Source of the DNA: Acidobacteriota bacterium
GTDB taxonomy: Bacteria > Acidobacteriota > Vicinamibacteria > Vicinamibacterales > UBA8438
Assembly: GCA_009861545.1 (NCBI GenBank)
Contig: VXME01000001.1
Location: 1 to 33,831 of the forward strand
Reading direction: 5' to 3'
DNA: 33,831 bases
Shown: piece after piece, positions 1 through 33,831 of the stretch
How positions within the stretch are numbered: position 1 is the first letter of the stretch
How the letters are laid out: every line of letters begins with the position of its first letter
Notes under the pieces: generated by a model
Databases searched by the model: none
Seen by the model: the letters and a program-made list of their open reading frames with translations, nothing else
Told to the model about the DNA's origin: nothing
Program-made: the position numbers and the translations under genes

Positions 1-1068
1 GAACAGCGACGTGTGGTACGCGTTGATCTTCCGCAGGGCGGCGATCTTCGTCTCGTCGCCCCCGTGGTGCGAGATGGGGTGGTGCGAGTCGGAGACGCCG
101 ATCTGCGGGTAGGTCGCACCGCTCTGCTCGCGGCCGATCTGGAAGGTGATGACGCGGGTGGTGTCGGTCTGCAGGGCCAGCGTCTGCATGTCGAACATCA
201 GCCGCGCGTGCTCGTCGTAGCTGACCGGGATGCCGGCCGGCGAATCCACCAGCGGCAACTCCCGCCCGCGCGCCTCGGCGTTCTGGATGCGCCGCTCGAT
301 CTCGCGGACCGAGTCGACGTACTCGCCCAGCTTCAGGCGGTCGCGGTGTCCGAGGTCGCCTTCCAGGGCGTGCACCTTGTCGAGCACCGAGTCGATGATG
401 CTGCCCTGCCGCTGCAGCCGGGCCTTGCGCACGGCCGGATCGGTGCTCTCGACGCTGCCGAAGAGGCGCTCGAAGACCACGCGCGGGTTCGACTCGACGG
501 GCAGCGGCGTCGTCGGGCTGCTCCAGGCCAGCCGGTTCTGGTAGGCGCAACTGAAGCCGACGTCGCAGGTGCCGACGCCGTTGACGGTGTCGGTGCCCTC
601 GAGGCCGAGCTCGAGTGACGGCAGCGGCGTCTCCTGGCCGACCTGCTGGGCCAGGATCTGGTCCATCGAGGTGCCGAGCTGCAGGCTCGCGCTGCTCGTC
701 GTCCGGAGCGGCTCGATGCCGGTCATGAACGCCCCGGCCGGCTTGGCGTGGGCGCCGGAGCCGCCCGTCCGCGAGCTCGCGCCGGTATTGTCGAGGCCGC
801 TCAGCACCAGCAGGTGCTTCCGGTGCGCCTCCAGCGGCTTCAGCGTCGGCGTGAACTCGAAGTCCGCTCCCTCGGCCGCCGGCGTCCACCCGGCCATGAT
901 GATGCCGTTCGGCACGTACACGGTGCCGAAGCGGGCGATCGGCTTGGCCGCGGTCTTCGACAGCGCGGTGAGCGCCGGCACCATCCCGTCGAGCAGCGGC
1001 AGCGCCAAGGTGGCGCCGATGCCGCGCAGCATGGTCCGGCGGGGAATGGCCTTCTTCGCAATCATCAT
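1..1068 (-). CDS. DUF1552 domain protein, Tat-exported (3' end outside window)
   Basis: The minus-strand frame is open from 1068 to the left edge, about 355 residues, with no stop. The N-terminus reads MMIAKKAIPRRTMLRGIGAT, a twin-arginine motif followed by a hydrophobic stretch, so export by Tat is expected. The body has features typical of DUF1552 proteins: VYVPNGIIMAGWTP near the N-terminus, LLVLSGLDN, GSGAHAKPAGAFMTG, SLELGLEG, and a later DTTRVITFQIGRE segment. The function of DUF1552 is unknown; such genes usually sit beside DUF1592/DUF1588 cytochrome-type genes in Acidobacteria and Planctomycetes, as here. The start ATG overlaps the stop of the upstream DUF1592 gene in an ATGA arrangement, with GAGGT at 1080-1076 as ribosome site, so translational coupling is likely. 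A second ATG follows at 1065. Confidence 0.88.
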   Translation of the reverse strand, partial: MMIAKKAIPRRTMLRGIGATLALPLLDGMVPALTALSKTAAKPIARFGTVYVPNGIIMAGWTPAAEGADFEFTPTLKPLEAHRKHLLVLSGLDNTGASSRTGGSGAHAKPAGAFMTGIEPLRTTSSASLQLGTSMDQILAQQVGQETPLPSLELGLEGTDTVNGVGTCDVGFSCAYQNRLAWSSPTTPLPVESNPRVVFERLFGSVESTDPAVRKARLQRQGSIIDSVLDKVHALEGDLGHRDRLKLGEYVDSVREIERRIQNAEARGRELPLVDSPAGIPVSYDEHARLMFDMQTLALQTDTTRVITFQIGREQSGATYPQIGVSDSHHPISHHGGDETKIAALRKINAYHTSLF

Positions 1069-3548
1069 GACTCTGACCTCCGCATGAGGAACGGTGTGCT
1101 CTTGACGACGGACGATACGAGGGTCGACCAGGTGAGATCGCCGGGCGTCGTCTGCCGGCTGATCTGCCGGACCACCGGCATGTCGTAGTGCTCCAGGGTG
1201 CGGCCGAGGGCATACGTCAGCAGCTTCTCGGTGACCGTCTCGACGAACTGGCCCTCGCGGTTCAGGATGACGTTCCGGAGCCCGGCCAAGCCGTGGACCT
1301 CGGTCCCGTCGATCAGCGTGCCGGACGCGTTGATCGGGATCCCGGTGTCGAAAGGCGTGTTGCCGCCGTTGGTGGCCCGCCAGCGGCCGATCGCGTCGTA
1401 CTGCTCGAGGGCGAACCCGAGCGGGTCGATCGTGCTGTGGCAGCTCGCGCAGACGGCGTTGTTCCGATGCTGCTCCAGCCGCTCGCGGACCGAACGGGGC
1501 GCACTGCCCTCGCTGGCGGTCGGCAGGCTCGGCACGTCCGGCGGCGGCGGCGAGGGAGGCGTGCCCAGAACGTTCTCGAGCAGCCAGACCCCGCGCACGA
1601 CCGGCGACGTGCGGTTGGCGTACGACGTGATCGTGAGCAGGCTGGCGTGGCCGAGGATGCCGCCGCGGGTGTCGTCGGGGTAGTCCACGCGGCGGAAGTG
1701 CACGCCGTGCACGTCGGGAATGCCGTAGTGGCGGGCCAGCCGCTCGTTGACGAAGGTGTAGTTCGCCCGCAGGGCGTTGACCACCGGGCGGTCCTCCCGC
1801 AGCTCGTTCTCCAGGAAGAGCTCGGTCTCCTGCCACATCGCCTCGCGCAGGTTCTCGTCGAACGCGGTGTAGGTGGCCGTGTCCGGTGTCGCGTTGCGCA
1901 GCTTGCGGAGCTGCAGCCACTGGCCCGCGAAGTTCTCGACCAGCGCCTTCGAGCGGGGGTCGGCCAGCATGCGCTCGATCTGCTCGTCGAGCACTTGCGG
2001 CTCGCTCAGCCGGCCCGCCGCCGCGAGGTCGAGCAGCTCGTCGTCGGGGATGCTGCTCCAGAGGAAGAAGGACAGGCGCGAGGCGAGCTCCAGGTCGGCC
2101 AGTCGGTACGGCGTGCCCGCGGGGACGCCCGCAGGATCGGTCTCGATGCGGAACAGGAACTCCGGGTCGACCAGGAGCCGCTCGACCGCGGCCTGGATGC
2201 CCACGTCGAAGCCTCCATCGGCGCGGCCGTCGCGGTAGAAGGGCAGCAACGTCTCGACGTCCGCGGCGGTCGCCGGCCGGCGATAGGCCTGCCGCGCCAA
2301 CGTGGAGAGGATCGTGCGCGCGCAGCGCTCCTCCTCCGCGGCGCCGCCGGTCGGCTCGCAGACGAACAGGCGCTCCCGGCTCGGCAGCCCGGCCGCGCCG
2401 GTGGGGTTGTACGGGCCGATGATCTGGACCTCCGAGACGCCCGGGTTGCCCTCCTGGAACTCGTTCTGTCCATAGGAGTACGTCGAGCGGTCGAGCGGCA
2501 GGGGCAGGATCCCTTCCGGCAGTGCGGGGCGCCGGTGGAAGGAGAGTCCGACCTGGTGCCGGCCCGCGGAGACCGACGTGCGCACCTCCAGCCCCTCGTC
2601 GGCGTGCAGCGAGTACAGCTCCCACTCGGGGAAGGAGCTCGAGTCGTAGATGCTCTCGAACTTGCCGGCGTAGCCCATCGGCGGGCGCTGGCCCTGCTCC
2701 CAGTCGCGGCCGACGGTGAAGCCGCCGACCCGCTCGCCGTCCACGCGGACGTCGAGCTCGTGCGCCCTGCCGAGGCCGCGCACGTAGCCGTACTCCTGCT
2801 TCCGCAGGCTGAACCGGATGATGTACTCGCCGTCGACCGGAAAGTGGTGCTCGATGGCGACGCCGCCGCGCGACCCGAACGGCAGGTCGTCGCTGACGGG
2901 TCCGTCCTGGTCCACCGCGCCGTGGATGGGATAGACCTCGGACACGGCGCGCACGCTCGTATCGCCCACGACGAGCTGGCTGATGCGCCGCGCCGCGGCC
3001 AGATAGCGCTCGATCAGGGTCGGGGAGACGGAGAGGACCTCGGCGATGTTGTCGAAGCCCTCCTGCTCGTCGTCGGCCGGGAGCAGGGCGTTGACGTCGA
3101 TCTCGAGGCCGAAGATGTCGCGGATGGCGTTGGCGTACTCCGCCCGGTTCAGGCGGTGTACGGCGGGCCGGCCGGGATCGGGACTCTCCAGGCCCGCCCG
3201 GTCGAGCTCGGCTTCCAGCCACTCGATGAACCCGTGGGTCGTCGCGGCGGCCGGGCGCGGCCGGCCGGCCGGCGGCATCGCGTTCGCGCGCAGCCGGCGG
3301 ATCACGTGCTCCCAGGTGGCCGCGTTCGTCTCCACCTGCGAGACGTCCAGCGTGTCGAGGGCCAGCCCCGCGGTCAACGTGCGCCGGTTGTGGCAGGCCA
3401 CGCAGTAGCGGTTGAGCAGGGCCCGCGCCTCGGCGGCGCCGGTCTCGGCTTCGTGCTGCGCGGCGGGCCGGGGCTCCGCGCGCAGGTCGAGCTGCGCGGC
3501 GCCGATGAGGGCCGCCATTCCCACGCCCGCGAGTATCCAGCGTGACAT
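1065..3548 (-). CDS. Planctomycete-type cytochrome protein (DUF1587/1595/1592/1588/1585)
   Basis: A predicted exported protein of 827 aa. A hydrophobic N-terminal segment (about residues 4-20) is followed by a heme motif CVACH at 49-53. DUF1587 begins near residue 105 (HRLNRAEYANAIRDIFGLE), a beta-rich carbohydrate-module-like stretch lies at about 190-370, DUF1595 near 385-450, and DUF1592 near 460-590 (ELASRLSFFLWSSIPDDELL). DUF1588 (RGGILGHASLLT, TSPVVRGVWLLENVLG) contains a second CxxCH at about 700-704, and DUF1585 closes the protein (EKLLTYALGRTLE). This order is the full family architecture. The start ATG has GGAGG at 3560-3556, eight bases upstream; a much longer frame upstream is only open because of GC bias. 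The role is unknown, presumably periplasmic redox linked to its DUF1552 partner. Confidence 0.93.
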   Translation of the reverse strand: MSRWILAGVGMAALIGAAQLDLRAEPRPAAQHEAETGAAEARALLNRYCVACHNRRTLTAGLALDTLDVSQVETNAATWEHVIRRLRANAMPPAGRPRPAAATTHGFIEWLEAELDRAGLESPDPGRPAVHRLNRAEYANAIRDIFGLEIDVNALLPADDEQEGFDNIAEVLSVSPTLIERYLAAARRISQLVVGDTSVRAVSEVYPIHGAVDQDGPVSDDLPFGSRGGVAIEHHFPVDGEYIIRFSLRKQEYGYVRGLGRAHELDVRVDGERVGGFTVGRDWEQGQRPPMGYAGKFESIYDSSSFPEWELYSLHADEGLEVRTSVSAGRHQVGLSFHRRPALPEGILPLPLDRSTYSYGQNEFQEGNPGVSEVQIIGPYNPTGAAGLPSRERLFVCEPTGGAAEEERCARTILSTLARQAYRRPATAADVETLLPFYRDGRADGGFDVGIQAAVERLLVDPEFLFRIETDPAGVPAGTPYRLADLELASRLSFFLWSSIPDDELLDLAAAGRLSEPQVLDEQIERMLADPRSKALVENFAGQWLQLRKLRNATPDTATYTAFDENLREAMWQETELFLENELREDRPVVNALRANYTFVNERLARHYGIPDVHGVHFRRVDYPDDTRGGILGHASLLTITSYANRTSPVVRGVWLLENVLGTPPSPPPPDVPSLPTASEGSAPRSVRERLEQHRNNAVCASCHSTIDPLGFALEQYDAIGRWRATNGGNTPFDTGIPINASGTLIDGTEVHGLAGLRNVILNREGQFVETVTEKLLTYALGRTLEHYDMPVVRQISRQTTPGDLTWSTLVSSVVKSTPFLMRRSES

Positions 3549-3619
3549 CGTTGCGCCTCCGTGAAGAGCCCCTCGTGTCCTGTCCGATCCGGGGCTCGGT
3601 TCCGTTCCCGCGGTTCGCG

Positions 3620-5068
3620 TCAATCCCGGCTCGCCAATCGCGCCAGATGCTGTTCCAGGAGATCGCGCGGCGTCGTGCCGTCCTCGGTCTCCCAGTCCAG
3701 ATCGGCCCCGAGGCCGACCAGGTAGTCGACCACGCTCGTGAATCCGTACCGCGCCGCCGCGTGCAGGGCGGTCTCGCCCGCGCGGATCGTCTCGCGCATC
3801 GTCGCGTCGGCCCCCGCGTCGACGGCGGCCTTGACGGTTTCCAGCACGAGCTCTTCGTCGCTCCACTGGGCGATGACCAGTTCCGGCGCGATCAGCCGGC
3901 TGCGGCGGGTGGTGCTGCGGCTGAGTCCGTGGCCGACCGCCGCCATCAGTGCCGTCGTGCCGTCGTCCGTACGCGCGAGCGGGTCGGCGCCCGCCGCGGC
4001 GATCATCCGGGCGAGCTCCGGCTCCAGGTACTTGGCCGCCAGCAGGAACGGCGTGGCGCCCTTCTCGCGGAGCGTGAAGACGAACTCGTAGGTCCAGCGG
4101 GGCACCGGCGTGCTCCGCGTCAGGCGCGCGTTTGGGTCCGCGCCGCGGGCCAGCAGCATTCTCGCCAGGGAGTGGTCGGCGCGCAGGACCGCCGCGTGCA
4201 GCGCGGTGTAGCCTGCGCCGCCGGCGTTGGGATTGGCGCCGCGGGCCAGCAGGAACTCCGCGAGCCGGGGATGGCCGCTCATGCTCGCCAGCACCAGCGC
4301 GCTGTTGCCGTCCGCGCCGGTCTCGTCGACGTCGGCGCCCGCGTTCAGCAGGCGGCGGGCGGAGTCGACGTCGCCGTGGCGCGCCGCGAACAGCAGCGGG
4401 GTGAAGCCCCCGGCGTCGAAGTGGGTGGCCCCGGCCGGGCTGGTCGTGCTGCGCAGGCCCGTGCCCCGGAATTGCCGCCTCGTAATCGTGCGGGCGTCGA
4501 TTGCCGCGCCGTGATCGAGCAGCACGCGCGTGACGTCGGGCTGGAGGTGGGCGGCGGCCCACATCAGGGCGGTCTGCCCGTTCTCCGGCTCGGTGGCGTC
4601 GATGTCGGCCCCGTGCTCGATCAGCGCCTCCACGGCCACCGGATCGCCCGTCGCCGTGCAGCGCATCAGCACCGTCTCGCCCGCCAGGAGCCCGCGGTCG
4701 GCGTCCGCGCCGGCGGCGAGCAGGCGCTGTACGATCCCGGTGTTGCGGCTGGCGCAGGCGACCCACAGCGGCGTGGCGCCGAGATCGTTGGCGGCGTCGA
4801 CGTTCGCGCCGGATCCGATCAGCCGGTTCACGGTGGGGAGGTCGTTCCAGTGCGCCGCCCAGTGCAGCGCCGTCGCGCCGTCGCCCTGCCGGGTGTCGGC
4901 GTCGACGCCGCGGTCCAGGAGGATGCCGACCGTGGCCCAGTCCCGGTCCTTCGCCGCGTCGACGATCTGCCGGTCGGAGTTGCCCGCGGCCGGAGCCACC
5001 GCCCACGCGCTGCACAGGAGCCCCGCGGCGGCGAGCCGGACGCACTGCTGCCTGATTGTCACGAGCAT
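3620..5068 (-). CDS. Secreted ankyrin-repeat protein
   Basis: A 482-aa protein with an N-terminal signal peptide (residues 1 to about 28, ending near APAAG) followed by about eleven ankyrin repeats, recognisable from TALHWAAHWNDLPTVNRL, TPLWVACASRNTGIVQRLL, TALMWAAAH, TPLLFAARHGD, YTALHAAVLRADHSLARMLL and TALHAAARYGF. Loops of the GADVD/GADPNA type separate the repeats. Ankyrin repeats are protein-interaction modules, and the partner here is unknown. The gene is first in a three-gene operon; its stop is 71 bp before the DUF1592 start. Genes of this kind regularly accompany DUF1592/DUF1552 pairs, so a scaffold role for that complex is a reasonable inference. There is no convincing Shine-Dalgarno site. 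A -10-like box lies five bases before the ATG, so the mRNA may be leaderless. Confidence 0.9.
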   Translation of the reverse strand: MLVTIRQQCVRLAAAGLLCSAWAVAPAAGNSDRQIVDAAKDRDWATVGILLDRGVDADTRQGDGATALHWAAHWNDLPTVNRLIGSGANVDAANDLGATPLWVACASRNTGIVQRLLAAGADADRGLLAGETVLMRCTATGDPVAVEALIEHGADIDATEPENGQTALMWAAAHLQPDVTRVLLDHGAAIDARTITRRQFRGTGLRSTTSPAGATHFDAGGFTPLLFAARHGDVDSARRLLNAGADVDETGADGNSALVLASMSGHPRLAEFLLARGANPNAGGAGYTALHAAVLRADHSLARMLLARGADPNARLTRSTPVPRWTYEFVFTLREKGATPFLLAAKYLEPELARMIAAAGADPLARTDDGTTALMAAVGHGLSRSTTRRSRLIAPELVIAQWSDEELVLETVKAAVDAGADATMRETIRAGETALHAAARYGFTSVVDYLVGLGADLDWETEDGTTPRDLLEQHLARLASRD

Positions 5069-5073
5069 CCGTC

Positions 5074-5102
5074 ATGATAGCCTCGCGCGGAGCGTGATCC
5101 AA
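5074..5102 (-). promoter_or_regulatory. Predicted sigma70-type promoter of the ankyrin operon
   Basis: On the minus strand TTGGAT (5102-5097) is followed after 17 bp by TATCAT (5079-5074). Only five bases separate TATCAT from the ATG at 5068, so transcription would start at or about one base from the start codon. This fits the absence of a Shine-Dalgarno sequence. Predicted by eye only. Confidence 0.5.
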
Positions 5103-5152
5103 CCGTTTTTCACCCGTCAATCGACATTTCCGCTCGGGGAGAGGAGCGTCGC

Positions 5153-6307
5153 ATGGCAACCGGACTCGATCGCCGCCAGTTCGTGAAGTCCGCCACGGTC
5201 GGCCTGGTCGCCGCCGCGCCCGGTTCCGCCCTCGGCCGCGCCCCGGCGGTTCGGACGTCGCGCCGCGTCTCGCCGGTGGTCATCGCGTCGGGTAACGGCC
5301 ACCGCCATACGAACGGTGGGACGGAGACGTGCGTGGAGACCGCGTTCCGCCTGATGACCTCCGGCGCGGACGTGCTCGATGCGCTGATCGCGGGTGTGAA
5401 CATCGTCGAGCTCGATCCGGAGGACGCCAGCGTCGGCTACGGCGGGCGTCCCAACGCGGACGGCGTCGTGCAGCTCGATGCGTGCTGCATGCACGGTCCC
5501 AAGCGGCGGGCCGGCGGGGTCGCGGCGCTCGAAGGGGTGCGCACGCCGTCGAACGTGGCGCAGATGGTCGCCGACCTGACCGACCATCACCTGCTGGTCG
5601 GGGCCGGGGCGCAACGGTTCGCGCGCCAGATGGGGTTCACCGTCGAGGATGACCTGAACACGGACCGCTCGCGGCGCATGTGGCTGGAGTGGAAGCGCCG
5701 CACCGATCCCGGCCACTACCTGGATCCCGACCGCGGCGCCGGCGGTAACGAAGCCGGCGCCGACGCCGCGGCGCGCGGGCGCGAGGTCGACGACGTCATG
5801 CTGGCCGACGGGGTCATCACCGAAGAAGAGCTGTACGGCACCATCAACTGCGACGGTATCAACGCGGCGGGCGAGATCTGCGGGGTCACGACGACGAGCG
5901 GCCTGGCCTGGAAGATTCCCGGCCGCGTGGGCGACTCGCCGATCCTGGGCGCGGGCCTGTACGTGGACAACGCGGTGGGCGCGGCCGGCTCCACCGGCCG
6001 CGGCGAGGCCAATCTCTACAACCTGGCGTCGTTCCTCATCGTCGAGCGGATGCGGGAGGGCGCGCATCCGATGGATGCCGGGATGGAGGCGTTGCGCCGC
6101 GTGCAGTCCAACACGGTCGAGTCCCGCTTGTTGAACGCTCGTGGACTGCCCGCATTCGGCCTGACGTTCTACGTCCTGGACCGGCAGGGCCGCTATGCCG
6201 GCGTGTCCATGTACGCGAGCGAAACGAGCCGGTACGCCGTGTGCACCGAGAACGGCGCCGAGCTGCTGCCGCTGGAGCCGCTTCTCGACGGATCCGTGCG
6301 GGACTGA
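5153..6307 (+). CDS. Tat-exported N4-(beta-N-acetylglucosaminyl)-L-asparaginase (glycosylasparaginase family)
   Basis: A 384-aa Ntn-hydrolase of the asparaginase-2 (T2) family, which cleaves the amide bond between asparagine and N-acetylglucosamine in glycoprotein fragments. The N-terminus carries a textbook Tat motif (DRRQFVKSATVG). The sequence around residue 230, YGTINCDGINAAGEICGVTT, contains the expected autoprocessing and catalytic threonine (Thr230). It is followed by the strongly conserved KIPGRVGDSPILGAGLY and DNAVGAAGSTGRGE segments. The usual context is HDTIG; here it is YGTIN, so activity should be checked, but the downstream motifs are intact. The start is supported by GGAGAGGAG at 5138-5146, six bases before the ATG. 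It is divergent from the ankyrin operon. Export suggests scavenging of glycopeptides outside the cytoplasm (inference). Confidence 0.9.
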   Translation: MATGLDRRQFVKSATVGLVAAAPGSALGRAPAVRTSRRVSPVVIASGNGHRHTNGGTETCVETAFRLMTSGADVLDALIAGVNIVELDPEDASVGYGGRPNADGVVQLDACCMHGPKRRAGGVAALEGVRTPSNVAQMVADLTDHHLLVGAGAQRFARQMGFTVEDDLNTDRSRRMWLEWKRRTDPGHYLDPDRGAGGNEAGADAAARGREVDDVMLADGVITEEELYGTINCDGINAAGEICGVTTTSGLAWKIPGRVGDSPILGAGLYVDNAVGAAGSTGRGEANLYNLASFLIVERMREGAHPMDAGMEALRRVQSNTVESRLLNARGLPAFGLTFYVLDRQGRYAGVSMYASETSRYAVCTENGAELLPLEPLLDGSVRD

Positions 6308-6318
6308 GGTGCGCAGAT

Positions 6319-6351
6319 CCGGCCGCGGTCGCGCCCGCCGACCGCAGCCGG
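6319..6351. terminator. Hairpin between convergent genes
   Basis: A 13-position stem with a single mismatch (CCGGCCGCGGTCG paired with CGACCGCAGCCGG) and a 7-base loop lies between the stop codons at 6307 and 6371. It has no clear U-tract on either strand, so it may act with other factors or simply protect the 3' ends. Confidence 0.45.
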
Positions 6352-6370
6352 ACAAGCGTTCCGGCGTCGG

Positions 6371-7429
6371 CTACGGACCTTCGCTGGCCGCGGCCTCGTC
6401 GGCGCGCGACCCGGTCAGCATGTTGAACATCCCGTAGTTGCCCTCGTGGCACGCGAACTCGTACATCGGCAGGGGCTGGCGCGCGTACGGCAGGGCGCCC
6501 GACCAGGGCCGTGTCCATGTCTCGGGATCGTCGATGGTGAACGTGTAGCCGAGCGTGTCGGGACCGGTGCGCGTGAAGCGCTCGGTCACCGTCGCGGCTT
6601 CGCTGAGCTTCCCCCGCGACAGCGAGTGCTCGGGGCGGCTCCAGCGCCGGATGAACGGCTCGCGCAGGTTGGTGGTCTCGACGATCAGGGTGTCGCCCTC
6701 CCAGCGGCCGCGCGAGCTGCCCGCGAACTGGCGGATGCCGGCCGGCAGGTGGGGCCGGTCGTCGAGGTAGATGACCCGCAGATCGTGGATGTGCTCCTGC
6801 AGGATCGCGATGTAGTCGGCTGTCTGGAAGAAATGGAAGTTGTTGTTGTATCCGGTCGGGATCGACGGGATCCCGCGGTACCAGAGGCAGCGCTCGCTCA
6901 GGCCCATGTCCTCCGGACCTTCGGCCGGCACGGTGCCGTTCTGCGCAGCGGCCAGGCGCACCGACTCCGGCGACGTAATGCGGGCGAGCGCCTCCGGGGT
7001 CAGCGGGGGCAGGCGCCCGTTCTCCGGATCGGTGATGATCGACGTGCGGTTGGTGCCGACCACCGACGTGTTCTGTTCCGTCCAGTAGCTGTTGTACGCC
7101 CCGACGTTGCCGCCGACCGGCAGCGGCTCGGTGCGCACCTCGCTCGGGGCGTTCTGGCTGTCCACGCGGGCCTGCGCCTGCTGCTCGATCTCGGCGACTT
7201 CCTCGGGGCTGAGAAACGCCTGCCCGGCCAGGTCCTCCGGGCGTTCCAACGGCGTGATCGTGCCGTTGTTCCAGATGGCGTTTATGTCCGGATGGCCCCA
7301 GGGGGTGCGCGGCGCCGTCCAGTCGGCGTCCGGCGACTGGGCCTGCGCCGCGACCGTCGCCGGCGCCAGGGTCACGAGTGCCAGCATGGTCACGAGCGCG
7401 GCCGAGAGCTTCACGGTTCGCTGGATCAT
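6371..7429 (-). CDS. Secreted protein of the WGDPDLQG/CHEGNYG family, paralogue 1
   Basis: A 352-aa protein of a family with no known function that I recognise from Acidobacteria. The signal peptide is residues 1-28 or so (LAPATVAAQAQS). The mature N-terminus has PRTPWGHPDINAIW followed by NNGTITPLERPEDL. Further conserved blocks are SIITDPENGRLP, GYNNNFHFFQT, EHIHDLRVIYLDDRPHLP, RWEGDTLIVETTNL, TVTERFTR and, near the C-terminus, YEFACHEGNYGMFNML. All of these recur in the two paralogues at 16969 and 17993. AGGAGG at 7440-7435 lies five bases before the ATG, fixing the start. It is convergent with the glycosylasparaginase and divergent from the membrane-protein pair. No enzymatic motif is recognised. 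Confidence 0.85.
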   Translation of the reverse strand: MIQRTVKLSAALVTMLALVTLAPATVAAQAQSPDADWTAPRTPWGHPDINAIWNNGTITPLERPEDLAGQAFLSPEEVAEIEQQAQARVDSQNAPSEVRTEPLPVGGNVGAYNSYWTEQNTSVVGTNRTSIITDPENGRLPPLTPEALARITSPESVRLAAAQNGTVPAEGPEDMGLSERCLWYRGIPSIPTGYNNNFHFFQTADYIAILQEHIHDLRVIYLDDRPHLPAGIRQFAGSSRGRWEGDTLIVETTNLREPFIRRWSRPEHSLSRGKLSEAATVTERFTRTGPDTLGYTFTIDDPETWTRPWSGALPYARQPLPMYEFACHEGNYGMFNMLTGSRADEAAASEGP

Positions 7430-7576
7430 CTCAACCTCCTTGCCGGTCCGGGGCGCTTGGCGACTCTGCTCCGGAGCCCGGCTTCGTGTCGCGAGGGTCT
7501 CTGCGCGGCAGGATACACCCGCTTGCGGTCGCGGGGCACTCGCGCGAAGGCCGCGATTTCGGACTAACCTTGACGC

Positions 7577-8770
7577 ATGTCCACTCTCGCTCCCGCGGCG
7601 CCGACCTCGACGGTCGGGGTCGCCATGCCGGGCTCGTCGTCGCGCGCTGCGTCCGCGGTCGTACCCTGGCCCTTGTGGGCCGTCGCCTTCGCGTCCACGA
7701 GCGTCATCGTCGGCGTGATCTGGGACATCTCCTGGCACCGGTCCATCGGCCGCGACTCGTTCTGGACGCCCGCCCACATGGCGATCTATCTCGGCGGCGT
7801 CGTGGCCGGCTTGTCGTGCGGCTGGCTGGTGCTGCACACCACGTTCGCCGGCAGCGCACGCGAGCGGGCCGCCGCCGTCTCGTTCTGGGGCTTCCGCGGC
7901 CCGCTGGGCGCCTGGGTCTGCATCTGGGGCGCGCTGGCGATGGTCGTCTCGGCCCCGCTCGACGACTGGTGGCACAACGCGTACGGTCTCGACGTCGAGA
8001 TACTGAGTCCGCCCCACATCGTGCTCGCATTCGGCATAAACGCGGTCGCCGTCGGTGCCATGCTGATGGCGCTGGCCCGCCAGAACGCCGCGCCGGCCGC
8101 CGGTCGCGTGCTGCAAATGCTGTTCGCGTACACCGGCGGTTTCCTGATCCTGCAGGCGGCGACGCTCTTCATGGAGTACATCGGGATTCCGAACCTGCAG
8201 CACGGAACGCGCTACTTCTTCACCAGCGCCGCGATCTTTCCCTTCCTGCTGGTGGGAATCGCACGCGGCGCCGCCTCGCGCTGGGGAGCCACCGCGGCGG
8301 CGGGCGTCTACATGGGCGTCACGATGCTCATGATCTGGATCCTGCAGCTCTTTCCGGCGCAGCCGATGCTGGCGCCCATCATGCGGCAGATCGATAACAT
8401 GGTGCCGCCGTCGTTTCCGATCCTCCTGCTGGCGCCGGCTTTTGTAGTGGATCTCATCGTCAATCGCGTGCCCGCCGGGGCGGGCCGCCTGCGTTGGGGC
8501 GCAACCGCCGTCGGAGCCGGCATCGCCGCCATGCTCGCGCTGACTGCCGTGCAGTGGCCGTTCGCGGAGTTTCTGCTCGCCGAGCCGGCCCGCAACTTCT
8601 TCTTCGCCGCCGACCAGTTCGGCTACAGCCGCGCGCCGGGTGCCTACCAGTACGTGTTCTGGGGCCGCCCGATGACCGCGGCGGCCGCGGGCTGGACGGG
8701 GCTGATCGCCGCCGGGTCGGCCCTGTGCGGCCTCTGGATGGGCAACTGGATGGCGCGCGTGCGGAGGTAG
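7577..8770 (+). CDS. Polytopic membrane protein, function unknown
   Basis: A 397-aa protein with about ten predicted membrane segments, for example WPLWAVAFASTSVIVGVIW, AHMAIYLGGVVAGLSCGWL, WVCIWGALAMVVSAPL, HIVLAFGINAVAVGAMLMAL and ATAAAGVYMGVTMLMIWILQ. Several histidine-containing motifs sit at membrane boundaries (WDISWHRSIGRDSFW, TPAHMAIY, DDWWHNAYG, SPPHIV), which could bind a metal or heme, but no family signature is recognised. Its stop is one base before the next gene, so the two are surely cotranscribed and probably act together. No Shine-Dalgarno sequence precedes the ATG. A weak TAACCT box at 7565-7570 would make it leaderless; an internal ATG at 7625 is an alternative start. Confidence 0.78.
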   Translation: MSTLAPAAPTSTVGVAMPGSSSRAASAVVPWPLWAVAFASTSVIVGVIWDISWHRSIGRDSFWTPAHMAIYLGGVVAGLSCGWLVLHTTFAGSARERAAAVSFWGFRGPLGAWVCIWGALAMVVSAPLDDWWHNAYGLDVEILSPPHIVLAFGINAVAVGAMLMALARQNAAPAAGRVLQMLFAYTGGFLILQAATLFMEYIGIPNLQHGTRYFFTSAAIFPFLLVGIARGAASRWGATAAAGVYMGVTMLMIWILQLFPAQPMLAPIMRQIDNMVPPSFPILLLAPAFVVDLIVNRVPAGAGRLRWGATAVGAGIAAMLALTAVQWPFAEFLLAEPARNFFFAADQFGYSRAPGAYQYVFWGRPMTAAAAGWTGLIAAGSALCGLWMGNWMARVRR

Positions 8771-8771
8771 C

Positions 8772-10499
8772 ATGAGCGCCTCGCGCAGTGTTCTCGCGCC
8801 CGTGGACGGCAGTCGCCGGCTTGCCCGGAGCGGTGTCGCGCGCCGCACGGGCGCCGCAGTCCTGATCGTCACCGGCCTGATCGCGGCCGCCGGGTCGACC
8901 GCGTCGGCCCACGTCGGCACCTCGAACGCCTACTTCGACGGGGCCGCCGGCCCCTACCGCGTCCGCGTCATCGTTCGGACCCCCGGCGTGATCCCCGGCC
9001 TCGCGCAGGCTTCGGTCCGGGTCCTCGGCGGCGAGCGCGTGGAGCGCGTGACGCTCCGGCCGCTGCGATCCGACGTCGGGCTGGAAGGCGCGCCACCCCC
9101 GGACGTCGCCGGTCCCGTGCCCGGCGAGGCGGGCCTGTACAGCGGCGAGCTGTGGCTGATGACCGCCGGTTCGTACAGCGTGGAGGTCGGCGTGGCCGGG
9201 GCCGCCGGCGAGGGGACCGTCTTCGTGCCGGTGTTGGCGCTCGCCGAGCGGCGGCTCGCAATGAACCCGGCCTTCGGCGCGGCGCTGGTCGCGGCGGCGC
9301 TGTTTCTGTTCGTCGGCGCGGTCACGATCGTCGGCGCCGCGGTCCGCGACAGCGTGCTCGATCCCGGCAGGGAGCCGGACGCGGGCCGGCGCTGGCGCGC
9401 ACGCTTCGCGATGGCCGCGTTCGCGCTGGTTCTCGGCGCCCTCCTCGGCGGCGGCTGGATCTGGTGGGATGCCGTGGACGCCGCGTACCGGAGCCGCCTG
9501 TACCGCCCCTGGAACACGACCGCGGCGGTGACGGAGGCCGGCGGAACGCGCATTCTGACGCTGGCGATCGACGACCCGGACTGGCGCGCCATCGAAGGCC
9601 TGCCCGATGCCGGACTGCTGCCGGACCACGGCAAGCTGATGCACCTGTTCCTGGTGCGAGCCGGAGATCTGGCGGCGTTCGCCCACGTCCACCCGGTGCG
9701 GGCCGGCTACGATTCGTTCAGGGTTCCGCTGCCGCCGCTGCCCGCAGGGGAGTACCGCATCTACGCGGACATCGTGCTCGAGAACGGCTTCGCGCCGACG
9801 CTGGTGGACACGGTGACTGTGGGGCCGCCCGGCGCTGCCGCGTTCGGAGCCTCGCCCGCGGCGGGAGGTTCGACCGAGCCGGACGGCGACCCGCCGTCGG
9901 CCGGTCCGCCGTCGGCCGATCCGGATCCGGACGATTCGTGGGCGGCGCTGCGGCCCCTCGGCGCGTCGCGCTCCGGAAGCTACGCGCTCCCGAGCGGGCG
10001 AACGGTCCGCTGGGAGGAGGACGGCCGGATCGGCGCCGACGATGAGATCACGCTGCGATTCTCCGTGGCCGAGCCGGACGGGTCGCCGTCGGCGCTGGCG
10101 CCCTACATGGGCATGCGCAGCCACGCCGCGGTCCTGCGGGACGACGGATCGGTGTTCGTGCACCTGCATCCGGCCGGCAGCATCAACCTCACCGCGCAGA
10201 TGCGTTTCGCCGAAGCGGAGGGCGCAGCCGCCGGACGGGAGCCGGCCGGCGGGAACGATCGACCGGTGCGCGCCGACGGGCAGGCCGCCCGGGCGCTGGA
10301 CGGCGGACGGCACGGAACCTCGCCGGGCGGAGTGCACGACGCCGGGGTTCAGGCCGCGTCCCCGCCGGCGAACGTGGTGACGTTTCCGTTCGTCTTTCCC
10401 GAGCCGGGCGCCTACCGCATCTTCGTGCAGGTGAAGATCGGAGCGGAGGTCGAAACGGCCGCCTTCGACGTGGAAGTCGGAGGAGCGCCGGCGTCTTGA
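8772..10499 (+). CDS. Membrane-anchored protein with two His-containing (YtkA/FixH-like) beta modules
   Basis: A 575-aa protein: signal peptide (AVLIVTGLIAAAGSTASAH), an extracytoplasmic beta domain with the mature start AHVGTSNAYFDG, two membrane helices (about 175-197 and 214-234), then a periplasmic part with two similar modules. Module 1 has GKLMHLFLVRAGDLAAFAHV followed by HP and ends in PLPAGEYRIYADI. Module 2 has MRSHAAVLRDDGSVFVHLHP and ends in PEPGAYRIFVQVKIG. The modules resemble YtkA/FixH-like or metal-associated beta domains; assignment is by pattern, not search. A Pro/Asp/Ser-rich linker (about 360-400) and a low-complexity insert (about 490-530) interrupt module 2. GGAGG ends four bases before the ATG. 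It probably works with the polytopic protein just upstream. Confidence 0.75.
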   Translation: MSASRSVLAPVDGSRRLARSGVARRTGAAVLIVTGLIAAAGSTASAHVGTSNAYFDGAAGPYRVRVIVRTPGVIPGLAQASVRVLGGERVERVTLRPLRSDVGLEGAPPPDVAGPVPGEAGLYSGELWLMTAGSYSVEVGVAGAAGEGTVFVPVLALAERRLAMNPAFGAALVAAALFLFVGAVTIVGAAVRDSVLDPGREPDAGRRWRARFAMAAFALVLGALLGGGWIWWDAVDAAYRSRLYRPWNTTAAVTEAGGTRILTLAIDDPDWRAIEGLPDAGLLPDHGKLMHLFLVRAGDLAAFAHVHPVRAGYDSFRVPLPPLPAGEYRIYADIVLENGFAPTLVDTVTVGPPGAAAFGASPAAGGSTEPDGDPPSAGPPSADPDPDDSWAALRPLGASRSGSYALPSGRTVRWEEDGRIGADDEITLRFSVAEPDGSPSALAPYMGMRSHAAVLRDDGSVFVHLHPAGSINLTAQMRFAEAEGAAAGREPAGGNDRPVRADGQAARALDGGRHGTSPGGVHDAGVQAASPPANVVTFPFVFPEPGAYRIFVQVKIGAEVETAAFDVEVGGAPAS

Positions 10500-10524
10500 C
10501 AGCGGGTCGGGGCGGGAGTACAAC
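10496..10524 (+). promoter_or_regulatory. Predicted sigma70 promoter of the FAH-family gene
   Basis: A perfect TTGACA at 10496-10501, which overlaps the stop codon of the upstream gene, is followed by exactly 17 bp and TACAAC at 10519-10524. The expected transcription start is near 10531, giving a leader of about 126 bases. Confidence 0.6.
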
Positions 10525-10531
10525 CCCAAGG

Positions 10532-10556
10532 GTCTGCGCCGTCGGACGGGGCAGAC
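10532..10556 (+). promoter_or_regulatory. Hairpin at the very 5' end of the predicted leader
   Basis: GTCTGC (10532-10537) pairs with GCAGAC (10551-10556), and inside it CCG pairs with CGG around a TCGGA loop. It would begin within one or two bases of the predicted transcription start. It could stabilise the mRNA or act as an attenuator; it could also be a terminator for the upstream pair, although only a weak CTCTT follows. Confidence 0.35.
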
Positions 10557-10656
10557 TCTTGGCGAGGGTTGGTTGGGCGGGAAGCGGAGCCGCCAGGCGA
10601 CGATTTCCGGGCTAGCTGCGCACTCACTGGTCACGCGATACCCACGAGGAGAATCC

Positions 10657-11808
10657 ATGCGACGAATGCTTGTCCTGGCGGCGGTCATTGCACTGTTCGC
10701 CCCGATCGTCCCCACGGCCCAGGGGCCGGATATGGAAGTGGCCGAGTGGTTCAAGGTCGGCACCTTCGACATCCACGGCGTGCCCCACGTCGGGCTCGTC
10801 TTGCGCGACAGCCTGGTCATCGACATCGAGGTGGCCAACATGGCCCTCGAATCGGATCCCGCGTATCCCACGGTTCCGATGCCGAGGGACATGCTCGAGC
10901 TGATCGGGCGTTGGGACTACGGTCTCAAGTATCGGCTGTACGAGATCGTCAATCACGTGGTCGGAAACGACCTGCTCATGGGCGCCGGCCGGGCCGACTA
11001 CATCTACGACGTGAGCGACCTCCGGACGCGGCCCCCGATCATGTATCCGGGCAAGATCCTCAACGCGGCGGTCAACTTCTACAGCCACGTCAACGAGGCC
11101 GGTTCCCCCGAGGAGCGCGCGGCCGAGCAGCGCCGCCGGCGCGAGGAGCGCGGCGTGCCGTACCTGTTCCTGAAGCCGAGCCGCGGCGCTGTCGTCGGCA
11201 ACGGCGATTCCATCGTCATTCCTCACGGCCGCGACCGGACCGACTGGGAGGTCGAGCTCGGGGCGGTGATCGGACGCACCGCGAAGTACGTGTCGGCGAA
11301 CGACGCGCAGGACTACGTGTTCGGCTACACAGTGTCGATCGACGTCTCCGACCGCGGCGGCCGGCCGCCGGGGGGCAACGCCACCCGCTCGGACTGGTTC
11401 GTGGGCAAGGGCCACGACAGCTTCGCGCCGCAGGGACCGTGGATCGCGCCGAAGGAGTTCTACGGCGACCCGATGGCGAACCTGCGGCAGACCCTCAGCG
11501 TCGGCGGCCAGACGCTGCAGGACGCGCGGGCCGGCGACATGATCCATTCGCTGTGGGAGATCATCGAGTACGCCTCGTCGATCATCACGCTCTATCCGGG
11601 TGACGTCATCAACAACGGGACGTCGGGCGGCACCGCGGCCGGCGCGGCCGAGACGCGCGGCGAAGAGGACCGCTATCTGAGACCGGGCGAGGTGGTCGAG
11701 GCGAGCATCGATGGTATCGGCACCCTGCGGATGCCTGTAGTCGCCGGCGAGGAGCCGACGGGGCTCACCGGCGCGCAGCTTCCCCCGGTCAGCAGCTATC
11801 GCGACTGA
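10657..11808 (+). CDS. Exported fumarylacetoacetate hydrolase family protein
   Basis: A 383-aa FAH-superfamily protein. A signal peptide covers residues 1 to about 22 (LVLAAVIALFAPIVPTAQG). The fold signature starts at YPGKILNAAVNFYSH (about 130-144), followed by FLKPSRGAVVGNGDSIVIP. The metal-ligand region is DWEVELGAVIGR (Glu198, Glu200) with GYTVSIDVSDR (Asp229). The C-terminal part has KGHDSFAPQGPWI and the LYPGDVINNGTSGGT turn, all standard for the family, whose members cleave C-C bonds or decarboxylate and hydrate keto acids. An insertion rich in Arg and Glu (150-167) is unusual. Most relatives are cytosolic, so the leader peptide is notable. GAGGAG at 10646-10651 supports the ATG. The gene stands alone behind its own promoter. 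Confidence 0.88.
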   Translation: MRRMLVLAAVIALFAPIVPTAQGPDMEVAEWFKVGTFDIHGVPHVGLVLRDSLVIDIEVANMALESDPAYPTVPMPRDMLELIGRWDYGLKYRLYEIVNHVVGNDLLMGAGRADYIYDVSDLRTRPPIMYPGKILNAAVNFYSHVNEAGSPEERAAEQRRRREERGVPYLFLKPSRGAVVGNGDSIVIPHGRDRTDWEVELGAVIGRTAKYVSANDAQDYVFGYTVSIDVSDRGGRPPGGNATRSDWFVGKGHDSFAPQGPWIAPKEFYGDPMANLRQTLSVGGQTLQDARAGDMIHSLWEIIEYASSIITLYPGDVINNGTSGGTAAGAAETRGEEDRYLRPGEVVEASIDGIGTLRMPVVAGEEPTGLTGAQLPPVSSYRD

Positions 11809-11833
11809 CGTTTTCGTAGTTCGTAGCGGGGGT

Positions 11834-11853
11834 CCGCCGGCCGACGCCGGCGG
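11834..11853. terminator. Perfect GC hairpin after the FAH-family gene
   Basis: CCGCCGGC (11834-11841), loop CGAC, then GCCGGCGG (11846-11853): an 8-bp perfect stem 26 bases after the stop. The stem can extend by wobble pairs. A pyrimidine-rich stretch (CCCCTGTTTCTTCC) follows about 20 bases later, so it is only a moderate intrinsic-terminator candidate. It also faces the convergent DUF5916 gene. Confidence 0.45.
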
Positions 11854-11952
11854 GTCTCCGCGCTCCCCTGTTTCTTCCTGTCCTCGAACCGGGCGGTCCG
11901 CAAGGTGAACGTCGGTCAGGCTTGCGTCAGCCGAGCAGCCGGACGGCGGTCC

Positions 11953-11967
11953 CCGCTTCAGAAGCGG
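11953..11967. other. Palindrome spanning the DUF5916 stop codon
   Basis: CCGCTTC-A-GAAGCGG: seven-base arms around one base, containing the stop of the minus-strand gene and its last codons. It could form a small 3'-end hairpin; part of the symmetry comes from coding sequence, so chance is possible. Confidence 0.3.
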
Positions 11968-14900
11968 AACAGCCGGTTGAACTTGATCACGAACGCGCGG
12001 TTCCGCAGCTCCGGCCAGCGCCTGGCGCCGAACGAGAAATCCGCCACGTCGCGCTGGTCGTTGTAGACGACGAACAGCTCGCTGCCCGGCTGGTACTCCC
12101 ACCGCAGCCGGAGATTGGCGCTGATGGTGTCGCTGACCGGGCTGTACTGAACGAGCCCGCCGAAGAACATCCGGGGCGTGAACGTATAGGTGACGCGGCT
12201 CGTGACCAGCGGCACGGTGTACGTCCCTTCGACCGGCAGCGAGATGTGGTTGACCGACAGGCCCGGCTCCAGCGAGAACTGGGGCGTGATCTCCACGCGG
12301 CCCCGCTGGTAGCCGACCGCGTTGATCTTGCCGTGGTAGTAGTCCCCGCTCCATAGCGACAGCGTGCCCGACACCCGCCGCTGCTGTCCCATGGCGTAGG
12401 AGAGGAAGATGCTCTGGTAGTCGTACTCGCCGACCGGGATGGGGACGACGCCGGCCGCGTTGAACTCCTGCGGTACGAAGTCGTAGCGGCGCTCGTAGTT
12501 GGCGCTGAACCGGTCGCTGTTCTCGAGCTCGACGCCGAAGATGCCCTGGGCGATCCGCGTCTCGGTGATGCCCGCGCCGTTCTCGAAATAGTCGTAGCTG
12601 CCTTCCCAGGTGAACTGCCGCACCAAGTCCATGGACGGCCGCGGGCTGTAGCGGGCCAGCACGTAGTTGCGCAGGAAGTCGTCGCGGCGCACGAACCCGA
12701 CCTCCGGGTTGAAGGCGTCGCCGACCACCAGGTGCTCGGCCTGCAGTCCGTAGAGGTCGCCGGCGTAGGCGAACGCCGCCTGGTAGCTCTGCTCGTTCCC
12801 CTGGGCGTCGGAGTCGAGCTCGAGCCCGCGTGTCCGCGTGCGGGCGTAGTAGCCGTAGAAGTTGACGTTGTCGTAGAACGAGAAGGCGGCGTCGAGGCCC
12901 AGGGCCTCGTTGGTGTCGTTGCCGCTCACCGAGACCGACCTGCCGGTGAAGATGCCGCCGATGCGGCTCCGCCGTAGGATGTCCCGCTTCACGCGCAGGG
13001 CCGTGAAGTTGGTCCCGAGCGCTCCGCCGGACGTGTCGTCGGTCTGGATGTTCAGCGCGCCGATGGAGTAGCGGCCGGCCTTGCCGGTCAGTCGCGCCCC
13101 GCCGAGAATCGGCACGGTCTCGCCGCCGGTCAGGCCGATGCGGCGGCTGTAGAAGACCTGCGGCACGTCGCCGCCGCCGAAGAAACCCGATCCGCCCAGC
13201 CGGGAGGCGCGGAACTGACCGCCCGCGTTGCCGGCCGCGCGTCCGAAGTCGAAGATGCCCCGGCCTTCCAGGAAGAACTCCCGCTTCTCGGGGAAGAACA
13301 GGTTGAACCGCGACAGGTTGAGCTGCGCCTCGTCGGCCTCCACTTGCGCGAAGTCGGTGTTGTAGGTGAAGTCGGCGGTCAGGTTCTGCGTGAGGCCGTA
13401 CTTGACGTCGAGGCCGCCGTCGCCGGCGCCCTCGTTCAGTATCTGCGGCGTGGAGGTCAGATTGCTGTTGATCGACCCGATGGCGTACGGCTTGATCTCG
13501 AACCGGCGGTTGCCGGTCGGCACCTCGACGCCGACGAGGGTGCCCGCGGCCGACAGGCGGAACATGCCGGGGCCGGCGGAGATGGGGACGGTCGTCAGAT
13601 AGGTGGTCTCGTTCTTGTAGCGGATGCGGCGTCCGAGCTGCAGGCCCCAAACCTGGTTCTGGCCCGACTGGAACCGGAGCGACTTGAACGGGATCTCCAT
13701 CTCCACGGTCCAGCCTCCGTCGAAGCGGCCCGTGCTCGAGTTCCAGATCGGATTCCAGTCGTTGTTGGGGTTGCCCTCGTCGGTGATCTCGTAGTCGAAG
13801 AAGCCGCCGATGGGCGTGATCATGAACGCGAAACCGTTGCGCCGGTCGTAGAACGTGTCGATGCCGACGCTGAAGTAGTCGTTGTTGATGATCTGGAACG
13901 AGTCGCGCTGCATCTCGTTGGCGATCCACTGCGACTCGGGGACGGACGACCAGAGCCTCGCGGCCACGTAGACGGCGTCGTCGTTGAAGAAGATCCATGC
14001 CTCGGTGCGTTCCGTCGTCGGTGCGCCTTCGATCGGCAACTGCTGCACGAAGCCTTCGATGGAGGGGACCGTCTCGTAGATCCCGTCGTCGAGCACGCCG
14101 TCCACGCGCAACGGGGCGTCGAGGCGGACGGCCCGGACCGTGGCGCGGCCCGCGGCATCGCGCGCGACGATCTGCGGGGCGAGGGGAGGAGGCGGACCGT
14201 CGATGATGACGCCGGAACCTGCTGTGGCGGAGCTGAAGCCGGCCGGTTGCTCCGCCGGTTCGGAGCGGGGCGGTGCGCCCGTCTCGGGCCCGGGACCGCC
14301 GGGGCGTCCGGCCATGGGGCCGCCCGAACCGGGGCGTCCGGTCATGGGGCCGCCGGGTGGACGTCCGGGACGACCGGTCATGGGGCCGCCGGGCGGCCGT
14401 CCGGGACGACCGGTCATGGGGCCGGGCCTGCCGGGTGGACGTCCGGGACGACCGGTCATGGGGCCGGGCCTGCGTTCCGGGATTCCGGTCAGCGAGCCGG
14501 GGCCCGGGCGCGGCGCCTCCGTGGGCTCGGCTGCGGGAACTGGAGGTTGCGTTCTCACGGACGGCGCCGTCGCGGGTCGAGCCGCCGCGAGCATCGAGCC
14601 CGACGCCAGCATCCGGCGCACCTGCGCAGCGACCTGGTCCTGCACGTCGAACAGCTCATCGAATGCACCGTCGACCGTCACCGCGTCGAGCACGGCGGCC
14701 GTCGCGGCGTCGAACACGCGCGCCGTGATGCGGAGTCGGTCGCCCATCCTCTGATAGGCGCCGGTCACGAGCCAGGAGACCCCCAGGATCCGGCCCGTCT
14801 CGACGATGGCGTCCGGCGCACCCAAGCCCACCTCCGTCGCCCGAGGCACGGACGCCGTCTCGGTGCGGGTCGCGCCGACGCCCGCGCGGTTCAGGTCGGC

Positions 14901-15119
14901 CGCGAGGCTTTCGGCGATGCCGGTCCCGATCCAGTCGTCCGCCGAATCGCCGGAGATGTTGATGAAGGACAGGATCGCCGCCGTTCCGTCCGCGGCCGTT
15001 GCTTGCCGCGGCGGTTGCGCGAGCGCTCGCGAGCCGCTCGACAACGCCGGCTCGACGGCAACGAGGGCCAGCGTCGAAAGTGCGACCGTCAGAGTCGCAC
15101 GCTGCAGGGCGGCAGTCAT
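11958..15119 (-). CDS. DUF5916 outer-membrane protein with N-terminal TolB-like domain
   Basis: A 1053-aa exported protein. A signal peptide (about 1-35) is followed by a TolB-N/FlgO-like domain at about 45-175 (AAILSFINISGDSADDWIGT, LVTGAYQRMGDRLRITARVF). A low-complexity Gly/Pro/Arg linker spans about 202-295 with repeated GPMTGRPGRPP units. A CBM9-like module follows (RLDAPLRVDGVLDDGIYE, AWIFFNDDAVYVAARL), then the DUF5916 region (FQIINNDYFSVGIDTFYDRR, AQVEADEAQLNLSRFNLFFPEKREFFLEGRGIF, split here only by reading) predicted as a C-terminal outer-membrane barrel ending in FRLFRF-type residues. DUF5916 proteins are thought to be outer-membrane proteins of unknown ligand. A weak GAGG lies nine bases before the ATG. 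The TolB-like fusion and long linker are unusual for the family. Confidence 0.88.
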   Translation of the reverse strand: MTAALQRATLTVALSTLALVAVEPALSSGSRALAQPPRQATAADGTAAILSFINISGDSADDWIGTGIAESLAADLNRAGVGATRTETASVPRATEVGLGAPDAIVETGRILGVSWLVTGAYQRMGDRLRITARVFDAATAAVLDAVTVDGAFDELFDVQDQVAAQVRRMLASGSMLAAARPATAPSVRTQPPVPAAEPTEAPRPGPGSLTGIPERRPGPMTGRPGRPPGRPGPMTGRPGRPPGGPMTGRPGRPPGGPMTGRPGSGGPMAGRPGGPGPETGAPPRSEPAEQPAGFSSATAGSGVIIDGPPPPLAPQIVARDAAGRATVRAVRLDAPLRVDGVLDDGIYETVPSIEGFVQQLPIEGAPTTERTEAWIFFNDDAVYVAARLWSSVPESQWIANEMQRDSFQIINNDYFSVGIDTFYDRRNGFAFMITPIGGFFDYEITDEGNPNNDWNPIWNSSTGRFDGGWTVEMEIPFKSLRFQSGQNQVWGLQLGRRIRYKNETTYLTTVPISAGPGMFRLSAAGTLVGVEVPTGNRRFEIKPYAIGSINSNLTSTPQILNEGAGDGGLDVKYGLTQNLTADFTYNTDFAQVEADEAQLNLSRFNLFFPEKREFFLEGRGIFDFGRAAGNAGGQFRASRLGGSGFFGGGDVPQVFYSRRIGLTGGETVPILGGARLTGKAGRYSIGALNIQTDDTSGGALGTNFTALRVKRDILRRSRIGGIFTGRSVSVSGNDTNEALGLDAAFSFYDNVNFYGYYARTRTRGLELDSDAQGNEQSYQAAFAYAGDLYGLQAEHLVVGDAFNPEVGFVRRDDFLRNYVLARYSPRPSMDLVRQFTWEGSYDYFENGAGITETRIAQGIFGVELENSDRFSANYERRYDFVPQEFNAAGVVPIPVGEYDYQSIFLSYAMGQQRRVSGTLSLWSGDYYHGKINAVGYQRGRVEITPQFSLEPGLSVNHISLPVEGTYTVPLVTSRVTYTFTPRMFFGGLVQYSPVSDTISANLRLRWEYQPGSELFVVYNDQRDVADFSFGARRWPELRNRAFVIKFNRLFRF
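14294..14468 (-). repeat. Tandem repeats encoding the GPMTGRPG linker
   Basis: An imperfect tandem array inside the DUF5916 gene. MTGR recurs at residues 221, 235, 247 and 259 and MAGR at 269, with spacings of 14, 12, 12 and 10 codons. At DNA level the units share a GGTCATGGGGCCG core (plus-strand reading). Copy number is likely to vary between strains through slippage. Confidence 0.85.
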
Positions 15120-15287
15120 AGGCTCTTACCTCACCGGGCGCCACCTGACGTCTCGACCACGTTCCGGATCGCCGCGGCGCCTTCGGAGACGATACCGCCG
15201 CCGTTCCCGTTTACATTGATCCAGGTGGCGGTTTGCACGGACGACGCCCGGCGCGCCTCTGTCGCACCGTTCCTGCGGCGCAGACTC

Positions 15288-16796
15288 CTAGCGCACGGGC
15301 ACCTGCAGCTCCGGCATCGGTGCGGCGGAGAACAGGCGCTTGAGCGGAATGGCGAGCCACCGCGCCCAGGCGGCGGAGCGCGAAACCCGGGCGCTGTCGG
15401 TGGCGATGCCGGTGTTGCCGTACATCTGGCGGTACAGCTTCGACACCAGCATGAACGCCAGGCGGTAGCGGATGGAGCGGACGCAGCGCGAGCGGCGCCA
15501 GACCTTGCCGAGGGAGTAGAAGCGATCCCACGCGCGCTGGGTGCCGGTCCGAATCTCCTCGGCCGTCATCGCCGGGTGCGGCGAGAAGATCTTCGGCCGC
15601 TTGATCGGCGGAATCAGCCAGTAACGGCTGACCGGCACGCCGTCCACGTCGGGCAGCTCGGCCGCTTCGTTCTTCTCCCACTTCAGGAAGTCGACCGTGC
15701 CCGGGAAAGGCGTCAGGGTCAGGAACTGCGCGAAGTCGATGTCCGCGGCATGGGCGAGCGCGGCTGTCGCCTCGAAGCTGTCCGGCCGGTCGCTGGGCAG
15801 ACCGAAGATGAACGATCCCAGCACGTGCACGCCGTGCTCGCGGAACCGCTGGAGCTGGTTCACCAGGGCGTCGCCGGCCAGGTTGAAGCCCTTGTAGACG
15901 TCCTTCAGGCCTTCCTCGGTGACCGCCTCGACACCGATCAGGGCGCCGCGGATGCGCGCGTTGCGCATGGCGTCGAGAAACGCCGGGTCCTCGGCCGCCT
16001 CCATCGTGATCTGCGTGAAGAAGACCGTGTCCCGGGGCAGCTTCGCGAGCCGTTCCATCAGCTCGAAGCGTTCCTCGCGCAACGCCTCCAGCTCGTGCAG
16101 CCGCGAGGGATCCTCCCGGCGGCGGGCCATCGCCAGATCCTCGAGCGTCACCGGATAGAAGTTGTCGTCGGCCAGCGCGATGAAGCGGAAGCCCATCCGG
16201 CGCAACTGAACGATCTCTTCCAGCACGGCGTCGACGGTCCGCTGGCGGGGCTCCTGACCGTCGGTCCGCCAGACGGAGCAGAAGGAGCAGTGCTTCGGGC
16301 AACCGCGTACGGTCTGCACCGATGCCCACATGTAGCGATCACGCGGCATCAGGTCCCAGCGCGCCTTCTGCAGCGAGGCGCCGGGGACCCGGCCGCCCTC
16401 GTAGATCCGCTCCTGCCGCCCGGCCGCGACGTCGTCGAGCACCTGCGGCCAGATCCCGTCGCCGTCGCCCTTCACCGCCGCGTGCGCGGCGCCCCGTTCG
16501 AGCGCCTCCTCCGGATAGAGCGTTGCGTGGATGCCGCCGTAGACGACGTACGCTCCCCGCTCGCGACACAGCCGGCCCACTTCGTAGCCGCGCAACGCGT
16601 TGCCGGTGTGAATGCCGATGCCGACGATGTCGCCGGCCTGGATCGTCTCCGGGTCGAGCGGCTCGAGGGTCTCGTCGACGATGTTCGGGTCGCCCCACTT
16701 GCGCGGCGTCGCATGGGCCAGAACGTACAGCCAGCGCGGCGTGATGACCGCGAGTCCGAACGCGATGTGACTGGGGTTGATCAAGTGGATGCGCAT
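15288..16796 (-). CDS. B12-binding-type radical SAM protein
   Basis: A 502-aa protein. Residues 1 to about 145 form a cobalamin-binding-like Rossmann domain (HLINPSHIAFGLAVI, IVGIGIHTGNALRGYEVGRL, VVYGGIHATLYPEEAL), though no classic DxHxxG motif is visible. The radical SAM core has CPKHCSFC (Cys166, Cys170, Cys173) for the 4Fe-4S cluster, followed by FIALADDNFY, GALIGVEAVTEEGLK and HVLGSFIFGLPSD. The C-terminal segment (LTLTPFPGTVDFLKWE, YWLIPPIKRPKIFSPHP) is typical of uncharacterised members that modify lipids, natural products or other metabolites; no substrate can be assigned. GGAGGT at 16811-16806 precedes the ATG. The DUF5916 gene lies downstream on the same strand after 168 bp. The earlier in-frame extension is not supported. 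Confidence 0.88.
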   Translation of the reverse strand: MRIHLINPSHIAFGLAVITPRWLYVLAHATPRKWGDPNIVDETLEPLDPETIQAGDIVGIGIHTGNALRGYEVGRLCRERGAYVVYGGIHATLYPEEALERGAAHAAVKGDGDGIWPQVLDDVAAGRQERIYEGGRVPGASLQKARWDLMPRDRYMWASVQTVRGCPKHCSFCSVWRTDGQEPRQRTVDAVLEEIVQLRRMGFRFIALADDNFYPVTLEDLAMARRREDPSRLHELEALREERFELMERLAKLPRDTVFFTQITMEAAEDPAFLDAMRNARIRGALIGVEAVTEEGLKDVYKGFNLAGDALVNQLQRFREHGVHVLGSFIFGLPSDRPDSFEATAALAHAADIDFAQFLTLTPFPGTVDFLKWEKNEAAELPDVDGVPVSRYWLIPPIKRPKIFSPHPAMTAEEIRTGTQRAWDRFYSLGKVWRRSRCVRSIRYRLAFMLVSKLYRQMYGNTGIATDSARVSRSAAWARWLAIPLKRLFSAAPMPELQVPVR

Positions 16797-16910
16797 GAAC
16801 GCCTGACCTCCGAGTTCGTCTGCCGTACAGACGGAACCGAACAATACTACAGCAGGCGGGTTTCTGGGGCGGCGCTTGCGCGGGACGCTCGACTGGGCGA
16901 TCATGCAAGA

Positions 16911-16945
16911 ACCAGCCCGGTCCCACGAAGGACCGGCCCGGTCCC
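16911..16945 (+). repeat. Two 14-bp direct repeats, 21 bp apart
   Basis: ACCAGCCCGGTCCC (16911-16924) and ACCGGCCCGGTCCC (16932-16945) differ at one base. Their 21-bp period equals two helical turns. They end 10 bases before the ribosome site of the next gene, so they lie in its leader or promoter region. Function unknown. Confidence 0.5.
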
Positions 16946-16968
16946 GCTCGAACCTGGAGGATGTCCAC

Positions 16969-17946
16969 ATGAGAGGCCCTGTTCTCGCGTTCGCCGTGCT
17001 GGCGGTGGTGGCGGGCGGAAGCCCGCATAAGGCCGCGGCCCAGAGCGTCGCGCCGGACGAGCCGCCGGCAGCCCCCCGGACGCCCTGGGGGGATCCCGAT
17101 CTGCAGGGCGTGTGGAACCACGGCACGATCACGCCGCTGGAACGACCGGCGGAGTACGCCGGCCGCGAGCGGCTGACGGACGAGGAAATCGCGGCGGCCA
17201 ACCTCGCCTCCGAGACGCGGGCCACCTCGGAACGGCGAAGCGAGCTGACTCGGGAGCAGGACGTCGCCCTCGCCTACAACCAGTTCTGGTGGGACCGCGG
17301 CATCTCGATCGGCCGCACGTCGCTCATCACCGATCCGCCGGACGGACGGCTGCCCGCGCGCACACGGGAACGCCGGGAGTACGAGGCGACTCCCGAAGCG
17401 CAGCGGCTGGCCGCGGCCAAGCGGGGGCGCGTGCCGGCGCACGGGCCGGAGGACATGGATCTGGGCGACCGCTGTCTGGTCTACCGCCACGTGCCGATCA
17501 CGTCGAGCGGCTACAACAACCACGTTCATATCCTGCAGTCGCCCGGCTACGTCGCCATCTTCCAGGAGCAGATCCACGACTTCCGCATCATCCCGGTCTT
17601 CGAGCAGCCCGCGCTGCCCGACCAGGTCCGGCTCTGGCTGGGGGTGTCGCGCGGCCACTGGGAGGGCGACACGCTGGTCGTCGAGACCGGAAACTTCCAC
17701 GCGCAGACCGACTATCTGGGTTCGGGCCCGAACCGCCGCGTCGTCGAGCGGTTCAGCCGGCGCGGTGCGGACGCCATCGAGTACTCGTTCACGGTGACCG
17801 ATCCGAGCGTCTGGACGCGTCCGTGGAGCGGGATGGTGCCGTGGCGTCCCGCCGAGGGTCCGACGTTCGAGTACGCCTGTCACGAGGGCAACTACGGCAT
17901 GACCAATCTCCTCACGTCGTCGCGGGCGGTCGAGGCCCGCCACTGA
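16969..17946 (+). CDS. Secreted protein of the WGDPDLQG/CHEGNYG family, paralogue 2
   Basis: A 325-aa protein with a signal peptide (VLAFAVLAVVAGGSPHKAAA). It carries PRTPWGDPDLQGVW, then NHGTITPLERPAEYAG, SLITDPPDGRLP, GYNNHVHILQSPGYVAIFQE, HWEGDTLVVETGNF, VVERFSR, DPSVWTRPWSGMVPW and YACHEGNYGMTNLL. It is clearly homologous to the minus-strand protein at 6371-7429 and to the next gene. GGAGG at 16956-16960, eight bases before the ATG, fixes the start; the frame is open 93 bases further upstream without a ribosome site. No catalytic signature is recognised. The central EGDTLVVET motif suggests a beta-rich fold (inference). Confidence 0.86.
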   Translation: MRGPVLAFAVLAVVAGGSPHKAAAQSVAPDEPPAAPRTPWGDPDLQGVWNHGTITPLERPAEYAGRERLTDEEIAAANLASETRATSERRSELTREQDVALAYNQFWWDRGISIGRTSLITDPPDGRLPARTRERREYEATPEAQRLAAAKRGRVPAHGPEDMDLGDRCLVYRHVPITSSGYNNHVHILQSPGYVAIFQEQIHDFRIIPVFEQPALPDQVRLWLGVSRGHWEGDTLVVETGNFHAQTDYLGSGPNRRVVERFSRRGADAIEYSFTVTDPSVWTRPWSGMVPWRPAEGPTFEYACHEGNYGMTNLLTSSRAVEARH

Positions 17947-17992
17947 GGAGTACGAAGACCATCGTAGAACGAGAAAAGCCAAGGAGGTCTAC

Positions 17993-19030
17993 ATGACGGT
18001 TCGTGGTTTCGCGGCGGTTCTGGCCCTGCTCACGCTGGCGGCGGGTGCATCCGCGCCGGCCGTGGCTCAGGAGGAGTTCGAGCCGCCGCGTCTCGCGGAC
18101 GGCAGGCCCGACCTGCAAGGCGTGTGGGATTTCCGCACCCTGACGCCGCTGCAGAGGCCCGAGGAGCAGGAGAGCGCGGTGCTGACGGCCGAGGAAGCGG
18201 CCGAGATCGAAGCGCGGTCCGCCGAGCGCAGCGCCGAGTTGAACGCGCCGACCGAGCGCAGCGGCGAGTTGCTGCCGGTGGGCGGCAACGTCGGCGGCTA
18301 CAACCACTACTGGGTCGATCAGGGCGCCAGCGTCGTCGATGACCAGCGGACGTCCCTCATCGTCGATCCGCCGGACGGCCGCGTGCCGCCGCTGCAGCCC
18401 GGGTTCGAGTTGATCGAGCTGTCGCTCGGCGAGGATCGGCCGGGGACGCGCCCGGTTCGCGTTCGGGCCGCCGGCATCGGTGCCGACAGCTACGAGGACC
18501 GCGGGCTGGCCGAGCGCTGCCTGCTCGGGTTCAACTCCGGCCCACCCATCGTGCCGGCCGGCTACAACCAGAACCTGCAGATCTTCCAGACGCCCGACCA
18601 CGTCGTCATCCTGCACGAGATGGTGCACGACGCGCGCATCGTCCCGCTCGACGGACGCGACCACCTGCCGGGGAGCGTCCGGCAGTGGATGGGCGACTCC
18701 CGCGGCTACTGGGACGGCGACACGCTGGTCGTCGAGTCGATCAACTTCACCGACAAGGTGGCCAGCTTCAACCCGTCGGTGGCCACGGCGGCCGGCGACG
18801 GCTCGACGCTGCATCTGACGGAGCGCTTCACGCGGGTTGCCGGCGACACGCTGCTCTACGAGTTCACGGTCAACGATCCGACCACCTTCACGCGGCCCTT
18901 CACGGCGGCGCTGCCGATGAAGCTCGGCGAGGGGATGTACGAGTACGCCTGCCACGAGGGCAACTACGGGCTGTTCAACATCCTGTCGGGCGCCCGCGCG
19001 GCGGAGCGTGACGCCGCGTCGCAGCAGTAG
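17993..19030 (+). CDS. Secreted protein of the WGDPDLQG/CHEGNYG family, paralogue 3
   Basis: A 345-aa tandem paralogue, 46 bp after the previous gene and probably cotranscribed. The signal peptide ends near APAVAQ. The mature protein opens with ADGRPDLQGVWDFRTLTPLQ, here without the WGD triplet seen in the other two. Conserved blocks are LLPVGGNVGGYNHYW, SLIVDPPDGRVP, GYNQNLQIFQTPDHVVILHE, YWDGDTLVVESINF, LTERFTR, FTVNDPTTFTRPF and YEYACHEGNYGLFNIL. Several blocks (LPVGGNVG..YN.YW) are shared with the 6371 protein but not with its immediate neighbour, so the tandem pair is not a recent duplication. AAGGAGG at 17981-17987 is five bases from the ATG. Function unknown. Confidence 0.86.
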   Translation: MTVRGFAAVLALLTLAAGASAPAVAQEEFEPPRLADGRPDLQGVWDFRTLTPLQRPEEQESAVLTAEEAAEIEARSAERSAELNAPTERSGELLPVGGNVGGYNHYWVDQGASVVDDQRTSLIVDPPDGRVPPLQPGFELIELSLGEDRPGTRPVRVRAAGIGADSYEDRGLAERCLLGFNSGPPIVPAGYNQNLQIFQTPDHVVILHEMVHDARIVPLDGRDHLPGSVRQWMGDSRGYWDGDTLVVESINFTDKVASFNPSVATAAGDGSTLHLTERFTRVAGDTLLYEFTVNDPTTFTRPFTAALPMKLGEGMYEYACHEGNYGLFNILSGARAAERDAASQQ

Positions 19031-19045
19031 GCGATTTCAGGGGGC

Positions 19046-19070
19046 GGGCCGGCGGCGTTGTCGTCGGCCC
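19046..19070. terminator. Terminator-like hairpin between convergent genes
   Basis: GGGCCGGCG (19046-19054) pairs with CGTCGGCCC (19062-19070) over nine positions with one G-U pair and a 7-base loop, followed by CTTTCC on the plus strand. It lies 15 bases after the stop at 19030. Confidence 0.55.
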
Positions 19071-19110
19071 CTTTCCGCCGCCGAGCTCGCACGTCCCGCC
19101 CGCGGGTCCT

Positions 19111-19722
19111 TCACGAATGCGAGGGTGGGCGAACGTCCGGCCGCCTGGCCACTATCTCGGCAACGCCGGGCTCACCGCCGGCCGCGACCCGCGCGGTTCG
19201 CTCCGCGGCGTGGAGCACGTTCCACCGCCATCCCCTGACCATCCGCTCCAGCTCTCCCGGCCGCAGCACGTAGCCGTGCCCGCGCTGTCCGTCCGGCGCA
19301 GGCAGATGCAGCGCCGCCACGAACAGCCCGCCCGGACGAACCCCGCCGCGGATCGCCGCGAACAGCGGACGGTGCAGGAAGTAGCAGTCGACGATCAGGT
19401 CGTAGGCCGCCGGCTCGATAGTGAACTCCGGCGGGTCCGCTTCCAGGTCGGCGACGTGCGGCGCGATCCGCTCGCGGCAGCCGGCCCGCTCCGCGTTCGC
19501 GAGCAGCAGGGCGACGGCTGCATCCGAGCCGTCCACCGCAGCGACCCGCCACCCGCGTGACCCCAGCCAGACGGCGTGCCGGCCGGCGCCGCACGCCAGG
19601 TCCAGCGCCCGGCCCGGCGGCACGCCCGCCACCGCGTCGGGCAGGGGCGGCGACGGCTCCGGCAGCGCGCCCGGTTCGCGGTCGGCGTAACGCGCGTTCC
19701 ACTTGGCGATCTGCGGGTTCAT
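19111..19722 (-). CDS. SAM-dependent methyltransferase (class I, TehB-like)
   Basis: A 203-aa protein. Residues 1-12 (MNPQIAKWNARY) match the usual start of small class I methyltransferases of the TehB/thiopurine type. Motif I is ALDLACGAGRHAVWLGSRGW, with AVDGSDAAVALL as the acidic ribose-binding region, then IAPHVADLEAD, and YDLIVDCYFLHRPLF as the motif IV/post region. The C-terminal part has GGLFVAALHLP and YVLRPGELERMV. The substrate is unknown. The start at 19722 is chosen by homology pattern; no good Shine-Dalgarno site is visible, and an upstream ATG at 19839 would run through the neighbouring gene end. It is downstream of the VWA gene on the same strand, 85 bp away. Confidence 0.83.
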   Translation of the reverse strand: MNPQIAKWNARYADREPGALPEPSPPLPDAVAGVPPGRALDLACGAGRHAVWLGSRGWRVAAVDGSDAAVALLLANAERAGCRERIAPHVADLEADPPEFTIEPAAYDLIVDCYFLHRPLFAAIRGGVRPGGLFVAALHLPAPDGQRGHGYVLRPGELERMVRGWRWNVLHAAERTARVAAGGEPGVAEIVARRPDVRPPSHS

Positions 19723-19764
19723 GGATCTGTGCGCGTCGAGCGGGCCGAGGGCCGGGCCACGGGC

Positions 19765-19800
19765 TGCAACCTGTCGCGCGGGTTGCAAACCTGTTGCGCG
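19765..19800 (+). repeat. Nested direct and inverted repeats between two genes
   Basis: TGCAACCTGTCGCGCG (19765-19780) recurs as TGCAAACCTGTTGCGCG (19784-19800). Within this, GCAACC and GGTTGC (19766-19771 and 19781-19786) form an inverted repeat. It sits in the 85-bp gap before the methyltransferase start. It could be a small folded RNA element or a protein-binding site; nothing more can be said. Confidence 0.45.
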
Positions 19801-19807
19801 TGCTCTT

Positions 19808-20956
19808 CTACGGATGAATGCCCCAGACGAGCTCGGCAAGGAATCCGGCCGGAATCCCCACGACGAGCAGGGCCAGGCTGACCAGCAGGAACCGCGAATA
19901 GATCGGGACTCTCAGCGCGCGGTGGCTGAGCGGCACGGCCACCGTCTCGCGTTCGTCTATGGCTCGGTAGGCCTGCTGCAGGCCGTCCTCGGTCGACACG
20001 TCGAAGTAGTCGCCTCCGTAGTCGCGAATGGTCTCGATGAGCGACGGCGTCTCCATGCCCTCGATCGGCGCGCGGCCGCGGTCCGTGTTGATGTAGATGA
20101 TGTACGGGACGACGTTGCGCGCGGCCAGCGCCGCGAGCTCCGCCTCCGGGATCTCGTCGACGTCGGCGTCCGTGATGATGAGCAGCGCGCGGTTGCGGTT
20201 CGCGCCGCGGTTGACGACCGCGGCGTCGATGTCGAAGTGCCGCACGATGGACCGGAGCGCCCCCGTGATGTTGGTCGTGCCCTCCGAATCGATGATGCTG
20301 ACCCTATCCTCGGGCACGAAGAACCGGTCGCGCCGCGTGCCCGGTTCGGGGGCGAGGATCTTGACGGTGACGTACGGCGCGCCCAGCACCTGGAAGTAGT
20401 ACAGCTCGTCGTCGAGGACGAAGTCGTCGACCATGTAGGGATACGACGAGAAGAGCCAGAGCGAGACCCGGTCGTTCTTCTCGCGCCGCATCCGCAGGAA
20501 CTCGAGGTGCGCTTCGCGGGCCACCTCGGCGCGCGACCGTTCGGTGTTGTTGAACTCCCAGGCCATCGACAGCGACGTGTCGACCAGATCGATCCGCACC
20601 CGCGACTCGACGTTCCCGGTGATCTGCTCGGTGGACGTGAGGAACGGGTCGGAGAGCGCGACGACGCCCATCGCGACGGCCAGTCCCAGGATGATCTTGG
20701 GGAGGGCGTAGCAGGCGCGCCCGAAGATGCCGCGCTGGTAGCGGAGCGGCACGTCGTGGCCGGAGTGCTGCCGCGCGTGCCGCCGCCGCAGCAGAATCAG
20801 GCGAACGGCGGTGAGCAGGGCGGCGGCGCCGAGGACGAGGGCGGCCAGGGTCGCGGTGCCCGCGTCGCCGTAGCGCACCTGCGCGAAGTCCGTCTCGATC
20901 AGCGCCAGGAGCTGCGCATCCAGAAACTCCGTGAACGCCGTCCAGTCCGGGAGCAC
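19808..20956 (-). CDS. Membrane-anchored VWA domain protein
   Basis: A protein of about 382 aa. Two membrane helices (about residues 34-56, LAALVLGAAALLTAVRLILL, and 88-106) precede a von Willebrand A domain with the metal-binding motif DTSLS at 126-130. A third helix near the C-terminus (FLLVSLALLVVGIPAGFLAE) completes a BatA/BatB-like topology. Later VWA features include GTTNITGALRSIVRH and ALLIITDADVDEIP. Relatives often work with MoxR-type ATPases, but none is present in this window. The start is proposed as GTG at 20956 because longer versions would overlap the divergent DUF423 gene. It has no Shine-Dalgarno site but lies six bases from a TATGAT box, so a leaderless mRNA is plausible. 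Confidence 0.82.
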   Translation of the reverse strand: MLPDWTAFTEFLDAQLLALIETDFAQVRYGDAGTATLAALVLGAAALLTAVRLILLRRRHARQHSGHDVPLRYQRGIFGRACYALPKIILGLAVAMGVVALSDPFLTSTEQITGNVESRVRIDLVDTSLSMAWEFNNTERSRAEVAREAHLEFLRMRREKNDRVSLWLFSSYPYMVDDFVLDDELYYFQVLGAPYVTVKILAPEPGTRRDRFFVPEDRVSIIDSEGTTNITGALRSIVRHFDIDAAVVNRGANRNRALLIITDADVDEIPEAELAALAARNVVPYIIYINTDRGRAPIEGMETPSLIETIRDYGGDYFDVSTEDGLQQAYRAIDERETVAVPLSHRALRVPIYSRFLLVSLALLVVGIPAGFLAELVWGIHP

Positions 20957-20958
20957 CG

Positions 20959-20971
20959 CTGTATCATACAG
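20959..20971. promoter_or_regulatory. Symmetric bidirectional -10 element
   Basis: CTGTAT-C-ATACAG is a perfect 13-bp palindrome filling most of the 19 bp between the divergent starts at 20956 (GTG, minus) and 20976 (ATG, plus). It contains TATCAT on the plus strand (20962-20967) and TATGAT on the minus strand (20968-20963), each five of six matches to the sigma70 -10 consensus. The distances to the start codons are 8 and 6 bases. No good -35 is seen for either direction. Confidence 0.5.
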
Positions 20972-20975
20972 AGCG

Positions 20976-21347
20976 ATGGCGACGAACTGGTTCGCGGCGG
21001 CGGCAATTCTCTGCGGATTGGGCGTGGTGCTCGGCGCGTTCGGGGCGCACGGGCTCCGCGAGCGCCTGACGGCCGACATGCTGGTCGTGTTCGAGACCGG
21101 CGTGCGCTATCACTTCATCCATGCCCTCGGCCTCTTCGCGGTCGCCTGGGCTGCCTCGCGCTGGCCGGGCCCGCTGGTCGGCGCCGCCGGCTGGCTCTTC
21201 GTGGCCGGCATCGTGATCTTCTCCGGCAGTCTCTACGTGCTGTCGATCAGCGGCATCCGCTGGCTGGGCGCGATCACCCCCATCGGCGGCCTGTGCATGA
21301 TCGCCGGCTGGGCGCTGCTGGCCGTTGCGGCGCTGCGCGCGTCCTGA
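20976..21347 (+). CDS. DUF423 family small membrane protein
   Basis: A 123-aa protein with four predicted membrane helices. The family signature is evident: LGVVLGAFGAHGLRE near the start, VFETGVRYHFIHALGLF, VAGIVIFSGSLYVLSISGI, and ITPIGGLCMIAGWALLAVAA. Length and layout match the family (YgdD/YwdK-like), whose function is unknown. The ATG at 20976 (MATNWFAAAA) is chosen because it gives the canonical family start; an upstream ATG at 20931 would overlap the VWA gene. It probably has an extremely short leader. It ends 5 bp before the convergent threonine-aldolase-like gene. Confidence 0.9.
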   Translation: MATNWFAAAAILCGLGVVLGAFGAHGLRERLTADMLVVFETGVRYHFIHALGLFAVAWAASRWPGPLVGAAGWLFVAGIVIFSGSLYVLSISGIRWLGAITPIGGLCMIAGWALLAVAALRAS

Positions 21348-21352
21348 ACCCT

Positions 21353-22513
21353 TCAGACGGAAGCGACGAACAGCTCCGCCAGCTCATCGGCCGACCGTCG
21401 GTTCCAGGTCTCGTTCACGCCGACGAGGACGCGTCCGTTCCGGGGTGCGCCCACGGCGACGCCCTGGTCGCCCAGCCGGCGCCGGAACGCGGAGAAGTCG
21501 CCGGTGTTCACTCGCAGCCACGACAGGTTGGTGCCGTGCGGGACCCGGTCGACCGAGAACGCGTCGTGACGGGTGAGTTGGGCGAGCCAGGACTCCGAGA
21601 CGTCGGCGGCCTGCCGGTAGCGGTCGACGAAGCCCGGCAGGTAGTGATGGGCGATGGAGGCGAAGGGCCACGCCGCCGGCAGGCCCGCGCCGAACATGCG
21701 GCGCGTGTGATACATGCCGTCGAGCAAGTCGCGGGGACCGGCCAGGATCGCCCCCGAGGGCGCGTTGAAGTACTTGTAGAGCGACACGTAGACGGTGTCG
21801 AACGGCGCCGCGTAATGGGCCACGTCGCGGCCTTCGTAGGCGGCCTGCAGGAAAATCCGCGCTCCGTCGAGATGCAGGTGGATTCCCTCACGCCGCGCCA
21901 GCGCGGCGATGCGGTCCAGCTCGCGACGGTCGAAGGTGGCCCCGAAATGCCGTCGCACCGGCGTCTCGATCGAGATGACCCGCACGGGCCGGCTGACGCG
22001 GCCGCCCGCGGTGCGGTCGAGGGTTGCCTCCACCTCTTCGAGCGTGAAGTCGGGACGGCCGGCGCCGAGCGGGATGAGCGTGATGTTGCTGAGCGTCTGC
22101 AGGCAATCGCCCGAGTCGTTGTACAGGTGGCTGTCGGCCTGCACGATGGCGCGGCCGTCGCCACCGGCCAGGGCACGCACCGCCAGGTGGTTGGCGAGCG
22201 TGCCGGTCGGCATGAAGACCGCCCGCTCCTTGCCGAGCAGCTCGGCGAACGCGTTCTCCAGGCGCTCCACCGCGCCGCCGTTCGAGTAGGAGTCCCGCAC
22301 GATGCCGCCGTCGGCCGCCAGCGCGCTCCAGAGTTGCGCCTGTTCTTCCGGGGTCAGTCCCAGGCCGTCGCCGCTCATGCGGACGTTTCCGCCCGTCCCA
22401 CCTGCAGTGCCCGAACCCGACTGCGCGTACGCCGCGCGCGGCGCCGTCGCAAGCCCGTAACCGACGCCGAGCGTGCCGATCTCCAGAAACTGCCGCCGGT
22501 CAATGCTGGACAT
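21353..22513 (-). CDS. Tat-exported threonine aldolase / beta-eliminating lyase family enzyme
   Basis: A 386-aa PLP fold-type I enzyme. The N-terminus MSSIDRRQFLEIGTLGVGYG is a Tat signal with a probable cleavage after AYA. The catalytic domain has MPTGTLANHLAVRAL, the cofactor-contacting HLHLDGARIF (Asp216), and YVSLYKYFNAPSGAIL with Lys247 as the expected Schiff-base lysine. These are characteristic of low-specificity L-threonine aldolases (glycine plus acetaldehyde from threonine). A Tat leader on this normally cytosolic family is unusual but fits Tat export of folded cofactor enzymes. The sequence before ATG (GAGAGG, eight bases away) supports the start. It is divergent from the quinoprotein gene across 105 bp. 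Confidence 0.87.
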   Translation of the reverse strand: MSSIDRRQFLEIGTLGVGYGLATAPRAAYAQSGSGTAGGTGGNVRMSGDGLGLTPEEQAQLWSALAADGGIVRDSYSNGGAVERLENAFAELLGKERAVFMPTGTLANHLAVRALAGGDGRAIVQADSHLYNDSGDCLQTLSNITLIPLGAGRPDFTLEEVEATLDRTAGGRVSRPVRVISIETPVRRHFGATFDRRELDRIAALARREGIHLHLDGARIFLQAAYEGRDVAHYAAPFDTVYVSLYKYFNAPSGAILAGPRDLLDGMYHTRRMFGAGLPAAWPFASIAHHYLPGFVDRYRQAADVSESWLAQLTRHDAFSVDRVPHGTNLSWLRVNTGDFSAFRRRLGDQGVAVGAPRNGRVLVGVNETWNRRSADELAELFVASV

Positions 22514-22618
22514 GGTGCGTCCTCTCTCGTTGCCGCTGATGGGTCAACCTTACGCCGCGCCGCGGTCCCGGCACAACGGGATCGATTCGTCTATGCTTCC
22601 CGATTGGAGGTCCACGAG

Positions 22619-24361
22619 ATGACGCCTATCCGTCCCTGCCGTGTGCTGCTCGCAGCCGTGCTGGCCGTGTCGATCGCGTTCCCGGCTGCGGCCCAGAACG
22701 TCGACTGGCGCCTGCACAACCTCGATCTGCACGGCAGCCGCTACGCCGAGACCGACCAGATCACGCCGGAGAACGCGCATCTGCTGACCCCGCGCTGGCT
22801 CTTCCAGCACGGCGTCATCGACGGCGTCAGCAACCAGACCACGCCGGTGATCGTCGACGGCGTGATGTACCTCACCGACTCGCGGGGGAGCGTCTACGCG
22901 GTCGACGCCTACGACGGGCATCATCTGTGGACCTACGACGTCACGGACCTGCTCGGCGGCGGCCGGCGCGAGGGCTACATCTTTCGTCACCGCGGCGTCA
23001 CCTACGAGGACGGCGTGGTGTACAGCGCGGCCGGCTCGTTCATCTTCGCCCTCGACGCCGAGACCGGCGAGCCGATCGAGTCCTTCGGCGACAACGGCCA
23101 GGCCAGCGTCATCCTCGACGTGCTGCGTCTCCGCTACCCGGACGTGGAGACCGCCATCTCGATGGGCTACTGGTTCACCACCGCGCCGCAGATCCACGAC
23201 GGGGTCATCTACATAGGATCGACGCGCAGCGAGAGCCTCATTCCCGGCGGGCACGTGCTCGCGGTGGACGCGGCGACGGGCGAGGTGATCTGGCACTTCA
23301 ACACGATCCCGCAGGACGAGAACGACCAGGGCTGGGACATCGCGGGGCCGACGTGGGTGGGCAGCGTCCGCAACGGCGGCGGCATCTGGGAGACGCCGTC
23401 GCTCGATCCCGAGCTCGGCCTGGTCTACGTCGCCGTCGGCAACCCCTTCGGCGACAGCACCGAGCGGGACGGCATGAACCTGTTCACCGACTCGGTCCTC
23501 GCCCTCGACATCGAGGACGGCCAGTTGCGCTGGTACTACCAGCTCGTCCACCACGACGTCTGGGACTACGACAACGGCAGCCAGCCGATCCTCTTCGACA
23601 TGGAGGTGGACGGCGAGCCGGTGCGCGCCCTCGGGCAGGCCAACAAGAACGCCTTCCTCTATCTGCTGAACCGGGAGACGGGCGCGCCCATCCACTCGAT
23701 CATCGAGACGCCGGTGCCGACCGAGACCGACCGCGAGGGCGAGGAGCCGTGGCCCACGCAGCCCATCCCGCACAAGGCGGACGGCGAGCGGATGGAGCCG
23801 GTCGCGCCGATCTTCCCCGAGGAGATCCCGCCGGAGCACGCGGAAGGGAAGACCCTGGTGCCGATCTTCACGCCGATCGCCCCCAACCAGATCTTCGCGC
23901 CCGGCTTCGGCGGCGGGGCCAGCTACGGGCCGATGGCGTACAGCACGGATACCGGCCTGCTCTACGTGAACGCCATCGACCGGCCTTTCGACGCCGGCCG
24001 CGGGCCGCGCATGTTCTTCTCGGCCTACGACCCGACCACCGGGGAGCTGATCTGGCGCCAGATCCGCGAGGGGTACGGCCAGGCGGGACCGGTGGTGACC
24101 TCCGGCGGGGTGGTCTTCGTGGGCACCGGCAGCAACATCGCCGGTTATTTCTTCGCCTTCGACGCGCGCACCGGCGAGGAGCTCTGGCGGTTCAACACAG
24201 GGGCCGGCGTCTTCTCGTCGCCCGCGGTCTACATGGTCGACGGCGAGCAGTTCGTGACCGTCGCGTCGGGCGGCGGGGACCGCGGCCGGCGCGGCGGAGC
24301 TCTCATCCTGAGCTTCGCGCTGCCGAAGCGCGTGATCGAGGCGGAACGCGCATCGCAGTGA
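22619..24361 (+). CDS. PQQ-dependent dehydrogenase-type quinoprotein
   Basis: A 580-aa periplasmic eight-bladed propeller protein. A signal peptide (about 1-24, ending AFPAAAQ) is followed by DWRLHNLDLHGSRYAETDQI, the usual opening of quinoprotein dehydrogenases. Repeated propeller motifs such as VYAVDAYDGHHLW, IFALDAETGEPI, VLAVDAATGEVIWHFNT, SAYDPTTGELIWRQ and FAFDARTGEELWRFNTGAG run through the protein. VHHDVWDYDNGSQPILFDM is the classic PQQ-site strand. No adjacent Cys-Cys pair and no C-terminal cytochrome domain is seen, so it needs a separate electron acceptor. The substrate (alcohol or sugar) is not predictable. GGAGG at 22606-22610 is eight bases from the ATG. The frame stays open for almost 3 kb upstream, but only through shadow sequence. 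Confidence 0.9.
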   Translation: MTPIRPCRVLLAAVLAVSIAFPAAAQNVDWRLHNLDLHGSRYAETDQITPENAHLLTPRWLFQHGVIDGVSNQTTPVIVDGVMYLTDSRGSVYAVDAYDGHHLWTYDVTDLLGGGRREGYIFRHRGVTYEDGVVYSAAGSFIFALDAETGEPIESFGDNGQASVILDVLRLRYPDVETAISMGYWFTTAPQIHDGVIYIGSTRSESLIPGGHVLAVDAATGEVIWHFNTIPQDENDQGWDIAGPTWVGSVRNGGGIWETPSLDPELGLVYVAVGNPFGDSTERDGMNLFTDSVLALDIEDGQLRWYYQLVHHDVWDYDNGSQPILFDMEVDGEPVRALGQANKNAFLYLLNRETGAPIHSIIETPVPTETDREGEEPWPTQPIPHKADGERMEPVAPIFPEEIPPEHAEGKTLVPIFTPIAPNQIFAPGFGGGASYGPMAYSTDTGLLYVNAIDRPFDAGRGPRMFFSAYDPTTGELIWRQIREGYGQAGPVVTSGGVVFVGTGSNIAGYFFAFDARTGEELWRFNTGAGVFSSPAVYMVDGEQFVTVASGGGDRGRRGGALILSFALPKRVIEAERASQ

Positions 24362-24418
24362 TCGGGGCCCGATGGGCATGCCCGCGGTTGGCGGTTCACG
24401 GCGATCGGTAACGGGCAC

Positions 24419-25393
24419 ATGAGCCGGATCTACGTCCTTCACGAGAACGACGCGTGGGTCGAGCCGTTGCGCGCGGCGTTCGACGAGCGCCGCCTGCCCT
24501 ACTCGGAGTGGTTTCTCGACACCGGCACTCTCGACCTGCGCGAGCCGCCGCCGGAGGGCGTCTTCTACAACCGGATGAGCGCGTCGTCGCATACCCGCGA
24601 CCACCGCTACGGGCCGGAGTACGCGGCGGCGGTGCTGGCCTGGCTGGAGCGGCACGGCCGGCGCGTGCTGAACTCGGGCCGGGCGCTGCAGCTCGAGGTG
24701 AGCAAGGTGGCGCAGTACGCGGCGCTGGAAGCGTGCGGCATCCGCACGCCGGAGACCGTCGCGGCGATCGGGCGGGACCGGATCGTGGACGCCGCGCGCG
24801 AGCTCGAGCCGCCGTTCATCACCAAGCACAACCGGGCCGGCAAGGGGCTCGGTGTCCGGCTGTTCCATGACCGGGAGGCGCTCGCGCGCTACGTCGACAG
24901 CGACGCGTTCGAGCCGGCCGTCGACGGCATCACGCTCATCCAGCGGTACATCCAGGCGCCCGAACCGTACATCACGAGGGTCGAGTTCATCGGGGGGCGC
25001 TACTTCTACGCCGTGCGAGTCGATACCAGCCAGGGATTCGAGCTCTGCCCGGCCGATGCCTGCCGGGTGGACGATGCCTTCTGCCCGGCTGACGCCGAGC
25101 CGGCCTCGCCGGTGTCGCTGTTCCGCATCGTCGACGGCGTGCCCGGCGATCTGGTTTCCCGCTACCAGCGGTTCCTGGCCGACAACGGCATCCACATCGC
25201 GGGTATCGAGTTCATCCTCGACCGGGACGGCGTGGCGTATACGTACGACGTCAACACCAACACCAACTACAACAGCCAGGCGGAGGCGGAGGCGGGACGG
25301 TTCGGGATGCGGGGGATCGCGGAGTACCTCGGGCGCGAGCTGCAGGCATACGAAGCCTCGGCGCTCACCGCGCAGACCGCGTCGCAGCCCTGA
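24419..25393 (+). CDS. ATP-grasp domain protein (RimK-like)
   Basis: A 324-aa predicted cytoplasmic protein. After an N-terminal pre-ATP-grasp region (IYVLHENDAWVEPLRAAF) comes the ATP-grasp core: SKVAQYAALEACGIRTPETV, EPPFITKHNRAGKGLGVRLF (nucleotide-binding lysine and glycine-rich loop), LIQRYIQAPEPYITRVEFIG, and the metal-binding end IAGIEFILDRDGVAYTYDVN followed by TNTNYN. Such enzymes couple ATP hydrolysis to acid-amine ligation through an acyl phosphate; the substrate here is unknown. It lies 57 bp after the quinoprotein gene on the same strand. No strong ribosome site is visible before the ATG, so the exact start is moderately certain. Confidence 0.82.
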   Translation: MSRIYVLHENDAWVEPLRAAFDERRLPYSEWFLDTGTLDLREPPPEGVFYNRMSASSHTRDHRYGPEYAAAVLAWLERHGRRVLNSGRALQLEVSKVAQYAALEACGIRTPETVAAIGRDRIVDAARELEPPFITKHNRAGKGLGVRLFHDREALARYVDSDAFEPAVDGITLIQRYIQAPEPYITRVEFIGGRYFYAVRVDTSQGFELCPADACRVDDAFCPADAEPASPVSLFRIVDGVPGDLVSRYQRFLADNGIHIAGIEFILDRDGVAYTYDVNTNTNYNSQAEAEAGRFGMRGIAEYLGRELQAYEASALTAQTASQP

Positions 25394-25397
25394 CGGG

Positions 25398-25405
25398 TGT
25401 AAAAT
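25398..25405 (+). promoter_or_regulatory. Possible -10 box (TGTAAAAT)
   Basis: TAAAAT (25400-25405) preceded directly by TG stands out in GC-rich sequence just after the ATP-grasp stop codon. No -35 match is found at the expected distance. It would give a leader of about 57 bases for the gene at 25469. Confidence 0.3.
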
Positions 25406-25468
25406 CCGAAGCAGTCTGCGCGCGGACGCGCGCGGCGATGGTGACCGGGGACGATGAGGTCGAGAACC

Positions 25469-26218
25469 ATGACGCAGACGATCAACCGGAAGTCGATGGG
25501 GCGCCTGGCCGGGCTGGCCGCTTGCCTGGCGCTGGCGGCGGGTACGGTCGGCGCGCCGCTGCAGGCGCAGGACGAGGCCGGAGAGATCCCGCAGCTCGCG
25601 GGAATCTGGGACGGCGGCGGGCGCGTGCGCCCGGTGAACGGGCCGAACATGCCCTGGGTGCCGGGCGAGAACTTCCCGGTGCTCAACGAGCGTGGCCTGG
25701 CCTATCAGGAGGTGTTCGACGAGGCGATCGCGGCGAAGTACGACTGCGTGCCGTCGACGCCGCCGGCGCTGAACTACGACCCCTACATGATGGAGATCGT
25801 GCAGTGGCCGGATCGCGTTCTGCTCCGCTACGAGAAGGACGATCAGCTCCGGACTGTCTGGCTGGACGGACGCGTGCCGACGCCGATGGACTACAGCCTG
25901 CAGGGCGTCTCGGTCGGCTACTACGAGGGCGGATCGCTGCACGTGACCACGACCCACTACACCTTCGACATCAGCGGCTTCGACGACTACAACGGCATCC
26001 CGTCGTCGCAGCTCAAGAAGGTGACCGAGCGCTACTGGCGCGAGGGCGAGGAGCTGCGGGGGACGGTGACGGTCGAGGACGAGCTGTTCCTGCGCGAGCC
26101 GGCGTCGTACACGACCCGTTGGCTGCCGGCGCCGGAGGGCTACAAGCTGGCGCCGTACGGCTGCGACGCGGAGATCGCGCGGATGCCGGTGAAGTTCATG
26201 GTGCCGAAGTACCGGTAG
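25469..26218 (+). CDS. Secreted protein, distant member of the EGDTLVVET family
   Basis: A 249-aa protein with a signal peptide (LAGLAACLALAAGTVGAPLQ followed by AQ). The mature start QLAGIWDGGGRVRP resembles the PDLQGVW opening of the three larger paralogues. The core GYYEGGSLHVTTTHYTFDIS followed by KKVTERYWR parallels their EGDTLVVET...LTERFTR block. The C-terminal CHEGNYG motif is absent; a conserved-looking YGCDAEI lies near the end. GAGGT lies eight bases before the ATG at 25469, favouring it over the ATG at 25454. It is followed by a DUF6152 gene, a pairing I have often seen in Acidobacteria. Function unknown. Confidence 0.83.
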   Translation: MTQTINRKSMGRLAGLAACLALAAGTVGAPLQAQDEAGEIPQLAGIWDGGGRVRPVNGPNMPWVPGENFPVLNERGLAYQEVFDEAIAAKYDCVPSTPPALNYDPYMMEIVQWPDRVLLRYEKDDQLRTVWLDGRVPTPMDYSLQGVSVGYYEGGSLHVTTTHYTFDISGFDDYNGIPSSQLKKVTERYWREGEELRGTVTVEDELFLREPASYTTRWLPAPEGYKLAPYGCDAEIARMPVKFMVPKYR

Positions 26219-26308
26219 GGACAAGACAAGGTGCGGTGTCGCCCCGCGGTGCACCGCGTGCTGGCATTCGGCAAGATTGCCGAGGGAATTCGGAAGGAGG
26301 GTAGGTCG

Positions 26309-26701
26309 GTGAGAATCCTGCTTTGGACGGCGGCGGTGGCGGCGGTCGCGGCCGTGGTCGCTCTGACCGGTGCGCCGACGGACGCGCACCACGCGAGCGC
26401 CCCGTTCTACGACAACACGAAGAGCGTGACGGCCGAGGGTGTCGTGACGCGCTTCCTCTTCCGTAACCCGCATTCGTTCCTCTTCCTCGACGGCGAGGAC
26501 GAGAACGGGGAGACGATTGCGTGGGAGGTCGAGATGGGCACCGCCGTCTCGATGAGCCGCCGCGGCTGGACGCCCCAGACGATCAGGGTGGGCGACCGGA
26601 TTCGCGTCGTGGGCCAGCCGTCCCGCGCTCCCGGCACGCACGGCATCTGCTGCGCCGAGATCCTGCGTCCGGACGGCGGGCCGATCAGCCCCGCCAACTA
26701 G
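26309..26701 (+). CDS. DUF6152 family secreted protein
   Basis: A 130-aa protein. A signal peptide (about 1-24, ending TDAHH) leads into the DUF6152 pattern: HHASAPFYDNTKSVTAEGVV, then RFLFRNPHSFLFL, ENGETIAWEVEMG, RRGWTPQTIRVGDRIRVVG and a C-terminal DGGPIS. The His-His after the leader and NPHS are hallmark residues that could bind metal; the role is unknown. The start is GTG at 26309 because AAGGAGG at 26294-26300 lies eight bases before it and the leader peptide begins there; an ATG at 26231 in the same frame has no such support. It is likely cotranscribed with the preceding gene. Confidence 0.88.
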   Translation: MRILLWTAAVAAVAAVVALTGAPTDAHHASAPFYDNTKSVTAEGVVTRFLFRNPHSFLFLDGEDENGETIAWEVEMGTAVSMSRRGWTPQTIRVGDRIRVVGQPSRAPGTHGICCAEILRPDGGPISPAN

Positions 26702-26721
26702 CGCCCCGAAACGCGGGGGCG
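26702..26721. terminator. Weak GC hairpin between convergent genes
   Basis: CGCCCC (26702-26707) pairs with GGGGCG (26716-26721) around an 8-base loop, immediately after the DUF6152 stop. There is no U-tract. It may be chance in GC-rich DNA. Confidence 0.28.
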
Positions 26722-26762
26722 GGGTCCGCATCCAGCGGCGGCCGGGCCCTCTGCTGCGAAAG

Positions 26763-27341
26763 TCATTGGTTCTCCGGCGCCGCCGGCCGCGGGTCGGCGT
26801 AGCCGGGGTACCAGAACACCGCGTGGCAGTTCTCGCACGCGAGGTCGAGCTCGGTTCCCGCTTCGAGCAGCGCGTCGACGTTGCGCGCCTCTACCGCATC
26901 GAGCACCACCCCGCTCGTCGCGCGGAGCCCCCGCGACACCTCCACCCAGCCTTCCCAGTCTTCTTCGACCAGCTCCTGGATGGCGTCCGGATGGAGGTCG
27001 ATCCCCGGCAACTCGGAGCGCGACTCGGGGGCCGCGATACGGCGTCCCTCAATCAGCAGCAGGTTCGACGCCTCGGCGAGGGTCACGGCGTGGCGGCGGA
27101 GGCGCAGCCAGTCCCCCTCGGTTTCGGGCCGGGTCTCCACGATGCCGTCCGCGGTTGCCTCGATCACCACCGCATCCCAGACGGCGTCGGCGGCCGGATC
27201 GATCATCGACCGCATCAGCTCTTCGACCGTCGCGGTCGGTTCCATGTCGGACGCCGGCTCGCTCGCGCAGGCTGTGAAGCCCGCGGCCAGCAGCACCAGA
27301 GCGGGCGTCAGCCTGTTGCGCCGTTCGCTACCGTGCTTCAT
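26763..27341 (-). CDS. Cytochrome c'-like lipoprotein
   Basis: A 192-aa protein. An N-terminal signal with a lipobox-like GFTAC (Cys25; Phe at -3 is atypical) suggests a lipoprotein. The only heme motif, CENCH at 169-173, lies near the C-terminus and is followed by AVFWYPGYADP. A C-terminal heme site after a mostly helical domain is typical of class II cytochromes (c' or c-556 type). Helices are suggested by VEELMRSMIDPAADAVWDAV, RLRRHAVTLAEASNLLLIEG and ALLEAGTELDLACEN. It could be an electron acceptor for periplasmic enzymes such as the nearby quinoprotein (inference). The ATG at 27341 starts the leader; no strong ribosome site is visible. Confidence 0.78.
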   Translation of the reverse strand: MKHGSERRNRLTPALVLLAAGFTACASEPASDMEPTATVEELMRSMIDPAADAVWDAVVIEATADGIVETRPETEGDWLRLRRHAVTLAEASNLLLIEGRRIAAPESRSELPGIDLHPDAIQELVEEDWEGWVEVSRGLRATSGVVLDAVEARNVDALLEAGTELDLACENCHAVFWYPGYADPRPAAPENQ

Positions 27342-27439
27342 TCCCGATCGCAAATGTCTGCAACGGGCCGCTCCGGCGTCAGGCCCGGGCGAGAGGCACC
27401 CCCCCGTGGGCACCCCTCGGCAAGCGGAAGCGGGCCCTG

Positions 27440-28348
27440 CTACAGGACCCCCGCCTCCTGCATGACGGCCTCGCACTTTCCGCGGATCTCGGTCGCGACC
27501 TCGAACGGGTCTCCCTGCTGGTACTCCGCGCGGAACAGCTCCACCGACAGGGCCCCGGTGAACTCCTTCTCGGCCAGCTTCTGCAGGATGCGCACCACCG
27601 GCGCGATGCCGTCGCCCGGGATGATCCGCGAGTCGTTGTCGATCAGCTCGCGCGGGCCGTCCAGCAGGTCCTGGAAGTGGGCGTGGGCCAGCTCACCCGG
27701 CTCGAGCAGGTCGAGGTCCTCGAACTTGCTCAGGCCCGACCAGAAGTGGAAGAAGTCGATCATCGGCCGCACGTTGGGACGCGCCGCCGCGCGGATGACC
27801 TGCAGCGACGAGGTCAGCGTGGACAGGTGCGTCGACGTGCGGGTGAACTCGATCATCGCGGTCAGGCCGTACTCGGCCGCAATGTCGCCCGCCTCGCCGA
27901 CGCAGTCCGGCGTCGCCGCGAAGTCGTCGGCGGTGACCGGCCGGTTGGTGACCGACGGCGAGTAGATCCGCGTCAGGCCCAGGTTGGCGAACTGATCGCA
28001 GCCGCGCCGCCATGCTTCCAGCGACTCGGCCCGCGCAGGACCCGGCAGCCAGATGTCCTGCAGCACCACCGCGGCGGACACCGGCGTCAGATCGAGGTCT
28101 TCGAGCAGCCGCCGGGCGGCCGGCAGGGTGTCGTTCTCGAGAAATGCCTGCAACTGCGGTGAGCCGAGCTCGACGTACCGGATGCCGGCCCGCGCCCAGC
28201 CTTCGACCGCGCCGCGGAGGCCGGCGCCGCTCGACGTGTTCTGGTGCATGGCGAGCAGCATCTTTCCGGGATCGGCGGATTGCGCGGTTGCCACGCGCGC
28301 CAGGGAAGCGGCCAGAGGAGTCAGCAGCATCGATCTTCTCGTCAGCAT
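27440..28348 (-). CDS. Exported sugar phosphate isomerase/epimerase-like TIM-barrel protein
   Basis: A 302-aa protein of the xylose-isomerase-like TIM-barrel (AP endonuclease 2) family. The N-terminus MLTRRSMLLTPLAASLARVA is a probable Tat leader. Barrel motifs include GIRYVELGSPQL, LTAMIEFTRTS (Glu), PMIDFFHFW (Asp/His), ELAHAHFQDLLDGPR (His) and GALSVELFR (Glu), which match the metal-ligand set of the fold. Relatives are often annotated as sugar phosphate isomerase/epimerase, but the true substrate is unknown. AGGA about seven bases before the ATG supports the start. It lies between the MDR gene and the cytochrome gene on the same strand, each about 100 bp away. Confidence 0.85.
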   Translation of the reverse strand: MLTRRSMLLTPLAASLARVATAQSADPGKMLLAMHQNTSSGAGLRGAVEGWARAGIRYVELGSPQLQAFLENDTLPAARRLLEDLDLTPVSAAVVLQDIWLPGPARAESLEAWRRGCDQFANLGLTRIYSPSVTNRPVTADDFAATPDCVGEAGDIAAEYGLTAMIEFTRTSTHLSTLTSSLQVIRAAARPNVRPMIDFFHFWSGLSKFEDLDLLEPGELAHAHFQDLLDGPRELIDNDSRIIPGDGIAPVVRILQKLAEKEFTGALSVELFRAEYQQGDPFEVATEIRGKCEAVMQEAGVL

Positions 28349-28448
28349 GGTCGTGTCCTTACCTTCGGTCTCCCTCCAGGTGCTCGATGAGGTCGTCCGG
28401 CCACGATGAACGCGGCCGTCCGGTCCCGCAGAGGCTATCACGGGTCGC

Positions 28449-29510
28449 TCATTCAGGGGCGAAGCGGACCACGGTGTTGCCCCGGCCCTGGTTGCGCTCG
28501 AACAGCTCGAAGGCCGCGACGAAGTCGTCGAGCGCGTAGACCCGATCGGCGCGCGGCCGGACCACGCCGGTCGCCAGATAGTCGAGGATCTGCCCGACCT
28601 GCCGCTGGTGCGCCTCCGGATTCCGCGCGGCCCAGCCGGCCCACATGCTGCCCATCACGACGGCCGACTTGATGAGCAGCAGGCCGGGGCGAATCGGTCG
28701 CTGCCCCGCCGTGAACCCGACCAGGCAGATCCTTCCCAGCGGCCGGATGGCCGAGACCAGCGCCGCCTCGAACAACTCCCCCTGGACCATGTCGACGACC
28801 ACGTCGACGCCGTCCGGATGACCGAGCTCGGTCGCCGCTTGTCGAACGTCGTTCTTGAACCGCCGGAAGCTCTGCCGGTCGCGGCCGTAGCACAGCACGC
28901 GGTCGGCTCCGGCGGTGGCCGGCAGATCCTGCTTCTGGGGGACGCTGACGCCGGCGATGACCTGCGCCCCCATCGCCTTGGCCAACTCCACTGCGGCCAT
29001 GCCGACGCCGCCCGACGCCCCGTCGACCAGCACGAGGCTGCCGGGGCCGGCCTCGCCGAGGACCTTCAGCGAGTGGTAGGCGGGGAAGAAATTGCGTCCC
29101 AGGTTGGCGCAGTGCTCCAGCGGGACGTTGTCGGGGGCTCTCCAGACGGACGCCGCCGGTATCCTGACCGCCTCGGAGAGACCCCCGAGGTTCATCTGGG
29201 CTACCGCCCGGTCGCCGGGTCGCACGTGCTCGACGCCGTCTCCGACCTCCAGCACCGTCCCCGCCACGTCCATGCCGGGCACGTAGGGCAGGTCCGGCTT
29301 GTGCTGGTAGAGCCCCTGCGCCTGCAGCGCGTCGGGATACTGCACGCCGGCAAAATGCGTCCGGACCACGACGTGGCCGGGCTCGCAGACCGGCGCGGGT
29401 ATCTCGTCCAGCGACAGAACGTCCCGCAGGGGGATGGGCTTCGGAACGGGTTTGCCGGTCTCGTCGAGGCCGGCGTAGCGGTGGCAGCGGACAGCCTTCA
29501 TCGTGTGCAT
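28449..29510 (-). CDS. NADPH:quinone oxidoreductase-like MDR dehydrogenase
   Basis: A 353-aa medium-chain dehydrogenase/reductase of the zinc-free quinone-oxidoreductase type. The N-terminal GroES-like domain has AGVQYPDALQAQGLYQHKPD and YVPGMDVAGTVLEVGDGVEH. The cofactor domain has VDGASGGVGMAAVELAKAMG, and the C-terminus has RADRVYALDDFVAAFELFER, all typical. The residues that bind the structural zinc are absent. The substrate could be a quinone, an enone or an acyl-CoA. Translation may start at 29510 or at a second ATG at 29501 (MKAVRCHRYAG), the more typical family start. Only 40 bp separate it from the divergent antitoxin gene, so the promoters overlap. Confidence 0.87.
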   Translation of the reverse strand: MHTMKAVRCHRYAGLDETGKPVPKPIPLRDVLSLDEIPAPVCEPGHVVVRTHFAGVQYPDALQAQGLYQHKPDLPYVPGMDVAGTVLEVGDGVEHVRPGDRAVAQMNLGGLSEAVRIPAASVWRAPDNVPLEHCANLGRNFFPAYHSLKVLGEAGPGSLVLVDGASGGVGMAAVELAKAMGAQVIAGVSVPQKQDLPATAGADRVLCYGRDRQSFRRFKNDVRQAATELGHPDGVDVVVDMVQGELFEAALVSAIRPLGRICLVGFTAGQRPIRPGLLLIKSAVVMGSMWAGWAARNPEAHQRQVGQILDYLATGVVRPRADRVYALDDFVAAFELFERNQGRGNTVVRFAPE

Positions 29511-29538
29511 GGTGATTCCGGCAATAGCTTACGGCATC

Positions 29539-29544
29539 TATAAT
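29539..29544 (+). promoter_or_regulatory. Consensus -10 box of the toxin-antitoxin operon
   Basis: A perfect TATAAT ends six bases before the antitoxin ATG at 29551, so the transcript would begin at the A of the start codon. There is no Shine-Dalgarno sequence. A weak TTCCGG lies 17 bp upstream at 29516-29521. Confidence 0.55.
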
Positions 29545-29550
29545 GTGGCC

Positions 29551-29799
29551 ATGAAGGTGGCCAACATCGCGGAGTTCAAGAACCACCTGAGCGAGTACCT
29601 CGCCGCCGTGGCGGACGGCGAGGAGGTGGAAATCCGCAAACGCAACGCTCCGCTGGCGCGCGTCGTGCCGATTCGGAGCCCCGGTCGCAACCGCACTGTC
29701 CTCGGCCGCGGCGCGGGCACGGTCGTGGTCCACGGGGATCTGACCGAGCCGATGATCCCGCCGGAGGACTGGGAGATGCTGCGGGAAGAACCGTCGTGA
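29551..29799 (+). CDS. Phd/YefM-type antitoxin
   Basis: An 82-aa protein. The first 45 residues (MKVANIAEFKNHLSEYLAAV, then ADGEEVEIRKRNAPLARVVPI) are a typical Phd/YefM DNA-binding domain. The C-terminal tail (TEPMIPPEDWEMLREE) resembles the toxin-binding segment of PIN-associated antitoxins. It would neutralise the PIN toxin and repress its own operon. The start at 29551 gives the canonical MKVANI opening; an earlier ATG at 29503 would place the -10 box inside the coding sequence. It overlaps the toxin gene by four bases (GTGA), which implies translational coupling. Confidence 0.9.
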   Translation: MKVANIAEFKNHLSEYLAAVADGEEVEIRKRNAPLARVVPIRSPGRNRTVLGRGAGTVVVHGDLTEPMIPPEDWEMLREEPS

Positions 29800-30194
29800 C
29801 GGTGGTGCTCGATACCTGCGCCATCGTATGGGCGATCGGCGACCCCGGGCGACTGCCCGACACGGTGGCCGGGATTCTCACGGCAGACGACACCCGCGTC
29901 TGCGTCTCGGCGGTCAGTTGCGCGGAGATCGCCTGCGCGTCGCAACGCGGCCGCATCGACATCGATCGGCATTGGCGGCGGTGGTTCCGTCACTACGTCG
30001 AGTTGAACGGTTGGACCGTGCTTCCGATCGATCTCGACACCGTCGAAGAAGCCTACGCGTTGCCGGACCCGTTTCACCGGGATCCGGCGGACCGGCTCAT
30101 CGTCGCGGCGGCGCGCGGGTTGTCCGCGCCCGTTGTTACCGCGGATGCGCGGATACTCGATTACCCCCATGTCAAGACTCTGTGGAAAGGATGA
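29796..30194 (+). CDS. PIN domain toxin (VapC-like)
   Basis: A 132-aa PIN-domain ribonuclease. The acidic residues expected for the metal site are present: Asp6 in VVLDTCAIVWAI, Glu44 in VSCAEIACASQRGRI, Asp99 in DPADRLIVAAA and Asp117 in VVTADARIL. DPFHRDPADR is typical of the VapC group that pairs with Phd-like antitoxins. Such toxins cleave tRNA or rRNA. The start is GTG at 29796, overlapping the antitoxin stop. The toxin stop in turn overlaps the ATG of the dehydrogenase gene (ATGA), so a third gene is coupled to the module. Confidence 0.92.
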   Translation: MTVVLDTCAIVWAIGDPGRLPDTVAGILTADDTRVCVSAVSCAEIACASQRGRIDIDRHWRRWFRHYVELNGWTVLPIDLDTVEEAYALPDPFHRDPADRLIVAAARGLSAPVVTADARILDYPHVKTLWKG

Positions 30195-30898
30195 CGGCTA
30201 GGATGGACAAGCAACGATTCCTGATTACCGGCGCCAGCCAGGGCATCGGCGCCGCGCTCGTCTCGCTCGCCCGCAAGCAGGGGCACGAGGTGGTATTCAC
30301 CGGCCGCGACCAGGGGCGTATCGACAGCGTGGCGGCCGAGAGCGGCGCGCACGGCATCCGTGCGGACGTGGTACGCGCCGAGGACAACCAGCGCACCGTC
30401 GATGCGTGCGTCGACCGTATGGGCGGCATCGACGTGCTGGTCAACAACGCCGGGGTCGGCTATCTCGCCGAGGTGGGCGAGATCGACATGGACGCCATGC
30501 GGTCGCTCTTCGACATCAACGTCTTCGGCCTCGTCGACCTGACGAACCGCGTCGCGCCGCTGCTCAAAGCGCAGGAGCGGGGCTACATCTTCAACATCGC
30601 CTCGACCTCCGGCATGAAGGGCGCCAAGACGGGCACCGTGTACGCGGCGAGCAAGTGGGCGGTGCGCGGGATCACCCAGTGCTGGCAGGCCGAGCTGCGG
30701 CCGCACGGCGTCCACGTCACCTGCGTCTGCCCGTCCGAGGTGCAGACCGACTGGATGGGCCGCACGGGGCGCAACAACCCGAACAAGCTCTACGCCGTCG
30801 ACATCGCCGAGGCCATCATGGCGGTGCTCGACATGAACCCGCGCGCGCTCTGGCCGGAGTTCGCGATCTTCGCCAACAACCCCTGGAAGGAAGACTGA
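30191..30898 (+). CDS. Short-chain dehydrogenase/reductase
   Basis: A 235-aa classical SDR. The cofactor motif is TGASQGIG, with TGRDQGRI after the second strand, VNNAGVGY as the structural motif, IASTSG for the catalytic serine and YAASK for the Tyr/Lys pair. The C-terminal PSEVQTDWMG segment is also typical. Substrate unknown; the FTGRD turn suggests NADPH preference (inference). The start at 30191 forms an ATGA overlap with the toxin stop; a second ATG at 30203 (MDKQRFLITG) is the more usual family start and is also possible. The ASCH-like gene follows 9 bp later. Confidence 0.9.
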   Translation: MTARMDKQRFLITGASQGIGAALVSLARKQGHEVVFTGRDQGRIDSVAAESGAHGIRADVVRAEDNQRTVDACVDRMGGIDVLVNNAGVGYLAEVGEIDMDAMRSLFDINVFGLVDLTNRVAPLLKAQERGYIFNIASTSGMKGAKTGTVYAASKWAVRGITQCWQAELRPHGVHVTCVCPSEVQTDWMGRTGRNNPNKLYAVDIAEAIMAVLDMNPRALWPEFAIFANNPWKED

Positions 30899-30907
30899 GG
30901 CCGTCGC

Positions 30908-31498
30908 GTGCTGCTGCGGATGGCGGTGCTCGAGCGCATCGTCCGTGGCGAGGTCTCGCTGGTGTTCCGCCGCTGGCGCAGGCCGACCGTTCGCAGCGGC
31001 GGCTGCCTGCGGACCGCGCTGGGCGTGCTCCGGATTCTCGACGTCGCTGCGGTGGCGGAGGCGGACATTTCCGAAGCGGACGCTTCCCGGGCGGGGTTCT
31101 CCTCGCGGACGGCGTTGCTGGCGGGACTCGGCGCGCGAGAGGGGCAGGTCTATCGCATCGCCGTGGAGTATGCGGGCGCGGACCCGCGCGTCGCCCTGCG
31201 GCAACAGGAAGACCTGTCGGACGCGGAGATCGAACTGGTCATCGAGAAGCTGCGGCGGCTTGATGCCCGATCGACGGCCGGTTCGTGGACGGCGCGCGTG
31301 CTGGCGGCGATTGAGGCGCAGCCCGGTGTCGTCAGCCAGACGCTGGCCGCACGCTTGGGATGCCAGAAAGACTGGCTGAAGCTACAGGTGAGGAAGCTGA
31401 AGAACCTCGGGCTTACGGTCAGCCTCACGACCGGCTATGAGCTCTCGCCGCGCGGACGGGTCGTGCTGAATCGCCTGCGTGGTGGAGGCCGGTCGTAG
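30908..31498 (+). CDS. ASCH-like domain fused to a winged-helix domain
   Basis: A 196-aa protein of unknown function. Residues about 10-95 resemble an ASCH/PUA-like RNA-binding fold: VRGEVSLVFRRWRRPTVRSG, LRTALGVLRILDVAAV, SSRTALLAGLGAREGQVYRI. A polar linker (about 100-125) leads to a winged-helix-like region (WTARVLAAIEAQPGVVSQTL, then AARLGCQKDWLKLQVRKLKN and GYELSPRGRVVLNRL). I suggest a nucleic-acid-binding regulator, on pattern only. The start is GTG at 30908 with GAGG seven bases upstream; ATG at 30920 is an alternative. It is last in the TA-SDR operon. Confidence 0.72.
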   Translation: MLLRMAVLERIVRGEVSLVFRRWRRPTVRSGGCLRTALGVLRILDVAAVAEADISEADASRAGFSSRTALLAGLGAREGQVYRIAVEYAGADPRVALRQQEDLSDAEIELVIEKLRRLDARSTAGSWTARVLAAIEAQPGVVSQTLAARLGCQKDWLKLQVRKLKNLGLTVSLTTGYELSPRGRVVLNRLRGGGRS

Positions 31499-31513
31499 GG
31501 AGGTCCCGTCTCA

Positions 31514-31528
31514 GGGTGTCGGACACCC
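31514..31528. repeat. 15-bp perfect palindrome, REP-like
   Basis: GGGTGTC-G-GACACCC: seven-base arms around a single base, 16 bases after the ASCH-like gene's stop. It has no U-tract. The form recalls short repetitive extragenic palindromes, but one copy in this window cannot prove that. It may also shield or terminate the preceding transcript. Confidence 0.45.
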
Positions 31529-31585
31529 GGACGAAAGTTGGTCGGCTGAAGGGCGATTTGGCCCGACGTCGTGCGATTTACACCA

Positions 31586-31614
31586 TTGAGTAATTTTACG
31601 CAGTAACGTAAAGT
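31586..31614 (+). promoter_or_regulatory. Predicted promoter of the DUF4143 ATPase gene
   Basis: TTGAGT (31586-31591), 17 bp, then TAAAGT (31609-31614) in an AT-rich stretch that stands out from its surroundings. The -10 box is seven bases from the ATG at 31622, again consistent with a leaderless or near-leaderless mRNA. No Shine-Dalgarno sequence is present. Confidence 0.55.
31595..31612. promoter_or_regulatory. Putative operator inside the promoter spacer
   Basis: TTTACG-CAGTAA-CGTAAA: perfect six-base arms with a six-base centre, lying between the -35 and -10 boxes and overlapping the latter. This is a classical position for a repressor site. The binding protein is unknown; the gene product or the upstream winged-helix protein are candidates. 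Confidence 0.5.
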
Positions 31615-31621
31615 CGACGTG

Positions 31622-32872
31622 ATGGCTGCGTTCCAGCGAGATCACGTCGATACGCTCGTCAGCAGGCTTGCCGAACCGCCTCACTTCATCATTGCTCTGT
31701 TCGGGCCGCGCCAGACGGGGAAGACCACCATCGTCCGTCAGGCGCTACGACGGCTCGATCGGCCGAGTCACTATCTCGCGGTCGACGAACCCGACCCGCC
31801 GGTCCCGGGCATCCGGGGGATTGCGCCGGAGGTCACTTTCCGGCGGCCGCAAGTGCGCGACACGGAATGGCTCGTGGTCAACTGGGAGCACGCACGCCGG
31901 GAAGCCGACCGGTCACCCAACGGCCTGGTGCTGGTCCTGGACGAAATCCAGAAGATTCCCCAGTGGTCGGAGACCGTCAAGGGGCTCTGGGATGCGGACC
32001 GGGCCGCGGATCGCCCGCTGCACGCCGTCATCCTGGGATCGGCACCGTTGCTCATGCAGTCCGGGTTGACCGAAAGCCTCGCCGGACGCTTCGAGCCGAT
32101 CCAGGTGACCCACTGGTCGTTCCTGGAAGTGGCGGATGCGTTCGGTCTGGACCTGCCGGGCTTTCTCTACTTCGGCGGCTATCCGGGTTCCGCTTCGATG
32201 GTTCGGGATCCGGCCCAGTGGCGCGACTACATTTTGCACGCGCTCGTCGCGCCGAACATCGAGCGTGACCTGCTCGCGATGACCCGCGTGGACAAGCCAG
32301 CGCTGCTGAAGCGGCTTTTCGCCATGGGTGCGAGTTGCTCCGGCCAGATCCTCTCGTACACGAAGATGCTGGGGCAGCTTCAGGATGCCGGCAACACCAC
32401 GACGCTGGCGCGCTACATCGACCTGTTGGAGAAAGCGGGGTTGCTCGCCGGGCTGCCGAAGTACACCAGCCGCCCGCATAGACGGGGATCGAGCCCGAAG
32501 CTCACCGTGCTCAATACGGCGCTGATGACGGCCGGCTCCGGATACGCGTTCGAGGAGGCGCGGGCCGACCGCACTTTCTGGGGGCGCATCGTCGAGAGCG
32601 CGGTCGGGGCGCACTTGCTCAACACGGCGACCTCCGACATCCGCGTGTACTACTGGCGTGACGGTCAGCACGAGGTCGACTTCGTCCTGCGCCGCGGCCC
32701 ACGGTTGGTTGGCATCGAGGTGAAGAGCGGGCCGAGACGCGGGTCGCTGAGCGGCCTGCAAGGATTCGCCGAGCGTTTCGGGCCTCAGCGCACCCTGGTC
32801 GTCGGCGAAGGCGGTGTTCCCCTCAACGAGTTCCTGGCGGCGTCTGCCGGCGATTGGTGCGAAGAAGCATGA
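31622..32872 (+). CDS. AAA_14/DUF4143 family ATPase
   Basis: A 416-aa protein of the ATPase-plus-DUF4143 type. Walker A is GPRQTGKTT (28-36) and Walker B LVLVLDEIQ (Asp107, Glu108). The sensor region is HAVILGSAPLLMQSGLTESL, followed by AGRFEPI. DUF4143 covers roughly residue 215 onward, with LARYIDLLEKAGLLAGLPKY and, near the C-terminus, HEVDFVLRRGPRLVGIEVKS. The latter resembles a PD-(D/E)xK nuclease core (Asp in EVDF, then ExK). The role of such proteins is not established; many lie in accessory or defence-type regions. The start may be ATG at 31622 or GTG at 31619. Its stop overlaps the start of the NACHT-type gene by four bases. Confidence 0.9.
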   Translation: MAAFQRDHVDTLVSRLAEPPHFIIALFGPRQTGKTTIVRQALRRLDRPSHYLAVDEPDPPVPGIRGIAPEVTFRRPQVRDTEWLVVNWEHARREADRSPNGLVLVLDEIQKIPQWSETVKGLWDADRAADRPLHAVILGSAPLLMQSGLTESLAGRFEPIQVTHWSFLEVADAFGLDLPGFLYFGGYPGSASMVRDPAQWRDYILHALVAPNIERDLLAMTRVDKPALLKRLFAMGASCSGQILSYTKMLGQLQDAGNTTTLARYIDLLEKAGLLAGLPKYTSRPHRRGSSPKLTVLNTALMTAGSGYAFEEARADRTFWGRIVESAVGAHLLNTATSDIRVYYWRDGQHEVDFVLRRGPRLVGIEVKSGPRRGSLSGLQGFAERFGPQRTLVVGEGGVPLNEFLAASAGDWCEEA

Positions 32873-33798
32873 GCCGTATCGTTCTGCGCACCTGCACGAA
32901 GGTGCTACCAGACGACGCCCAACAGAAGACGGAAGCCGGTTCCCAACCGCTCGCGGACTTCCGGACGGTGCCGGCCTACGTGTTGCTGGGAGATCCGGGC
33001 TCCGGCAAGAGCACGTCGTTCCAAGTGGAACGTGATGCGCTCGGCGACGAGGCGTGTCTTGTAACGGCGCGTGACTTCCTCGTTCTCAATCCGCATGCGC
33101 GTCCGGAGTGGCATGGAAGGACACTCTTCATCGACGGACTCGACGAGGTGAGAGCCGGAGGCGGTGATGCGCGGTCGCCTCTGGACGCTCTGCGCGGCCG
33201 CCTCGATGCCCTCGGGAAGCCGCGGTTCCGCTTGTCGTGCCGCGAGGCGGACTGGCTGGGGACGAACGATCGGGTCAACCTGGCCAAGGTGTCTCCGGAC
33301 GCCGACCTGACAGTCCTGCGTCTGGAACCGCTGACGGACGAGAACGTCGAGGACATTCTGGACGCGCATTCCGGCATCGAGGATGCCCGCTCGTTCATCG
33401 TAACGGCCAGGGAGAAGGGCGTAGCCGGGTTTCTCGACAACCCTCAGTGCCTGACCATGCTGGCTGACGTCGTGACGAGCGGCGGGGGTTGGCCGGAGAG
33501 CCGTCTGCAGCTCTTCGAGCAGGCCTGCCGGCTTGCGCTGCGCGAGCAGAATGAGGAGCACAGGGCCGAAGAAAGGGCATCCGGAGCGGTGGCGACACCG
33601 CAAGATGATCTCTTGGATGGTGCCGGACGGCTGTGTGCAGTGCTCCTCGTCGCGGGCGCAGCCGGCTGCGCTCTCCCGTATTGCCAGGACGCCGACTACC
33701 CGGATCTGAACCGGTGTGCGGGTGAACACGCGGAACCGGCTCAACAGACGATCTCGACGAACTTGTTCGAGGCGGTTGGGTTTATCGGAGGAAGTTGA
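32869..33798 (+). CDS. NACHT-type STAND NTPase, truncated by an insertion
   Basis: The frame encodes 309 aa. Walker A is GDPGSGKST (41-49), Walker B is TLFIDGLDEVR (Asp89, with Asp92-Glu93 typical of NACHT), and RLSCREADW near 122-130 matches the sensor 1 region. The DNPQCLTMLADV segment near 190-201 is the expected helical region. NACHT STAND proteins are normally much longer, with C-terminal sensor repeats, which are absent. After residue about 302 (NLFEA) the sequence becomes VGFIGGS and stops within repeat DNA at 33790-33831, so the gene looks broken by a mobile element. ATG at 32869 overlaps the upstream stop (ATGA). In bacteria, intact relatives include antiphage sensors. Confidence 0.85.
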   Translation: MSRIVLRTCTKVLPDDAQQKTEAGSQPLADFRTVPAYVLLGDPGSGKSTSFQVERDALGDEACLVTARDFLVLNPHARPEWHGRTLFIDGLDEVRAGGGDARSPLDALRGRLDALGKPRFRLSCREADWLGTNDRVNLAKVSPDADLTVLRLEPLTDENVEDILDAHSGIEDARSFIVTAREKGVAGFLDNPQCLTMLADVVTSGGGWPESRLQLFEQACRLALREQNEEHRAEERASGAVATPQDDLLDGAGRLCAVLLVAGAAGCALPYCQDADYPDLNRCAGEHAEPAQQTISTNLFEAVGFIGGS

Positions 33799-33831
33799 AC
33801 GCCGATTTCGGGGGAAGTTGAACGCCGGTTT
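33790..33831. mobile_element. Likely end of an insertion sequence (repeated 23-bp units)
   Basis: GGAAGTTGAACGCCGATTT (33790-33808) and GGAAGTTGAACGCCGGTTT (33813-33831) are repeated with a 23-bp period and one mismatch, and the second copy runs to the window edge. Multiple short repeats at the tips are typical of IS21-like elements; this assignment is by resemblance. The element would begin near 33773, where the NACHT-type reading frame loses its expected sequence. No transposase is inside the window. Confidence 0.6.

Follow-up and report, generated by a model that had tools for sequence, protein, structure and literature searches.

Copper membrane monooxygenases have three subunit genes, xmoC, xmoA and xmoB (excerpts of PMC6215863). 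In PmoC, the CuC ligands are Asp156, His160 and His173, and those of CuD are Asn227, His231 and His245 (excerpts of PMC12576850). The His brace of PmoB joins the mature N-terminal His to an H-x-H motif (His33, His137, His139; excerpts of PMC8262859). Two questions are open in the pMMO field: whether the chemistry takes place at CuC or at CuD, and what the enzyme evolved from. A simpler, two-gene relative carrying both motifs, in genomes devoid of PmoA and PmoB, would serve as an outgroup and as a smaller system for experiments. The matches listed from the open-licence literature, a scope that leaves subscription journals and preprints outside, include no paper on a relative of this kind.

We analyzed a stretch of 33,831 nucleotides from an Acidobacteriota bacterium (contig VXME01000001.1, positions 1 to 33,831), hereafter the window. 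It carries a pair of genes, P1 and P2, that has no name and recurs in many other bacteria (Table 1). The initial annotation had described a two-gene unit one base apart, and the ORFs are indeed separated by a single base. It missed the link to the methane and ammonia monooxygenases. We think it likely that the two proteins are the subunits of a membrane copper complex that is a distant relative of pMMO/AMO, the catalytic step being left out of this statement.

Table 1. Features of the P1/P2 locus (window coordinates; residue numbers refer to each protein)
Feature	Position	Strand	Description
P1	7577..8770	+	ORF, 397 aa; polytopic membrane protein, putative distant PmoC/AmoC relative
P1 repeat unit 1	7658..7870	+	residues 28-98, helices 1-2
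CuC-like site of P1 (putative)	7724..7777	+	D50, H54, H67 (D-x3-H-x12-H), between helices 1 and 2
P1 repeat unit 2	7892..8110	+	residues 106-178, helices 3-4
CuD-like site of P1 (putative)	7961..8017	+	D129, H133, H147 (D-x3-H-x13-H), between helices 3 and 4
P2	8772..10499	+	ORF, 575 aa; predicted anchored extracytoplasmic partner, three beta domains and two long helices
Putative P2 signal peptide	8772..8909	+	ends A-S-A; predicted cleavage
His47 of P2	8910..8912	+	predicted mature N-terminal residue; His-brace candidate; His in 96/98 places
P2 N-terminal beta domain	8928..9239	+	residues 53-156; AF2 strands
Two long P2 helices	9267..9494	+	residues 166-193 and 204-241; AF2 model
P2 middle beta domain	9516..9821	+	H286, H291, FAHVHP (H305, H307); AF2
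P2 C-terminal beta domain	9936..10481	+	H451, FVHLHP (H464, H466); AF2

In the AlphaFold (AF2) model of P1 (pLDDT 92.3), nine helices are long, a further one spans 11 residues and four are very short. The model places H54, H67, H133 and H147 at helix ends, in line with the earlier picture of a His-rich polytopic protein with about ten helices and His at their ends. The window P1 and P2 reach no Pfam or NCBIfam cut-off in sequence searches, and taken alone they gave nothing usable from Pfam, NCBIfam or PDB sequence searches; a PDB profile search with P1 returned chance-level matches only. Across the 100 places counted for P1, H54, H67, D129, H133 and H147 are each invariant, as are R59 and D60, and D50 occurs in 99. 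The His motifs singled out in the earlier reading also persist over the 98 places counted for P2 (H291 and H305 in 97, the sole gap being the truncated L040; H464 in 95). Eighty of the loci were found in a genome scan with two peptide patterns that overlap the His motifs whose conservation is counted. The 18 places found by profile search, free of these patterns, keep the same residues except L111, which has D50N, and L121, the most divergent of them, in which five P2 His are altered.

Both motifs of P1 recall PmoC/AmoC (PF04896), which has D-x3-H-x12-H and [N/D]-x3-H-x13-H with identical ligand spacing. The Asp/His/His set of CuC is matched in P1 residue for residue. At CuD, the two His and their spacing persist in 100/100 places, but P1 has Asp (100/100) where PmoC has Asn. 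The spacing pattern is found in 10/10 PmoC, 0/5194 other ORFs, 0/4 PmoA, and 80/80 P1, the last having been found with overlapping patterns. The first 12 rows of the VIA structure list for P1 are PmoA/AmoA (PF02461) chains of pMMO/AMO entries (Z 8.3-12.9; next row Z 7.4), the predicted overall fold of P1 matching PmoA chains with Z up to 12.9, 208 residues at 4.1 A. PmoC chains are missing from this list, which is uninformative because one chain is shown per entry. Structural matches on PmoA are not predicted by the argument from the PmoC sites, and we counted them against it. By sequence, PmoA shows no significant match to P1 (E 0.0037-0.0054). Between the C-terminal halves of P1 and PmoA the profile score is marginal (25.9, none of 60 shuffles exceeding 23.4), and profile comparison found no kinship between PmoA and PmoC.

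PmoA (PF02461) and PmoB (PF04744) were matched in none of the 26 P1-bearing genomes searched, the same searches being positive in 3/3 control plasmid records, so that on sequence grounds the pair, with two genes only, is not a canonical copper membrane monooxygenase. An earlier search for PmoA and PmoB in 29 relatives, run without a positive control, was also empty. One genome, G102, has PmoC only, on a short contig, with no PmoA or PmoB match.

For P2, the AF2 model (pLDDT 85.4) combines two long helices with beta domains. The His modules are mutually related (hhalign E 1.1e-6), and the initial annotation was right in giving this protein two helices and tandem His modules; it overlooked the N-terminal beta domain (53-156) and the likely mature His47. 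In 94 of 98 relatives position 47 is preceded by Ala (76) or by Gly (18), and mature P2 probably begins with an N-terminal His, as in PmoB. The overall layout is also that of PmoB/AmoB: a signal peptide, A-H where the mature chain is predicted to begin, a beta domain, two helices and a beta domain, with an H-x-H-P motif in common. The PmoB brace of His33, His137 and His139 is not reproduced in P2, where His47 is kept (96/98) but the H-x-H motifs lie elsewhere. Profile comparison does not support P2 as a PmoB homologue (E 0.014 or worse). We treated as non-specific the AmoB chain 9pxf_A in the Foldseek search with P2 (rank 31 amid unrelated Ig-like folds, E 1.2e-4, TM 0.11-0.15).

The pair may represent a copper enzyme not described before, or it may serve to handle copper. 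Its predicted copper binding is supported through homology only. In the complex we favour, P2 would capture copper outside the membrane at the mature N-terminal His47 and the H-x-H-P loops, and would sit on P1 much like PmoB on PmoA/PmoC; copper would then fill the CuC/CuD-like sites of P1. The weakest step is the last one, in which P1 would cover the work of both PmoC and PmoA. In this step O2 would be activated at the P1 site and a small hydrophobic substrate oxidised, a close call that we place just under even.

Copper handling without catalysis is a serious contender, although we lean somewhat against it. A CopC/YtkA-like P2 would capture Cu on the outer side of the membrane, and P1 would pass it through, store or sense it, the two Asp/His/His sites serving as stepping stones in the CopC/CopD manner; the methane monooxygenase would have been recruited from such a protein. 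Relatives of P2 weakly match YtkA (PF13115; 21/69, best E 4e-5) and CopC (PF04234; 8/69, best 0.012) at E up to 1, and the window P2 matches neither. Its C-terminal domain resembles the copper protein CrdA (VIA-align Z 11.8, rmsd 2.2 over 100 residues), and a PDB profile search gave a copper resistance protein as a weak match to the N-terminal beta domain (E 0.054). The divergent copy in G114 has as neighbours a YtkA protein (E 9.2e-12) and a dihaem protein of the MauG type (E 3.5e-38). CopD (PF05425, the CopD membrane domain) is not among the 25 of 30 Pfam families listed for 69 P1 relatives.

Gene neighbourhoods speak on both sides. Three of the five intact actinobacterial cousins described below (Leifsonia, Streptomyces F2 and S. 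mirabilis) lie amid clear copper genes: copper-type ATPases, a multicopper oxidase, a cupredoxin and a four-helix copper protein. The signs are weaker at the two Mycolicibacterium loci: both have a regulator of the BlaI/MecI/CopY type, accompanied in one by a protein with a heavy-metal-associated domain and in the other only by a YHS protein. These cousins come from a plasmid collection that is probably rich in metal-resistance islands, and the copper-gene counts, which have no background rate, cover the five intact cousins; a seventh matching record, Streptomyces FR1, is outside the count. Around the two-gene family itself, 62 same-strand neighbours (31 upstream, 31 downstream) were tallied; the 25 families listed, out of 74, include solute-binding proteins (SBP_bac_8 in 7) and no copper or oxidase family. 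These 62 were retained from 86 after 24 shadow, short or near-duplicate ORFs had been dropped by eye, opposite-strand genes being outside the tally. Of the metal, heme or copper system proposed initially, copper is favoured by the cousin loci and by the kinship of P1 with PmoC/AmoC; heme is not, CxxCH being absent from both proteins in a sequence check.

The actinobacterial cousins (L165, L167-L170) are fusions in which a P1 core with both sites (5/5, E 1.8e-22) is joined to a domain resembling domain 1 of P2 and starting A-x-A|HDPGQG; the N-terminal beta domain of P2 is related to this fused domain in profile comparison (E 6.8e-4). They suggest that the two sites of P1 derive from an internal duplication. 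Their units 1 and 2 match each other at E 7.9e-11 (score 54.1, none of 30 shuffles exceeding 17.6), and unit 1 of P1 matches their unit 2 at E 2.4e-8. Within P1, the two units match at E 0.0025, with a score of 19.9 where 30 shuffles reach no more than 14.9. The repeat offers a concrete origin for the CuC/CuD pair. Phages gave no match to one such cousin, and no P1 relatives were found in viral contigs.

The likeness to PmoC could also have arisen by convergence, P1 being an unrelated membrane protein whose short motif binds a metal such as Zn or Fe; we regard this as improbable. By hhalign, P1 matches the PmoC profile at E 2.1e-5, and the extended alignment puts both sites in register. The score is 45.4, whereas none of 60 column shuffles exceeds 25.6 and reversal gives 15.5. 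Yet 26 columns around the CuC-like site account for the E-value, and 10-column block shuffles that keep the motif whole reach 44.1. The CuD-like unit alone has no significant profile match to PmoC (E 0.15) and relies on spacing and the extended alignment. Matches to AmoC in Pfam are weak: the window P1 has none at E up to 1, and a P1 homologue in G418 scores 23.1 bits, under the cut-off of 26.7. Foldseek with P1 against the PDB gave no match at E <= 0.001, the top row, a PmoA chain, being at E 0.12. Against convergence, two separate motifs both have matching spacing, and the Arg-Asp after the first His (R59, D60) is shared with PmoC (R150, D151, invariant in 10 PmoC). AmoC ranks first across all Pfam by the number of P1 relatives matched (12/69 at E up to 1, best E 6.5e-4), and pMMO/AMO entries fill the top of the VIA list. 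Searched against the 5274 ORFs of the 80 loci, the PmoC profile gave 33 matches, all of them P1 (33/80 P1 ORFs).

That P1 and P2 are mere chance neighbours without joint function is extremely improbable: ORF clustering of the 80 loci found no third conserved neighbour gene, but in 78 of the 80 genome-scan loci P2 comes after P1 and shares its strand, the pair is spread over five phyla by record title, P1 and P2 distances correlate at 0.94 (88 loci, not corrected for shared ancestry), and the two are fused in Actinobacteria. The co-occurrence that the initial annotation proposed to check is therein confirmed, and neither of the two outcomes that it named as refuting, separate genes or unconserved His motifs, was seen. 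The exceptions are L079, at a contig end, and L095, with no recognisable P2. From their size, strand and position we took the other large ORF clusters for shadow ORFs of the pair, either overlapping it or antisense to it. In L080, one ORF covers P1 and P2 with the end of P1 missing, for which an assembly deletion is as likely as a fusion, and L088 has a run of N at the P1/P2 position.

Returning to a copper complex akin to pMMO/AMO, the pair might be a living branch of the stock behind the methane and ammonia monooxygenases. P1 would then unite in a single chain a PmoA-like fold with the two copper sites of PmoC, themselves the product of duplicating a single Asp/His/His unit of two helices, and in Gemmatimonadota, Acidobacteriota and Verrucomicrobiota the pair would be a copper enzyme that uses O2 and has gone unrecognised; we offer this tentatively and consider it rather unlikely as a whole. 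If the pair is an enzyme, many soil and marine bacteria can carry out an oxidation that has been overlooked. Should it instead handle copper, it shows a possible source from which the monooxygenase was recruited.

Set beside the known systems, P1 is shorter than PmoC by about 90 residues at the N-terminus and longer by roughly 200 after the sites, and PmoA, whose fold the predicted fold of P1 resembles, is without its two copper motifs. P2 differs from PmoB in carrying H-x-H in domains 2 and 3, after the helices, instead of in the N-terminal domain, and in having an extra third beta domain. The actinobacterial fusions differ from P1/P2 in being one chain, in lacking H-x-H-P modules and in lying close to copper genes, which holds for no fewer than three of the five. 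Compared with the copper-binding Ig-like domains of YtkA, CopC and CrdA, P2 is multi-domain and, as predicted, anchored in the membrane.

The two genes, P1 for a membrane protein and P2 for its extracytoplasmic partner, gave no Pfam match above cut-off, no NCBIfam family and no PDB sequence match when the window proteins were used as queries. The other genes of the window near the pair are of asparaginase and FAA-hydrolase type, with no evident link to P1 or P2. The window also carries a gene with the Planctomycete-type domains PSD2-PSD5 and PSCyt3 and a cytochrome c part, an ankyrin-repeat gene adjoining it, and a tRNA call by ARAGORN with an incomplete anticodon, which is probably spurious.

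Coordinates of the pair, of other features of the window and of the related loci
Feature	Coordinates	Strand	Description
P1, window	7577-8770	+	ORF, 397 aa
P2, window	8772-10499	+	ORF, 575 aa; 1 base after P1
PSD2-PSD5/PSCyt3 gene, window	1065-3545	-	
Ankyrin-repeat gene, window	3620-5068		
tRNA call, window	18385-18476	+	
L080	187-2778		single ORF
L127	2497-3279		PmoC/AmoC
L130	6164-10480	-	divergent pair
L165	5962-7404		fusion protein, annotated hypothetical
L167	5944-7368		fusion protein, annotated hypothetical
L168	7986-9452		fusion protein, annotated hypothetical
L169	7992-9479		fusion protein, annotated hypothetical
L170	8004-9434		fusion protein, annotated hypothetical

The closest named relative of P1, at around 90% identity, is in a Vicinamibacterales MAG. 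P1 matches were found in 11 of 60 close genomes, counting its own, two of them being fragments (G027 and G051), and in 22 of 396 genomes of a same-phylum sample. P2 adjoins P1 in eight relatives with full-length P1 (one frame-shifted). We scanned 84,980 species genomes with peptide patterns; 409 stretches were confirmed, and 80 of these were retained for reading. The initial annotation had proposed a two-gene unit, and this held: P2 follows P1 in 78 of the 80 loci, the exceptions being one locus at a contig end and one (L095) without recognisable P2. By label, these loci come from Gemmatimonadota (52), Acidobacteriota (18), Verrucomicrobiota (7), Planctomycetota (1), Eiseniibacteriota (1), and Pseudomonadota (1, probably mislabelled). 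The pair of locus L078 sits in a MAG titled Klebsiella pneumoniae, a bin that is probably mislabelled. Pairwise distances of P1 and P2 have a correlation of 0.94, uncorrected for shared ancestry, across 88 loci where both genes are nearly complete. No third gene conserved across the two-gene family was found among the ORFs of the 80 loci or in the tally of neighbours. In one Gemmatimonadota MAG a single ORF covers P1 and P2 with the end of P1 absent (L080), by fusion or assembly deletion. In seven Gemmatimonadota loci (L035, L040, L049, L060, L069, L077, L082) a secreted solute-binding-type protein lies directly upstream of P1.

According to the passages of PMC12576850, the copper sites CuC (Asp156, His160, His173) and CuD (Asn227, His231, His245) of pMMO lie entirely in PmoC. 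The P1 residues D50/H54/H67 have offsets of 4 and 13, identical to CuC, and D129/H133/H147 offsets of 4 and 14, identical to CuD. The histidines singled out by the initial annotation, unchanged across 8 aligned P1 and 9 aligned P2, proved conserved more widely: H54, H67, H133 and H147, like D129, occur in 100 of 100 P1 places (99 different sequences), and those of P2 are mostly kept. D50 occurs in 99; the exception (L111, G202) has Asn there and an internal TAG, and is the sole P1 ligand change seen. The 80 loci were found with patterns overlapping the motifs, so that part of the conservation among them comes from selection by the search; the 18 places detected with profiles rather than patterns have the same residues, apart from L111. 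The ligand positions are also invariant in 10 PmoC/AmoC sequences (from one Acidobacteriota contig, plasmids, and viral contigs). The full spacing pattern is present in 80/80 P1, 10/10 PmoC, 0/4 PmoA, and 0/5194 other ORFs.

A profile of 69 P1 matched a profile of 10 PmoC with an E-value of 2.1e-5, and the extended alignment spans both sites in exact register. The score, 45.4 against at most 25.6 in 60 column shuffles and 15.5 for the reversed profile, is contributed by 26 columns surrounding the CuC-like site, and 10-column block shuffles, which leave the motif intact, reach 44.1. The E-values were 0.0051 for PmoA and 0.75 for PmoB. Among the 5274 ORFs of the 80 loci, the PmoC profile matched 33, all of them P1 (33 of 80 P1 ORFs). 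AmoC matched more P1 relatives than any other Pfam family did (12 of 69 with E no higher than 1; best 6.5e-4), the window P1 not being among them, and PF04896 matched the P1 homologue of one genome at 7e-5, below cut-off. A true PmoC/AmoC (L127) lies at the end of a short contig in a same-phylum genome without PmoA or PmoB matches, reflecting either contamination or an incomplete operon. Plasmid-borne amoC genes occur in Nitrosomonas and Methylocystis (L155, L156, L160), with amoA/amoB not annotated nearby.

The predicted structure of P1 (pLDDT 92.3) has H54, H67, H133 and H147 at helix termini (helices 1 to 4). Foldseek returned no PDB chain at E <= 0.001, the first row being a PmoA chain (E 0.12). 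In a second comparison the first 12 rows were pMMO/AMO entries (Z 8.3 to 12.9; row 13, Z 7.4), matched through their PmoA/AmoA chains. Since Z below 13 can reflect a common arrangement in helical proteins, this match lends support without being decisive. Against the PmoA profile, the C-terminal half of P1 scored 25.9, marginally above the highest of 60 shuffles (23.4). Kinship between PmoA and PmoC, for which profile comparison gave no signal, would explain a PmoA-like fold with PmoC motifs.

P2 carries a putative signal peptide; in 94 of 98 relatives the residue preceding position 47 is Ala or Gly, and position 47 itself is His in 96 of 98 places. Beyond His47, the predicted model shows three beta domains, with a pair of long helices between the first and the second; the second and third are mutually related (E 1.1e-6). 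Of the 98 places, 97 retain H291 and H305, 96 H307, 95 H464, and 94 H466. Domain 3 matches the structure of the copper protein CrdA (Z 11.8), and YtkA and CopC gave weak matches among P2 relatives.

Actinobacterial cousins were found on plasmids of Mycolicibacterium, Streptomyces, Leifsonia, and Rubrobacter (7 records, of which we read the five intact ones and the Rubrobacter copy, split over two frames; the seventh is Streptomyces FR1). Each of the five intact ones is one chain of some 480 aa: a P1-like core (E 1.8e-22), then A-x-A|HDPGQG, then a beta domain matching P2 domain 1 (E 6.8e-4; score 29.7, best of 30 shuffles 19.4), and finally a hydrophobic stretch at the C-terminus. A fusion of this kind is evidence that P1 and P2 work jointly, and the internal signal-peptidase-like site at the junction points to cleavage that would leave a mature N-terminal His. 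In the cousins, helices 3-4 (unit 2) clearly repeat helices 1-2 (unit 1), at E 7.9e-11 and with a score of 54.1, the best of 30 shuffles being 17.6. Unit 1 of P1 matches the CuC unit of PmoC (E 3.1e-8) and unit 2 of the cousins (E 2.4e-8). The CuD unit of PmoC alone matched no unit compared, including the CuC unit, so a duplication in PmoC is inferred through the cousins.

Taken together, these comparisons best support a membrane copper complex, in which P1 would hold copper at paired PmoC-like sites and P2 would hold it outside the membrane. In the two-gene family, we lean slightly and tentatively towards P1 being an enzyme that activates O2, given that the family's motifs are fully retained and that no copper family showed among the 25 of 74 Pfam families listed for the 62 same-strand neighbours tallied. 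Copper handling without O2 activation by P1 is nearly as likely. It is favoured by the cousins, three of five of which are surrounded by clear copper genes (Leifsonia, Streptomyces F2, S. mirabilis; a raw count), with weaker signs at the two Mycolicibacterium loci and none at the Rubrobacter locus. It is also favoured by the most divergent pair (L130, G114), which adjoins genes for a YtkA protein and a MauG-type dihaem protein; there H286, H307, H451, H464, and H466 of P2 are changed and all six P1 ligands are kept.

P1/P2 is not a canonical monooxygenase. Copper membrane monooxygenases (CuMMO) are described in PMC6215863 as encoded by three genes, and the passages of PMC9038741 report that the divergent archaeal ones, from Ca. 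Angelarchaeales, retain the C site and all three subunits. The PmoA and PmoB families had no match in 26 of 26 P1-bearing genomes, whereas the same searches were positive in 3 of 3 control records. The passages of PMC8163846 and PMC8262859, two genome papers that treat CuMMO in sponge MAGs and in Binatota, do not mention a pair of this type. While profiles reveal no kinship of P2 to PmoB, the layout of the two is similar, and PmoB sequences also have Ala-His closing the leader.
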